A stretch of DNA of 64,000 bases from Desulfovibrionaceae bacterium (GTDB lineage Bacteria > Desulfobacterota > Desulfovibrionia > Desulfovibrionales > Desulfovibrionaceae), in assembly GCA_029008115.1 (NCBI GenBank), contig JAQXJC010000034.1, positions 1-64,000 on the forward strand. The letters are read 5' to 3'. The notes under the pieces were generated by a model. The model had not been told where the DNA came from. It saw only the letters and a program-made list of their open reading frames with translations, and searched no databases. Position 1 is the stretch's first letter, and each line of letters opens with the position of its first letter. Shown one piece after another: positions 1 to 64,000 of the stretch. Both the position numbers and the translations under genes were made by a program.

Positions 1-1112
1 CCGTCGGAGATCAGCACGGTGCCCTTGAGGCCGCCGCAGGCCGCGCTGGTGCGGGCCTCGATGTCTTCCAGCGCCTTGCGCGCGTCCGCATCGGTGCCGG
101 CCTTCAGCTTCAGCTCGTACAGCGTGCAGCCCAGCTCGGTAAAGGCCAGCGTATCCGCATATTTGGTATATGCCTTGTGAATGGCCAGCTCCACACAGCC
201 CACGCGATCCTGCTCGCCGGTGCCGATGGCCACCGTGGCGCCATCCCTAGCAAAAATAACGGAATTGGAGGTCACGCCGGACTCTACCGCCCACGCGAAC
301 TGAAGGTCTTCCATTTCCTGCCGCGAGGGCTTGCGGGCAGCCACGCTCAGGCCGTCCCTAGTCGTGGCCGTGGCCGGCAGAAAATCCTCCGGCTTCAGGA
401 TGCGGTTCACAAAGGATTTCTGCACCACCAGGCCGCCGTCGGCCAGACTCTTGATATCAAGGAAGGATGAGGCGGCCAGCTCTTCCAGGTGCGCCAGACC
501 GGGCAGCTCCATGATGCGCAGGTTCTTGCGGCTCTTGAGCATGTCCACCACGCCCTCTTCATAGGCGGGCGCGGCAACCACCTCGAAATAGTTGGCATTC
601 ACGATTTCCGCGGCTTCTTTGGTGAAGGGATGGTTCACCACCACGGCGCCGCCGAAGGCGGCAATGCGGTCGCACCAGAAGGCCTTGCGGAGCGCATCGG
701 CCACGCCCTCGTCGGACCAGGCCGCACCGCAGGGATTGTTATGCTTGATGATCAGCGCGGCAGGCTTGGCCGACAGGTATTGCAGGATGTTCGCGCCATT
801 GTCCACATCCGTCAGATTGGTCTTGCCGGGATGCTTGCCCGCCTGAATCATGTTTTCCTCGCGCATGGCGGAAACAACGCCCTGACCAGGGCCGCGCCAC
901 GTGATGCCGCCGCAGGTGATGGCGCCTTCCGCCAGTTCGTACAGGGCCGCGGGCTGATCCGGGTTTTCGCCGTAGCGCAAGCCCTTCTCCTCGCCATCCA
1001 GCGTCCACGTGCGCTTGCGGTAGACCAGCCTTTCATCCCCCAGCAGAATGGTCATGCTGTCGGGAAAGGCATCCTTTTGCAGCGTCTTGTACATGTCTTT
1101 CAGATTGCTCAT
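1..1112 (-). CDS. purH: Phosphoribosylaminoimidazolecarboxamide formyltransferase (AICAR transformylase), 3' end cut by window edge
   Basis: Transfers a formyl group from 10-formyl-tetrahydrofolate to AICAR late in purine synthesis. About 370 codons are visible and the frame runs off the left edge without a stop. The motif KHNNPCGAA and the segment DNGANIL match the transformylase domain of PurH. The N-terminus begins almost directly with transformylase sequence, so the usual IMP cyclohydrolase domain is absent and this looks like a stand-alone enzyme; that arrangement is what I expect in desulfovibrios. The start at 1112 (MSNLKDMYKT) follows GGAG at a 6-nt spacing; in-frame ATGs also lie at 1115 and 1124. 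It lies downstream of the S24 repressor gene on the same strand. Family assignment is secure; the domain loss is partly inference because the end is not visible. Confidence 0.9.
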   Translation of the reverse strand, partial: MSNLKDMYKTLQKDAFPDSMTILLGDERLVYRKRTWTLDGEEKGLRYGENPDQPAALYELAEGAITCGGITWRGPGQGVVSAMREENMIQAGKHPGKTNLTDVDNGANILQYLSAKPAALIIKHNNPCGAAWSDEGVADALRKAFWCDRIAAFGGAVVVNHPFTKEAAEIVNANYFEVVAAPAYEEGVVDMLKSRKNLRIMELPGLAHLEELAASSFLDIKSLADGGLVVQKSFVNRILKPEDFLPATATTRDGLSVAARKPSRQEMEDLQFAWAVESGVTSNSVIFARDGATVAIGTGEQDRVGCVELAIHKAYTKYADTLAFTELGCTLYELKLKAGTDADARKALEDIEARTSAACGGLKGTVLISD

Positions 1113-1204
1113 CATGGTCTCCATACAAAGAGGTGATTGCAGGCAGGCGCCTGCGGGCCATGCGGCGGGAGAGGCAGGCGCCGTCCCACCGCCGCGCACG
1201 GCTC

Positions 1205-1966
1205 CTAGCGGACGCCAACACTGGAAATAATCATGATCACACGGCCCTTGACGGCCTCGCGCAGGGCGCCGCCGGAATAGAGCCCAAGATCGAAGAGCTG
1301 CGGCGCATATCCCCCGGCCGCGTTGTCGGCATAGAACATGATCATGGGCTTGCCATGCACCACGGCCTCGCGCGCCCGGCGCAGCTCCACGCCGGCACCC
1401 TCGCAGGCCGGATGCCGCACCAGATAGATGTTTTCAGGCTTGATGTCCCCAATGCGGCGCGTATCCACCACCACAATATCGCCCGGATGAATGCGCGGCA
1501 GCATGGAAAGGTCTTCCTTGCGCACCCGCACGGCCCATACCTCGGGCCCCACCAGCGTGCGCGGCAGGGGTATCCAGCGGTCAGGCTCCTTGCGCCGTGC
1601 GGGCAGGGCCATGCCGCAGCCCACCTCTCCCAGCAGGGGAATCAGGACATAGTCATTGGCCGCGGGAATGCGTTCTTCCGCGGCGGGAAGCCCGCTCCCC
1701 GCAGAAAAGGAGAGGCGGATGTCGGGGGTCGGAGCATATACCCCGTTCCCGTCCGGCAGCACCAGTCTCGCGCCCAGAGCCTCAAGCACCGGCTCCAGCT
1801 TTTTCAGAGTGGGAGTGGAGGCCCCGCTCAGCCAGCGGGACAGGTTGGCCTCGGAAACCGCCGCGGCACGGGCCAGATCGGCGCGGCTGGCAAAGGGGGC
1901 GCCCTGGGTGCCGCGCTTGATCAGGTCCAGCGCCGCGTCAAGCAGGCCTTGGGAATACTGGGACAT
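1205..1966 (-). CDS. HTH transcriptional repressor with S24 (LexA/CI-like) C-terminal domain
   Basis: A 253-residue cytoplasmic regulator. Residues about 25-65 form an XRE-like helix-turn-helix (LARAAAVSEANLSRWLSGAS). Residues about 105-253 resemble the S24 self-cleaving fold: EVGCGMAL carries a possible Cys117-Gly118 cleavage site and the LSMLPRIHPGDIVVVD block carries the nucleophile Ser154. The lysine of the Ser-Lys dyad is not evident: where LexA has VKRL this protein reads YLVRH or VELRRA, so autocleavage may be lost. The start at 1966 has AGAGG five bases upstream; a longer start at 2017 lacks this support. The divergent gene begins at 2170, and the 203-bp gap contains two TTACGC motifs that could be its own operators (inference). 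The target regulon is unknown. Confidence 0.85.
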   Translation of the reverse strand: MSQYSQGLLDAALDLIKRGTQGAPFASRADLARAAAVSEANLSRWLSGASTPTLKKLEPVLEALGARLVLPDGNGVYAPTPDIRLSFSAGSGLPAAEERIPAANDYVLIPLLGEVGCGMALPARRKEPDRWIPLPRTLVGPEVWAVRVRKEDLSMLPRIHPGDIVVVDTRRIGDIKPENIYLVRHPACEGAGVELRRAREAVVHGKPMIMFYADNAAGGYAPQLFDLGLYSGGALREAVKGRVIMIISSVGVR

Positions 1967-2045
1967 AGCAGCCTCTGGGAAAAAGTTCACCCTGCCGGAG
2001 GGAAGGGTGCGCGCCACCCGCCGGCAGGCGGGCGGCAGCCTTGCG

Positions 2046-2086
2046 TTACGCTGCCATTACCGATACAAATATTTTCAGATTTACGC
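2046..2086 (+). promoter_or_regulatory. Two TTACGC motifs in the gap upstream of the S24 repressor gene
   Basis: TTACGC occurs at 2046 (inside the near-palindrome GCGTTACGC) and again at 2081 (TTACGCAATT). The stretch between them, with ATACAAATATTTTCAG before the second motif, closely resembles sequence at about 7268-7300 in the AT-rich repeat island. This is a candidate operator for the neighbouring repressor; binding is inferred only from the shared motif and position. Confidence 0.4.
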
Positions 2087-2427
2087 AATTTCAATCTGGC
2101 GTGGGCCCGCCGGATGCCGTTGCGCACGGCGCGGTTCTGGCATACTATCCCCCGCACGGAGACAGTATCATGGAACACCTGCTGCAAAAAATGGCCCGCC
2201 AGCTGGACGCGCTGGACGAGGCCTCGCTCATGTCCCTCTGGGGCCAGTATGCTGCGCGCGTGAGCCGCTTCGAACCCACCAAGCGCTGGGAAGAGGCCGC
2301 GCTGGTCTTTTCGCTCATTCAGGCAAAGCGCTGGAAAAACCAGCTGTTCAACCACCACTGGGCACAGCAGGCCCGGCCAGCCGCGGCAGAAGCGCCGCAC
2401 AGCGGATTCACGCTGGACAGGCCCGAG

Positions 2428-5181
<2,754 letters not shown>

Positions 5182-5215
5182 GCCCGGTTCGCCGGGACAC
5201 GGCAGAAATACAGAG

Positions 5216-5238
5216 AGGGAGGCCCACGCCTCCCTTTT
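5216..5238 (+). terminator. Rho-independent terminator after purA
   Basis: An eight-base stem AGGGAGGC / GCCTCCCT with a four-base loop (CCAC) ends in a short T run. It lies about 35 bp after the purA stop and 24 bp before the holB start. Confidence 0.75.
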
Positions 5239-5261
5239 CCATCCCATCCAGCGAGCATGCC

Positions 5262-6155
5262 ATGCCCCCAGAAGCCTCCGCCTTCTCTCCCGTTCTTGCC
5301 CCGGAATTTGCCAGCCTGCGGCACGCGCTGGCACGTCTGCGCAGTGCCCCGCCCCAGGTCATCCTGCTGGAAGGCGGGACGGAGGAGCAGCGTGTGGCGG
5401 CGGCGCGTTACTGGGCTGCCGTGCTCCACTGCCCGCAGGGGGAAGAAGCCCCCTGCCTGTCGTGCGGCGTCTGCACGCAAATCGGCGCCGGCGCGCATCT
5501 GGACGTGCTGGCCTACGACGGCCGCATCTCCAACAGGGAGGATGAGGAGAATCCCGGCCCGGTACGCGCCCTCACCATGGAGAACGTCCGCCAGCTCAAG
5601 GCCCGCCTGCGCGATGCGCCGCACGCGGACGCCAGGCGCGTGGTCATGCTGTACGGCCTGGGCCTCACGCGCGACGAGGCCGCCAATGCCCTGCTCAAGG
5701 CGCTGGAAGAACCCTCCGCCACCACGGTCTTTGTGCTGCTGGCCCCGCAGCGGGAGCAGCTGCTCCCCACGCTGGTATCCCGCTCCTGGGTCGTGACCCT
5801 GCCCTGGCCGGACACGGACGCCCGCGATCCGGCAACCGCCGGCTGGGAGGATGCGCTGGCCGGCTTCCTGCGCGACGGCACAGGCTGGCTGGACAGGACT
5901 TCCGCACGCGGTGCGCTGTCTCCGGCTCTGGCCGGCCATATTCTGCTGGCCTGCCAGAAATCGCTGGGGGCCGTCCTGCGCGGCGGCGGCACCGCCACGC
6001 CGCTGGCCCGGGCACTGGGCCGTCTGCCGCTGGAAGCCCAGTGCGGTGCGGCCTCGCTGATCGCCCGCGCACAGGAAGCCCTTGCCGCCAATGTCAGTCC
6101 AGCCCGCGTGCTGGACTGGCTGGCCATACGCCTGTTCGCCCTGGCGCACCCGTAG
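5262..6155 (+). CDS. holB: DNA polymerase III delta' subunit (clamp loader)
   Basis: The 297-residue protein belongs to the clamp-loader AAA+ family that opens the beta clamp encoded by dnaN further along. It carries the four-cysteine zinc module (LHCPQGEEAPCLSCGVC, residues about 55-71) and the family segment DEAANALLKALEEPSATTVFVLL at about 140-162, ending in the SRS box (LVSRSW). The P-loop is degenerate (LLEGGTEEQR), as is usual in delta', which does not hydrolyse ATP. It begins 80 bp after purA, behind a terminator, so it probably has its own promoter or relies on read-through. Annotation could equally be 'DnaX-like AAA'; the degenerate P-loop favours delta'. Confidence 0.85.
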   Translation: MPPEASAFSPVLAPEFASLRHALARLRSAPPQVILLEGGTEEQRVAAARYWAAVLHCPQGEEAPCLSCGVCTQIGAGAHLDVLAYDGRISNREDEENPGPVRALTMENVRQLKARLRDAPHADARRVVMLYGLGLTRDEAANALLKALEEPSATTVFVLLAPQREQLLPTLVSRSWVVTLPWPDTDARDPATAGWEDALAGFLRDGTGWLDRTSARGALSPALAGHILLACQKSLGAVLRGGGTATPLARALGRLPLEAQCGAASLIARAQEALAANVSPARVLDWLAIRLFALAHP

Positions 6156-6290
6156 GCGCGGTGCGCACAAGCCCCGTGCCGCGCCCGGCAGCGGCCAGTA
6201 TTGCATCCTGCCCGCACCCGTGGCATGATGTTCAGTTGCTGTCGCCCCTGCGCGGCATTGCGTTCATTATCCATATACAGGAGACAGAGC

Positions 6291-6746
6291 ATGCGGAGAT
6301 CAGATCGCGAATGCCCGGATCAGGAATTCCTGCAGGACGTGCTGCATCGCGCGCAGGAACTCCAGCTCGCCCTGCACACGGATGACTATCCCTATGTCAT
6401 CTCGCTGAACTTTGTCCTGCTGGACGGCGCACTGTACATGCATTGCGCCACGGAGGGACGCAAGCTCGACCTCATTGCCGCCGATCCCCGCGTGGCCTTC
6501 ACCGCCTGCGTGGATGTGCGTGTGGACTGCGCGCACAGGACAACCTACTACAAGTCGGTATGCGGCATCGGCCATGCCGTGCTGGTAACTGACACGCAGG
6601 AAAAGGAGCGCGCTCTACAGGCCATCAGCCGCAAGTATGCCAGCCTGTGCGCCAATCCCACGCCGGAAGCGCTGTTGCGGCGCACAGGCATCATTCGAGT
6701 GGACATGGTGCGGCTCACCGGCAAACGGCATCTGCCCAAGCACTAG
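6291..6746 (+). CDS. Pyridoxamine 5'-phosphate oxidase-like flavin-binding protein (Nim-type)
   Basis: A 151-residue soluble protein of the split-barrel flavin-binding fold. The segments YVISLNFVLLDGALYMHCATEGRKLDL (quoted in part: YVISLNFVL, MHCATEGRKLDL) and ADPRVAFTACVD match the FMN-binding family that includes NimA nitroimidazole reductases and many pyridoxamine phosphate oxidase-like proteins. The start at 6291 has AGGAG at a six-base spacing; the longer frame from 6201 has no site. The natural substrate is not predictable. The gene stands alone between holB and the AT-rich repeat island. Confidence 0.8.
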   Translation: MRRSDRECPDQEFLQDVLHRAQELQLALHTDDYPYVISLNFVLLDGALYMHCATEGRKLDLIAADPRVAFTACVDVRVDCAHRTTYYKSVCGIGHAVLVTDTQEKERALQAISRKYASLCANPTPEALLRRTGIIRVDMVRLTGKRHLPKH

Positions 6747-7054
6747 CGGCACGCATTTCACTTTCTTTTTCAGCATATTCTGCTGACATCCGCACTGTTT
6801 TTGCACATTCCTTCAATGCCGGAGGCATGGCGAATTTCTGTTGCCATCATGGCCTTGAAGGTTCCCCTTCGCTGTGCCTGGGTACCGTTCCGCCCCGGAA
6901 GAAGCCCTGCGCACAACGTCTCCCCAGCATACAATCTTACATACCCCCTCTCATCACATGACGCCTGCCACTCCGGCAGCTCAGAACGCACCCTGCCGCC
7001 TCCATTCTCGCCATACAGATAAAAAAATATGTTATTACAGTGTAATAACAATAG

Positions 7055-8137
7055 TTACGCACATCGTTCAAACAGTATTACGCACATTCTCAGGCAACAT
7101 TCGTAGAGACTGTTCTGCATCATGGGAGATGATCCTGCCACGCATGTGCGGCAATCCCCCTTTCCATTCACAGTTTTGTACGCATTCTTTCCTCGCAACT
7201 TACGCAATACTGTGCGGCATCCCAGTATTACGAACATAAGGAACAGCCATCTCATAAAATAAATTATACAAATATTTTACAGTATTATATAACTTACGCA
7301 CAAAACATGCCGATTTTCTGTCACTAAAGTACCCCGGGCAGAATGACAGGGAGCGCGCTACACCACGTATCCCCCGCCTTTTCTGCCGTGCTGCCGGCAC
7401 GGATTCAGAAATTCCTGCGCAAATCACAATATTACGCACATTCTTTACAAAAATACATCTTTTCGCAAAAAGATATATTATTTCAGTATGATATATAACT
7501 TACGAACATTTTTTCGACAGAACAATACACAATTACCACAGCAGCGGCCAGCTTCAGGCATGCGAGCCCCGGTAGGGAACGCCTGCGGATGCCGGAACAT
7601 TGCCTGGGCAGCTCTCGTCATGTACATGCCAGTGATCAGGGAGCGCGCTGCACTACGTATCCCCCGCCTTTTCTGCCGTACTGCCGGCGGGGATTCAGAA
7701 ATTCCTGCGCACGTCACAATATTACGCACATTCGTTACAAATATATACTCTTTCATAAAAAGACATATTATTTCAATATGATATACAATTTACGAACATT
7801 TTTTCGACAGAATAATGCACAAATGCCACAGTAGCGGCCTGTTTCAGGCATGCGAGCCCCGGTAGGGAACGCCTGTGAATGTCGGAAAACATTGCCTGGG
7901 CAGCTCTCGTCATGTACATGCCAGCGATCAGAGAGCGCGCTGCACCACGCATCCCCCCGCCATTTCTGCCGTGCTGCCGGCACGGATTCAGAAATTCCTG
8001 CGCAAGTCACAATATTACGCACATTCTTTACAAAAATACATCTTTTCGCAAAAAGATATATTATTTCAGTACGATATATAACTTACGAACATTTTTTCGA
8101 CAGAACAATGCACAATTGCCATACTATGCGATTACGC
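7055..8137 (+). promoter_or_regulatory. Array of twelve TTACG(C/A) motifs, all in one orientation
   Basis: Copies start at 7055, 7078, 7200, 7228, 7294, 7432, 7500, 7722, 7790, 8015, 8083 and 8132. Most extend to TTACGCACA or TTACGAACA. Inside the tandem units the pair spacing is constant at 68 bp. The arrangement looks like an iteron or operator array; what binds is unknown. The motif differs from the DnaA box TTATCCACA at two central positions. Confidence 0.55.
7351..8120. repeat. Tandem 290-292 bp repeat, about 2.6 copies
   Basis: Unit A is 7351-7640, unit B is 7641-7932 and a partial unit C is 7933-8120, each beginning GAGCGCGCT. Each unit has a GC-rich half (CCCCCGCC, a CCGTGC/GCACGG hairpin in A and C, then GATTCAGAAATTCCTGCGCA) and an AT-rich half that carries ATTACGCACATTC and, 68 bases on, TTACGAACATTTTTTCGAC. 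The units differ by scattered substitutions and a few one- or two-base indels, so the array is not brand-new. More diverged copies of the AT-rich half extend left to about 7022. Confidence 0.9.
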
Positions 8138-8210
8138 TCCCTGGGGCGAGAGGGAGGAAAAGGAACAGCGGAAATGACAAAAACTGGCTGGCTGGCTGCA
8201 TGGCGCACGC

Positions 8211-8241
8211 AAAAAGGCCGCCCCGGTTTCCCGGAACGGCC
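8211..8241 (-). terminator. Rho-independent terminator after ilvD
   Basis: Read on the minus strand, GGCCG..CCGG pairs with CCGG..CGGCC around a GAAA-like loop and runs into TTTTT. It lies about 30 bp past the ilvD stop. Confidence 0.8.
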
Positions 8242-8269
8242 CTGTTGCAGGCAAGAAGGCGGATGTATG

Positions 8270-9946
8270 TTACTTCTTGTATGCCGCGCCCGTAGCAGCG
8301 GAGCTGACCAGCTTGGCGTAGCGCTTCAGGAAGGGCGAAGCCACCGTCTTGTCCGGTGCGACGTAGGCAGCGCGGCGGGCGGCCAGTTCCTCTTCGCTGA
8401 CAAGCAGGTTCAGCACGCGATTGGGAATGTCGATGAGGATTTTGTCACCGTCGCGCACCAGCCCGATGACGCCGCCGTCCGCGGCTTCGGGGGAGATATG
8501 GCCTATGGCCGCGCCATTGGTGCCGCCGGAGAAGCGGCCGTCGGTGAGCAGGGCCACATCCTTGCCCAGTCCCATGCCGGTGATGGCGGCGGTGGGGGAG
8601 AGCATCTCGCGCATGCCCGGGCCGCCGCGGGGGCCTTCATAGCGGATGACCACGGCATCGCCGGGCTTGATTTTGCCGTCCAGAATGGCGCGCATGGCGT
8701 CTTCCTCGGATTCAAATACGCAGGCGGACACCTCGCGGCACATCATTTCAGGAGCCACGGCGGACTGCTTCACCACCGCGCCCTGCGGCGCCAGCGAGCC
8801 CCGCAGAATGGCGATGCCGCCCTGGGCGGAGTAGGCCTTGTCCACGGGATGGATGACATTTTCGTCCAGAATGCGCGCATCCAGCTCCCTGAGATTTTCT
8901 CCCACGGTCTTGCCGGTGACGGTCATGCAGTCTTCATGGATGCAGCCCAGCCTGGACAGCTCCGCCATGACGGCGGGAATGCCGCCAGCGCGGTGCAAAT
9001 CCACCATATGATCCTTGCCGGCAGGGGAAAGCTTGCACAGATTGGGCGTCCTGCGGCTGACTTCGTCAAAAATATCCAGCGAGAGATTCAGGCCGGCTTC
9101 TCCGAACACGGCAGGCAGGTGCAGCACCGTATTGGTGGAGCAGCCCAGGGCCATGTCCACGGCCACGGCATTGGACACGGCTTCCTTCGTCACAATGTCC
9201 AGCGGGCGGATGCCGCGCTTCAGCATTTCCATGACCTGCATGCCGGCCTTCTTGGCCAGACGGATGCGGGCGGCGCCATTGGCCGGCGTGGTGCCGTTGC
9301 CGGGCAGGGCCACGCCCACGGTTTCGGCCAGGCAGTTCATGGAATTGGCCGTAAACATGCCGGCGCAGGAGCCGCAGCCGGGGCAGGCGTTCTCGGCCAG
9401 CTTTTCCAGCTCGGCCTCGCTCATGTCCCCGCGGCCCACGCGGCCCACGCCTTCAAAGACCGTGATGAGGTCGGCCTTGCCATGCGGGCCGTCAAAGCCG
9501 GGCATCATGGGGCCGCCGCTGACCAGAACAGAGGGAATGTTCAGGCGCATCATGGCCATCAGCATGCCGGGCACGCACTTGTCGCAGTTGGGAATGAACA
9601 CCAGAGCGTCAAAGGCGTGGGCACGGGCCATAATTTCAATGGAGTCCGCGATAATTTCGCGCGACGGCAGGGAGAAGCGCATGCCCTCGTGGTTCATGGC
9701 CAGGCCGTCGCAGACGGCGATGGCGGGAAACTCCAGCGGCGTGCCGCCGGCCATGCGCACGCCGGCCTTGGCCGCCTCGGCCAGACGATCCAGATGAATA
9801 TGGCCGGGCACCACTTCATTGGCCGCATTGACGATGCCCACCAGGGGGCGGCTGATTTCTTCCTTCGTCAGTCCCAGCGCATACAGCAGGGAACGGTGCG
9901 GGGCCTTTTCCAGCCCCTCTTTCATTTTTCCGCTGCGGAGTTCCAT
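8270..9946 (-). CDS. ilvD: Dihydroxy-acid dehydratase
   Basis: Dehydrates 2,3-dihydroxy-isovalerate and -methylvalerate in valine, leucine and isoleucine synthesis; an iron-sulfur enzyme of the cytosol. The 558 residues match the family length. Cluster-binding motifs are visible: NCDKCVPG (Cys121, Cys124) and [16 protein letters not shown] (Cys188, Cys191, Cys194), followed by the family block [12 protein letters not shown]. The start at 9946 ([11 protein letters not shown]) fits the family; a GTG four codons upstream (9958) is the alternative. Only 36 bp separate it from the upstream M23 peptidase gene, so they may be cotranscribed, although their functions do not connect. Confidence 0.96.
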
Positions 9947-9982
9947 ACCTTGAAACACTCCAGGTAAAATGGTGAAAAAACG

Positions 9983-11287
9983 CTATCGCACCGGATAATC
10001 ATCCGGGGAATAGTCCATCAGGCTGCGCGCTCCTTCCATATAGGCGCGCACAAAGCTCCGGTTCGCCGCAAAAGCCTCCATGCGGGCGCGGGCCACAGCC
10101 TTGCCGCGGGGATTGATGGCCTTGGCGGGGTCAATGAACGTTCCGTCCTGCTGGACGCGAAAGTCCAGATGCGGCCCGGTGGAAAGTCCCGTGCTGCCCA
10201 CAAAGCCGATGACCTCCCCCTGCCGCACACGCTGGCCCCGGGCCAGCCCGCGCGCATAGCCGGACAGATGGGAATACAGGGTCTCCAGGCCGCCGCCGTG
10301 GTCGATGACCACGTGATTGCCATAGCCGCCGCGCCAGGCGCGCCATGTGACCACGCCATCCCCCACGCTCTTGACGGGCGTGCCCGTGGGCGCGGCATAG
10401 TCCACTCCGGGATGGGGGCGGCTGTAGCCCAGCACGGGATGGCGGCGGCTGGCGCTGAATGTGGACGAGATGCGCGTGAAGGACAGGGGAGCCTGCATCA
10501 GGGCCCTGGTCAGATTCTCTCCCTGCGCATTGTAGTGACGCGGCCTGCCGCTCTCGTCCATATAGAGAAATGCCTCGTACGTGCGCCCGCGGCAGGTGAG
10601 CGCGGCTCCCAGCGTCCGTCCGTAGCCCCGGCTTTCCCCATCGCGATAGCGCTTTTCCTGCAGGACGACAAAGGTATCCCCGGCGTGCAGGTCCCGCAGA
10701 AAGTTGATTTCCGAACCGAATATCTCTGCCAGACGCAGCGCCAGCTGCGGACTTTCGCCAGCGTCCGCCACGGCTTCGAAAAGACTGTCCTCAATGCGTC
10801 CCTGCACCAGAGCCAGCTCCACGTCGTAGTGGATGCGCTCCAGCCGGGCGCGGGGCTTGTCGTCCCCCTCCACCACAAGGCGGCTCTCGTCATTGATTTC
10901 GTATTCAAAGCGCATCAGGCGGCCCGTGTCCGGATCGGAAACCACGGTATAGGGCTGCCCGGCACGGAAGGAACGCAGCGGGAAGACCTCTGACGCCGCA
11001 CGCACGTAATGCCGCACCGGCACGTCCTCTTCAATGGAAGCGGCAAGCACTTCTCCCACGGTGCTCCCTTTGGAGAATACCCCCTTCCTGACAGTTTCCC
11101 CCGCGGCCGGAGCGGGCTCGACAGGAGCATCCGGCGCCGCAGGCGCGGACGGACTCTCCGCTACGGCGGCGATCCGGGGGGACGGTGCTGCATCCTCGGG
11201 GATATCCTCGACACTGGCCAGCACTGCCAGCCAGATCGACAGCAGAAGCAGCAGGGCAAGGTCGGGAAAGAGATGTGGTCTGTTCAT
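9983..11287 (-). CDS. M23-family (LytM-like) peptidoglycan endopeptidase, membrane-anchored
   Basis: A 434-residue envelope protein. Residues about 8-25 are a hydrophobic anchor, 30-65 an Ala/Pro-rich linker, 70-250 an OapA/LysM-like N-terminal region as in MepM-type hydrolases, and 285-385 the M23 peptidase. Zinc and catalytic residues visible are His292 and Asp296 (HPGVD), His340 (LYSHLS) and His373 (GPHLDF). The usual HLH motif is HLD here, so Asp375 replaces the third zinc ligand. Asp can ligate zinc, but activity is not certain. It should act on crosslinks in the periplasm. The divergent neighbour is dnaN, 450 bp away. Confidence 0.88.
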   Translation of the reverse strand: MNRPHLFPDLALLLLLSIWLAVLASVEDIPEDAAPSPRIAAVAESPSAPAAPDAPVEPAPAAGETVRKGVFSKGSTVGEVLAASIEEDVPVRHYVRAASEVFPLRSFRAGQPYTVVSDPDTGRLMRFEYEINDESRLVVEGDDKPRARLERIHYDVELALVQGRIEDSLFEAVADAGESPQLALRLAEIFGSEINFLRDLHAGDTFVVLQEKRYRDGESRGYGRTLGAALTCRGRTYEAFLYMDESGRPRHYNAQGENLTRALMQAPLSFTRISSTFSASRRHPVLGYSRPHPGVDYAAPTGTPVKSVGDGVVTWRAWRGGYGNHVVIDHGGGLETLYSHLSGYARGLARGQRVRQGEVIGFVGSTGLSTGPHLDFRVQQDGTFIDPAKAINPRGKAVARARMEAFAANRSFVRAYMEGARSLMDYSPDDYPVR

Positions 11288-11737
11288 AACGTTGCGTACC
11301 CGGGCTGCGGGAGGTGAAGAGGTTAGCCCGGCTCACGTCTTTTGTCCAGCGCACCGCCCCTCTCCGCCTGCCCCGCCGGTATGACCATGAATACTTGTTT
11401 AGCGGCATGAAATATGCTAACTTTCTTCGTTCGGAAGCCGTTGCGGCACAGGGATTTCCGACAGAAATTCCCGGCTGCCGGCCCCCTGCCGGGGAAGAGC
11501 GGCCTTCGCAAGAATATCATGTTATGTTCCGCATAGTTACGCATGTTGCGCACATATCTGGCAACAAAAACGGTGCAGAAGTGACAGCGGGGAACATCCG
11601 CACGGCCAGCCGACGGCCCCCTGTGCGTGACGTTCCCTGGATGTTCCCTGATATGTTCCCAAAAAAGTCAACAACCGCACGATGTTATACAAGATAGTAA
11701 CAAAGGGACAGCCCTATAAATTACAATAGGAAGAACT
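11288..11737. promoter_or_regulatory. Intergenic region upstream of dnaN with repeated ATGTTCC motifs
   Basis: This 450-bp divergent gap has no gene. It holds ATGTTCCG at 11524, GGGAACAT (the inverse) at 11590-11597, CGTTCCC at 11631, ATGTTCCC at 11641 and again at 11653-11660. The last three are spaced 10 and 12 bp apart, roughly a helical turn, as in operators. One TTACGCATG copy of the repeat-island motif lies at 11537. A weak -10 (TTATAC, about 11683) precedes the dnaN ribosome site. I see no canonical DnaA box, so an origin cannot be claimed. Confidence 0.5.
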
Positions 11738-15297
<3,560 letters not shown>

Positions 15298-15360
15298 TTT
15301 CGGGCGCGGGGGGAGGACTTCCCCCGCCGCCATAGTTTCTTTCAACCCTGTGAGGCGGAC

Positions 15361-17856
15361 GTGTCCGAACAGCAGCAAGTCAACATTGAAAAAGAGCTGC
15401 GCAAGTCGTATCTCGAATATTCGCTTTCGGTCATCATTGGCCGTGCCATTCCCGATGCCCGGGACGGCCTGAAGCCCGTGCACCGGCGCATCATGTTCGC
15501 GCAGCACGAGCTGGCCAACAGCTACAACCGGGCTCCCAAGAAATCCGCGCGCATCGTCGGTGATGTCATCGGTAAGTATCATCCGCATGGCGATACGGCC
15601 GTGTATGATGCGCTGGTGCGCATGGCGCAGGATTTTTCCATGCGCGATCCCCTGGTCATCGGGCAGGGGAACTTCGGCTCCATTGACGGCGACGCGGCCG
15701 CCGCCATGCGATACACGGAAGTCCGCATGTCCCGGCTGGCCGGCGAGTTCCTGGCCGACATAGACAAGGAGACGGTGGACTTCCGGCCCAACTATGACAA
15801 TACCCTTCAGGAACCTTCGGTGCTGCCCACCAGAGTGCCCAACTTGCTCCTGAACGGTTCTTCCGGCATTGCCGTGGGCATGGCCACCAACATTCCGCCG
15901 CACAACCTTGGCGAGCTGTCGGACGCGCTGCTGCACCTGCTGGATCATCCGCAGTGCTCCGTGGATGATCTGATGGAATACGTGCAGGGGCCGGACTTCC
16001 CCACCTGCGGCTTCGTCTATGCGGGGCAGGGCCTGAGCGATGCCTATCACACCGGGCGCGGCACCGTGAAGGTGCGCGGGCGCGTGGACGTGGAGGCGCG
16101 CGGCAAGGATTTGCACTGCGTGGTGATCAGGGAAATTCCCTACGGGCTTAATAAGTCCGTGCTGGTGGAAAAGATTGCGGCTCTGGTCAATGAGCGCAAG
16201 ATTGACGGCGTGGTGGATCTGCGCGACGAGTCCGATCGCAAGGGCATCCGCGTGGTGGTCGATCTCAAGCGCGGCACCATTCCCGACATTGTCATCAACG
16301 CGCTGTACAAATATACCCCTCTGGAATCCAGCTTCGGCATCAACATGCTGGCCGTGGTGGACAACCGCCCGCAGCTGCTGAATCTGAAAAGCGCCCTGGT
16401 CTGCTTCATGGATCACCGTCGCGAGGTGGTCATCCGCCGCACGCGCTTTGATCTGCGCAGGGCGGAGGCCCGCGCCCATATTCTGGAGGGTCTGCGCAAG
16501 GCCATTGACAATATTGACGAGGTGGTGGCGCTGATCCGCGCTTCCGGCAGCCCCGATGACGCGCGCAGCGCGCTCATGGAGCGCTTTGCCTTCTCCGAGG
16601 CGCAGGCCCGCGCCATTCTGGACATGCGCCTCCAGCGCCTCACCGGCCTTCAGCGCGGCGAGCTGGAAGCGGAACACCGTGAGCTGCTCCAGAAGATTGC
16701 ATTCTTTCATGCCATCCTGGAGGACCCCACGGTGCTGCGCAGCGAACTGCGCAGGGAAATTGAGGAAATCAAGGCATCCTTTGCCACGCCCCGCCGCACG
16801 GAAGTGCTGCGCGAGGCGCTGGGGGATATCGACATCGAAGACCTCATCCCCGATGAAGAGGTGGTGGTCACGCTGTCGCGGCGCGGCTACATGAAGCGCA
16901 CCACGCTGGACAACTACCAGCAGCAGAAGCGCGGCGGCAAGGGCATCGCGGCCCTGCACACCTCTGACGATGACTACGTGCAGGAATTCCTGACAACGAC
17001 AAATCACCAGTACCTGCTGCTCTTTACCAACAAGGGACGCATGCACCAGATGAAGGCGCATCAGGTGCCCGAGGGCAGCCGCACGGCCAGGGGCGTGCAT
17101 ATCAACAACCTCCTGCCCGCGCTGGAAGAGGGCGAATGGGTCACCACCGTGCTGGCGGTGCGCGAGTTTGCGGAGGACAAGTATTTCCTCTTTGTGACAA
17201 GGCGCGGCATGGTGAAGCGCTCCTCCGCCTCGCTGTATGCGCGCTGCCGCAAGACGGGCCTTATCGCCGTGGGCCTGCGCGAGGATGACGAGCTCGTGGT
17301 GGTGCGCCCCGTGCGCGAGAGCAGCCATATTGTGCTGGCCACGGCCAGCGGGCTGTCCATTCGTTTCTCCTGCGAGGACGTGCGCCCCATGGGGCGTTCC
17401 GCCACGGGGGTGAAGGGCATTGCGCTGGGTATGAACGATTATGTGGTGGCCTGCGTCATTCTCAAGCCGGAGGATCAGTCCACAGAGATCATGTCCGTTT
17501 CCGCCAAGGGCTTTGGCAAGCGCACGCGGGTGGACCTGTACCGCCTGCAAAGCCGCGGCGGCAAGGGGATCATCAACTTCAAGGTAATGAATCGCACGGG
17601 CGCGGTCATCGGGGCCATGCCTGTGCGGGACACCGACGGTCTGGTCATGCTGACCTCCGCCAATAAGATTGTACGCATTGGCGTGGAGGATGTGCGTTCC
17701 AAGGGGCGCGCCACCATGGGCGTGATGCTTGTCCGTCTGGACGAGGGCGCCACGGTGGTGGGCTTCGACAGGGTGGACGAAGGCGGGCAGTCCCTGCGGC
17801 TGGATGATGCGGGCGACGATGCGCCGGCAGCGCCGAAGCCGGAGGATGGCAGGTAG
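15361..17856 (+). CDS. gyrA: DNA gyrase subunit A
   Basis: DNA-cleaving subunit of gyrase. The protein has 831 residues and starts with GTG ([20 protein letters not shown]), preceded by GAGG. The active-site tyrosine lies in [15 protein letters not shown], at residue 118. The C-terminal beta-pinwheel begins after about residue 500 and carries the GyrA box KRGGKGI near 523-529, needed for DNA wrapping and so distinguishing gyrase from topoisomerase IV. The quinolone region reads [15 protein letters not shown] terminator follows, so gyrA is probably the last gene of the dnaN-gyrB-gyrA operon. Confidence 0.98.
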
Positions 17857-17870
17857 GACAGCGCGGACAG

Positions 17871-17905
17871 GCGGGGGTGCATGGCTCCGCCTCCCGCGTT
17901 TTTTT
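17871..17905 (+). terminator. Terminator after gyrA
   Basis: GCGGGGG at 17871 pairs with CCTCCCGC at 17890-17897 (one G.T pair), followed by GTTTTTTT. It lies between gyrA and purF. Confidence 0.75.
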
Positions 17906-17930
17906 CACGCAAGCAAGCACAGGTGACGTT

Positions 17931-19343
17931 ATGATTCGGCACGAATGTGGTCTGATGGGGATTTACGGGCATGAGGACGCGGCGCGCCTGACGTATTTCG
18001 GGCTGTACGCCCAGCAGCACAGGGGGCAGGAGAGCGCCGGTATCGTGAGCTACGATGCCGACCATCGCATGCACGAATGCAAGGGCATGGGGCTTGTGCC
18101 GGAAGTGTTTACCGAGGAAGGTCTGCAAAGTCTGGTCGGGGAGACTGCCATCGGTCACGTGCGGTACTCCACCACCGGCGCCTCCGCCGCACGCAATGCC
18201 CAGCCTTTTCTGGTGCATTTTCAGGGAGAGGACATTGCGCTGGCGCACAATGGCAATCTTGTCAACACCGAGGAGCTGCGGGCCACGCTGGAGTCGGACG
18301 GGGTGATTTTCACCACCAGCAATGACACCGAGGTGATCATGCACCTGCTGGTGCGCGCCATGCGCACCATGTCGCTGGAAAATGCCGTGCGTCATGCGTG
18401 CAGCCAGATCAGGGGCGCCTACTGCCTGCTGATCATGGCCCGCAGAAAGCTCATCGCCCTGCGCGATCCGCATGGCCTGCACCCGCTGGCCCTGGGCGAG
18501 CTGGACGGCTCCTATGTCTTTGCTTCGGAGACCTGCGCCTTTGATCTGCTGGAGGCCGACTACATCCGTACCATCGAGCCGGGCGAGATGGTCATCGTGG
18601 ACAATGGCGATCTGCGCTCCATGCCGCTGACGCCGGCGGACAAGCCCTGCGGCATCATGCCCAGGCAGTGCATCTTCGAGCTGGTCTATTTCGCCCGCCC
18701 CGACTCCCTGATCTACGATGAGCAGGTCTATATGTGCCGCAAGCGCATGGGGCAGCAGCTGGCACTGGAATGCGGGGCCGACGTGGATTTCGTCATGCCC
18801 TTCCCCGACTCCGGCATCTATCCCGCGCTGGGCTTCTGCCAGCAGGCCGGCCTGCCCTACGAGCATGCCATGATCCGCAACCACTACGTGGGCCGTACCT
18901 TTATCCAGCCCTCGCAGAGCATGCGCAGCTTCGGCGTGCGCGTGAAGATCAATCCCATCCGCTCCGTCATTGAGGGCAAGCGCATCTGCATTGTTGATGA
19001 TTCCATCGTGCGCGGCACGACCATGATCACCCGCGTGAAAAAGCTGCGCGAGCTGGGCGCCAGGGAGGTGCACATCCGCATCTCCTCCCCGCCGGTGAAG
19101 TTCCCCTGCTATTACGGCGTGGACTTTGCCTACCGCAGCCAGCTCATCGCCGCAACGCACACGCTGCCGGAGATTGTGAAAAAGCTGGATGTGGATTCCC
19201 TGCACTACCTGTCCGTGGAGGGACTGCTCAAGACGGTGCGCGAGCCGGATCACTATTGCACGGCCTGCTTTACGGGCGACTATCCCGTGCCCTGTGCGGA
19301 GACCGACAAGATGAGGCTTGAAAACGCCTGCGCCTGCCGCTAA
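17931..19343 (+). CDS. purF: Amidophosphoribosyltransferase
   Basis: Transfers glutamine amide nitrogen to PRPP, the first step of purine synthesis. The 470-residue enzyme starts MIRHECGLMGIYG: Cys6 should become the N-terminal nucleophile after removal of a five-residue propeptide. The Bacillus-type iron-sulfur ligands all appear present: a Cys before IFELVYFARPDS, one in KFPCYYGVDF and the pair in YCTACFTGDYP. The PRPP site reads VDDSIVRGTTM. AGGTGA lies six bases before the start. The iron-sulfur form is oxygen-sensitive, which fits an anaerobe. A weak hairpin CGCTA/TAGCG with a T run (19338-19361) overlaps the stop and may be a terminator. Confidence 0.97.
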   Translation: MIRHECGLMGIYGHEDAARLTYFGLYAQQHRGQESAGIVSYDADHRMHECKGMGLVPEVFTEEGLQSLVGETAIGHVRYSTTGASAARNAQPFLVHFQGEDIALAHNGNLVNTEELRATLESDGVIFTTSNDTEVIMHLLVRAMRTMSLENAVRHACSQIRGAYCLLIMARRKLIALRDPHGLHPLALGELDGSYVFASETCAFDLLEADYIRTIEPGEMVIVDNGDLRSMPLTPADKPCGIMPRQCIFELVYFARPDSLIYDEQVYMCRKRMGQQLALECGADVDFVMPFPDSGIYPALGFCQQAGLPYEHAMIRNHYVGRTFIQPSQSMRSFGVRVKINPIRSVIEGKRICIVDDSIVRGTTMITRVKKLRELGAREVHIRISSPPVKFPCYYGVDFAYRSQLIAATHTLPEIVKKLDVDSLHYLSVEGLLKTVREPDHYCTACFTGDYPVPCAETDKMRLENACACR

Positions 19344-19511
19344 AGTAGCGCACCTTTTTTTCCGACGCGCCCCGGGCCGGCTCCGGAGCGCGGGCCCTGC
19401 GCCGCAGCCTGCCCTGCCGCCACCCGGCGGGGCCAGGACGGCGCGGGACTCTTTTCAAAACAATGCGTTCAGCGGCGCCTTGCGATGCGCACGGCTGAAA
19501 GGAAGATTGCA

Positions 19512-20750
19512 ATGAGCGTCAAGCGTATCAAGGGCTTTGCGGACATGTTTCCGCCGGACAGCGACGCCTTCACCTTCATGGAGGGGAAGGCCCGTGAAAT
19601 TTTCGGCCGCTGCGGCTTTGTGGAGCTGCGGACTCCTGTCGTGGAGCCGACGGAGCTGTTCTGCCGATCCATAGGGGAAGAGACTGACGTGGTGCGGAAG
19701 GAAATGTACACCTTTCCCGATCGCAAGGATCGCTCCCTGACTCTGCGGCCCGAAGCAACGGCCGGCGTCATGCGTGCCTATATTGAAGCCGCCCGCCACA
19801 CCAGAGAGCCTGTTTCCAAACTGTTCACCACCGGCCCCATGTTCCGGTACGAGCGCCCGCAGAAGGGACGCATGCGCCAGTTCCATCAGATCAACTGCGA
19901 ATGCCTCGGCTCCAGCTCTCCCTATACGGATGCCGACATGATCATCGCGCTGATGACCTTTCTCACGGAGATTGGCCTGAAAAATCTGACGCTGAAGGTC
20001 AATTCGCTGGGCTGTCCTTCCTGTCGCGCCACCTACAAGGCGGCGCTGGTGGCCTATCTGCGCTCCCTGAATGCGGAGGGCCTGTGTGAAGACTGCCGCC
20101 GCCGCATGGAATCCAACCCGCTGCGCGTGCTGGACTGCAAGCAGCCCGGCTGCAAGGAGCTGACAGCCGGCGCGCCGACCATTCTGGACTACAACTGCCC
20201 GGACTGCCGCGCGCACTTTGACGTGGTGACGCGCATGCTCGCCGCGGCGGGCGTGAACATGGAGCAGGATGACCGGCTGGTGCGCGGGCTGGACTATTAC
20301 TGCCGCACTACCTTTGAAGTCGTGTCGGGCGATATTGGCGCGCAGGGCTCCGTGGCCGGGGGCGGCCGCTATGACGGCCTGATCCGCCAGCTTGGCGGCC
20401 CGGATATTCCCGGCGTGGGCTTTGCCTGCGGCATGGAGCGTCTGGCCCTGCTGCTGCCGGAACGCGAGGCTGTGCGGCCGGACTTTTTTGTGGCTGCCAT
20501 GGGCGGGGAAGCGCAGGATGCCGCCTTCCTGCTGGTGCAGCGCCTGCGCCGTGCCGGCAGGTCCGGCGACATGTCCCACGCCGGGGGCGGCTTCAAGAGC
20601 CAGATGCGGCAGGCGGACAGGAGCGGGGCGCGCTTCTGCCTCATTCTGGGCGAAGATGAGCTGGCTTCCGGTACCGTCAGCGTGAAGGATATGGCCGGGG
20701 GCGAGCAGCGGAAGATCGCGCTGGCCGATATTGAATCCATTTTTGCATAG
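19512..20750 (+). CDS. hisS: Histidyl-tRNA synthetase
   Basis: Class II synthetase charging tRNA-His, 412 residues. Motif 2 reads [21 protein letters not shown] (core [16 protein letters not shown], about residues 110-125), and the histidine-specific blocks [12 protein letters not shown] and AGGGRYDGL are present. The start at 19512 ([14 protein letters not shown]) fits the family; the nine extra codons upstream do not. It is followed after 98 bp by aspS, the order seen in many bacteria. Confidence 0.97.
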
Positions 20751-20848
20751 AAGTCCGGCTCCTCCCGCCCGGGCGGGGCGGCTGCCGGCAGCAGCGCGCG
20801 GACGGCGTTCCCGCGCTGCGAAACTTAGGGACACAAGGTAAGCAACTC

Positions 20849-22684
20849 ATGAGTGAAGTACAGGTTCAGGATTTGCAGTGCGAACACCAGCAGTTCATCG
20901 CGGAGCTGGGTGACTGGAAACGCACGCACGGCTGTTGCGATCTGACTGCGGCGGACGAGGGCAGGGACGTCTGCCTGATGGGATGGGCCCAGTACCGTCG
21001 CGATCACGGCGGCCTGATTTTTGTGGACATGCGCGACCGTGACGGGCTGACGCAGGTAGTGTTCAGTCCTGAGGTGGCCCCCGAGGCGCACAGGACGGCC
21101 TCCATCCTGCGCGCGGAATACGTGTTCGCCATCAGGGGCCGGGTACGGCTGCGTCCTGAAGGCATGATCAATCCTCACATGAAGACAGGGGAAATCGAGG
21201 TGGTGGTCAGCGAATGGAAGCTGCTCAATACCTCCAAGACGCCGCCCTTCCCCATTGAGGACCGCACCGAGGTGGGCGAGAACGTGCGCCTCCAGTGGCG
21301 CTACCTTGATCTGCGCCGCCCGCGCATGGCCGCCAATCTGAAGCTGCGCCACAAGGTGGCCCAGTGCATCCGCCGCTATCTGGACGAGGGCGGCTTCCTT
21401 GAGGTGGAAACCCCCATCCTGACAAAATCCACGCCTGAAGGCGCGCGTGACTTCCTCGTGCCCAGCCGTCTGAATCAGGGACAGTTCTATGCCCTGCCGC
21501 AGTCGCCGCAGATATTCAAGCAGCTGCTCATGGTGTCCGGCGTGGATCGGTACTTCCAGATCGTCCGCTGCTTCCGTGATGAAGACCTGCGCGCCGACCG
21601 CCAGCCGGAATTCACGCAGGTTGATATTGAAATGTCCTTCGTGGATGAGGAACAGGTCATGACCATGGCCGAAGGGCTCATGGCGCGCGTGTTCAGGGAT
21701 GTCATGGGCGTGGACATTCCGCTGCCCTTCCCCCGCATGAAGTATGACGAAGCCATGCTGCGCTATGGCGTGGACAAGCCAGACACCCGTTTCGGGCTGG
21801 AGCTGGTGGACATCACTGACATCGTGCGTGGTTCCAACTTCAAGGTCTTTGGCAAGGCGGAGCTGGTCAAGGCCATGAAGGTGGAGGGCGGCGAGCGCCT
21901 GACCCGCAAGGAAATTGACGAGTTCACCGAGTTCGTCAAGGTGTACGGCGCGCAGGGTCTTGCCTGGATCAAGATACGCGCGGACGAATGGCAGTCGCCC
22001 ATCGCCAAGTTCCTGTCGCAGGAAGAGCGCGACGGCATCGCCAGGGCGCTGGACCTCAAGGTCGGGGATATTGTCTTCTTCCAGGCCGGCGAAGCCGGCA
22101 TGGTCAACGCCGCGCTGGGCAATCTGCGCGTGAAGCTGGGGCATCATCTGGGCCTTGTCCCCGAGAACAGCTTCAATTTCCTGTGGGTTACGGAATTCCC
22201 CCTGTATGAATATGACAAGGAAGAGAAGCGGTACGTGGCCTGCCATCATCCCTTCACCTCGCCCGCGCCCGGGCACATGGAGCTGATGCGTACCGATCCC
22301 GCGCACGCCAAGGCCCGTGCCTACGACATGGTGCTCAACGGCAGCGAGGTGGGCGGTGGCTCCATCCGCATCCATTCCGGCGAGGTGCAGCGGAGCATGT
22401 TCGATGCGCTGGGCTTCAGCCGTGAACGGGCGGAGGAGCAGTTCGGCTTCCTCATCCGCGCGCTGGAGCATGGCGCGCCGCCGCACGGCGGTCTGGCCTT
22501 TGGTCTTGACCGTCTGATCATGATTCTTTCCGGCATGCCCAGCATCCGTGATGTCATTGCCTTCCCCAAGACGCAGAAGGCCACCTGCCTGCTGACGGAT
22601 GCTCCCAGCACCGTGGACAGCGCGCAGCTGCGCGAGCTGGGACTGCGCCTGCGCGAAAAGGCCACGGAGGAAAAGCAGCAGTAG
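20849..22684 (+). CDS. aspS: Aspartyl-tRNA synthetase, probably non-discriminating
   Basis: Bacterial-type class II synthetase of 611 residues: anticodon-binding OB domain first, then the catalytic core with [16 protein letters not shown] (motif 2) and [13 protein letters not shown] (motif 3), plus the GAD insertion typical of bacteria. In the OB domain it reads [12 protein letters not shown], with His where E. coli has Leu30, and RPEGMIN further on. Both fit the determinants I recall for non-discriminating AspRS of Pseudomonas, which also charges tRNA-Asn and works with the GatCAB amidotransferase. That specificity is an inference. A terminator follows. Confidence 0.96.
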
Positions 22685-22731
22685 TGGAGAGACGCGCCGG
22701 GGCCTCGGGCTCTGGCGCGGTCTTCCGGTCT

Positions 22732-22760
22732 GGCGCGGACACACAGTGCCCGCGCCTTTT
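22732..22760 (+). terminator. Terminator after aspS
   Basis: GGCGCGG (22732-22738) pairs with CCGCGCC (22750-22756), followed by TTTT. Confidence 0.7.
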
Positions 22761-22799
22761 CCATTTCTTTTTCCATTTCCATGTGCTAGGGTTTTCTGC

Positions 22800-23321
22800 A
22801 TGATACTTGACATTGTGACATATCCCGCGCCGTCACTGGCGGAGAAATGCGCCCCCGTGACGGAAATGACAGAGGAAATCCGCCAGTTGGCGGCGGACAT
22901 GACAGAAACCATGTATGACGCGCCGGGCGTGGGCATCGCTGCGCCGCAGGTCGGCAGGAATATCCGGCTGATTGTGGTGGACCCGTACTGGAGCAAGGAG
23001 ACGCCGCGCAATCCGCGCGTGCTGGTCAATCCGGTGCTGACCCTGCTGGGCGAGCAGGTGACGAGTGAGCAGGAAGGCTGCCTGTCCGTGCCGCTGAACT
23101 TCCGTGCGGATGTGAAGCGCGCCGAGCGTGTCCGCCTTCAGGCTACTGATTTGGACGGCAATGTCATTGATGAAGAGCTGGAGGGCTTTCCGGCATTCTG
23201 CCTCCAGCATGAGTGCGATCATCTGGATGGCGTGCTCTTTATCGACCGCATCGGCCGCCTGCGCCGCGTCATGTACGATTCAAAGGTGAAAAAATGGCAG
23301 AAACGCAGGAACGCGGGCTAA
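22800..23321 (+). CDS. def: Peptide deformylase
   Basis: Removes the formyl group from nascent proteins; iron or zinc enzyme of the cytosol. The 173 residues carry all three family motifs: GVGIAAPQ, EGCLSVP and QHECDHLDG, supplying the metal ligands Cys, His, His and the catalytic Glu. The start at 22800 gives MILDIVTYPAPSL, the usual N-terminus. It overlaps fmt by 28 bp, so formylation and deformylation are coupled in expression. Confidence 0.96.
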   Translation: MILDIVTYPAPSLAEKCAPVTEMTEEIRQLAADMTETMYDAPGVGIAAPQVGRNIRLIVVDPYWSKETPRNPRVLVNPVLTLLGEQVTSEQEGCLSVPLNFRADVKRAERVRLQATDLDGNVIDEELEGFPAFCLQHECDHLDGVLFIDRIGRLRRVMYDSKVKKWQKRRNAG

Positions 23322-24289
23322 GCATCGTTTTCATGGGGACGCCGGAATTCGCGGCGACCATCCTTCGCCATGTGGCCGCGTGGCCCGGCGGTCATGTCTC
23401 CGCCGTGTATACCCAGCCGGATCGGCCGGCCGGGCGCGGACACAGGCTCATGCCGCCGCCTGTGAAGGTGGCGGCGCAGGAGCTGGGCCTGCCGGTGTTT
23501 CAGCCCCGGAATTTCAGAGAGGCTGAAGATCGGGAGCGGCTTGCCGCGCTGAAGCCGGATATTCTGGCTGTGGCCGCCTACGGGCTCATCCTGCCGCAGG
23601 CCGTGCTGGACTGCGCCCGCCTCGCCCCGCTCAACGTGCATGGCTCCCTGCTGCCCAAATATCGCGGCGCGGCTCCCATCCAGCGCGCCATCATGGATGG
23701 CGAGGCCGAGACGGGCGTGTGCATCATGCACATGCAGGCGGCTCTGGACGCCGGCCCCGTGTACAGCCGTCGGGCCATTCCCACCGCCGGACATACGGCG
23801 GGCAGCCTGCACGATGCGCTGGCCGAACTTGGCGGCGACATGCTGGTGGAGGTGCTGGAGCAGTTCCGCACGGGCACGGCCGCCTGCGTGGAACAGGATC
23901 ACAGCCTGGCCACCTATGCCGCAAAGATTTCCAAGGCGGACGGCTGGATTGACTGGAACCGCCCCTGTGCCGCCGTGGATGCGCAGGTGCGCGGCGTGAC
24001 ACCGTGGCCGGCCGCGCAGACAATATGCGCGCTGGAAGGACGGGACGCCTTTCCGCTGAACATTGGCGCCGGCCATGTGGGCGGCCCCGCGCCTGCGGGA
24101 GCGGAGCCCGGGGAGCTGTGGGTCTGTGCCGGCGGATTGGGCGTGGCCACGCGCGACAGGCTGTATATGCTGGACATTGTGCGTCCGGCGGGGAGAAAGC
24201 CCGTGGATGCCCGCGCCTTTCTGAACGGGCATGTTCAGGGCGTCCGCGCCGGACGGTGCGGCAAGCTGCACATGCCGGAGCAGGAGTAG
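23294..24289 (+). CDS. fmt: Methionyl-tRNA formyltransferase
   Basis: Formylates initiator Met-tRNA with 10-formyl-tetrahydrofolate. The 331-residue protein begins with a Rossmann-like strand (SIVFMGTPEFAATIL) and carries the folate-binding and catalytic block LNVHGSLLPKYRGAAPIQRA, including the Asn-His-(Asp) catalytic set. The start at 23294 follows AAAGGTG inside the end of def. The fmt C-terminal tRNA-binding domain follows from about residue 205. It is followed after 141 bp by a DUF116 gene. Confidence 0.96.
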   Translation: MAETQERGLSIVFMGTPEFAATILRHVAAWPGGHVSAVYTQPDRPAGRGHRLMPPPVKVAAQELGLPVFQPRNFREAEDRERLAALKPDILAVAAYGLILPQAVLDCARLAPLNVHGSLLPKYRGAAPIQRAIMDGEAETGVCIMHMQAALDAGPVYSRRAIPTAGHTAGSLHDALAELGGDMLVEVLEQFRTGTAACVEQDHSLATYAAKISKADGWIDWNRPCAAVDAQVRGVTPWPAAQTICALEGRDAFPLNIGAGHVGGPAPAGAEPGELWVCAGGLGVATRDRLYMLDIVRPAGRKPVDARAFLNGHVQGVRAGRCGKLHMPEQE

Positions 24290-24430
24290 CCCGGTCTTCA
24301 TGGCAGGAAAGATGCCGGCAGTCTGCGCGGGGCGGCTGCTCCTTCCGGATGCGAGCCGGCCTTGCGGCATGCCTGCGCATGCAGTCGCCGCGTCCGGAGC
24401 GGCATGCCCGGCCAGGCAGGAGGAATAGGC

Positions 24431-25273
24431 ATGTTCCCTTTTCCGCACAAGTCTCCCTATTCCCTGCCGGCGGAAGAGTATGGCGGCGGCAGGAAGCGCA
24501 TCTTCATCGGCCTTTTGGCCGGAAGCTGCGCGCTGCTCTGCCTGCTGCTGGCGCTGTGCTGGATTGTGCCCGCGCTGGGCTTTGATTCCATCCATCCCTG
24601 GCTGGGAGACATTGCGGGCGCATGCTGTGCCGCAGTGGTGCTGGGCCTGTCCTGGCTGTGCGCCGCGCTGATCTGGCATGTCTTTACAGGAAGGCCGGTA
24701 TGGGGCGGAGCCCGTCTGCGCGGCCTCGTCATCCGGGCTCTGTATCCGCTGATGGAGCTGCTGGGCTGTGCCCTGGGGCTGGAGCGCAGCCGTATCCGCC
24801 ATTCCTTTATCAAGGTCAACAATGAGATGGTGCTGGCATCCGGCGTGCGTGCCGCGCCGGAACGCCTGCTGCTTCTGCTGCCGCACTGCCTGCAGCGGAG
24901 CAGTTGTCCGCATCGCCTGTCACCGGACAATATCCGGTGCGTCCGCTGCGGCGGCTGTCCGGTTGGAGAGCTGCTGCGGTTGCGCGATGCCTGCGGCTTC
25001 CGCATGGTCGTGGCCACCGGGGGCACCATTGCCCGGCGCATTGCCGCGCAGATGCGGCCGCAGGTCATTGTGGCGGTAGCGTGCGAACGCGATCTGACCA
25101 GTGGCATTCAGGACAGCTATCCCCTGCCGGTATTTGGTATTTTGAATGAACGGCCGCATGGCCCCTGCGTGGATACGCAGGTATCGCTGGCGCGGGTGGA
25201 AGCGGCTGTACGGCATTTTACCGGCCTGGAGCCGGCGCGAAGTCACAGTGGAGGAGGGCGGCATGCGGAGTAG
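24431..25273 (+). CDS. DUF116 family membrane protein with cysteine cluster
   Basis: A 280-residue protein of unknown function. Residues about 23-50 and 62-86 are two membrane helices; the rest is cytosolic. A cysteine cluster, Cys159-Cys170-Cys173-Cys176 with Cys153 nearby (CPHRLSP then CVRCGGCPVG), looks able to bind a metal or iron-sulfur cluster. The last 80 residues (RMVVATGGTIARRIA, IVAVACERDLTSGI) match the DUF116 core. AGGAGG precedes the start at 24431. The gene ends inside the rsmB start and lies downstream of def-fmt. That context suggests a link to protein or RNA modification but does not prove one. Confidence 0.75.
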   Translation: MFPFPHKSPYSLPAEEYGGGRKRIFIGLLAGSCALLCLLLALCWIVPALGFDSIHPWLGDIAGACCAAVVLGLSWLCAALIWHVFTGRPVWGGARLRGLVIRALYPLMELLGCALGLERSRIRHSFIKVNNEMVLASGVRAAPERLLLLLPHCLQRSSCPHRLSPDNIRCVRCGGCPVGELLRLRDACGFRMVVATGGTIARRIAAQMRPQVIVAVACERDLTSGIQDSYPLPVFGILNERPHGPCVDTQVSLARVEAAVRHFTGLEPARSHSGGGRHAE

Positions 25274-26675
25274 CGGCGCGGAGCGGCGGGATCGCAGGAG
25301 GCGGGAAGGCCGGGAGGCCGGGCTTCTGGCTGGTATGGATGTCCGTACCGCGGCCTGGCGCGTACTGCTGGATATGGAGCAGGGGGCGCCGGCGCAGGCG
25401 GCGCTGGATGCCTTTCTGCGCGCGTCGTCGCTGACTGCCGGCGGCAAGGGGCAGTGCACGGAGCTGGTCTACGGCTGTCTGCGCACGGAGCTGCGGCTTG
25501 CCTTTGTGCTGGGACGCTTGCTGCCGCATCCGGAAAAGCTGCCGCGCTCCTGCCTGCTCCTGCTGGAGCTGGCCGCCTATGCCATGATCTTTATGGAGAG
25601 CATGCCGGCATATGCCGTGGTGGACTGGGCTGTGGGGCAGGCGCGCCAATGCTGGGGGCAGCGGCTTGCGGGCGTGGTGAACGGGGTGCTGCGCTCTCTG
25701 GGGCGCATGCTTGCGGAGGTGCGCCAGCGGGAATTTTATGTGGAGCCGTGTCCTTCCGGCGGACGGAAGGCGGCGGCCCGCGCCGCGCGCATGGAGCTGT
25801 CCCGCTGGTACGCCATGCCGCGGTGGATTGTGGATGTCTGGTGCTCATCCTACGGCATGGAAGCGGCAGAGGCCCTGTTGGCGCGTTCGTTCCGGCGGCC
25901 ATGGAACTGCCTGCGCCTGAACCCGGAGCATGCGCAGGCAGATGCCGTGCGCGCCGCTCTTCTGGCGCTGGCGGCGGAAGAAGACTGCATCCCGCTGACT
26001 GGCGGTTCCGGCTTTGCCTTTGCGCCGGGAAAAAGTCCTGCGCTGCTGGCGGGCAGGGAGGTTGGCGACTGGGTACGGCAGGGTGCCGTGAGCTGGCAGG
26101 CAGCCGGATCGCAGGCCGTGCTGGCAGCCCTGGGCTGCCAGTCCTGGCGCGTGCCGGTCTGGGATGCCTGCTGCGGCCAGGGAGGCAAGACCGCCTTTCT
26201 GCTGGAACGGGGTGTTCCGGTGGTTCTGGCCAGCGACATGCATCCCGGCCGGCTGGGGCGTGTCCGCAGCGAATGCCGCCGGCTGGGGCTGTCGGCGCCT
26301 CTGGTTGTTCTGGCGGATATGACGCAGCCACCTGTGCGGCAGTGGGCGGGCAATGTGCTGCTGGATGTTCCCTGCACGGGACTAGGCACGCTGGCCCGCC
26401 GTCCGGACATTCGGCGGCATCGCGCTTTTGCCGTGCTGGAAGAAATGCGGGCCTTGCAGGAACGCATCCTTGACGCCGCATGGCAGGTGATGGCGCCCGG
26501 ATATGAGCTGGCCTACATTACCTGCGCGCTGGACCCGCAGGAGAATGAAGGGCAGGTAGCGGCCTTTCTGGCGCGTCATCAGGATGCCGAACTGCTGCGG
26601 GAATGGCAGACGCCGCATGATCATCCGTGGATGGAGGGCATGTACGGCGCCTGCCTGCGGAAGAGAGAGGGCTGA
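25263..26675 (+). CDS. rsmB: 16S rRNA m5C methyltransferase, RsmB/Sun type
   Basis: Methylates a cytosine in 16S rRNA (C967 in E. coli). The 470-residue protein has a NusB-like RNA-binding domain (about 20-160) and a Rossmann methyltransferase (about 220-470). It shows the SAM motif VWDACCGQGGKT, the motif IV DVPCTGLGTLARRPDIR with one catalytic cysteine, and motif VI ITCALDPQENEGQV with the second. AGGAGG precedes the ATG at 25263, which overlaps the DUF116 stop by 11 bp. The N-terminal 20 residues are unusually Arg-rich. RsmB is likelier than RsmF because of the NusB domain. Confidence 0.9.
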   Translation: MRSSGAERRDRRRREGREAGLLAGMDVRTAAWRVLLDMEQGAPAQAALDAFLRASSLTAGGKGQCTELVYGCLRTELRLAFVLGRLLPHPEKLPRSCLLLLELAAYAMIFMESMPAYAVVDWAVGQARQCWGQRLAGVVNGVLRSLGRMLAEVRQREFYVEPCPSGGRKAAARAARMELSRWYAMPRWIVDVWCSSYGMEAAEALLARSFRRPWNCLRLNPEHAQADAVRAALLALAAEEDCIPLTGGSGFAFAPGKSPALLAGREVGDWVRQGAVSWQAAGSQAVLAALGCQSWRVPVWDACCGQGGKTAFLLERGVPVVLASDMHPGRLGRVRSECRRLGLSAPLVVLADMTQPPVRQWAGNVLLDVPCTGLGTLARRPDIRRHRAFAVLEEMRALQERILDAAWQVMAPGYELAYITCALDPQENEGQVAAFLARHQDAELLREWQTPHDHPWMEGMYGACLRKREG

Positions 26676-26680
26676 TTCAT

Positions 26681-26720
26681 GCAGGGAGAGGCCGCGCTGT
26701 CTGCGCTCTTCTCTCCCTGC
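26681..26720. terminator. Hairpin between convergent rsmB and parB
   Basis: GCAGGGAGA at 26681 pairs with TCTCCCTGC at 26712-26720. There is no T run, so termination in either direction is only a suggestion. Confidence 0.4.
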
Positions 26721-26737
26721 CGTGCCGCGCGTTGGGG

Positions 26738-27658
26738 CTATCCTTCCATGCCCAGACGGGCCAGTAGCTCCTTGAGCTCCTCCGGACTGGCATAGGAAAG
26801 CGTGATCTTTCCCTTGTCCTCCGTACCGCTGACGGAGGTTCTGAAGGGCAGGGCGGTGTTAAGCCGCTGCTGGAGAAGCTTCAGCGTTTCCGGTTTGCGG
26901 CGGCCGGGCAGGGGGGAAATGGAAGTCGGCCTTCCTTCCTCTTCCCAGGGGAAGCGGCCCTGCTGCTTCCAGGTGGTTACGGCCTCCTCGGCCTCGCGCA
27001 CGGAGAGGCGTGCCTGCGCAATCCGCGCCCGGAGTGCTTCGCGGGCATCACCATCATCCACACCCAGCAGGGCGCGGGCGTGTCCGGCGCTGATGCGGCC
27101 GTAGCGCAGGTCTTCCAGCGCCGGTTCGGAGAGCTGGAGAAGGCGGAGCGCGTTGGACACTGCCGAGCGGCTCTTGCCCAGCTTGCAGGATATTTCATCC
27201 TGCGTCATCTGGAGTTTGTCCCGCAGGGCGGCTATGGCCAGCGCCTCTTCCACGGGGTTCAGGTCTTCGCGCTGGAGGTTTTCAATCAGCGCGGCCAGCA
27301 TCACATCCTCGTCGCTGTATTCGCGCACCACCACGGGGATTTCCAGCAGGCCGGCCTCCTGCGCGGCCCGGTAGCGGCGCTCCCCGGCGACAATCTGGTA
27401 GGCGTGGCCCTGCGGGGCGGGGCGCACGATAATGGGCTGAATGACACCCTGCTCGCGGATGGACTGCGACAGTTCGGCAAGGCTTTCCCTGTCGAAATCA
27501 TGGCGCGGCTGGTTGGGGTTGGCGACGATATCGGTCAGCGGCAGCGTGCGGATGGCCTGCTGCGGGCTCTCCTCCGGCTGATCCGACGCACCGGTGATGA
27601 TGGTATTGTCAAAAAGCGCGTTCAGGCCGCGCCCCAAGCCTTTGCTGCCAATGCTCAT
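26738..27658 (-). CDS. parB: Chromosome partition protein ParB
   Basis: CTP-dependent clamp that loads at parS and spreads along DNA, acting with ParA in origin segregation. The 306 residues start MSIGSKGLGRGLNALF, the typical ParB N-terminus, and contain PNQPRHDF, the CTP-binding GERRYRAA and a helix-turn-helix (MTQDEISCKLGKSRSAVSNALRLL, core GKSRSAVSNALRLL). A C-terminal dimerisation domain follows an Arg/Pro-rich linker. AAGGGAG lies five bases before the ATG. Unlike most bacteria, parB does not directly follow parA: a gene on the opposite strand separates them. Confidence 0.95.
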   Translation of the reverse strand: MSIGSKGLGRGLNALFDNTIITGASDQPEESPQQAIRTLPLTDIVANPNQPRHDFDRESLAELSQSIREQGVIQPIIVRPAPQGHAYQIVAGERRYRAAQEAGLLEIPVVVREYSDEDVMLAALIENLQREDLNPVEEALAIAALRDKLQMTQDEISCKLGKSRSAVSNALRLLQLSEPALEDLRYGRISAGHARALLGVDDGDAREALRARIAQARLSVREAEEAVTTWKQQGRFPWEEEGRPTSISPLPGRRKPETLKLLQQRLNTALPFRTSVSGTEDKGKITLSYASPEELKELLARLGMEG

Positions 27659-27734
27659 ACATGCTCCCTTGACACGGCGGCGGGAAAAACGCACCGTGGG
27701 TGTTGTTCACCATGCAATCATGCAGGAATTTGCC

Positions 27735-28136
27735 ATGAATCAGAAAAAACACCTTTTGTACCTTGTGGACGCCTCCGGCGTCATCGAGGGCGTGCAGCTC
27801 TCGCCGGAGCTGTGGCGGCTGGTGGAAAAGACCGTCAAGGCCCGTGCTGCCGAGCTGAACGGCGAGGACAATCCGCTCAACCGCCCTGAGGCCATGGACA
27901 GCTTTAAGGAATTTATGGATGCCTGGGATTTTCGCTATCCCTACGATCCTTCTGTCACCTGTCCGCAGTGCGGTGCGCATGCCGATGACTGGCAGCGGGA
28001 CCCGCGCCATCCCTTCCACCTGAAGAATGCGAACCTCGGCGGACTGCTGGTATTTCACTGCAAGCAGTGCGGCGCCACGGTTCGCAAGAAGCATTTCCGT
28101 GATCATGTGGCCACGGAATGCACGCCCGCCCGCTAG
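27735..28136 (+). CDS. Zinc-ribbon protein of unknown function between parA and parB
   Basis: A 133-residue soluble protein. The N-terminus (LLYLVDASGVIEGVQLSPELW) has no recognised domain. The C-terminal half contains two CxxC pairs, TCPQCGAHADDW and FHCKQCGATVRK, spaced about 45 residues apart, a zinc ribbon. AGGAA precedes the ATG at 27735; another in-frame ATG lies at 27720. It is divergent from parB and convergent with parA. The position inside the par locus is suggestive, but no partition function can be read from the sequence. Confidence 0.75.
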   Translation: MNQKKHLLYLVDASGVIEGVQLSPELWRLVEKTVKARAAELNGEDNPLNRPEAMDSFKEFMDAWDFRYPYDPSVTCPQCGAHADDWQRDPRHPFHLKNANLGGLLVFHCKQCGATVRKKHFRDHVATECTPAR

Positions 28137-28179
28137 CCCCGCCTTCCGCGCTCCGCCAGAATGCCGCGGAGTGCGCCCG

Positions 28180-28956
28180 TCATGCCTGCGCCGCCGGACG
28201 GCGCAGGATGACTTCTCTGGCAAGATTCAGATATGCCTCCGCGCCCTTGGATTTGATGTCGTAATGAATGATGGAGCGCCCGTGGCTGGGGGCTTCCGAA
28301 AGACGCACGTTGCGGGGGATGACTGTCTCGAACAGATGGTCGGGGAAGCAGCGGCGCACTTCGCCCTGCACGTCGCGGGAGAGACGGTTGCGCACGTCGA
28401 ACATGGTCAGCACAACGCCCAGCAGCCCCAGGGACGGGTTCAGCTTCTTTTTCACCTGTTCATAGGTCTGAAGCAGCTTGACGATGCCTTCCAGCGCGAA
28501 AAATTCACACTGCAGGGGAATGAGCACCTCGCGCGCCGCACACAGGCCGTTCAGCGTAATCAGCCCCAAGGAAGGCGGGCAGTCCAGAATAATATAGTCA
28601 TAGCTGTCCGTCACACGCTTCAGGCATTCAGCCATATAGTATTCCCGGCCCGGCTTGTTCACCAGTTCCAGCTCTACGGCGACCAGATTGGTGGATGCGG
28701 GCAACACGGAAAGATAGGCTGACTTTGTGGGTTGAATGAACTGCCTGATCTGATCCGGGGAGTAGAGGGCTGTATATAGATCGCCCTGCATGGCGTGTTG
28801 ATCTATGCCAAGGCCGCTGGTGGAATTGGCCTGCGGATCGCAGTCCACCAGCAGCACTTTTTTTTCCATGATGGCGAGAGAAGCCGCCAGATTGATGGAC
28901 GTGGTGGTTTTCCCCACGCCGCCTTTCTGGTTGGCAATGGCAATGATGCGGCTCAC
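28180..28956 (-). CDS. parA: Chromosome partition ATPase ParA (Soj)
   Basis: Walker-type ATPase that drives segregation of ParB-parS complexes along the nucleoid. The 258 residues carry the deviant Walker A KGGVGKTT near the N-terminus, [11 protein letters not shown], and [13 protein letters not shown] chose the GTG at 28956 ([12 protein letters not shown]) because AGAGGAGG lies four bases upstream; the longer frame from 29001 would start inside parS. There is no N-terminal HTH extension, so this is a chromosomal (type Ib-like) ParA rather than an autorepressing plasmid one. Confidence 0.95.
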
Positions 28957-28984
28957 AAGGCCTCCTCTGGTGATGCACCAGATA

Positions 28985-29000
28985 TGTTTCACGTGAAACA
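28985..29000. other. parS centromere site
   Basis: TGTTTCACGTGAAACA is a perfect 16-bp palindrome and matches the bacterial parS consensus (TGTTNCACGTGAAACA) exactly. It lies 28 bp upstream of the chosen parA start, so ParB bound here could also repress parA. Confidence 0.95.
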
Positions 29001-29318
29001 TGACGGTATGTCATGTCTGATTTTTTGTAGTCAGAATGCCTGCATGCGTCAAGCGGAACAGCCCGGTGTCCTTTGGATTTTCCCTGTGGACTGTAGCGGG
29101 GTATGCAGTATGCAATGCCTGCGTCACTGTGGATACGGCATTGCCCGGCTGTGAAAAACGGCTTGCGCGCCTGTGCCCTTTCGCGTATTTTTTTTGAACA
29201 CGGCCCGGGCCGAATCGCGGTCTGGCCTTCATCCATGCGCGTTCAACGCAGAATATGCCGCGCGGCACCGGGGCATTCACGGCTCTGGCAGCATTGCGCG
29301 GGTACTATGGAGTAGAGT
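29001..29318. other. Intergenic region between parS and the DsbA-like gene
   Basis: This 318-bp gap has no gene. It contains an inverted repeat, GCAATGCC (29112-29119) and GGCATTGC (29137-29144), whose loop includes TGTGGATAC, one mismatch from a DnaA box on the other strand. TCTGA/TCAGA also form a short inverted repeat near 29017. None is strong enough to assign a role. Confidence 0.4.
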
Positions 29319-30116
29319 ATGCAATACGGCAAGATGACCGGCGGTCTGCTGCTGGGCGGGGCCTTGCTGCTGGGAGCCGCTGCGGCATGCCCGGCGGCGC
29401 CCGTTCAGGAAGAGTCTCTGGCACAGACGCTGGAGGCCCTGTTCAAAGCGCATCCCGAGCTGGTGATGCGGGTGCTGAAGGAACACAGCGAGGAAGTGCT
29501 GGACATTGCGCAGGATGGTGCGGAAGTGAAGCGCGCCCGCCTGCTGCGGGAGCAGTGGAAGAATGATCTGAACCAGCCCAAGAATGTGTCCCTGAATGGG
29601 CGGGCCGTGCGCGGGGCAAAAAATGCGCCCGTCACCATTGTGGCCTTTTCTGATTTTACCTGCGCCTACTGCTATAAGTCCACCAAGACCATCCAGCTGA
29701 TGCTGAAGAAATATGAGGGCAAGGTGCGCTTTGTGTTCAAGCACATGCCCTTGCGCAAGGATGACATCGGCTGGCGCGCCTCGGAATATTTCATCGCCGC
29801 CTCCATGCAGAATCCTGACAAGGCGTGGCGCCTGCATGACAGATTGTTTGAAGGCCGTGATGCCCTCATGGGAGAAAAGGGCGAGGAGTTTTTGAAGAAG
29901 GCCGCCAAAAACTCCTATCTGGATATGAAGCGTCTGGAGCAGGACCTGAGCAGCGAGACGGTATCCAGGATTCTTGAGGAAGACCTGGAAGAAAGCAAGA
30001 AGCTGGAGATTCAGGGCACGCCGTACTTCCTTGTGAATAATCTGGTCATTCGCGGCGCGCTGGCGCCGGAACTGTTTGACGAGGCCGTGCGGATGGCACT
30101 GAAGAACGCCAACTAG
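29319..30116 (+). CDS. Exported DsbA-like thiol oxidoreductase
   Basis: A 265-residue thioredoxin-fold protein. Residues 1-27 look like a signal peptide (GGLLLGGALLLGAAAACPA). Residues about 30-90 form an alpha-helical N-terminal region (PELVMRVLKEHSEEVLDIA) as in ScsC-type proteins, which use it to oligomerise. The active site CAYC is Cys115-Cys118 in SDFTCAYCYKS, and the cis-proline loop reads GTPYFLV. It should act on disulfides in the periplasm as an oxidase or isomerase. GGAG lies seven bases upstream of the ATG. No DsbB or DsbD partner is nearby. Cys24 near the signal end could allow lipidation, but the lipobox is poor. Confidence 0.85.
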   Translation: MQYGKMTGGLLLGGALLLGAAAACPAAPVQEESLAQTLEALFKAHPELVMRVLKEHSEEVLDIAQDGAEVKRARLLREQWKNDLNQPKNVSLNGRAVRGAKNAPVTIVAFSDFTCAYCYKSTKTIQLMLKKYEGKVRFVFKHMPLRKDDIGWRASEYFIAASMQNPDKAWRLHDRLFEGRDALMGEKGEEFLKKAAKNSYLDMKRLEQDLSSETVSRILEEDLEESKKLEIQGTPYFLVNNLVIRGALAPELFDEAVRMALKNAN

Positions 30117-30472
30117 CCTGCGGGCATGAAACTCTGCCATACAGGCGGATGTGGGGCGTGGCAGCGGACATACTGTGCCGCATGCCGCGCCTTTTCTCTG
30201 TGGGAAAGATGCTGGAGCCCGCACTGCCGACATGGGGCCGGAGTGCCTGGACTCCTGTGCCGGAGTATCGTGTGCGGAGGCGTGCAGAGCGGCATGGGGG
30301 CGGCAGGGCAAGAGGGAGGAACTGTGCGGGACTGCCGCCGGCAGTATCGGCAGGATGCCGCTGTCTGGTACGGAAATACTATGCTATGCTGACGGAATGG
30401 CGGACCGCTCCGTGCGGACAGGGAAAGGCTGGGGCAGTGCCCTTGTGAATGAGCGGAGAACCCTGCATCGCA
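30117..30472. other. Gap without a recognisable gene
   Basis: This 356-bp stretch between the convergent DsbA-like and NlpC/P60 genes has overlapping short open frames, one rich in Cys and Trp (30126-30392), none with a clear ribosome site or family. I see no RNA gene or strong terminator. Confidence 0.5.
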
Positions 30473-30952
30473 TCAGCGCGCCACGCGGCGCACGGCCACA
30501 AGCTTCTTCCGCCAGTAGGCCGCGTCCATGCTTTCCATGCGCACGCGCTTGCCCCGGCTGGGGCTGTGGATAAAGGTATTGTTGCCGGCATAGAGTCCCG
30601 TATGCAGGCTCATGATCCCGGTGCGGAACACGAGGATATCGCCGGGAGCCGCCTGGCTTCGCTTCACGGGATAGCCGGCGCTGGCCTGTTTCTGCGTATT
30701 GCGGGGGACTTTGATGCCATTCGTCTGATATGCCCAGTAGACCAGCCCCGAGCAGTCGAAGCCCTGGCGCGGCGAGGCCCCTCCGTAGCGGTAGGACTTG
30801 CCCAGCTGAGTGCGGGCCGTATTCACGATAGTGCCGCCCTTGGGACTGGGGTCCGGTGTGCTGACCTGCACCGTGCCACATCCCGTGAGCAGAAGAGCGC
30901 AGGCGGCGGCCAGCAGCAGGGCACGGATGATGGAGATGGGGGCATGTGTCAT
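30473..30952 (-). CDS. NlpC/P60 family lipoprotein
   Basis: A 159-residue secreted cysteine peptidase expected to cut peptidoglycan stem peptides. The lipobox LLTGC places the lipidated cysteine at residue 25. The NlpC/P60 domain shows the nucleophile Cys67 in FDCSGLV, His117 in SLHTGLYAG and a third polar residue around His129 (FIHSPS). GGAGG lies seven bases before the ATG. The catalytic region RYGGASPRQGFDCSGLVYW is canonical. It stands alone between convergent and same-strand neighbours. Together with the MltF-like and M23 enzymes it makes three wall hydrolases in the window. Confidence 0.9.
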   Translation of the reverse strand: MTHAPISIIRALLLAAACALLLTGCGTVQVSTPDPSPKGGTIVNTARTQLGKSYRYGGASPRQGFDCSGLVYWAYQTNGIKVPRNTQKQASAGYPVKRSQAAPGDILVFRTGIMSLHTGLYAGNNTFIHSPSRGKRVRMESMDAAYWRKKLVAVRRVAR

Positions 30953-31254
30953 GGGGCGTCCTCCCGGGCGTGGCAGGGGGTATGCCGCGCACAGTATTTT
31001 GCCGGGAGCATGCCGCAGCCGTGCTGAAATGGCAAGGGCCTTTCTAGAAAATATCTATATCATTTCCTGATATGCCAGGGGGATGGCACTAGTTTGTCTG
31101 GCGCGGAAAGCATCGCCATCATGCTGATACTGCTGCAAAATGGCCTTGCCGGACGGCTGCCGCGTGCTGCCTGCCGCGCGTGGAAAAGGCGGATGACGCG
31201 CGAAAAATTTTTTTGCGGATACTGCGCGATCCTGAAGGCGGCGCGGATATGTCG
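30953..31254. other. Gap between NlpC/P60 and helicase genes
   Basis: This 302-bp gap is transcribed between two minus-strand genes. It has a short A/T tract (AAAAATTTTTTT near 31203) preceded by GCGCG, and an AT-rich patch near 31045-31075 that could be the NlpC promoter. No gene is evident. Confidence 0.4.
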
Positions 31255-34200
31255 TCAGACTTGGAGCAGTGAAAGCTGGCGCGCCTGTTTCATGCTGCGG
31301 GCGTGCAGGGCTGTGGTACGGCACAGCGGCAGCACTGGCTTCAGGAAGGGCGAGGGGGCAAGGGCATATTCTTTGTGATAGAGCCGCCGGGCCGCGGCAT
31401 GGCTGAGGAAGACGGCGTCGGCCGCCCGGGTAATGCCCACATAGAGCAGACGGCGTTCCTCCGCATGATCCTCCCCGGTGGCGACAGGCGCTGCCGCGGC
31501 TTCCTGCGCGGACGGCGCGCCGCTTTCCTCATCCGGGGGAAAGAGCAGCTCCCGGCGCAGGGGCAGCAGGCCGTCCTCCAGTGCGGGCAGAAAAACCGCA
31601 CGAAATTCAAGCCCCTTGGAGGCATGCAGAGTGAGCAGGCGCACATGCTGGCTTGCATCGCGCAGCAGATCGTCCTCCTGCTGCCGGCGGAGCAGCTCCA
31701 GCAGTGCGCGCCAGTCCTGTCCGCAGTCTCGCCATGCGGCATCCAGCGCGCGCCAGGCCGGAGAAGTGGCAAAGAAAGGATCAAAGGCTCCCGGCATGGC
31801 TTCGGGCAGGGCCGCCGGGCCGCGTTTCCAGTCCACGGGCGTGCGCGGCAGGGACAGCGGCGGCAGCTCCGGCATGCCATGCGCGGCGAGTTCGGCGGCC
31901 TCCGCATCCAGCCCCAGCGCACGGGCGGCTTCCTGCACAACGCGGGCCACGCGCGCATCCTGCCAGCAGGGGCTCTCCCGTACCGCGCTCCACGGAATGC
32001 CGTATTCGTCCAGAGCCCGGCCCATGAGCGGAATCTGGGCCCTCAGGCGTGTCAGTACCGCAATATCTCCCGGGGCCAGCGTGCCCTGCATGGCGGCGAG
32101 GGCGGCCTCCTGCGCCGCGGTATCCGCCCTGCGCGCGCGGCGGGCCGTGGCGGCAGCCTCATGCCTGTCCTCGTCCAGCAGCGTGTGGGATGTCCGGCCC
32201 AGCAGGCCGCTGATCTGCCGGGCGATCCAGCGAGATTCCTCCGCTCCGGAGGGAGCGCTGAAGGCGCAGGCCACGCCCCTGTCCGTGCGTCTGGAAGAAA
32301 GCCTGCCGCCGTGCGCCTCCCTTTCCAGAGCGGCGTGGGCGCAGGCAAGAATGCACGGGGCGGCGCGATAGCTTTCCCGCAGGTGCAGTTCGCGCAGGCG
32401 CGGCCAGTGGGCGCCGAGCTGCCCGGGCACGTCGGGCTGTGCGCCTCTGAAGGCATAGATGGACTGATCCGGATCGCCAATGCCGAAAAAGCCCGTGCCG
32501 TCTGGCGGCAGAAGCATGGTCAGGAGCCGCAGCTGGAGAGGGGAGAGGTCCTGTACCTCGTCCACCAGCAGATGCCGCCAGCGTGGCGGCCGGCCGGCGG
32601 CATGCTCCTCTTCTGCCAGCCGCAGCCACTGTTCCAGCAGATCGGTATAGTCCAGTACGCCCAGAGCGCGTTTGCGTTCCGCATAGCGGCGGGCGCTGTC
32701 TGCAAGATCGTCCGGCAGGGGCGCGAGTGTTTCCCGCGCCAGCTGGAGAGCGTCCCAGCGCAGCCGGGCGGCAGTGCCGCGCTTGGTATCGGGCGCAGCC
32801 AGGGCCAGGGCGCTCGCCTGGGCGTCCGCCTGCGCAAAGAGCGCCGCGGCGGCCTGTTCGTCCAGAACCAGCGGCGGCTGTCCGCCGGCAGGGGCGAGCG
32901 CGCGCAGCGCCAGCGCATGCAGGGTATCGCAACAGGGCAGGCCGCCCGCCGCTCCCCGGGCGTCCCGCAGGCGCCGCTGCATCTCCTGCGCGGCGCGGCA
33001 GGTGAAGGTCACGGCGAGCAGGGCATCCGCCGGGCAGCCCTGCGCAAGCAGGCGAAGGGCGCGGCCCACCAGGACGCGGGTTTTTCCGGCGCCCGGGCCG
33101 GCCAGCACCAGGACGGGCTCCGGGCCGGCGACGATGGCGCGGGCCTGGGCCGGAGAATAGATGACGCCGCCCAGCTCCAGCGGGAGGGAGGTACCCGGTG
33201 CGTCGGAGCAGTCCCCTGCCTGAGGTGCCGGCAGTACCGTTCCTGTATCGGCCGGACTGGTCGGAGGAACAGCGGTCTGCCGCTCCTGACTGGATTGGAG
33301 GGGGGCCGCCGCATCGGGGCATGCTGCCGCGGGCAGGCTGTCTTGCCTGTTGGCGGCCGTGACCGGCAGCGCGGAGGTTCTCTGCCGTGGGGTGGGCATG
33401 GGGAGCAGCAATGCGCGCGTGCCCCGGCCCGTGACCGTAAATTCCGCTGCTTCCTGCGGCGTGAAGACCCGAACCGTGCCGAACTGCCCGTCAAAGCCGC
33501 CCTGACGGATGACCCGCCCCGCCCGCATGCGGGCCACGGCTTCGCCCAGCGGTTCCCAGTACTGGCGGATGTCCGCCACGTCCGCATGCAGCAGGATGGA
33601 CATTTCCGGCCCAAGTGCTTCCAGCGCGCGCCGATGCAGAGAGGCCACCTTGCGGCTCCGGGCGGCGGCGCCGCACAGCTCGCCAAGAATTTCCGGCAGG
33701 GGAATCAGGGATGCGCTGTCCGGCTCGCCCATTTCCCGTGCCGTGCGCGGCGTGGTGCGGTCGGCCAGGTCCAGCACGCGATGCAGCACGCCCACGGTGA
33801 GGGGCCTGCCGCATACGGGACAGAGATCGCCCGGCGTGCGCTCCGTGCGCGGGTCCAGTACCACGTGGCAGTCCCTGTGTCCGTCCAGATGGTATTTCCC
33901 TTCCTCGGGGAAGAATTCCGCCGTGCCGGCCCACACGCAGTCCGCGTTTGCGGGATGTTCCCCGCGGGCATTGGCGCGCATGGCCGCAAAGATGGCGTCA
34001 TAGCCTGGCGTGCCGCGCAGGCAGTTGACCTCGCGGGCCAGATTCTCGCCGGAATGGGCGTCCGAATTGGAGATGAGCGTGTAGCCGTCCAGCCTGCTCC
34101 ACAGGCGGTTCATGGCGGGATCGGAGGAGAGTCCCGTTTCCAGCGCGAAGATGTGCGGCGTCAAATCATCAAAGCATTCCTCAAGGCTGTCGAAGCCGGA

Positions 34201-34734
34201 CCTGGAGCCGAACACGGAAAACCACGGCGTCCAGATGTGGGCGGGGATGAGCACGGCCCGTTCCGAGCATTCCAGCGCCGCTTCCAGAAGATCGCGGGAA
34301 TCCAGTCCCAGAATGGGGCGTCCGTCGGAGGCAAGGTTGCCTATGCCCGCAAGCCGCTGTGAAAATCGTTCCGCCGCGTCCATATCCGGCATGAAGACAA
34401 GATTGTGCACCTTGCGGACCTTGCCGTGGCGTTTATAGATGGAACTGATTTCCGTCTGTAGCAGGAAGAGCGGCTCCGGTGCGTCCAGCCGCATGCCATC
34501 CGGCAGGGCATCTTCGAGGGAGGCCGGCTCGCGCAGGCGGTACAGGCCGGTATGCTCATCGCGCATGAGCATTTCCCGCAGCTCTGCCCGCCATGCCGGA
34601 TGGGTGAAGTCCCCGGTGCCCAGCACGTGAACGCCCTTGATCATGGCCCATGCGGCCAGCGAGCGGGCGGTGAGCCTTTTGCTGGTGGCGCGGGAAAAGC
34701 GGGAATGGATGTGCAGATCGGCGGTAAAGAGCAT
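31255..34734 (-). CDS. Endonuclease Q-like PHP nuclease fused to a UvrD/Rep (SF1A) helicase
   Basis: A single 1159-residue protein. Residues 1-445 resemble Endonuclease Q, which nicks 5' of deaminated bases: the PHP metal motif LHIHSRFS, GTGDFTHP, SNSDAHSG and the zinc-binding segment with GHRDC (Cys289) and LCPVCGRPLTVGVLHRV (Cys305, Cys308). Residues 446-520 are a Gln/Pro/Ala linker. Residues 525-1159 are a complete SF1 helicase: AGPGAGKT (545-552), VDEVQDLSP, GDPDQSIYAFRG, LTLHASKGLEF and LLYVGITRA. Base repair with coupled unwinding is inferred. Each half matches a known family, so a frameshift artefact is unlikely; the fusion is genuine in this sequence. Confidence 0.85.
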   Translation of the reverse strand: MLFTADLHIHSRFSRATSKRLTARSLAAWAMIKGVHVLGTGDFTHPAWRAELREMLMRDEHTGLYRLREPASLEDALPDGMRLDAPEPLFLLQTEISSIYKRHGKVRKVHNLVFMPDMDAAERFSQRLAGIGNLASDGRPILGLDSRDLLEAALECSERAVLIPAHIWTPWFSVFGSRSGFDSLEECFDDLTPHIFALETGLSSDPAMNRLWSRLDGYTLISNSDAHSGENLAREVNCLRGTPGYDAIFAAMRANARGEHPANADCVWAGTAEFFPEEGKYHLDGHRDCHVVLDPRTERTPGDLCPVCGRPLTVGVLHRVLDLADRTTPRTAREMGEPDSASLIPLPEILGELCGAAARSRKVASLHRRALEALGPEMSILLHADVADIRQYWEPLGEAVARMRAGRVIRQGGFDGQFGTVRVFTPQEAAEFTVTGRGTRALLLPMPTPRQRTSALPVTAANRQDSLPAAACPDAAAPLQSSQERQTAVPPTSPADTGTVLPAPQAGDCSDAPGTSLPLELGGVIYSPAQARAIVAGPEPVLVLAGPGAGKTRVLVGRALRLLAQGCPADALLAVTFTCRAAQEMQRRLRDARGAAGGLPCCDTLHALALRALAPAGGQPPLVLDEQAAAALFAQADAQASALALAAPDTKRGTAARLRWDALQLARETLAPLPDDLADSARRYAERKRALGVLDYTDLLEQWLRLAEEEHAAGRPPRWRHLLVDEVQDLSPLQLRLLTMLLPPDGTGFFGIGDPDQSIYAFRGAQPDVPGQLGAHWPRLRELHLRESYRAAPCILACAHAALEREAHGGRLSSRRTDRGVACAFSAPSGAEESRWIARQISGLLGRTSHTLLDEDRHEAAATARRARRADTAAQEAALAAMQGTLAPGDIAVLTRLRAQIPLMGRALDEYGIPWSAVRESPCWQDARVARVVQEAARALGLDAEAAELAAHGMPELPPLSLPRTPVDWKRGPAALPEAMPGAFDPFFATSPAWRALDAAWRDCGQDWRALLELLRRQQEDDLLRDASQHVRLLTLHASKGLEFRAVFLPALEDGLLPLRRELLFPPDEESGAPSAQEAAAAPVATGEDHAEERRLLYVGITRAADAVFLSHAAARRLYHKEYALAPSPFLKPVLPLCRTTALHARSMKQARQLSLLQV

Positions 34735-34827
34735 GGCGGCCTCGCGGGGGGGAGCAGGATGCGGTCAGCATAGCTGTGCCTCCGGCTCTTGTAAACGGCG
34801 GTGTCAGGGGGGGATGCCGTCCGTCTG

Positions 34828-35691
34828 TCACCTCAGCCAGGGACAGAAGGTGGCGGCTGCCGGAGCATGGATGCCCTGACGGGCCGCCGCCGCATCCGCA
34901 TGCAGGATGAGCGGCGCTTCCACGCGCACATCGTCGCGGGCACCCTTGCGGGCTTCCGCCAGCAGGCAGTGCGCCGGCCTGTCCGGCAGGGCGTGCACCC
35001 AGCGCAGGCGCCGCAGGCCCAGTCCGGCTGCCGTCAGTGCCGCCAGCAGACGCGGCAGTCCCGAGGCCGAGAAAATACAGCAGTACCGGCCGTGATGCCG
35101 CAGCATGGCGGCCGCCGCCCGCGCAAAGGTCAGGGCGGGATCGCGCAGGCCGTCCGTCAGCGCGCCGCGCCGCAGGGCCGTGCCGGGGAGCCGGCCCTCC
35201 CGCGCCATGCGCCAGGGCGGATTGGCCATGACAAGATCGTGCCTGCCATACTGGCCTGAAACAGTGGTGTCGATGTCCATGCAGACGGCTGCCAGGCGAT
35301 GGCATAGTCCCAGCGTGGTGAAGTTGGCTGCCGCTGTTTCCGCCAGTATGGGCGCGCGCTCAAATCCTGTGCCGCAGATGTCGGCACGGCACAGGGCCAG
35401 CCCGGCCAGAGACGCGCCGCAGCCGGTGCCCAGTTCCGCCACGCGGACGCACGGCGTCCGTGCGCGGGCCGGCCCTGTGCCTGGGCCGGAAGATGCCGCC
35501 GGTGCATCAGACGGCATGCCGGAGGGGGAGAAGGTCTGCCGCGCGGCGCCGGGGACGGCTGGCAGGCAGTCCGCCGCCCAGGCTGCAAGCAGCAGAGCAT
35601 CCAGTCCGAAGCGGTATGCGCCGTCAGGCTGCGCCAGGCCGCGCGGAAAGGCCGCCCGCGCGGCGGCAATGGCGGCGGAGCAGGGCATCAT
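34828..35691 (-). CDS. TrmN6/YfiC-like SAM-dependent N6-adenine methyltransferase
   Basis: A 287-residue enzyme probably acting on tRNA or protein. The N-terminal YRFGLDALLLAAWA and the SAM site VAELGTGCGASLAGLA match the family. The catalytic motif NPPW sits in DLVMANPPWRMA. TrmN6 modifies A37 of tRNA1(Val) in E. coli; the substrate here is inferred. Residues about 50-80 form a Pro/Ala/Ser-rich insertion (SGPGTGPARARTP) between the first block and the SAM motif, which enlarges the protein beyond the usual 240-250 residues. Adjacent ATGs at 35691 and 35688 are equivalent starts. It lies 93 bp upstream of the EndoQ-helicase gene on the same strand. Confidence 0.75.
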   Translation of the reverse strand: MMPCSAAIAAARAAFPRGLAQPDGAYRFGLDALLLAAWAADCLPAVPGAARQTFSPSGMPSDAPAASSGPGTGPARARTPCVRVAELGTGCGASLAGLALCRADICGTGFERAPILAETAAANFTTLGLCHRLAAVCMDIDTTVSGQYGRHDLVMANPPWRMAREGRLPGTALRRGALTDGLRDPALTFARAAAAMLRHHGRYCCIFSASGLPRLLAALTAAGLGLRRLRWVHALPDRPAHCLLAEARKGARDDVRVEAPLILHADAAAARQGIHAPAAATFCPWLR

Positions 35692-35776
35692 GGCGCTGTC
35701 GCTTCCACAGTCGGGGCGTAGCGGGGCGGACGCGCAGTTCTGGTGTTGCGCGCCCGCCGTTGTCCGCGTTGCGGCA

Positions 35777-37927
35777 TCACAGAAGGGCGCCTTCCCAGTT
35801 GAACAGGCCGTTACGGCGCAGCTCCGGCAGGCCCGGCGGCACGGTTTCCTGAATATGTACGAAGAAGGAGTAGCCGGCGGCCTCCAGATCAGGGCGCTTT
35901 TCCGTCAGGTTGAGCGGCCACCCGGGGTAGAGCCAGACATTGCCGCCGTACTGGCGCGCCCAGAAGATTTCCCCCCTGGGGCTGACAAAGGGCTCGTTGG
36001 CCTTGACGCCATTCATGCCAAAGCGAGAGATGCCCACGGGCCAGAATCCGTCCAGAACAATGCCCAGCGGCAGCGGGCTCTGGCGGGGCAGGGCCAGATA
36101 ATCCTCGCCGGCCAGCTCGGGGCTGACCACAGCAGCGGTGAAGCCCAGCTTCCTGAGCTGGCCCAGCATGCTGCCATTGGCAATGTTGCAGAACGGCCCG
36201 GCCACCAGCTGGCGGCCCTCGCCTTCCGGCACAAGGCGCGCCTGCCACGGATCGTTGCAGACAAAGTGCCGGGCGCCGTTCTGCCAGAGCTGGCGCAGAG
36301 CGCGGGCCAGTCCCTCCTCTTCCTGCGGCCAGACCACGGGCGGCAGCCACCAGGCCACGCGCGGCATGACCGTGCGGGATATGCCCTGCACCGTGCGCGG
36401 CGACAGCCACAGCCCCATGAGGGAACCGCGCCCGCCGCGGGTTTCGCGTCCCTGCGGCAGGCTGGAGCGCAGAGCCATGTCAGGCAGTCTGGAACTGCGT
36501 CCGGCAGGAGCCGGCATGAGCACCTGTCCGTCCACGGGACGGCTCTCGCGCCTGCGGGTGCGGGAAAGCCGTTGCTGCCATTCCGTGAGAATGCGCAGCA
36601 GCTGAGGCTCGCGGCGGTCGATGAGGTATACGGCCGTGCCGGCCCTGGGGGTCTTGTGCACGGGTACGCGGAGCTGGAGCGTACCGGCCTTGGGTGTGCG
36701 GCGCGTGACGGGCAGTGTGGAATGCCAGCGCTCGTCTTCCACGCCTACGCGCAGATAGTCCTGCGGCAGCAGCTCGATATGGGGTTTGATGCAGGGGCGG
36801 CCGTTCTGATCCATACTTACCTTGCCGACAAGCAGGCCGGAGGAGGTCTGTCCGTCCGGCGCGGTCACGCCGCCTTCGCACTGGGGCAGGAAGCGCGCGC
36901 GGGTGACGGGGCGGCCCAGCGCCATGTCCAGAATGCCCTCGGCCATTTTTCGGGCCTGCGGGTCGTGCGGGCTGTCGCGCAGGATGCGGTAGGCCGTGAC
37001 TACATGATAGACATAGTGCGGCCCCTTCTTGCGGCCTTCGATTTTCCAGGAGTTGAGATGCGGCACGTCCGTCAGCGTCTTGGCCAGTACGTCCAGCGAA
37101 AGGTCCATGCAGGAGAAGTAGCGCCCCGCATGCTCCCTGCCGCGCGGGCGGGCCTCCTGCCGGGGACGGGCCTCGCGCGGCGCTCTGCCCGTGCGCTCAA
37201 GGTACTGCCGGCGCGCGGCCTCGCGCTGGCGCTGTTGCTTTTCTTCCGGGCTTTCATACTTGGCGGCGGCGGCGGCGGCAATGCTGCCGCCCTGCTTGTA
37301 GATGCGGCGGCAGGGCTGGACGCAGCGGCCGCGCAGACCGCTCTTGCCGCCCATGTAGCTGGACCAGTAGCAGCGGCCGGAGACGCAGTAGCAGAGGGCG
37401 CCGTGGATGAAGCATTCCAGGTCAAGGCCGTCGGGGCAGGCTTCGCCCATGAAGCGGATTTCATCAATGGAAAGCTCGCGCGGGAGCACGATGCGGCTGG
37501 CGCCCAGCTCCAGCGCCGCGTTCATGGCGGCGGGGTGCGTGGCATTGGACAGCGTGGAGAGGTGCAGCTCGCCGGTGAAGCCGGCCTGCCGGGCCACATC
37601 CAGAAAGGAAAGGTCCTGGACAATGAGTGCGTCGGGCTGCACGTCGCGGGCCAGACGTTTGACAAGATTGTATGCGCTCTGGAGTTCGCCGGGCTTGACG
37701 AGGGTGTTCATGGCCACATGCACGCGGGCGTGCTCCGCATGTGCCAGCTCCACGAGGCGGGCCAGCTCCACCGTGCCGAAGTTGTCGGCCTGCATGCGGG
37801 CGGAGAACTGCTTCAGCCCCAGATAGATGGCGTCCGCGCCGGCGGCCAGCGCCGCCAGAAAACAGGATTCGTCGCCGGCCGGGGCCAGTATTTCCGGGCG
37901 GCGGGGAGTGTCGGTGGATTGCGTCAT
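35777..37927 (-). CDS. Peptidase U32 family protein (RlhA/YhbU-like)
   Basis: A 716-residue cytosolic protein. The N-terminal half is a TIM-barrel-like U32 domain (EILAPAGDESCFLAALAAGADAIYLG, core LAPAGDESCF) with the family signature LECFIHGALCYCVSGRCYWS and a following GRCVQPCR, giving the cysteines for an iron-sulfur cluster. RlhA of this family hydroxylates C2501 of 23S rRNA; others act in ubiquinone or tRNA modification. The precise role here is open. An Arg/Gln-rich insertion (about residues 225-280) separates the halves, and the C-terminal half is a second domain of unknown role. The start at 37927 (MTQSTDTPRR) follows AGGGAAG. Confidence 0.85.
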   Translation of the reverse strand: MTQSTDTPRRPEILAPAGDESCFLAALAAGADAIYLGLKQFSARMQADNFGTVELARLVELAHAEHARVHVAMNTLVKPGELQSAYNLVKRLARDVQPDALIVQDLSFLDVARQAGFTGELHLSTLSNATHPAAMNAALELGASRIVLPRELSIDEIRFMGEACPDGLDLECFIHGALCYCVSGRCYWSSYMGGKSGLRGRCVQPCRRIYKQGGSIAAAAAAKYESPEEKQQRQREAARRQYLERTGRAPREARPRQEARPRGREHAGRYFSCMDLSLDVLAKTLTDVPHLNSWKIEGRKKGPHYVYHVVTAYRILRDSPHDPQARKMAEGILDMALGRPVTRARFLPQCEGGVTAPDGQTSSGLLVGKVSMDQNGRPCIKPHIELLPQDYLRVGVEDERWHSTLPVTRRTPKAGTLQLRVPVHKTPRAGTAVYLIDRREPQLLRILTEWQQRLSRTRRRESRPVDGQVLMPAPAGRSSRLPDMALRSSLPQGRETRGGRGSLMGLWLSPRTVQGISRTVMPRVAWWLPPVVWPQEEEGLARALRQLWQNGARHFVCNDPWQARLVPEGEGRQLVAGPFCNIANGSMLGQLRKLGFTAAVVSPELAGEDYLALPRQSPLPLGIVLDGFWPVGISRFGMNGVKANEPFVSPRGEIFWARQYGGNVWLYPGWPLNLTEKRPDLEAAGYSFFVHIQETVPPGLPELRRNGLFNWEGALL

Positions 37928-38111
37928 GGTCTTGGCTTCCCTGAAAAGGATGGGCGTGATTGCGGAAAAAAAGAAATAGTAGGGCAGAAGCCCGCGCACC
38001 GCAAGAGGCGGCAAGGCACCAGGGCGTCGGACTTGCCTTTTCAGTGCCTGTGCGGTATGTTAAAAGACTTGAAATTCCCTGAACATCCGCGTTTTCAGGA
38101 GGCACGGACGT

Positions 38112-39017
38112 ATGAGCCAGGAAAAAACCGCCGGTGATCCGCAGGATGCCGGCTCCAGAAGCAGCGCTGTGAAGGGCGCTGCGGCAAAGGCGGCGGAAGC
38201 CGCCGGCAGGGCCAGGGAGCAGGCCGCCGCATCCGTCAGCTCCGTATGGATGGAAAGCCAGCACAAGGATTTGATATTCTATCTTGCCGTGGCCATCTTC
38301 ATGCTGGAACTGATTGTGGGCGGGGTGGCCTTTTTCTATGGGCTGATTCATGCCACCCCCGATCCGCTGGGCGGGCCGCCGAAGTTTCAGTTCCCGTGGC
38401 TGGCATACCTGCTGGCGGCGGTGCTGGCTCCTGCCGCGCTGCTGCTGATTGTCCACCTTGCCGGCGTGGGCCTGTTCCGCTCCATCAATAAGGACAGGGA
38501 GCAGGATGAGGCCTGGCGGCAGGATTTGCCCGAGCGCATGCGCAAGGTCTTTGCCATCATTCAGGGAGCGCCCACCGTGGTGCTGCTGGTGGGGCTGATG
38601 CTGCTGGGCGCGGCGCTCTTCTACATCGATGGGGCCATGAACGCTCTCTTCCGGCTGGGAGCGGCGGCGGAACCTTACCTGCCGTGGATTATTGCCGGCG
38701 TGGTGCTCTCGTGGTGCGTGGCCTTTGTGGGGCGCACCTGGCTGCGCTACCGCAGCCGGCGGCTGGAGGAGGAATATGCCTTCCGCCGCGAAGTATTTGA
38801 AAAGACCGGCATGGTCATTGTGGAGCGCGGGGCCATGCAGCTGCCGCCCGCCATGGCCGAAAGCGCGCAGGTGCTCCCCGCCGCCGGGAGCGGGAACGGC
38901 GCGCTGCCTCCCGGCGTGGTGCCGGACGGCCCCGGCCCCCTGCTGGACGTGACGCCGGAAGAACCGGAGCGGCCGCAGGGCCCGGAAGGGAAAAGCGGCG
39001 GCAATCCGGGCGCATAG
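38112..39017 (+). CDS. Hypothetical inner-membrane protein
   Basis: A 301-residue protein of unknown function. Residues 1-45 are an Ala-rich polar region; four hydrophobic segments follow at about 56-78, 96-120, 153-178 and 194-212; the last 90 residues are polar and Pro/Gly-rich. AGGAGG lies ten bases before the ATG. It is divergent from the U32 gene. No family recognised; the topology suggests a small membrane-domain protein with cytosolic ends. A long hairpin follows. Confidence 0.6.
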   Translation: MSQEKTAGDPQDAGSRSSAVKGAAAKAAEAAGRAREQAAASVSSVWMESQHKDLIFYLAVAIFMLELIVGGVAFFYGLIHATPDPLGGPPKFQFPWLAYLLAAVLAPAALLLIVHLAGVGLFRSINKDREQDEAWRQDLPERMRKVFAIIQGAPTVVLLVGLMLLGAALFYIDGAMNALFRLGAAAEPYLPWIIAGVVLSWCVAFVGRTWLRYRSRRLEEEYAFRREVFEKTGMVIVERGAMQLPPAMAESAQVLPAAGSGNGALPPGVVPDGPGPLLDVTPEEPERPQGPEGKSGGNPGA

Positions 39018-39029
39018 AAGGCCCGCATG

Positions 39030-39062
39030 GCGGCGCGGCACGGGGGATTCCCGCCGCGCCGC
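39030..39062 (+). terminator. Strong hairpin between the membrane protein gene and lepA
   Basis: GCGGCGCGGC (39030-39039) pairs perfectly with GCCGCGCCGC (39053-39062). No T run follows, so its effect on transcription is uncertain. Confidence 0.4.
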
Positions 39063-39180
39063 CGCTGTCCCGGGCCCATGCCGGCCGCATGGACTTCCAT
39101 GCCATTCTCCGCTATGCTTTTCGTCCGCCAGATAACAGATACCGGGGGGAGAGCCCCCTGTCTTTTCATGAAGGAACGCC

Positions 39181-40986
39181 ATGCCCAAGCAGGAACACAT
39201 CCGCAATTTTTGCATCATCGCCCATATTGACCACGGCAAGTCCACGCTTGCCGACCGCATTCTTGAGCTCACCAAGGTTGTCGGCGATCGTGAGAAGCGC
39301 GAGCAGTATCTGGACAAGATGGAGCTTGAGCGCGAACGTGGCATCACCATCAAGGCCCAGACGGTACGCCTGCCCTATGTGGCGAAGGATGGCCGGCGCT
39401 ATGTGCTGAACCTTATCGATACCCCCGGCCATGTGGACTTCCACTACGAGGTTTCGCGCTCGCTGGCCGCCTGCGAGGGGGCGCTGCTGGTGGTGGACGC
39501 CACGCAGGGCGTGGAGGCGCAGACGCTGGCCAATGTGTATCTGGCGCTGGATCACGATCATGAAATCATTCCCGTGCTGAACAAGATTGACCTGCCCAGC
39601 TCCGATGTGGAACGGGTGAAGGCGGAGATTGAAGAGTCCATAGGACTGGACTGCACGGACGCCCTGCCCGTGTCCGCCAAGACAGGCATGGGCGTGGACG
39701 AGGTGCTGGAGGCCATTGTCCACCGCCTGCCCGCGCCGGAGGGCGACCCGGACGCGCCGCTCAAGGCGCTGATCTTCGATTCCTGGTACGATTCCTATCA
39801 GGGCGTGGTGGTGCTGTTCCGCGTCATGGACGGTACCATTGCGGTGAACGACATGGTGCGCCTCATGAGCACGGGCAAGGAGTACGAGGTGCTGCGCCTG
39901 GGGGTGTTCTCGCCCGAGGCCAAGGATGTGCGCAGCCTTTCCGCCGGCGAAGTGGGCTTCCTCTGCGGCAGCATCAAGGAGCTGGGCGACGCGCAGGTGG
40001 GCGATACCATCACGCTGGCCTCGTCGCCGGCGAGTGAGCCCGTACCCGGCTTCAAGGCCGTGCAGCCCATGGTGTTCTGCGGGCTGTATCCCACGGATTC
40101 CGACGACTATGAGAACCTCAAGGTGGCTCTGGAGAAGCTGCGCCTCAACGACGCCGCCTTCTCCTTCGAGCCGGAGACATCGCAGGCGCTGGGCTTTGGC
40201 TTCCGCTGCGGCTTTCTCGGCCTGCTGCACATGGAGATTATTCAGGAACGTCTGGAACGCGAGTTCGAGGTGGGGCTTATTGCCACAGCCCCTTCCGTGA
40301 TCTACCGCGTGGATACGACCGATGGTGGCACGCAGGAAGTGGACAATCCTTCCAAACTGCCCGATCCCGCCCGCATCAAGACCCTGTACGAGCCTTATGT
40401 GAAGATGGACATCCATGTGCCCAATGAATTCGTGGGCAATGTCATGAAGCTCTGCGAGGAGAAGCGCGGCTTCCAGAAGAATCTGCACTATCTGGCCGTG
40501 AACCGTGTGGTGCTGACCTACGAGCTGCCCTTTGCGGAGATCGTGTACGATTTCTTCGACCGGCTGAAGTCCACCACCAAGGGCTATGCCTCCATGGACT
40601 ACACGCCGATAGACTACCGGGAGTCCGATCTGGTGCGGCTGGACATCCTGCTCAACGGCGATCCCGTGGATGCGCTGGCTGTCATTGTGCACCGGGCCAA
40701 GGCCTATCCCTACGGGCGGGCGCTGGCGCTGAAGCTGAAGCGCACCATTCCGCGCCAGATGTTCGAGGTGGCCATTCAGGCGGCCATAGGCAGCAAGATC
40801 ATCGCCCGCGAGACTGTCTCCGCCTTCCGCAAGAATGTGCTGGCCAAGTGCTACGGCGGTGACATTACCCGCAAGCGCAAACTTCTGGAAAAGCAGAAGG
40901 AAGGCAAGAAGCGCATGAAGCGCATGGGGAACGTGGAACTGCCGCAGGAAGCCTTTCTTGCGGCCTTGCAGGTGGGCGATGAATAG
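39181..40986 (+). CDS. lepA: Elongation factor 4 (LepA)
   Basis: Ribosome-dependent GTPase that back-translocates or helps assembly under stress. The 601-residue length and domain layout fit exactly. GTPase motifs are AHIDHGKST (G1), the RGITIKAQ switch, DTPGH (G3) and NKIDLP (G4). The C-terminal LepA-specific domain ([24 protein letters not shown], core [12 protein letters not shown]) and the CTD tail [17 protein letters not shown] are unmistakable. The agmatinase-like gene begins 13 bp later, probably as an operon partner. Confidence 0.98.
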
Positions 40987-40999
40987 CAGGGAGGCACGC

Positions 41000-41863
41000 A
41001 TGACGGCATCCGCATTTCTGGCGTCGGAGTTTGATCCGCAGCCGCAGGACAAGGCACTGTTCCATATCATTCCCGTGCCCTACGAGGCATCCGTTTCCTA
41101 CGGGGGCGGCACGGCGTGCGGGCCGCGGGCCATTCTGGAGGCATCGCAGCAGCTGGAGGCCTGGGACGGCATTTCCAGTCCCGGCGAGCTGGGCTTTTAC
41201 ACGGCGCCGCCCGTGGACTGCGCCGGCGATGCCGTGACGGTGCTGGGGCGTATTGAGAAGGCCGTGGCGACGGCTCTGGGCTACGGGGCCGTGCCTGTGC
41301 TGCTGGGCGGCGAGCATACGGTGACGCTGGGCGCTCTGCGCGCACTGGCCCGGACCGGAGAGCCCTTCGGCGTGGTGCAGTTTGATGCGCATGCGGATTT
41401 GCGCGACGAATACGAGGGCAGCATCTATTCCCATGCCTCTGTCATGTGCCGCGCCGTGAAGGACCTGGGCCTGCCGCTGGCGCAGTTCGGCTGCCGTGAT
41501 TTCTGTCGTGCCGAGGTGGAGAACCGCGCGCAGTGCGGCGTCATCAGTTGGGACGCCGCGCAGCTGGCACGCGAGGGACTGCCCGCTCTGCCCCTCCCCG
41601 AAGATTTTCCCCGGCGCATCTACGTCACCTTTGATGTGGACGGACTGGATGCGTCCATCATGCCGGCTACGGGAACCCCCTCTCCGGGGGGCCTGGGCTG
41701 GTATGACGCCCTGACCCTGCTGGAGCGCTGCATTGCCGGACGCACGGTGGTGGGGTGCGATGTCGTGGAGCTGGCTCCCATTGCCGGGCTGCATTTTGCG
41801 GATTTCACGGCTGCCAGGCTGACGCATGCCATAATGGGCATGACGCAGCGGGCCCGCGGCTGA
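41000..41863 (+). CDS. Agmatinase / ureohydrolase family enzyme
   Basis: A 287-residue manganese ureohydrolase, most like SpeB, which converts agmatine to putrescine and urea. The metal ligands are visible: GGEHTVTLG (His), FDAHADLRD (Asp, His, Asp) and TFDVDGLDAS (Asp, Asp). GGGAGG precedes the ATG at 41000. Substrate choice within the family (agmatine, guanidinobutyrate, arginine) is not fixed by these motifs. Coupled behind lepA by 13 bp. No arginine decarboxylase is in view. Confidence 0.85.
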   Translation: MTASAFLASEFDPQPQDKALFHIIPVPYEASVSYGGGTACGPRAILEASQQLEAWDGISSPGELGFYTAPPVDCAGDAVTVLGRIEKAVATALGYGAVPVLLGGEHTVTLGALRALARTGEPFGVVQFDAHADLRDEYEGSIYSHASVMCRAVKDLGLPLAQFGCRDFCRAEVENRAQCGVISWDAAQLAREGLPALPLPEDFPRRIYVTFDVDGLDASIMPATGTPSPGGLGWYDALTLLERCIAGRTVVGCDVVELAPIAGLHFADFTAARLTHAIMGMTQRARG

Positions 41864-42139
41864 CCGGGCCGGCATGCTGGCTGAAAATTGACAAATTTGT
41901 GCTTTTCGGCTCACAAAAATGTGTATCTGGCAGGGCATATACCTGATGCCCCAGCGCGTTTTTTGCGTTGATTTTGTAAGAAAGTGCAATAAATTTCCAT
42001 AGGATATGAGGATATGTCCCCGCGCCGTGGCGGCTGGCATTCAGCGCTTGCATATCCCCTGTCTTTGCAGTAGTCTTGTGAAAAATAGGGCATATAGAAG
42101 ACAGGTACAGCATGTCGGCTGTACATGGGTGAAAAAAGA
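41864..42139 (+). promoter_or_regulatory. AT-rich leader of rex with promoter-like and half Rex-site elements
   Basis: This 276-bp gap contains TTGACA at 41888-41893, an inverted pair TTGTG-N10-CACAA at 41897-41916, and TTGTGAAAAAT at 42076-42086 next to a possible -10 (TATAGA). A Rex operator is TTGTGAANNNNTTCACAA: the first pair has spacing ten rather than eight, and the second shows only the left half. Autoregulation by Rex is plausible but not proven. Confidence 0.4.
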
Positions 42140-42793
42140 ATGAATACAAGACCGCTGAAGAGCAAGCATATCCCAAGAGCCACCATCCGCCGTCTGGCGA
42201 CCTATGTGCAGGTGCTGGAAAGCCTGCAACTGGAAGGTGTGGAAGTGATCTCTTCCAACCCTCTGGCGGAGGCATGCGATGTCAATGGCTCGCAGGTGCG
42301 CAAGGACCTGGCGTACTTCGGGGAATTCGGCATCCGGGGAGTCGGCTATCAGGTAAAGCCGCTGATCTCCTCCATCAAGGAAGCTCTGGGCGTGGATCGG
42401 GAATGGCGCATGGCGCTAGTGGGCGTGGGCAATCTTGGCACCGCCCTGCTGAACCATACGGAGTTCAGGGCGCGCGGCTTTAATATCATGGCCATCTTTG
42501 ACTGCAATCCCTTCAAGATTGGCAAGATTGTCTGCGGGCTGGAAGTCTACTGCACCAAGTATATGAAATCCATGGCGGAGGAGCTGGGCCTTGAGATGGG
42601 CATCATCACGACGCCGCCGGAGCGTGCGCAGCGCGCGGCCCAGCATCTGGTGGATGCCGGCATCACCTCCATTCTGAATTTCTCCTCCGCGCGGATCAAG
42701 GTTCCGGATCACGTGCAGGTGGAATATGTGGATTTCTTCCATCAGCTGTACACTGTGGCCTTCAATGCCTCCCAGAACAGGATGGGGCGCTAG
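42140..42793 (+). CDS. rex: Redox-sensing transcriptional repressor Rex
   Basis: NADH/NAD+-responsive repressor that in sulfate reducers controls energy metabolism genes. The 217 residues contain a winged-helix N-terminus (RATIRRLATYVQVLESL, NGSQVRKDLAYFGEFG) and a Rossmann NADH-binding domain with GVGNLGTALL. The block ISSNPLAEACDVNGSQVRKDL is typical. I chose 42140 because GGGTGA lies at a good distance; the ATG at 42125 lacks a ribosome site. A terminator follows immediately. Confidence 0.95.
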   Translation: MNTRPLKSKHIPRATIRRLATYVQVLESLQLEGVEVISSNPLAEACDVNGSQVRKDLAYFGEFGIRGVGYQVKPLISSIKEALGVDREWRMALVGVGNLGTALLNHTEFRARGFNIMAIFDCNPFKIGKIVCGLEVYCTKYMKSMAEELGLEMGIITTPPERAQRAAQHLVDAGITSILNFSSARIKVPDHVQVEYVDFFHQLYTVAFNASQNRMGR

Positions 42794-42818
42794 TCCCGCC
42801 CTGCCCGTCGGCTTCGAT

Positions 42819-42843
42819 GCGCGGCATGTGCCGCGCTTTTTTT
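42819..42843 (+). terminator. Rho-independent terminator after rex
   Basis: GCGCGGC (42819-42825) pairs with GCCGCGC (42830-42836), loop ATGT, followed by seven T. Confidence 0.9.
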
Positions 42844-42915
42844 ATGCTTTCGGCGTGGGGGGAGAATGGCGCCAGGGTGCCGTTTCACCAGTCACGCCAG
42901 CCACAGGAGGTTCCC

Positions 42916-43668
42916 ATGCTGGAGTTCTGCCGTCGGGAATGGACATCCCTGCTGACGGCGCTGGCCTTTCTCACACGCCTTGGTCCTGCCCGCTGCCTTG
43001 ATGCGGCCGCCCTGTCCCGTGCCGTGCGCTACTACCCCGTGGCCGGGCTGGCGGCGGGCGTGGCCCAGACCTTGCCAGCGGCAGTCCTGATGCTGGCGCA
43101 TCCTGCATGGGGAGCCGGCGCGGCATGGCTGTATGTGGCTGCGGGCTTCGCCGTCACGCGCGGCCTGCACTGGGATGCCGTAGCGGACATGGGAGATGCC
43201 TGGGGCAGCGGGGCATCAGGCCCGGCCTTCTGGCGCATACTCAAGGACAGCCGCATGGGGGCCTATGGCGCCATGAGCCTGCTCCTGACCTTTTCGCTGG
43301 AGCTGCTGTGCGCCGCCGTGCTGTGCGCCGCCGCAGACTGGGGAGCGCTCTGTCTTGCTCCGGCATGGGGGCGGGCCTGCGGCGTGATTCTGGCCGGTTC
43401 GGCCGCGCCGCATGCTGCCGGTTCGCTGGGGGCGCTGGCCTGCACCGGCGCCGGCGGCGCAGTGCGAGCCTTCTGGCTGGCGCTGGGCCTGTGCGCCGCC
43501 GTGCTGCTTCTGCCTCCTGTGCCGGCGGTATCGCTGGTGCTGGCCAGCCTTGCGCTGGTGGGCGGTCTGCGCCGGCTGGCGCGGCGGCAGGGCGGACTGA
43601 ACGGCGATTTTCTCGGCGCGGCCATGCTCTGGGGGGAATGTCTGGCCCTGTGTGCGGCCTGCCTGTAA
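42916..43668 (+). CDS. cobS: Adenosylcobinamide-GDP ribazoletransferase (cobalamin synthase)
   Basis: Last step of cobalamin assembly, joining adenosylcobinamide-GDP and alpha-ribazole; integral membrane enzyme. The 250-residue protein has five to six hydrophobic helices and the signature GLHWDAVADMGDAWGSG near residues 80-95, plus the substrate-related RILKDSRMGAYGAMSL. AGGAGG precedes the ATG at 42916. I looked for a cobalamin riboswitch in the 70-bp leader after the rex terminator and found none. Sulfate reducers use corrinoids widely, but no other cob gene is here. Confidence 0.93.
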   Translation: MLEFCRREWTSLLTALAFLTRLGPARCLDAAALSRAVRYYPVAGLAAGVAQTLPAAVLMLAHPAWGAGAAWLYVAAGFAVTRGLHWDAVADMGDAWGSGASGPAFWRILKDSRMGAYGAMSLLLTFSLELLCAAVLCAAADWGALCLAPAWGRACGVILAGSAAPHAAGSLGALACTGAGGAVRAFWLALGLCAAVLLLPPVPAVSLVLASLALVGGLRRLARRQGGLNGDFLGAAMLWGECLALCAACL

Positions 43669-43771
43669 GCCAGAGGAGGCTTGCGTCCGGCCGTCCTCCG
43701 GCATAGGATGGGCGGACGGCCCGCTTTGAGTCCGGGCCGTGCGAACATTCAATCCGCTGGGAGGGTGTCTC

Positions 43772-44350
43772 ATGGACTTTCATGCGCTGGTGAACGAGGC
43801 GCGCACCTGCCGCCGTTTTGTGGAAGACAGGCCCCTGGGCATGGGCGATCTGGAATGGCTCATTGACTGCGCGCGGCTGACGCCCTCCGCCCGCAATGCG
43901 CAGGTGCTGCGCTATATTCCCGTGGCGGATGCCGCCATGCGGGAGAGGCTGTTTCCCCTGACCTGCTGGGCGGGCGCGCTGAAGGACTGGGGCGGCCCCT
44001 TCCCCGGCGAGCGTCCCACGGGCTTCATCGCAGTCCTGCTGCCGCAGGATGCGGGCAAGCTGGCATGGGTGGACGCGGGCATAGCCTGCCAGACCATCCA
44101 GCTGGCGGCGACCAGCCGGGGCTGGGGCTGCTGCATCATCGCCTCCTTTGACCATGCGCGCGTGCCGGAGCTGCTGAACGTGCCGGAAGGCATGGTTCCC
44201 GCGCTGGTGCTGGGTCTGGGCGTGGCCCGGGAGGAACGCGCCGTTGCCCCCCTGCCGCCGGACGGCTCGCTGACCTACTGGCGCGACGCGGAAGGCAGGC
44301 ATTTTGTGCCCAAGCGCCCGCTGGATGAGGTGATTGTCAGAAGATTCTAG
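43772..44350 (+). CDS. Nitroreductase family protein
   Basis: A 192-residue FMN-dependent oxidoreductase of the nitroreductase fold. The N-terminal RTCRRFVEDRPLGMGDLEWLIDCARLTPSARNAQ (core CRRF, TPSARNAQ) is the FMN-phosphate-binding region. A second block AGIACQTIQLAATSRGWGCC completes the site. GGGAGGG precedes the ATG at 43772. Natural substrate unknown. It lies between cobS and the symporter in the same direction; 5,6-dimethylbenzimidazole synthase BluB belongs to this fold, but the sequence does not show enough to claim it. Confidence 0.85.
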   Translation: MDFHALVNEARTCRRFVEDRPLGMGDLEWLIDCARLTPSARNAQVLRYIPVADAAMRERLFPLTCWAGALKDWGGPFPGERPTGFIAVLLPQDAGKLAWVDAGIACQTIQLAATSRGWGCCIIASFDHARVPELLNVPEGMVPALVLGLGVAREERAVAPLPPDGSLTYWRDAEGRHFVPKRPLDEVIVRRF

Positions 44351-44406
44351 CTGCGTTGCCGGATGGCGACGCGCACAACATGCCGCATGGCGCAAAAGGA
44401 GTGGGG

Positions 44407-45780
44407 ATGTCAGTGGGCAGGGAACGAATGGGAAGCCGTCTGGGCTTTTTGCTGCTTTCGGCGGGATGCGCCATCGGTCTGGGGAACGTGTGGCGCTTTC
44501 CCTACATCACGGGGGAATATGGCGGCGCGCTCTTTGTGTGCATGTACGCGGCCTGCCTGCTTCTGCTGGGCGGCCCCCTGCTGATTATGGAATTTGCCGT
44601 GGGGCGCGCGGCCCAGCGCAACATGGGAGCCGCCTTTCAGGTGCTCTCGCCCAGGGGGGAGCGCTGGCACAGGTGCGGCCTCATTTCGCTTGTGGGCAGC
44701 TACCTGCTCATGATGTTCTATACGACGGTCTGCGGCTGGATGCTGTACTACAGCTGGGCCACCATGAGCGGACAGCTTTCCGGCCTGAAGCCGGAGGAAG
44801 TGGGGGCCTTCTTCGGGGGCCTGCTGGCCAGCCCGTCCGCTAATGTAGGCTGTCTGGCGCTAACGGTGCTGATTGGCTTCAGCGTGTGCGCCCTGGGGCT
44901 GCGGCGCGGCGTGGAGCCCGTGGTGAAGTGGATGATGGCCGGCCTGCTGCTGATCATGCTGGCGCTGGTGGGGCGCGCGGTGACCCTGCCTGGCGCGGGC
45001 GAGGGGCTTGCCTTCTATCTGATGCCCGACATGGAACGCCTTGCCGGCAACGGCGTGTGGGCCGCCCTGAACGCGGCCATGGGGCAGGCCTTCTTCACGC
45101 TGGGACTGGGCGTTGGGAGCATGACCATCTTCGGCAGCTACATCGGCCGCGAGCGCTCCCTGACGGGCGAGGCGCTGCACATCATGGGGCTGGATACCTT
45201 TGTGGCACTTATGGCCGGCCTGATTATCTTTCCCGCCTGCTTCGCCTTCGGCGTGAAGGCCGACGCCGGGCCGGGCCTGGTGTTCGTCACGCTTCCCAAT
45301 GTGTTCAACAGCATGGGAGGCGGGCGCTTCTGGGGGTCGCTGTTCTTCCTGTTCATGAGCTTCGCCGCGCTGTCCACGGTCATTGCCGTGGTGGAGAACA
45401 TTGTCTCCTACAGTATGGACGTGTGGCAGTGGCGGCGCGGCAAGGCCTGCCTCGTGAACGGTCTGGCCCTGTTCCTGCTTTCCCTGCCCTGCGCGCTGGG
45501 CTTCAATGTGTGGAGCGGCGTAGAGCCGCTGGGTAAGGGCACCTGCTTCCTGGACCTCTGGGATTTTCTGTTGAGCTACAACATGCTGCCCTTTGGCGCG
45601 CTGGTGTTCTCGCTCTTCTGCTGCCACCGCTTTGGCTGGGGCTGGGAAAATTTCCTGAAGGAGGCCAATGCCGGCAGCGGCGCTGGCCTGCCGTCCTGGC
45701 TGAAGCCCTACATGCAGTACGTGCTGCCCCTGATTGTGCTGCTTCTCTTTGTGCAGGGCTACATCAGCAAATTCTTCTAG
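44407..45780 (+). CDS. Sodium:neurotransmitter symporter (NSS/SNF) family transporter
   Basis: A 457-residue inner-membrane transporter with about 11 hydrophobic helices. The first helix reads GSRLGFLLLSAGCAIGLGNVWRFPY, whose GLGNVWRFPY is the sodium- and substrate-binding signature of the family (LeuT, TnaT, MhsT). Bacterial members move amino acids with sodium. The substrate is probably an amino acid. AGGAG lies upstream of the ATG at 44407; the frame extends 17 codons further without a site. Confidence 0.93.
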   Translation: MSVGRERMGSRLGFLLLSAGCAIGLGNVWRFPYITGEYGGALFVCMYAACLLLLGGPLLIMEFAVGRAAQRNMGAAFQVLSPRGERWHRCGLISLVGSYLLMMFYTTVCGWMLYYSWATMSGQLSGLKPEEVGAFFGGLLASPSANVGCLALTVLIGFSVCALGLRRGVEPVVKWMMAGLLLIMLALVGRAVTLPGAGEGLAFYLMPDMERLAGNGVWAALNAAMGQAFFTLGLGVGSMTIFGSYIGRERSLTGEALHIMGLDTFVALMAGLIIFPACFAFGVKADAGPGLVFVTLPNVFNSMGGGRFWGSLFFLFMSFAALSTVIAVVENIVSYSMDVWQWRRGKACLVNGLALFLLSLPCALGFNVWSGVEPLGKGTCFLDLWDFLLSYNMLPFGALVFSLFCCHRFGWGWENFLKEANAGSGAGLPSWLKPYMQYVLPLIVLLLFVQGYISKFF

Positions 45781-45832
45781 GCTGGTGACGGCGGTTCGGG
45801 TTCAGCCCTGTGCCCCGCCGGCATCGGGATTT

Positions 45833-46495
45833 CTATGCCGGGGCGACGGCAGTGCGGCTTCCCTGTTCAGGGACGCGCGGCCGCCGCTCCGGCAGTTTTT
45901 CCAGCAGCAGCACGATCTCTCCCCGCTGATCGCGGTTGGCATCGGCGCATTCCAGCACCCGCCAGCGGCGCGGGGGCAGAGTCCGGGCAAAGCGCCGCAC
46001 GGCATCCGCCTCCTCCTGCCCGCCGGGGTGCCCCGTGTAGCAGTGCAGGGTGAGCACGCCGCCGCCGGCCAAGCGGGCGGCCGCCTGCTCCAGCGCAGCC
46101 AGCGTGGTATCCGCCGCCGTGGTATGGCGCCTGTCACTGCCGGGCAGATAGCCAAGGTTGAACATGCCCGCTGCCAGCGGCAGCTGCGGCGGCATCCGCG
46201 CGGCTATCCTTTCGTGTCCGCACAGGGCCACGCGGGCAAGGGACGCCAGCCCCGCCTCCCGCAGACGGCTGGTGGCGGCCAGCACGGCAGCTTCCTGCAC
46301 GTCGCAGGCCAGCACCAGTCCGCCACCGGCGGCGCAGCGGTGATCCCGCAGGGCGGCGGCCAGAAAGCAGGTGTCGTGTCCGTTGCCCGCCGTGGCATCC
46401 AGCAGGATGCAGGGCGCGCCGGCGAAGACGTCCAGCGCGCGCAGCACGGCGGCATGGGCCAGCGTATCCAGCAGAGTAGGGCGGGAAGCCGTCAT
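45833..46495 (-). CDS. Class I SAM methyltransferase, YtqB (rRNA_methylase) family
   Basis: A 220-residue soluble methyltransferase. The SAM site LLDATAGNGHDTCFLAAAL and the downstream MFNLGYLPGSDRRHTTAADTTLAAL (core NLGYLPGSD) and YTGHPGGQEEADAV match the family that includes B. subtilis YtqB/MnmM, which methylates the wobble-base precursor of tRNA. The exact substrate is inferred. The start at 46495 follows GGAG; the longer frame from 46627 overlaps the next gene. It is followed convergently by the symporter 52 bp away. Confidence 0.85.
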   Translation of the reverse strand: MTASRPTLLDTLAHAAVLRALDVFAGAPCILLDATAGNGHDTCFLAAALRDHRCAAGGGLVLACDVQEAAVLAATSRLREAGLASLARVALCGHERIAARMPPQLPLAAGMFNLGYLPGSDRRHTTAADTTLAALEQAAARLAGGGVLTLHCYTGHPGGQEEADAVRRFARTLPPRRWRVLECADANRDQRGEIVLLLEKLPERRPRVPEQGSRTAVAPA

Positions 46496-46515
46496 GCCAT
46501 GTCTCCCGGGGGCGA

Positions 46516-47046
46516 TTACTGCACGGTTTTTCCGGCGGCAGCCGCCGCGGCCGGCTGTTCGCGCAGCTGCTTCACCCAGGCGACGACGGATTCGGAGTTG
46601 CGCCACTCCGCAAAGAGCTTGCGCCACATGCCAAATTCATTGAAGCCCTCGTCGAGCTGATCTTCATGCGCCTGCACCCAGGTGTTGAAAAGCTGGAGCT
46701 CCATGTTGAAGCGCTGGGAGTCCAGCACCAGGCGGGACATTTCCGACGGGATGCTCTTGCCTTCCAGCTCTTCCACCAGGAAAGTGCAGATGGCGCGCTG
46801 GGATTCGGCAAAGTCCACCTGCCTGCCGTTCATGTCTTCCGCCAGCTTGGCAAGATGCGGATACAGTTCGCGGATGCGCGCCATGCCCTGATCGGGAATG
46901 GCGATGAACAGCGGCGCTTCGCCGTCCTCACCCCTGGGGGCATCCAGCTTTTCCGAAATGAAATAGAAGCGCATCCAGTTCTCAAACATCACCACTTCCA
47001 GCACCTGCTGAAGCGCCTTGGCAAAGGCTTCGTGTTCCTGGGCCAT
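46516..47046 (-). CDS. Conserved hypothetical protein, 176 aa
   Basis: A soluble, acidic, largely helical protein with no signal or membrane segment; the C-terminus is an Ala-rich tail (PAAAAAAGKTVQ). I recognise no domain. GGAGGA precedes the ATG at 47046 by six bases, while the ATG two codons upstream lies within the site. It is 20 bp upstream of the methyltransferase gene and likely cotranscribed with it. Neighbour to the convergent NSS and divergent UvrD-like helicase. Confidence 0.6.
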   Translation of the reverse strand: MAQEHEAFAKALQQVLEVVMFENWMRFYFISEKLDAPRGEDGEAPLFIAIPDQGMARIRELYPHLAKLAEDMNGRQVDFAESQRAICTFLVEELEGKSIPSEMSRLVLDSQRFNMELQLFNTWVQAHEDQLDEGFNEFGMWRKLFAEWRNSESVVAWVKQLREQPAAAAAAGKTVQ

Positions 47047-47185
47047 GAACATTCCTCCATTGTGAAATAGTGCGCGCAGGGTACGGCACAGGCGCGCCCG
47101 CCGTCAAGCGCGCCGCCCATGCGGCCGGCCTTTCCCGTTCCGCCGTGGTTTGCCTTTCGCCTGCGCCTGCTGTATTGTGCGTGGC

Positions 47186-49360
47186 ATGATAGATTATGCT
47201 TCTTCCCTGAATGCGGCCCAGCTTGCCGCGGTCACTGCCGGGGGCGGGCCGACGCTGGTGGTGGCCGGCGCCGGCAGCGGAAAAACCCGTACCATCGTCT
47301 ACCGGCTGGCATGGCTGGCGGAACATGGCGTGGAACCGCATTCCCTGCTGCTGCTCACCTTTACGCGCAAGGCCGCGCAGGAAATGCTTCAGCGGGCCTC
47401 GCAGCTGTTGGGGCAGGGCCTGGGCGGCGTGCAGGGGGGCACCTTCCACAGCTTCGCCTATGCCGTGCTGCGCCAGTTCAGGCCGGCCTGGCTGGAGGGG
47501 CGGCCCGTTTCGCTCATGGATTCCGGCGACGTGACGGCGGCCGTGCAGCGCTGCAAGGACGAGCTGGGGCTGGGCAGGGGCGACCGTTCCTTTCCCAAAA
47601 GCCAGCATGCGGCCGCGCTGTTCAGCAAGGCGCGCAACAAGGAACTGCCGCTGGACGAGGTCATCCGCCGCGACGCCTTTCATCTCATGGCCTATGCGGA
47701 GGATTTGGAACGTCTGGACGCGGCCTACCGGGACCTGCGCCGCTCGTCCGGCCTGCTGGACTACGACGATCTGCTTTTCGAGCTGGAAAAAGTCTTGCTG
47801 GAAGACGGAGCTGCCGCGGCTGCCCTGCATGCCCGTTTCCGGCATGTCATGGTGGATGAATATCAGGATACCAATCTGGTGCAGGCCCGCATCGTGCGCC
47901 TGCTGGCAGGCGACGGGGACGCGCCCGGCAATGTCATGGCCGTGGGGGACGAAGCGCAGTCCATCTATGCCTTTCGCGGGGCGGATGTGCGGAATATTCT
48001 GGATTTCCCCAAACTTTTCCCCGGCGCGCGCGTCATCTGCCTGGAAGAGAACTACCGTTCCACCCAGCCCGTGCTGGACGTGGCCAACGCCATTTTGAGC
48101 GGGGCGCCGGAGGGCTTTAAAAAACGGCTGTTCACCTCGCGGCCGGGCGGCGAGCCTGTGCGGCAGCTGCTTCCGGTGAGCGATATTACGCAGGCCGAGG
48201 CCGTGGTGCGGCGCATCCGGGAGCTGCTCTCCAGCCATCCGCCGCATGAGATTGCCGTGCTGTTCCGTGCTGGCTTTCATTCCTACCATCTGGAAATGGC
48301 GCTGGGCCGCGCCGGCATCGCCTTCCGGAAATGCGGCGGTCTGAAGTATACCGAGGCCGCCCATGTCAGGGATGTCATGGCCTATGCGCGTCTGCTGCTG
48401 AATCCCGCGGACCTGCCCGCCTTTGAGCGCGTGGCGGCACTGCACCGGGGCGTGGGCCCGAAAACCGCACGGCGGCTGTACAATACGGCCCTCAGCGGCA
48501 ATGCCGGGGCTCTGGACAGGGCCTGTGCCCGATTCCCCGGCCTGCGGGACGATCTGCGTTTTCTGGACGATCTGCGGCTGCGGCATGCGAGTCCTCCGGA
48601 CTGCATGGGGGCGATTCTGGAACAGTACCGCCCCAGGCTGGAGGAAAGCTATCCCGACGACTGGCCGCGCCGCCAGCAGGGACTGGAAGAGATTGCGCAG
48701 ATGTCTTCCGCCTATCGGGATTTGGATCTGTTCCTGGCGGATGTGGCGCTGGAATCGCCTGAGGAGGAGGCCCCGCGGGACGAGGCAGAGTGCATCACTC
48801 TTTCCACCGTGCATTCGGCCAAGGGGCTGGAATGGAACGCGGTAATCATTCTGGACCTGGTGGAAGATCGCTTTCCTTCGCGCCATGCCGCCGTCCGTCC
48901 GGAAGAATTCGAGGAGGAGCGCCGTCTGCTGTATGTGGCCTGCACCCGTGCCCGGCAGTCGCTGGACCTGTGCGTGCCGGCCTCCCTGTACAGCAGGCAG
49001 GATGGAGGCTGCATGCCCAGCACTCCCAGCCCCTTTATCCGCGAGCTGCCGTCCGCGCTGTGCGAAACGTGGGTGGAGGGCTATAACGGCACGCTGGTAC
49101 GCCGCGCCGCCCCGTCCCCTGACGCTGCCCGGCCCGCGATTTCCCGCTCCGGCCAGGCTCCGGCGGGCGGACGGACGCCATCCGCCACTGCGGAGGGCGA
49201 AGCCCGGAACGGCATCAGGCTGGGCTTCTGCCGGCATAAGATTTTCGGACGCGGCAAGGCGGTGAAGTTCATCCCGCCGGACAAGATGCAGGTGCATTTC
49301 CCCGGGCTGGGCATCAAGACCATTCTGGTGGACTATCTGCGCATGGAGACGGAGGAATGA
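47186..49360 (+). CDS. UvrD/PcrA-type SF1A DNA helicase
   Basis: A 724-residue 3'-5' helicase. Motifs in order: LNAAQLAAV (Q motif), VVAGAGSGKTRTIVYRLA (I), LLLTFTRKAAQEM (Ia), MVDEYQDTN (II), VGDEAQSIYAFRGAD (III), LEENYRSTQP (IV), STVHSAKGLEWNAV (V) and RRLLYVACTRAR (VI). The tail KVKFIPPDKMQVHFPGLG is like the C-terminal domain of PcrA. The start at 47186 (MIDYASSLNAAQ) gives the normal N-terminus, though the ribosome site is weak. Its stop overlaps thiL by four bases. A second SF1A helicase lies at 31255-34734, so the genome has at least two. Confidence 0.92.
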   Translation: MIDYASSLNAAQLAAVTAGGGPTLVVAGAGSGKTRTIVYRLAWLAEHGVEPHSLLLLTFTRKAAQEMLQRASQLLGQGLGGVQGGTFHSFAYAVLRQFRPAWLEGRPVSLMDSGDVTAAVQRCKDELGLGRGDRSFPKSQHAAALFSKARNKELPLDEVIRRDAFHLMAYAEDLERLDAAYRDLRRSSGLLDYDDLLFELEKVLLEDGAAAAALHARFRHVMVDEYQDTNLVQARIVRLLAGDGDAPGNVMAVGDEAQSIYAFRGADVRNILDFPKLFPGARVICLEENYRSTQPVLDVANAILSGAPEGFKKRLFTSRPGGEPVRQLLPVSDITQAEAVVRRIRELLSSHPPHEIAVLFRAGFHSYHLEMALGRAGIAFRKCGGLKYTEAAHVRDVMAYARLLLNPADLPAFERVAALHRGVGPKTARRLYNTALSGNAGALDRACARFPGLRDDLRFLDDLRLRHASPPDCMGAILEQYRPRLEESYPDDWPRRQQGLEEIAQMSSAYRDLDLFLADVALESPEEEAPRDEAECITLSTVHSAKGLEWNAVIILDLVEDRFPSRHAAVRPEEFEEERRLLYVACTRARQSLDLCVPASLYSRQDGGCMPSTPSPFIRELPSALCETWVEGYNGTLVRRAAPSPDAARPAISRSGQAPAGGRTPSATAEGEARNGIRLGFCRHKIFGRGKAVKFIPPDKMQVHFPGLGIKTILVDYLRMETEE

Positions 49361-50391
49361 GCAGGGACACGACAGCGGGAGGCGGCATGGGGCTGGTTTC
49401 GGAAGATCATATTCTGGCCTGCATTGCGCGGCATTTTCCGGGAACGCATCCTGCCGTGCTGCTGGGACGCGGCGACGACTGCGCCGTGCTGCGGGCGGGC
49501 GCGGATTTATGCGTCAGCTCTGATCTTTTTCTGGAAGATGTGCATTTCCGGCGCTCCTACTTCCGTCCGGAAGAGGTGGGGTACAAGGCGCTGGCGGTAA
49601 ATATCAGCGACGTGGCGGCCTGCGGTGGCAGGCCGCTGGGCTTTACGCTTTCTCTGGGGCTGCCCCGCGATGTGGACATGCCGTGGCTGGAGGGCTTTTT
49701 CCGCGGCATGGCCGCACTGGCAGACAGGCACCGCATGGCCCTGGTGGGCGGCGATCTGTCCGGTTCTCCCTGCATACATGTTTCGATCACAGTCTGGGGC
49801 GAGGTTCGGGCGGACAGCCTGCTCACTCGCGGCAATGGACTTCCCGGCGATTCCCTGTTCGTGGTGGGGTCGCTGGGGCTGGCGCGCGTGGGGCTGGAAG
49901 AGCTGGAAGCGCGCGGCGACGCGGCCCGCGCGCTGTGGCCGGATGCCTGCCGGGCGCACCTGCTTCCCCTGCCGCAGGTGGATGCGGGCATGACGCTGGC
50001 CCGTGCCGGCTTCAATGCCCGCCCGCCGGCGCTGATGGACGTTTCCGACGGGCTGGCCCGCGATTTGCCGCGTCTGCTGGGCATTACGCCGGGCGGTGCG
50101 CAGGTAAGCGGACGCCATCTGGGCGCGGAGCTGCTGCTGCCGCAGGGCATGCTGCCCCCTGAAGTGGTGCGCCATGCCCGCGAGAAGGGGCGCAATGCAG
50201 TGACGGAGGCCCTGCTGGGCGGCGAGGACTATGCCCTGCTGGGGAGCTGCGCGCCGGACATGCTGCCGGCGCTCAAGGCCGCCCTGCCGCAGCTCATGCC
50301 CATCGGCACGGTCACGTCCTCCGGGCGCATCCTGTGCAACGGCCAGCCACTGGAAGGCGCGCGCGGCTTTGATCATTTTGGCGGGGCCTGA
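49357..50391 (+). CDS. thiL: Thiamine-monophosphate kinase
   Basis: Phosphorylates thiamine monophosphate to thiamine diphosphate, the active cofactor. The 344-residue protein shows the ATP-grasp-like PurM fold motifs GRGDDCAVL, SSDLFLEDVHFR and ALAVNISDVAACGG, with VGGDLSGSP and VSDGLARDLPR following. The start overlaps the helicase stop as ATGA, so translation is coupled although the functions are unrelated. No other thi gene is in view. Confidence 0.95.
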   Translation: MSRDTTAGGGMGLVSEDHILACIARHFPGTHPAVLLGRGDDCAVLRAGADLCVSSDLFLEDVHFRRSYFRPEEVGYKALAVNISDVAACGGRPLGFTLSLGLPRDVDMPWLEGFFRGMAALADRHRMALVGGDLSGSPCIHVSITVWGEVRADSLLTRGNGLPGDSLFVVGSLGLARVGLEELEARGDAARALWPDACRAHLLPLPQVDAGMTLARAGFNARPPALMDVSDGLARDLPRLLGITPGGAQVSGRHLGAELLLPQGMLPPEVVRHAREKGRNAVTEALLGGEDYALLGSCAPDMLPALKAALPQLMPIGTVTSSGRILCNGQPLEGARGFDHFGGA

Positions 50392-50509
50392 GGCTATTGC
50401 CTTCTCGCATACCCTGGGACAGAATACTGCCGACAATATTTTCTGCCGCGTGATTGCCACGCCATCCCGCATGCGTGCATGGACACGGGCGCTGACAGAG
50501 GGAGATGCC

Positions 50510-53500
50510 ATGAATGAGTTAACCTTGCAGAATTTCTGCGACATCAGCCAGTTGTACGCACTGCTTGACAACTGGTCCAAGAGCACGGGCATATCCGCTG
50601 TCATTGTTGACAGAGACGGCAGGCGCACATCCGAATCCTTTGGCATGACGGAATTCTGCGCCATGGTGCACGCTTCGGAAAAGGGCATGGCCTACTGCCA
50701 GAGCACGTGGAAAAAGCAGCATGTGGGCGTCTATGAATGCCCCATGGGCTTCTATGATTTCGCCATTGACATCACGCTGCCCGACGGGCGGAACCTGGGC
50801 AAGGTGCTGGCGGGACAGGCCTGCGCGCAGGAGCAGGATGAGGAGAAGATTCTCGGCAATGCCGTGGCGCTGGGCATAGACAGGGAAAAAGCCCGGGCGG
50901 CCCTTGCGCGCATGAGCAGGAAGACGCTGGACGAGATTGACACCTCCTATGCCCTGCTGAAGGAAATTCTGAACTTCTTCATTGAAAAGAACTATTCTGT
51001 CTGGAAGGCCAACAGGGAGCTCAGCAGAGCGCCCGCAAAGCAGGATCGCATCCTCTCCCAGATTACCAAGATCATGTACAGCTACAATCTGACGGTTGAT
51101 CTGGAGACGGGCGCCTATTCCCTGATCACGGGCACGGGCATGGAGAGAACCGTTGCGGAATACAGCAGGCATGAGAACTTTGCGGAGCTGAAGGACTTTC
51201 ACGACAGCATTGTGCATCCGGCCTATCTGAAGCGCTTTCTTGCGCTGCTGGATTTCCGTGCGGCGCAGGAAAGAGCGTCGGAAGACGGCTTCTGCGGCAC
51301 GCTGGAATATCCCATCCTGTACCCGGGACAGGAGGAGTTCGAGTGGCATGAGGTCAACGTCTTTATCGGCACGGATGCCAAGGGAGTACGGGTTGCCAAT
51401 ATCCTGGGGCGCGATATTACGGCCGCCCACAATGCCCAGGAAAGAAGCGAGCGGGAGCTGCGCGCGGCAGCGGCCAAGAACAAGATTCTGTCCGAGCTGA
51501 CCAAGATGCTCTACAGCTACAACCTGACGCTGAATCTGCGCACGGGCAAGTACAGCATGATTGTGGGCACGGGCATGACCAAGTTCATGGAAATATTCAA
51601 GTCCACGGATGACTATGAGACGGCCTACCATGAGAAGATACAGTATATTGCTCCGGAGGACGCAATCCAGTTTGCAGGCATAGCCAGCCTGGGGGCCCTG
51701 CGCGTGCGGGCCAATGCCAACGGCTTCATCGGCAATCTGGAATACGGCGCCATCACGGATCATGGCAACGAGTGGCATGAAATCAACATCTTCATCAGCA
51801 CCAATGAATTTGGCGAACCTGTGGCCAATATCCTCGGCAGGGATATTACCGAGGCGCACAAGCGGCAGGAGCAGCGCAAGATTGCCCAGAAGGCCGCCAT
51901 TGCCCGCGACCAGCTTCTTTCCGGCGTTACCAAGATGCTGTACAGCTACAACCTGACCGTCAATCTGGAAACATGGAAGTATTCCCTGATTACCGGCACG
52001 GGCATGAAGTCCATGGTGCAGCTCCTTGCGGACAACGATGACTATATCATCCTTTCCGCCAAGCTTTCCCACAAGATGAAGGGCAGCGACATGGGGCAGC
52101 TCAGGTCGCTGATCGGCGTGCGCGCCCTTCAGGAAAAGAAGGATGAAAGCGGCTTTGCGGGCTCGGTGTCCTGCGAAGTCATCTTTAACGGCGTGAGCGA
52201 ATGGCATGAGGTCAACCTGTTCATCGGGACCAATGAGGAGGGCGTCCCTGTCGCGCATATTCTGGGCAGGGACATTACCGGGGCGCACAAGGCGCAGGAA
52301 CGCCGCGAAAATGAGCTGAAGGCGGCGGCCGCCAAGGATCAGATTCTCTCCAATATCACCAAGACGCTGTACAGCTACAACGTCACGCTGAATCTGAACA
52401 GCGGCAAGTACAGCCTCATTGTGGGCACGGGCATGGAGCGCTTTGTGCAGATATTTGCCTCCACGGACGATTATGAAACCGCCTACGGGAAGAAGGTGGG
52501 CTTCGTCACTGACGACTATGTGGATGCCTTCAGCGACTTCAGCAGTCTTGCCGCATTGCGGGGCCGCATGCACGAAAAAGGCTACCTCGGGAATCTGGAA
52601 TATGCCGTGCGGACGGATCAGGGCCAGGAATGGCATGAAATCAACGTCTTCATCGGCACGGACGAGAATGGCGAGCCCATTGCCAACATTCTGGGACGCG
52701 ACGTGACCGAGGCGCATGACAAGGCGGACACCAAGGCGCAGCTTGAAATCGCCAATGCCGCCAATGCCGCCAAGTCAACCTTCCTGTTCAATATGTCCCA
52801 TGACATTCGCACGCCCATGAACGCCATCATGGGCTTCACCAATCTGCTGGAAAAGCATCTGGACAACAAGGAGAAGGCCAGAAGCTACATCAAGAAGATT
52901 CAGACATCCAACGCCTTCCTGCTTTCCCTGATCAACAATGTCCTTGAAATGGCGAAGATCGAGAGCGGCAAGAGCGCGGTGGATGAAATTTATTGGAATG
53001 TCGTGCAGTTCAATGATTCACTCTGCTCCATCTTTGAATCGCAGATGCTGGAGAAGAATATTGAATTTACGCGGACAATACAGGTTGAGCATTCCGAAGT
53101 GCTGTGCGACGAGACCAAGCTGCGCGAGATATTCCTCAACCTGCTGAGCAATGCCCTGAAGTACACGCCTGCCGGCGGCAGGGTGTGCATGCGCCTGACG
53201 GAACTGCCGTCCGACAAGCCGGGGTACGCGCTGTACAGAACCGTTGTTGAGGATTCCGGCATCGGCATTTCCGCCGCGTTCCTGCCGCACATGTTCGAGG
53301 AATTTACCCGGGAGCGGACCAGTACCGAGAGCAAGGTGCATGGCACGGGCCTTGGCATGCCCATTGTCAAGAAACTGGTGGAGCTGCTGGGCGGCACCAT
53401 TGAGGTGGAAAGCCAGATTGGCAGGGGAACGAAGTTTACCGTCACTCTGCCGCATAAGATTGCCCCCAGAAAGAATGCCGGACAGCATGCCGCGGAAGAC

Positions 53501-53914
53501 AGCCGGTGCTGTGCCGGCCAGTTCACGGACAGGAGAATCCTGCTGGCGGAAGACAACGACCTGAATGCGGAGATTGCCATCACGGTTCTTGAGGAGGCCG
53601 GTTTTTCCGTGGAGCGCGCTGCCGACGGCATTGCCTGCGTGGACATGCTGGAGAAGGCCGAGGCGGGATACTATGATCTGATCCTCATGGACATCCTGAT
53701 GCCGAATATGGACGGCTACAAGGCAACGCGCACCATCAGGGGCATGGCGGATGTGCGCAAGTCCGGCATTCCCATCATTGCCATGACGGCCAACGCCTTT
53801 GAGGAGGACAGAAGAAACGCCATCCAGGCCGGCATGAACGGGCATCTGGCCAAGCCCATTGTCATCAGCGAGCTCATGGGCGCCGTCTCCTCGGCGCTGT
53901 CCCGAAAGGGGTGA
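50510..53914 (+). CDS. Soluble hybrid histidine kinase: PocR sensor, four tandem PAS-like modules, HisKA-HATPase, receiver
   Basis: An 1134-residue signalling protein without membrane segments. Residues about 10-105 are a PocR-type ligand domain with Cys50, Cys63 and Cys77 and the GKVLAGQ end. Four near-copies of one module follow, centred on the invariant YSYN (Tyr190, 335, 478, 621; period 143-145) and ending with ILGRDIT/ILGRDVT. HisKA has His764 in NMSHDIRTPMNAIMG; HATPase shows ..EDSGIGI.. and HGTGLGM; the receiver has Asp1061 in LILMDILMPNMDG and Lys1115. GGAG precedes the ATG at 50510. PocR domains are proposed to sense small hydrocarbon derivatives. There is no response regulator beside it; a phosphorelay to an unlinked partner is inferred. 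Confidence 0.9.
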   Translation: MNELTLQNFCDISQLYALLDNWSKSTGISAVIVDRDGRRTSESFGMTEFCAMVHASEKGMAYCQSTWKKQHVGVYECPMGFYDFAIDITLPDGRNLGKVLAGQACAQEQDEEKILGNAVALGIDREKARAALARMSRKTLDEIDTSYALLKEILNFFIEKNYSVWKANRELSRAPAKQDRILSQITKIMYSYNLTVDLETGAYSLITGTGMERTVAEYSRHENFAELKDFHDSIVHPAYLKRFLALLDFRAAQERASEDGFCGTLEYPILYPGQEEFEWHEVNVFIGTDAKGVRVANILGRDITAAHNAQERSERELRAAAAKNKILSELTKMLYSYNLTLNLRTGKYSMIVGTGMTKFMEIFKSTDDYETAYHEKIQYIAPEDAIQFAGIASLGALRVRANANGFIGNLEYGAITDHGNEWHEINIFISTNEFGEPVANILGRDITEAHKRQEQRKIAQKAAIARDQLLSGVTKMLYSYNLTVNLETWKYSLITGTGMKSMVQLLADNDDYIILSAKLSHKMKGSDMGQLRSLIGVRALQEKKDESGFAGSVSCEVIFNGVSEWHEVNLFIGTNEEGVPVAHILGRDITGAHKAQERRENELKAAAAKDQILSNITKTLYSYNVTLNLNSGKYSLIVGTGMERFVQIFASTDDYETAYGKKVGFVTDDYVDAFSDFSSLAALRGRMHEKGYLGNLEYAVRTDQGQEWHEINVFIGTDENGEPIANILGRDVTEAHDKADTKAQLEIANAANAAKSTFLFNMSHDIRTPMNAIMGFTNLLEKHLDNKEKARSYIKKIQTSNAFLLSLINNVLEMAKIESGKSAVDEIYWNVVQFNDSLCSIFESQMLEKNIEFTRTIQVEHSEVLCDETKLREIFLNLLSNALKYTPAGGRVCMRLTELPSDKPGYALYRTVVEDSGIGISAAFLPHMFEEFTRERTSTESKVHGTGLGMPIVKKLVELLGGTIEVESQIGRGTKFTVTLPHKIAPRKNAGQHAAEDSRCCAGQFTDRRILLAEDNDLNAEIAITVLEEAGFSVERAADGIACVDMLEKAEAGYYDLILMDILMPNMDGYKATRTIRGMADVRKSGIPIIAMTANAFEEDRRNAIQAGMNGHLAKPIVISELMGAVSSALSRKG

Positions 53915-53944
53915 GAGACTGGCGCGTGCCTGAAACACGCAAAG

Positions 53945-53982
53945 GCATCGGGGATGCGGCATATTGCGGCAAATCCCGATGC
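53945..53982. terminator. Hairpin between convergent kinase and PFK-2 genes
   Basis: GCATCGGG (53945-53952) pairs with CCCGATGC (53975-53982). There is no T run; it may end transcription from either side. Confidence 0.4.
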
Positions 53983-54000
53983 GTGCCTGCTTCCGTCCGC

Positions 54001-55206
54001 CTAGTACGGCACCAGCTCGAATAGTCTGCGTCTGGGCAGGCAGGAAATGTGGTAGTACTGATCCTGCGGCACAAAGGTGTAGGGGATGTCTTCCGCCCTG
54101 CGCCGCAGAAACAGGGAGAGCAGGACGCGGTTGATGGCCTGATGGCCGATAATCATCAGCGGATCATCCCCGGCAAGGAAGAGCGCCCGCTGCAACCCCC
54201 GCCGCACGCGTTCAAGCAGCATGGCGTAGCTCTCGCCGTTGGGATAGGCGTAGCGGTACTTGTCGGCATTGCGTTCCGCCGTCACCTGCGGCATGCGTTC
54301 GCGGATGTCGCAGTAGCGCATGCCTTCGCAGTCTCCGGCCCATATCTCGTCAAATTCCTTGAGCGCCATGTGATTGGCGCGGCCGCGGTGGGCCAGCAGG
54401 GGGGCGGCCGTTTGCAGAGAGCGCAGGCGTGTGGAGGTGAATATCCATGGAATATGCTTCCCTTCCATGTGGCGGGCCAGGGCCGCGGCCTGCTGCTGCC
54501 CCCGGACGCTGAGCGGCGGGTCTCCGCCAATACGGCCTTCAAGATTATACGGCGTTTGCCCGTGGCGGGCCAGAAAGAGCCGCCGCACCCATGTGGTGAC
54601 CAGAATGTCGCGGATGGGCGGATAATAGGGGCTGCTTTCGCAGGGCCGCTCCTCAAGAATGCGGTTGGCCGTGGCGTCCACCCGCAGCCAGAACCGCTCA
54701 TGCTCCAGCGGCTGGTACACGGATTCATAAAAGGCGATGCGCTTGATGAAGGAGGCATAGGCCTCCTCCGCCGTGCAGGCGGCATATTCCGGCAGGCGGG
54801 CCTTGCGGCGGATGCAGGCATCCTGAAGCAGCGGGTCCTCGTTCACGCATTCGATGAACAGCACGGGATAGTCCGTCAGGGTGGACTCGATGAGCGCGCG
54901 CCGCGCCGGGCGGGCGTTGGTGGCATCCAGAATGGCCACGTCGCCGCCGCAGGCAAGGTACTCCCTGGCTGCGGCCAGATTCTTGCGGCAGATATGCTCG
55001 CGGGCGTCAAAGCCGGCGGCGTTCCGCGGATCGTAGAAATCCGGGCTGGTGGACTGGGGGCCGAACATCTGCCGGCGCAGGTCGCCATTATTGAAGATGG
55101 CGGCATTGATGCCGTCCTCGCGCAGGCCCTCGCGGATGCGTTTGGCCAGCGTGGACTTGCCACGGGCGGGCAGACCCACCATGGCGACATAGAGTTTGGG
55201 AATCAT
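54001..55206 (-). CDS. 6-phosphofructo-2-kinase / fructose-2,6-bisphosphatase (PFKFB-like)
   Basis: A 401-residue bifunctional enzyme of a family typical of eukaryotes. The kinase half has the P-loop GLPARGKST (11-19), GDVAILDATNARPARR and the catalytic Lys135 in RRKARLPEY. The phosphatase half has RHGQT with His215, GRIGGDPPLS, FDEIWAGDCEG, the KYRYAYPNGESY substrate loop and IGHQAINRVLL. Both active sites look intact. It would make and break fructose-2,6-bisphosphate, an allosteric regulator of glycolysis in eukaryotes; the bacterial role is inferred. It overlaps the Nudix gene by four bases. Confidence 0.85.
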   Translation of the reverse strand: MIPKLYVAMVGLPARGKSTLAKRIREGLREDGINAAIFNNGDLRRQMFGPQSTSPDFYDPRNAAGFDAREHICRKNLAAAREYLACGGDVAILDATNARPARRALIESTLTDYPVLFIECVNEDPLLQDACIRRKARLPEYAACTAEEAYASFIKRIAFYESVYQPLEHERFWLRVDATANRILEERPCESSPYYPPIRDILVTTWVRRLFLARHGQTPYNLEGRIGGDPPLSVRGQQQAAALARHMEGKHIPWIFTSTRLRSLQTAAPLLAHRGRANHMALKEFDEIWAGDCEGMRYCDIRERMPQVTAERNADKYRYAYPNGESYAMLLERVRRGLQRALFLAGDDPLMIIGHQAINRVLLSLFLRRRAEDIPYTFVPQDQYYHISCLPRRRLFELVPY

Positions 55207-55631
55207 GCCTCCTGCTCCCGCAGGCCGGTGGAAGGAAGTGGCTGCGCGGCCAGATCGCGCACCAGCGGCAAATCCGCCTCAAGGAAGTCCAGCGCCAGCG
55301 CGTCGCGCGGTGTGGTCCAGCGCAGTACCTGCCCCTCGCGCGCCGCAGGCTCTCCGGCAAAGTCCGTTACATGGAAAAAGTGCAGGCGGACATGCAGGTC
55401 CTTGTCGGCATAGATATGTTCCACCGTGCGCCAGAGGGCGGCGGTACGCGGGTGCACGCCCAGTTCTTCCGCCAGTTCCCGATGCAGTGCCCCGGCCGGG
55501 CGTTCTCCCGCTTCCAGCTTGCCGCCGGGAAATTCCCAGCGACCGGCGTGCAGACGGCCCTGCGGACGGCATACGGCCAGATAGCGGCCGTCACGCCACA
55601 AAATGCCCGCCGCCACCTCAACGTATTTCAT
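55203..55631 (-). CDS. Nudix hydrolase, MutT-like
   Basis: A 142-residue phosphohydrolase. The Nudix box reads GGKLEAGE then RELAEELGV, matching GX5EX7REUXEEXGU. The segment GRWEFPGGKLEAGERPAGAL and the start KYVEVAAGILWRDGRYL suggest 8-oxo-dGTP or a related oxidised nucleotide as substrate, as in MutT. The overlap with the PFK-2 gene (ATGA) indicates cotranscription. Whether the two act together is unknown. Confidence 0.88.
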   Translation of the reverse strand: MKYVEVAAGILWRDGRYLAVCRPQGRLHAGRWEFPGGKLEAGERPAGALHRELAEELGVHPRTAALWRTVEHIYADKDLHVRLHFFHVTDFAGEPAAREGQVLRWTTPRDALALDFLEADLPLVRDLAAQPLPSTGLREQEA

Positions 55632-55657
55632 CTGCCCTTCCTCCTTGCAGGCCGCCG

Positions 55658-57643
55658 CTATTCCCCCACGCTCAGGGCCGCGCGGCGTGCCTCCAGGTCA
55701 TTGATGCGTGTTTCCAGCGCGGCCATCTCTTCCATGAGATCGTCCACGAGCGGGCGCAGTTCGTTGAACCGCCTGAGCAGGGCTGTGGCACGGGTGTTGT
55801 CCGCATAGACGGCGGGATCGGCCAGCTGCCCTTCCACCTCGGCCTGCTCGTTCATCCATGCCTCCAGCTGGGCCTCCTGCCGGGCATACTGCTCCTGTAG
55901 GGGCTTCAGCTCCTTGTAGAGGGCGTTGCGCTGCTCGGCCTGCGCGCGCTTGAGCTGCTTCAGCTCCTCGCGGGAAAGGGCCGGTTTGTCCCTGCCGGCG
56001 CGCGGGCCATCGTCTTCAATGCCTTTGGCGCCGGAGGCTGCCAGCTCGGCGCGGCGGGCCGCATCGTACCTGTCAAAATTCTCGTAGACAGTGATGCCCC
56101 TGGGGGAAAGGGCCCATGCTTCCGCGCCCACGCTGGACAGCAGCCAGCGGTCATGCGCCACCATGAGCAGCGTGCCTTCAAAGCCTTCCAGCGCGGTAAT
56201 GAGGGCCTCGCGGCTTTCCAGATCAAGATGGTTGGTGGGTTCGTCCAGCACGAGAAAGTTGCAGCGCGCCAGAAAGAGCGTGGCCAGCACAAGGCGGCTC
56301 TTCTCGCCGCCGGAAAGCGAGGAGACGGCGCGGTCGAAATACTGCTGCCCCAGCAGGAACAGCCCCAGCACGCTCATGAGCTCCTCTTCCGTGGTGCGCG
56401 GGTCGGAAAGGCGGCGTATCTCGCCCAGCACGGTGCCGTCGGCGCGCAGGGTTTCCAGCTGGTGCTGGCTGAAGTAGCCCATGCGTACCAGCGTTCCCAT
56501 CTGGAAGGAGCCGCCCGTGCGCTCCAGCCGTCCGGCCAGTACCTTCAGCAGGGTGGATTTGCCGCAGCCATTGGGGCCCACCAGCGCCACGCGCTGTCCC
56601 CGGAACAGATTGAAATTCAGCGCGGGCCACATGGCCTTGCCGTCCGGGAAGTGATAGGCCAGATCAACGGCGGAAAGCACGGTCTTTTCCGTAGGCGCCG
56701 GCTCCGGCCATTTGAACTGGAGCTCCCTGCGCTTTGCCTCGGGGCGGAGGTCTTCCAGCTCCTTCTCCAGCTTTTTGACCATTTTCATGCGTGATCCGGC
56801 CTGCCGGGCCTTGGTGGCCTTGGCGCGGAAGCGATCCACAAAGGCCTGCTTGCGCTCCAGTTCGCTTTGCAGGGCTTTGGCCTCGCGGGCGCGCTGGGCC
56901 TCATATTCATCCTGAAGCCGGAGGAACTGCGTATAGGTGGCCTTGCGGAAGACGGGTTTGGAAAGCCCCAGATAGAGCACATGCGTGCCGACGCGATCCA
57001 TGAAGACGCGATCATGCGCCACAAAGACCAGCGCGCCCTGGAAGCCCATGAGAAAGTCTTCCAGCCATTCCACGGCCTCGATGTCGAGGTGGTTGGTGGG
57101 TTCGTCCAGCAACAGGACATCCGCGCCGGCGGTGAGCACGCGGGCCAGCTTCGCCCGCTCCCGCCAGCCGCCGGAAAGCTGGCGCAGGGGCCGCGTCCAC
57201 TTGGCTTCGGAAAATCCCAGGCCGGAAAGCACGGTCTTGGCGCGGTGCTCGGGATTGTAGCCGTAGACGGACTCCAGCTCCGCCTGCCGGTGCATAAGCG
57301 CGGCAAGGCGGCTCTGATCGCCGTCGCGCGCGGCGACCTCCCATTCCTGCCAGAATTCGCTCCAGTCATGCAGCACGTCCTGCACGTAGGTGAGCAGGGG
57401 CGTGTCCAGCGCGGTCTCGTCCAGCTCCTGTTCCACAAAGCCCAGACGGCAGCCCCTGGGCAGGATGACGCGCCCGCCGTCCGGGCTTTCCGCGCCGGCC
57501 AGCATGCGCAGCAGTGTGGATTTTCCCGTACCGTTGGGGCCGCATACGCACAGCCGCACGCCGGAATCCACCTCCAGCGAAAAGCCGTTGAAAATGTCGC
57601 GTCCACCGAATGCCTTGGACAGCTCCTGAATCGTGATCTTCAC
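55658..57643 (-). CDS. ABC-F family ATPase
   Basis: A soluble protein of 661 residues with two ABC domains and no membrane segment. The first has GPNGTGKST, LSGGWRERAKLA and LLLDEPTNHLDIEA; the second GPNGCGKST, SLSGGEKSRL and LVLDEPTNHLDLESRE. A charged linker (about residues 235-300, the P-site tRNA interaction motif region) joins them. A long charged coiled-coil C-terminal tail (AEQRNALYKELKPLQEQY) resembles Uup/YheS/ABCF proteins. It acts on ribosomes; whether it is a housekeeping factor or an antibiotic-protection one is not clear. It begins one base after the epimerase stop. Confidence 0.9.
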   Translation of the reverse strand: MKITIQELSKAFGGRDIFNGFSLEVDSGVRLCVCGPNGTGKSTLLRMLAGAESPDGGRVILPRGCRLGFVEQELDETALDTPLLTYVQDVLHDWSEFWQEWEVAARDGDQSRLAALMHRQAELESVYGYNPEHRAKTVLSGLGFSEAKWTRPLRQLSGGWRERAKLARVLTAGADVLLLDEPTNHLDIEAVEWLEDFLMGFQGALVFVAHDRVFMDRVGTHVLYLGLSKPVFRKATYTQFLRLQDEYEAQRAREAKALQSELERKQAFVDRFRAKATKARQAGSRMKMVKKLEKELEDLRPEAKRRELQFKWPEPAPTEKTVLSAVDLAYHFPDGKAMWPALNFNLFRGQRVALVGPNGCGKSTLLKVLAGRLERTGGSFQMGTLVRMGYFSQHQLETLRADGTVLGEIRRLSDPRTTEEELMSVLGLFLLGQQYFDRAVSSLSGGEKSRLVLATLFLARCNFLVLDEPTNHLDLESREALITALEGFEGTLLMVAHDRWLLSSVGAEAWALSPRGITVYENFDRYDAARRAELAASGAKGIEDDGPRAGRDKPALSREELKQLKRAQAEQRNALYKELKPLQEQYARQEAQLEAWMNEQAEVEGQLADPAVYADNTRATALLRRFNELRPLVDDLMEEMAALETRINDLEARRAALSVGE

Positions 57644-58645
57644 CTACAACCAGCCTTCTTTCCTGTAGCCGGCCACGGCCTCCGCCATGCCGGCCTGCAA
57701 TGTCATGGCGGGCGCAAAGCCCAGCTCCCTGCGCAGGCGGGAAGCGTCGCACAGCCAGCCTTCCTGTCTGGCCTCGCGGTACTTGTCCCAGTTCCAGGAG
57801 GGCGGCCGCCTGCCGCACAGTCCCATATTTCCGGCCAGCGATGCCAGGGCGGCCGTGGCGGCCATAATCGGCAGGGGCAGGCCCAGCACGCGCGCTCTGC
57901 GGCCCACGGCAGCGGCCATGGCTTCGTTGAACTCCCGCATGGTGTATTCCCGTCCGTCGCTGACGTGATATACGCCATGAGCCTGCGGCTTCAGCGCGGC
58001 GATGACAGCCTGCGCCATGTCCCGCGCATGTACGGCGGAGACGGGGAAGGGCCGCCGCAGGCCCGGCACGACCAGCACGCCGCGCCTTGCTCCCTGGAAG
58101 CAGGGCAGCAGGCCCCTGTCGCCGGAGCCGTAGATGATGGCGGGGCGCAGAATGACCAGCCTGTCTCCCAGGTGGCGTGCGAAGGTCTGCTCCGCCATGA
58201 ATTTTGACCAGCCGTAGGCGGAGACGGGCGCGGGCACGGTGTCGTCGCCAACGCCGGGCGCACTGCCGCAGGGACCGGTAGCCGCGAGGCTGGAGACCAG
58301 AACCAGCCGCCGCAGGGAGGGAATGCCTGCCGCCGCACGGGCCAGCATGTCCGCCGCACGGGCATTGGCGCGCAGATAGTCCTGCCAGCCCAGCCCGAAC
58401 AGCAGGGCCGCCAGATGCACGGCCATGTCCTGCCCGGCAAGAGCGTCCTCAAGGCCCTCTCCCGTGGTGAGACTGGCACGGACGACGCGGACACCGCGCG
58501 GCAGGTGGGAAATATTCGAAGATGCGCGGGCGAGGCAGGTGATCTCCGCGCCGGCCCGGACAAGTTCCGGCAGCAGATGCCGCCCGACAAAGCCCGTGCC
58601 GCCCGTGACCAGCACGCGCGCGCCCTGAAGAAAGGATGCGTCCAT
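57644..58645 (-). CDS. NAD(P)-dependent epimerase/dehydratase (extended SDR)
   Basis: A 333-residue Rossmann enzyme with VLVTGGTGFVGRHLLPELV at the N-terminus and the catalytic YGWSK (Tyr-xxx-Lys) near residue 150. The reaction is not known. The gene overlaps the preceding GNAT gene by one base (TGATG) and is abutted by the ABC-F gene. In Caulobacter a similar SDR (CerR) works with a GNAT-family ceramide synthase; see findings. A general nucleotide-sugar or lipid reductase remains equally possible. Confidence 0.85.
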   Translation of the reverse strand: MDASFLQGARVLVTGGTGFVGRHLLPELVRAGAEITCLARASSNISHLPRGVRVVRASLTTGEGLEDALAGQDMAVHLAALLFGLGWQDYLRANARAADMLARAAAGIPSLRRLVLVSSLAATGPCGSAPGVGDDTVPAPVSAYGWSKFMAEQTFARHLGDRLVILRPAIIYGSGDRGLLPCFQGARRGVLVVPGLRRPFPVSAVHARDMAQAVIAALKPQAHGVYHVSDGREYTMREFNEAMAAAVGRRARVLGLPLPIMAATAALASLAGNMGLCGRRPPSWNWDKYREARQEGWLCDASRLRRELGFAPAMTLQAGMAEAVAGYRKEGWL

Positions 58646-59841
58646 CAGTCTTCCAGCTCCTTGCGGTAGATGCGGTAGCGCTTGGTGATGCGGCCGCCGA
58701 AATCTTCCATGAGATCGCATATGGGGGCGTTGTCTTCCAGCAGCCATGATCCTTCCAGCCACTGGAAGTCGGGATTGGCCCCGGCCTGTGTAAGCAGAAA
58801 GTCCACCAGCAGGAAGGGCAGCCCGGCCATGCGGAATTCCTCGCGCAGGCCGAACAGCACCACGCGCAGCCCCCGGCGCATGGCCTTGCGGGACATGCAG
58901 TAATGCCAGAGGGCGGAAAGGCCGATCCGGCCATCCAGCCGCCGGAGCAGGGGCGTCATGTCCGGCAGGGCGAGCATGCCGCCGGCGGGTTCTTCCTGTT
59001 CGGCGTCATTTTTATGGAAAAAGAGGACGAAGTAGCCGGGATCGAGGACGCTTTTCAGGTCTTTGACGTGATGGGCGGCCTCGGCGGCGCTCATGGGCAC
59101 GAAGCCCCAGTTCCTGGCCCAGCTTGCCTGATAGATATCCAGCATGATGCGGATGTCCGCTTCCAGCGTGGCTCTGCTGGACGTGCGGCAGGTGAACTCG
59201 CCGCGCCGGCGGAGGTGCTCCAGCTGCTTTTCCAGCCAGTCCGGCCGCACAAAGGATTCCCGCTTGATGGTGTAGGCAAAGAGGTCCTGCTCCTTGCGCA
59301 TGCCCCAGCCTTCCGCAAATTCAGCATAGTAGGGCGGGTTCCACGGCATCATGACGGCAGGCTCCTCGGTGAAGCCGCGCACCAGCAGGCCGCAGGTATA
59401 GTTGGTGGAGGGATTGAGCGGGCCGCGCAGATAGGTCATGCCCTCCGCCCGCAGCCAGTCCGCGGCGGCCTGGAAGAGCGCTTCGGCAGCCTCGCGATCA
59501 TGCAGGCATTCGAAAAAGCCCCATGCCCCGCAGGACTCGCCGGCAAAGCGGTTGTATTTCTCGTCCACCACGGCGGCAATGCGTCCCACCGTCTCCCCGC
59601 CGCGTCGCGCCAGAAAGAGACGGCCGCGCGCCTCCTTCCAGAAGGGATGCGCGCCTGTACTGTCCAGCAGTTCGCGTTCCTGCGTCCGGATGGGCGGCAC
59701 CCAGCGGGAGAGCAGCGTCGCGCCTGATGCCTGCGGAAAGGACGCCGGCTGGCTGGCGCGGCCATAGACCTTCCAGGGAAAGTCCACAAATTCCGCCAGC
59801 GCCACGGGAGTGAGAACGGGGGTTATCTGCACGTCTTGCAT
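58645..59841 (-). CDS. GNAT-fold N-acyltransferase-like protein (398 aa)
   Basis: A large soluble protein with an acyl-CoA N-acyltransferase fold. Key segments are TYLRGPLNPSTNYTCGLLVRGF, EEPAVMMPWNPPYYAEFAEGWG (core MMPWNPPYYAEF) and RKEQDLFAY. These resemble a group that includes the bacterial ceramide synthase of Caulobacter, but I cannot confirm this without a search. AGGAG precedes the ATG at 59841. Translationally coupled to the epimerase gene. Confidence 0.7.
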   Translation of the reverse strand: MQDVQITPVLTPVALAEFVDFPWKVYGRASQPASFPQASGATLLSRWVPPIRTQERELLDSTGAHPFWKEARGRLFLARRGGETVGRIAAVVDEKYNRFAGESCGAWGFFECLHDREAAEALFQAAADWLRAEGMTYLRGPLNPSTNYTCGLLVRGFTEEPAVMMPWNPPYYAEFAEGWGMRKEQDLFAYTIKRESFVRPDWLEKQLEHLRRRGEFTCRTSSRATLEADIRIMLDIYQASWARNWGFVPMSAAEAAHHVKDLKSVLDPGYFVLFFHKNDAEQEEPAGGMLALPDMTPLLRRLDGRIGLSALWHYCMSRKAMRRGLRVVLFGLREEFRMAGLPFLLVDFLLTQAGANPDFQWLEGSWLLEDNAPICDLMEDFGGRITKRYRIYRKELED

Positions 59842-60021
59842 GAGAGGGCTCCTGTTGCCGCGCGCGACCCTGCGCAGGGCTGCGCCTGCCGTGAAAATGC
59901 AAAAAAGTATAGGCGGAGAGTGCCGGGGGGTCAAGCCACCGGAAATGGTGCCCCGTGGTGAGGGCTGGGGCTGAGGCGGGTACGCTGTGCAGGAATGGAG
60001 GAGGCCGGTAGATATGCGGGT

Positions 60022-60044
60022 GGGGGCCGGCCTTGCCGGCCCCC
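60022..60044. terminator. Strong hairpin between tyrS and the GNAT gene
   Basis: GGGGGCCGGC pairs with GCCGGCCCCC around a tiny loop. It lies 35 bp after the tyrS stop, without a T run; it may end the tyrS transcript. Confidence 0.45.
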
Positions 60045-60078
60045 GCAGGGCTGCTGCACAGTGCGGGAATCGCCCGCC

Positions 60079-61275
60079 CTATCGGACAATAACCTTGAGG
60101 AAGCGCTTCTTCCCCAGCCGCACGACGTATTCCCCGGCGGGCAGGGGGGTGGCGGCATCGTCATGCCTGGCGCCATTGATGTTCAGCGCGCCTTCTCTGG
60201 CCAGGCGTTTGGCCTCGCCGCGCGACTTCACCATGCCGGCGGCCTCCAGAAAGATGGCGGGGGCGCTGTCATCGCCCGCGGCGCATTCGTGCACGGGCAT
60301 GTCGTCCGGCACACCGCCGCCGGCAAAGACGGCGTTGAAGCCCTGGCGGGCCTCGTCAGCGGCCTTTTCGCTGTGATAGCGGGCCACCATTTCGTGCGCA
60401 AGGTCTTCCTTGACCTTCTTCGGATGCAGGCTGCCATTGGCAACGCCCTCCCTGAGGGCGGCGATGTCCTCCAGCGAGCGGGCGGAGAGCAGCTCGTAAT
60501 AGGACCACATCAGCTCGTCGGAAATGGACATGACCTTGCCGAAGATGCTGTCCGGCGCTTCGCTGATGCCGATATAGTTGCCGTAGGACTTGGACATCTT
60601 CTTCACGCCGTCCGTCCCCACCAGCAGGGGCATGGTCAGGATGCACTGCGGCTCCTGCCCGTACTGCGCCTGAAGGCCGCGGCCCACCAGCAGGTTGAAC
60701 TTCTGGTCCGTGCCGCCCATTTCCACGTCGGCCTTCAGCGCGACGGAGTCGTAGCCCTGGCAGAGCGGGTACATGAATTCATGAATGGCAATGGGGGTGT
60801 GCTCCCGGAAGCGCTTTTCAAAGTCGTCGCGCTCCATCATGCGGGCCACGGTGTGGTGGGAGGCCAGGCGGATGAGATCGGCCGCGCTCATGGGAGAAAA
60901 CCAGCGGGAGTTGAATTCCACCAGCGTCTTCTGGGGATCAAGAATCTTGAAGACCTGCTCCTTGTAGGTTTCCGCATTGGCGATGACCTGCTCTTCGGTC
61001 AGGGGCGGGCGGGTGACGGAACGGCCGGAGGGGTCGCCGATGCGGCCCGTGAAATCCCCGATCAGAAAGATGACAGTATGCCCCAGCTCCTGGAAGTGGC
61101 GCATTTTGTGCATCACAACAGTATGCCCCAGATGCAGGTCGGGGGCTGTGGGGTCGAAGCCCACTTTGACGCGCAGAGGCGTGCCGCGGGAAAGCTTTTT
61201 ACGCAGCTCGCCTTCGTCGATCAGTTCCGCGACGCCGCGCTTGATTATGGTCATTTGACGGTCGATATCGGTCAT
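60079..61275 (-). CDS. tyrS: Tyrosyl-tRNA synthetase
   Basis: Class I synthetase charging tRNA-Tyr, 398 residues. The HIGH-like motif is HLGH in [15 protein letters not shown], the KMSKS motif is [12 protein letters not shown], and the tyrosine site includes [10 protein letters not shown]. The C-terminal S4-like RNA-binding domain begins near residue 335 ([19 protein letters not shown]). It belongs to the shorter TyrRS subclass of the type with KMSKSYGN. It lies downstream of the DUF4911 gene by 80 bp. Confidence 0.97.
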
Positions 61276-61355
61276 CGGACTCTGTATGCTCCTCTATTTG
61301 GCACCGTGCGGGAATGCCGGGCCATGTCAAGCTGTGGCAGATATTGCCGGGGCTG

Positions 61356-61718
61356 TCAATCGGCACAGGGGCGCGGGGCCTCCTCCCGGTCATCCTCGCC
61401 AAAGGGCCATTCCTCCACACGGAACGGAATGCTGCGGGCCATGTCGTCCAGGGCGCGGCGCACGTTCTGCCCATCGTGCGGGGAAAAGAGCAGACGGAGC
61501 AGAGCCGTATCCTTCTCCAGCACGGTGAAGTAGGCCAGATTGTCGTAGGCCTCCAGCAGGAAGCGGAACATGCCCGTCTGTTCCGGCGCCAGCCGAATGA
61601 GCAGCGAGCGGCTGAAGTGCGGCGGCGGCAGGGCGGGGCCGGGTTTGCGCGGCCGGAAGGTACGTTTTTTCGGGGTGGGCGGCGCTGTCGGAACCTGTGT
61701 CATGCGATCCTGAGTCAT
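61356..61718 (-). CDS. DUF4911 domain protein
   Basis: A 120-residue soluble protein with a basic Pro-rich N-terminus (PTAPPTPKKRTFRPRKPGP). The segment RFLLEAYDNLAYFTVLEKDTALLRLLFSP matches DUF4911, unknown function. GGAGG lies near the chosen ATG at 61718, 11 bp after the azlD stop. The longer frame from 61979 would overlap azlD and is rejected. Confidence 0.7.
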   Translation of the reverse strand: MTQDRMTQVPTAPPTPKKRTFRPRKPGPALPPPHFSRSLLIRLAPEQTGMFRFLLEAYDNLAYFTVLEKDTALLRLLFSPHDGQNVRRALDDMARSIPFRVEEWPFGEDDREEAPRPCAD

Positions 61719-61729
61719 GTGTCCTCCTG

Positions 61730-62062
61730 TCACCAGCCCAGCCAGCGGCAGAGGGCCACGGCGCCCATGGCAAAGGCTATGGTGCCAAAGAAGCTTCTGC
61801 TCCACCACGCCACCAGCAGGGAGGGAATGGCGGCCATGAGAAAGAGATTGTCCGGCGAGCAGGAGAAGGCGCCATCCACGAAGAATACATCCGTGCCGAT
61901 GAGCGCGGCCATGATGGACACGGGGACGAAAGAGAGCCAGTCCCGCACGGCAGGGGGGAGAGATTCGGTGGAGAGGCACATCATGGGCAGCACGCGCGGC
62001 AGGAAGGTGGCCAGCGAGGAGCCGGCGATGCAGCAGGCCAGATACAGTTCATGATCGTTCAT
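61730..62062 (-). CDS. azlD: Branched-chain amino acid exporter small subunit (AzlD-like)
   Basis: A 110-residue membrane protein with about four helices (ATFLPRVLPMMCL, SFVPVSIMAALIG). AzlC-AzlD pairs export branched-chain amino acids or analogues. The start at 62062 (MNDHELYLACC) follows GGGGAGG at a ten-base distance; an ATG at 62071 overlaps azlC. Partner gene azlC is directly upstream. Confidence 0.85.
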   Translation of the reverse strand: MNDHELYLACCIAGSSLATFLPRVLPMMCLSTESLPPAVRDWLSFVPVSIMAALIGTDVFFVDGAFSCSPDNLFLMAAIPSLLVAWWSRSFFGTIAFAMGAVALCRWLGW

Positions 62063-62063
62063 G

Positions 62064-62792
62064 CTAGGCATGCCTCCCCGCGCCGGCGCGCAGTCCGTCC
62101 CGCTTCTGCCCAAGGCGCAGGAGCGCCACGCCGAAGCAGGCCCCGACCACGGCGGCCAGCACCACGTTCCACTGGGTCATGCCCAGCATTTTGAAGGCCA
62201 CGCAGAGAAACATGGAAAAGGCCGCCACGGCCACGTGCAGGCGGCTGCGGCACTGCGGAACCAGCAGGGCCAGAAACATGGCCGTCAGGGCATAGTCCAG
62301 CCCCAGCGGCTTCACATCCCGGATCAGTCCCCCGCAGTAGGCGCCGAGAATGGTGCCGAAAATCCATGAGCCGTGCGCCAGGTGGTTGCAGACAAAGAGC
62401 GTGGGCAGGGAAAGCTGCCAGCCCCGCTGGAAGGCCGTGGAATGCACGCCGAAGGTCTCATCCGTCATTTCATAGCCGAAGATGAACTTCTGGAGGCGGC
62501 TCAGGGGGGCGAGGTGCGGCGCCAGCGAGGCGGACATGAGCAGGTGGCGCAGGTTGACCACAAAGATGGAGGCGGTGACGGACAGCACGCCCACCCCCGC
62601 GCCGCACAGGCTGGCAGCCACGAACTGTCCGGAGCCGGCATAGAGGAAGACGGACATGGCGATGGCCAGATACGGCGGGAAGCCGTTTTTCACCGCCAGC
62701 ACGCCGAAGGCGAAGGCCACCGGCACATAGCCCAGCACGATAGGCAGGGCGCGCTTCACGCCTTCCATCGCGGGGGAAGAAGCTTGGGACAT
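62064..62792 (-). CDS. azlC: Branched-chain amino acid exporter large subunit (AzlC-like)
   Basis: A 242-residue inner-membrane protein with about six helices; the N-terminal half (VKRALPIVLGYVPVAFAFGVLAVKNG) and FGVHSTAFQRGWQ are AzlC-like. The AzlCD complex exports branched-chain amino acids or related compounds. The start at 62792 (MSQASSPAMEG) has a weak AAGG site. A GTG at 62804 is possible. Coupled to azlD. Confidence 0.85.
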   Translation of the reverse strand: MSQASSPAMEGVKRALPIVLGYVPVAFAFGVLAVKNGFPPYLAIAMSVFLYAGSGQFVAASLCGAGVGVLSVTASIFVVNLRHLLMSASLAPHLAPLSRLQKFIFGYEMTDETFGVHSTAFQRGWQLSLPTLFVCNHLAHGSWIFGTILGAYCGGLIRDVKPLGLDYALTAMFLALLVPQCRSRLHVAVAAFSMFLCVAFKMLGMTQWNVVLAAVVGACFGVALLRLGQKRDGLRAGAGRHA

Positions 62793-62871
62793 GAAACAGG
62801 ACACCTTGGCGGCGCGCTCCAGTGGAAGCGCCCGCCCGCTCCGGCGCGCCGGAGGCTGAAGTTGGCGAAGA

Positions 62872-63264
62872 TCAGCGGTTGATCAGAGGAATCAGCTCGT
62901 CCATGAGGGCGCGCAGCTGCCGGAAGTCAGGATCGTCCGCCGCTCCTGCGGCCAGCGCCGCCAGCGCGTCCATATCCGTGCAGGTGAGCCAGTTGGCGCC
63001 CTCCGCATCCTGCCACAGGCGTATGGACAGAGGCAGGCCCGCCCCCAGCGCCGGAAAGAGCCGCAGTACGCGCCACAGCGGATGGCGCGGGCCGAACAGG
63101 AAGCTCACGGACGCCGGCACGGTGAACAGATCGTTGAAGGCTTCGCGGGTATGATCCAGCTCCATGAAGATGGCGGCATTGCGCACATGCAGGGCTTCGC
63201 GCAGGGCGGCGCGGGCCTCGCCCACGGTAACGGACAGGGGGATGGTTTTCAACAGTGCTGGCAT
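62872..63264 (-). CDS. DUF302-like protein
   Basis: A 130-residue soluble protein. The segment FPALGAGLPLSIRLWQDAEGANWLTCTDMDAL (core GLPLSIRLW, ANWLTCTD) matches the DUF302 fold, which often binds small ligands. The role is unknown. The N-terminus reads MPALLKTIPLSVTVGEARAALREAL. It is 12 bp downstream of the Sel1-repeat gene. Confidence 0.65.
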   Translation of the reverse strand: MPALLKTIPLSVTVGEARAALREALHVRNAAIFMELDHTREAFNDLFTVPASVSFLFGPRHPLWRVLRLFPALGAGLPLSIRLWQDAEGANWLTCTDMDALAALAAGAADDPDFRQLRALMDELIPLINR

Positions 63265-63276
63265 GGTCTTCCTCGT

Positions 63277-64000
63277 CTACTGGCGTTTTTTCTTCGTGCT
63301 GCCGACCGGATTCTTCATGCCGCGCACAATCTGCCGGGCGTCCGGATCGCCATTGGCCGCAGCCATCTGATACCAGCGGTACGCTTCGTGCAGGTTGCGC
63401 TCCACGCCGTTGCCCTGATCATACATCAGGCCCAGGCTATACTGGGCGGCAGCTTCGTTCTGCTCGGCAGCGCGGCGGTACCAGTCCACGGCAGTGGTGT
63501 AGTTCTGCTCCACGCCTCGTCCCGTTTCATACAGGTAGGCCAGATTGTACTGGGCTGTGGCATAGCCCTGCGTGGCGGCGCGTTCGTACCATTCGGCGGC
63601 CTTCTTCCAGTCCTGCGCATAGCCGCGCCCCTCGGCATACATGTGGGCCAGATTGTTCTGCGCGCGGGGGTGATCCTGCTCGGCGGCCTTCTGGAGCCAG
63701 TGCACGGCCTTTGTGTCGCTCTGGTTGCCGCTTTTGGTGTTCATGTACAGGCAGCCCAGGGAAAACTGTGCCGACGCCAGCCCCTGCGTGGCGGCGCGGG
63801 TATACCAGTTGATGGCTTCCTCCTCGCTGCGCCGGACGCCGCGCCCGTTGGCGTACATGTAGGCCAGATTATACTGGGCCGTGGCGTGTCCGCTCTCGGC
63901 CGCCTTGCGGAACCAGCGGACGGCCTCTTTGTTGTTGGCACGCACGCCGGAACCCGAGGTCAGGGCGGCGGCATAGCTGTTCATGCTGCTGGGGTCGCCC
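63277..64000 (-). CDS. Sel1-repeat (TPR-like) protein, N-terminus beyond window
   Basis: The frame stays open to the right edge, so only the C-terminal 240 residues are seen. At least six Sel1 repeats follow one another, each about 36 residues with the pattern A.yNLAymY.nGrGV....eA..WyrkAA (for example YNLAYMYANGRGV and YNLAYLYETGRGV). The protein ends in a short basic tail (GMKNPVGSTKKKRQ). Such repeats mediate protein-protein contacts. An internal ATG at 63984 is preceded in frame by repeat-like sequence (GDPSS), so it is not the start. Confidence 0.85.
   Translation of the reverse strand, partial: GDPSSMNSYAAALTSGSGVRANNKEAVRWFRKAAESGHATAQYNLAYMYANGRGVRRSEEEAINWYTRAATQGLASAQFSLGCLYMNTKSGNQSDTKAVHWLQKAAEQDHPRAQNNLAHMYAEGRGYAQDWKKAAEWYERAATQGYATAQYNLAYLYETGRGVEQNYTTAVDWYRRAAEQNEAAAQYSLGLMYDQGNGVERNLHEAYRWYQMAAANGDPDARQIVRGMKNPVGSTKKKRQ

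Follow-up and report, generated by a model that had tools for sequence, protein, structure and literature searches.

A tandem array of DnaA-box-like modules near dnaN–gyrBA as the probable chromosomal replication origin of a Desulfovibrionaceae bacterium

Introduction

Why should a chromosome carry a block of tandem repeats of some 290 bp in an AT-rich gap between a flavin-protein gene and ilvD? The locus lies in a 64-kb stretch of DNA from a Desulfovibrionaceae bacterium, the whole of which was analysed and is referred to here as the window. A sequence-only reading had described the repeats and proposed three candidate roles for them: a replication or maintenance locus, a family of small RNAs, or a regulator sink. 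It had also found no explanation for the repeats in the annotated genes; this is true of the genes on either side, but a context is provided by dnaN, gyrB, gyrA and parAB further on. Here, the repeats, the short motifs within and around them, the neighbouring genes, the equivalent loci of relatives and the DnaA proteins were analysed together.

Results

Tandem Repeats Finder detected a single array in the window (7347–8121), with a period of 290, 2.7 copies, 88% matches and a score of 1292, and a repeat search of the window returned copies spaced by 290 and 293 bp (Table 1). Both analyses showed that the tandem repeats, previously sized at 290–292 bp, are real, with a unit of 290–293 bp. Alignment with MAFFT confirmed that there are two full copies and one partial copy, the third consisting of the first part and the AT-rich part and ending where the downstream GC-rich part starts. 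Each copy contains TTACGCACA, then ~59 bp of very AT-rich DNA and then TTACGAACA, and the copies have diverged at numerous sites and differ by 3 bp in length. The surrounding gap was located correctly by the sequence-only reading and measures ~1.5 kb rather than 1.4 kb, from the end of a NimA/PNPOx-like flavin-protein gene (6746), which stands after purA and holB, to the end of ilvD (8270). The search for further copies that had been proposed was carried out, and the unit was found neither a second time in the 1.88-Mb, 52-contig genome nor, by DNA comparison, in 58 relatives. In addition, the units of 290 bp, the lack of an inverted repeat in the gap and the lack of a tRNA in the window agreed with the view that the repeats are not a transposon end, a CRISPR array or a tRNA cluster.

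A motif scan identified ten TTACG[C/A]ACA sites within 1,037 bp of the gap (7055–8091), all on the + strand, TTACGCACA at six sites and TTACGAACA at four. Genome-wide, TTACGMACA occurs 15 times in 1.88 Mb, and 10 of these 15 sites are those of the gap. Moreover, the densest 1 kb of the window held nine near-matches, compared with three at most for 40 permuted motifs. Because four of the 9-mers stand singly upstream of the array, the feature starts near 7050 and not at 7351, a position that had been given as the start and that is close to the beginning of the array itself.

Compared with the E. coli consensus TTWTNCACA, TTACGCACA has one mismatch and TTACGAACA has two, and weak sites in known origins also deviate by two from this consensus (PMC6052347, PMC10797057). 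Both TTACGCACA and TTACGAACA would escape a search that allows one mismatch from TTATCCACA, the criterion applied in PMC4403523. From their resemblance to the consensus and their recurrence at the same place in relatives, we infer that the 9-mers of the gap are putative DnaA boxes. The canonical TTWTNCACA was also tried as an origin marker and rejected; it has 98 sites, one of them at the gap edge (6799), which are scattered over the genome and therefore point nowhere.

The stability of the duplex was evaluated using a nearest-neighbour scan. Of all 60-bp stretches in the window, the four with the lowest stability are at 7735, 7236, 7442 and 8025; every one of them lies between two of the 9-mers, and these AT-rich segments beside the boxes are listed as candidate unwinding elements (DUE) in Table 1. 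In the DnaA-trio basal unwinding system, repeated 3'-GAT-5' trinucleotides lie ~10–13 bp from a box. The general N-A-N pattern of this system (PMC8287927) would match such AT-rich DNA trivially.

Table 1. Features of the candidate origin and its surroundings (window coordinates; stability ranks refer to the window)
Feature	Position	Strand	Remark
holB (DNA polymerase III delta')	5262–6155	+	left neighbourhood
Candidate oriC core, ten same-orientation DnaA-box-like 9-mers	7055–8091	+	10 of 15 genome sites
Putative box TTACGCACA	7055–7063	+	motif scan
Putative box TTACGCACA	7078–7086	+	motif scan
Putative box TTACGAACA	7228–7236	+	motif scan
Candidate DUE, upstream module	7237–7293		second least stable, dG -63.3
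Putative box TTACGCACA	7294–7302	+	motif scan
Tandem unit copy 1	7347–7636	+	290 bp
Putative box TTACGCACA, copy 1	7432–7440	+	motif scan
Candidate DUE, copy 1	7441–7499		third least stable, dG -64.2
Putative box TTACGAACA, copy 1	7500–7508	+	motif scan
Tandem unit copy 2	7637–7929	+	293 bp
Putative box TTACGCACA, copy 2	7722–7730	+	motif scan
Candidate DUE, copy 2	7731–7789		least stable, dG -62.6
Putative box TTACGAACA, copy 2	7790–7798	+	motif scan
Tandem unit copy 3	7930–8121	+	partial, without downstream GC-rich part
Putative box TTACGCACA, copy 3	8015–8023	+	motif scan
Candidate DUE, copy 3	8024–8082		fourth least stable, dG -65.5
Putative box TTACGAACA, copy 3	8083–8091	+	motif scan
ilvD, right border of gap	8270–9958	-	gene annotation
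M23–dnaN gap, without dnaA	11288–11737		position of the dnaN-linked dnaA in relatives
dnaN, first of dnaN–gyrB–gyrA	11738–12889	+	gene annotation
Perfect parS (TGTTTCACGTGAAACA) by parA/parB	28985–29000	+	motif match

The gap lies near dnaN, gyrB/gyrA and parS/parAB. The dnaN–gyrB–gyrA genes begin 3.6 kb from it, with gyrB at 12889 and gyrA at 15361, and parB and parA (26.7–29.0 kb), together with parS, are found at a distance of 21 kb. Skew was followed within the window, the genome consisting of 52 unordered contigs. It was negative on the left and rose to the right, with cumulative minima at 13,018 (GC), 8,142 (purine) and 17,118 (keto); the GC skew was weak, and the third-codon-position GC skew was too mixed for use. 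Skew thus sets the origin within ~8–17 kb, which is compatible with the gap and makes no choice between the gap and the dnaN region.

To compare relatives, a scan with the dnaN of the window was performed, which yielded 21 Desulfovibrionaceae-type loci and one distant match. The sister species (locus L071, genome G001), whose dnaN is 79% identical, has the same order purA–holB–gap–ilvD–M23, and its gap contains TTACGCACA, TTACGCACA and TTATGCACA, spaced by 156 and 148 bp, with TTATACACA after them. Ahead of each of the first three boxes lies a stretch that ranks among the least stable in that locus, and apart from the boxes little of the sister gap aligns with the gap of the window. On a different branch, L055, L057 and L060 have an AT-rich island upstream of M23 that holds these 9-mers, again on the same strand. 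Clusters of the 9-mer recur in the corresponding AT-rich gap in both the sister and three other Desulfovibrionaceae, in surroundings whose sequence is hardly conserved. Furthermore, sites were found just upstream of dnaN in G008, G014 and G017, the cluster in G008 lying 55–950 bp upstream.

Motif discovery by word count in the islands of five relatives, with the window left out, ranked TTACGCACA first (19 occurrences vs. 2.2 expected, in five of five islands). As these islands had been partly picked by the motif itself, the scan was repeated locus-wide as a cleaner test. The density in L055, L060, L071 and L092 (G008) was reached by none of 40 permuted motifs, and the smaller clusters in L057, L085 (G014) and L095 (G017) were equalled by 2 of 40. 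The TTACGCACA cluster was absent in most of the 30 other loci scanned, which may use other box sequences or have their origins beyond the DNA sampled. Box sequence or origin position therefore varies within the Desulfovibrionaceae. Other central dinucleotides, tried in the remaining loci, revealed a small TTAGG[CA]ACA cluster in G010 and otherwise no clear cluster. Box pairs at 35–65 bp spacing were not found in the relatives and are present here only, indicating that the exact box spacing is species-specific. The genome of G001 contains 34 exact copies of the 9-mer, which is therefore not origin-specific there.

Most relatives (L053–L073) have a TT[AG]nn[ACG]ACA 9-mer at a nearly fixed place 40–60 bp upstream of dnaN, the central bases of which vary per lineage (TTGGCAACA, TTAAGCACA, TTATACACA, TTACGAACA and TTAGGAACA); this 9-mer is perhaps a fast-changing DnaA box. 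A separate locus, L099 (G005:C15), carries two TTACGAACA sites 157 bp apart, at 3489 and 3646, in AT-rich DNA, and the first 9 kb of this contig contain none of the origin-region genes of the window. It is possible that the region of this pair is the origin island of G005.

Most of the Desulfovibrionaceae compared have two DnaA proteins, one encoded between M23 and dnaN (DnaA1) and one divergent (DnaA2), and in each of the 20 loci of relatives searched (L053–L072), the end of a dnaA ORF lies immediately before dnaN. The sister species has kept both types. The single DnaA of this genome is of the divergent type and its gene adjoins ruvB (L017 964–2523, - strand; G000:C4); its ATPase, HTH and N-terminal domains were all detected. 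The second, ruvB-type DnaA is also the only one in G008, a relative of 1.5 Mb with a listed completeness of 100%. A search of the 450-bp M23–dnaN gap for a dnaA remnant gave no alignment to the sister's DnaA1 better than E 0.79, and sequence alignable with the sister is confined to the final ~60 bp leading up to and including the dnaN start. In this lineage, the dnaA linked to dnaN was lost by deletion.

Alignment of the two types showed the HTH signature F-NRRHSTV in the second type vs. FGGKDHSTV in the first. At the box-VII (arginine-finger) position, this genome and its sister have SHF instead of SRF/SRL; the residue is Cys in G022 and G020 and Arg in G003, G007, G008, G014 and G019. Domain matches from one pair of proteins gave a stronger HTH and a weaker ATPase for the first type and the reverse for the second, which, together with motif changes seen in more of the proteins, suggests a division of labour between the two types. 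The promoter of the sole dnaA was also searched for a box; the locus showed no match except one one-mismatch site, ~1.6 kb beyond the sampled end of ruvB.

Discussion

A cluster of boxes far denser than in the rest of the genome, the least stable DNA of the window between these boxes, proximity to dnaN–gyrBA and parS, and a position conserved in relatives are all expected of oriC. We therefore consider it very probable that the gap, from ~7050 to 8121, is the chromosomal origin, which makes the previously suggested replication or maintenance locus specific. In this model, the single ruvB-linked DnaA would bind the head-to-tail TTACGCACA sites, which look stronger, and the TTACGAACA sites, which are candidate weak sites, and would assemble along the array; at least one of the AT-rich inter-box segments would then melt, the helicase would be loaded there, and the locus would act as the origin in the cell. 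The 290-bp repeats would have arisen by tandem duplication of a module of box, AT segment, box and GC-rich spacer, followed by divergence. The His at box VII of the sole DnaA needs explaining for an active initiator and counts against this reading.

The boxes found beside dnaN in relatives raise the possibility that the array lies near the true origin rather than being it. In that case, the true origin would be in the dnaA1–dnaN region (here the M23–dnaN gap), and the repeats would form a datA- or DARS-like cluster for DnaA titration or reactivation that tunes, and does not start, initiation. G014, G017 and G010 have similar boxes in the dnaA1–dnaN gap and not in the upstream island, and the sister species has boxes in both places. 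The M23–dnaN gap of this genome itself retains a single near-match at 11546 (TTGCGCACA) as well as two unstable stretches, at 11644 and 11714. However, it contains no exact box, these stretches rank below the four of the island, and a titration site would not require the least stable DNA of the window between its boxes; we regard this explanation as unlikely. The array could also consist of operators for another DNA-binding protein, unconnected to replication, as the proposal of a regulator sink implies, since regulator arrays would typically take the form of same-orientation direct 9-mer repeats as well. Yet the 9-mer agrees with the DnaA-box pattern and recurs in relatives, beside dnaN in G008, G014 and G017 and within the syntenic gap in the sister. 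Moreover, no gene start adjoins the array to be controlled, as the PNPOx gene ends before the array and ilvD ends at it. A regulator sink accounts less well than an origin for the location near dnaN, the instability of the DNA and the conservation of position, and is very improbable.

The species-specific unit, and the fact that iterons likewise are same-strand repeats near unstable DNA, would suit a family of small RNAs, a mobile-element remnant, the iterons of an integrated plasmid or an assembly artefact. A scan of the whole window against Rfam 15, however, gave no match, and the GC-rich half, which had been described as hairpin-bearing, folded as RNA on either strand no more stably than shuffled sequences (z +0.3 to +1.9, none negative). 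Terminator-like sites in the gap were no commoner than in shuffles and promoter-like sites only modestly commoner; with a unit that is not conserved in relatives, these results spoke against the small-RNA role. Four ORFs of the gap that were tested, taken from mechanical ORF lists, had no match in Pfam, and the neighbours are housekeeping genes. The unit occurs at a single locus in copies that differ at many positions, and the assembly of the repeat has no bearing on the 9-mers that lie outside the array or in relatives, so that a mobile or assembly-derived unit, the outcome that the sequence-only reading had set against itself, gained no support. The chance that any of these explanations applies appears slight in the extreme.

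With the gap taken as oriC, the lineage may have passed through a transition in which DnaA1 was lost, replication came to depend on DnaA2 with its changed HTH and Arg-to-His replacement, and the origin was amplified to three modules with a lineage-specific box, perhaps offsetting a weaker initiator; we put this forward tentatively, as a scenario less likely to be right than wrong. If the oriC assignment is true, it places the origin in the Desulfovibrionaceae, for which the open literature gave no origin study, and explains why finders seeking TTATCCACA with one mismatch beside dnaA would miss it. It would also provide a natural experiment, as the sister species contrast in whether one of two DnaA proteins was lost and whether an origin module was amplified in tandem. 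The response of box sequence, box number and unwinding elements to a changed initiator would thereby become open to testing. In the open literature, we found no description of Desulfovibrionaceae origins or of such tandem origin modules, which is weak evidence of novelty as subscription papers were mostly outside the scope of the search.

The locus is probably a known kind of element, a chromosomal origin, whose form is unusual: its modules stand in tandem, its box is specific to the lineage, and the only DnaA is divergent and unlinked to it. Like the DnaA-box origins of E. coli, B. subtilis, Campylobacter jejuni and other Epsilonproteobacteria (PMC6052347, PMC5043019), it has clustered, oriented 9-mers resembling TTWTNCACA, arranged head to tail, with AT-rich unstable DNA beside the boxes and dnaN–gyrB and parS nearby. 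In contrast to the origins of E. coli, B. subtilis and Campylobacter, the box is TTACG[C/A]ACA (C at position 4, C or A at position 6), the box/AT/box module stands in a 290-bp tandem with four unstable segments instead of one, and the array has no adjoining dnaA, lying ~3.6 kb from dnaN across ilvD and M23. The origin of Caulobacter crescentus (hemE side; named in PMC4403523) is likewise not directly beside dnaA, whereas here the dnaN-linked dnaA was deleted, dnaN–gyrBA stayed by the origin and a divergent dnaA paralogue is located by ruvB. As in Thermotoga maritima, whose oriC (PMC10316083) has the boxes AAACCTACCACC (PMC10797057), the HTH signature of DnaA is one residue shorter (FNR.H, aligned) and the box differs from that of E. 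coli; the two boxes differ in sequence and length, and the box here stays close to TTWTNCACA. Plasmid iteron origins share the same-strand direct repeats with AT-rich DNA, whereas the locus described here has a chromosomal housekeeping context, no flanking rep gene, DnaA-like boxes and no regular 20-bp spacing.
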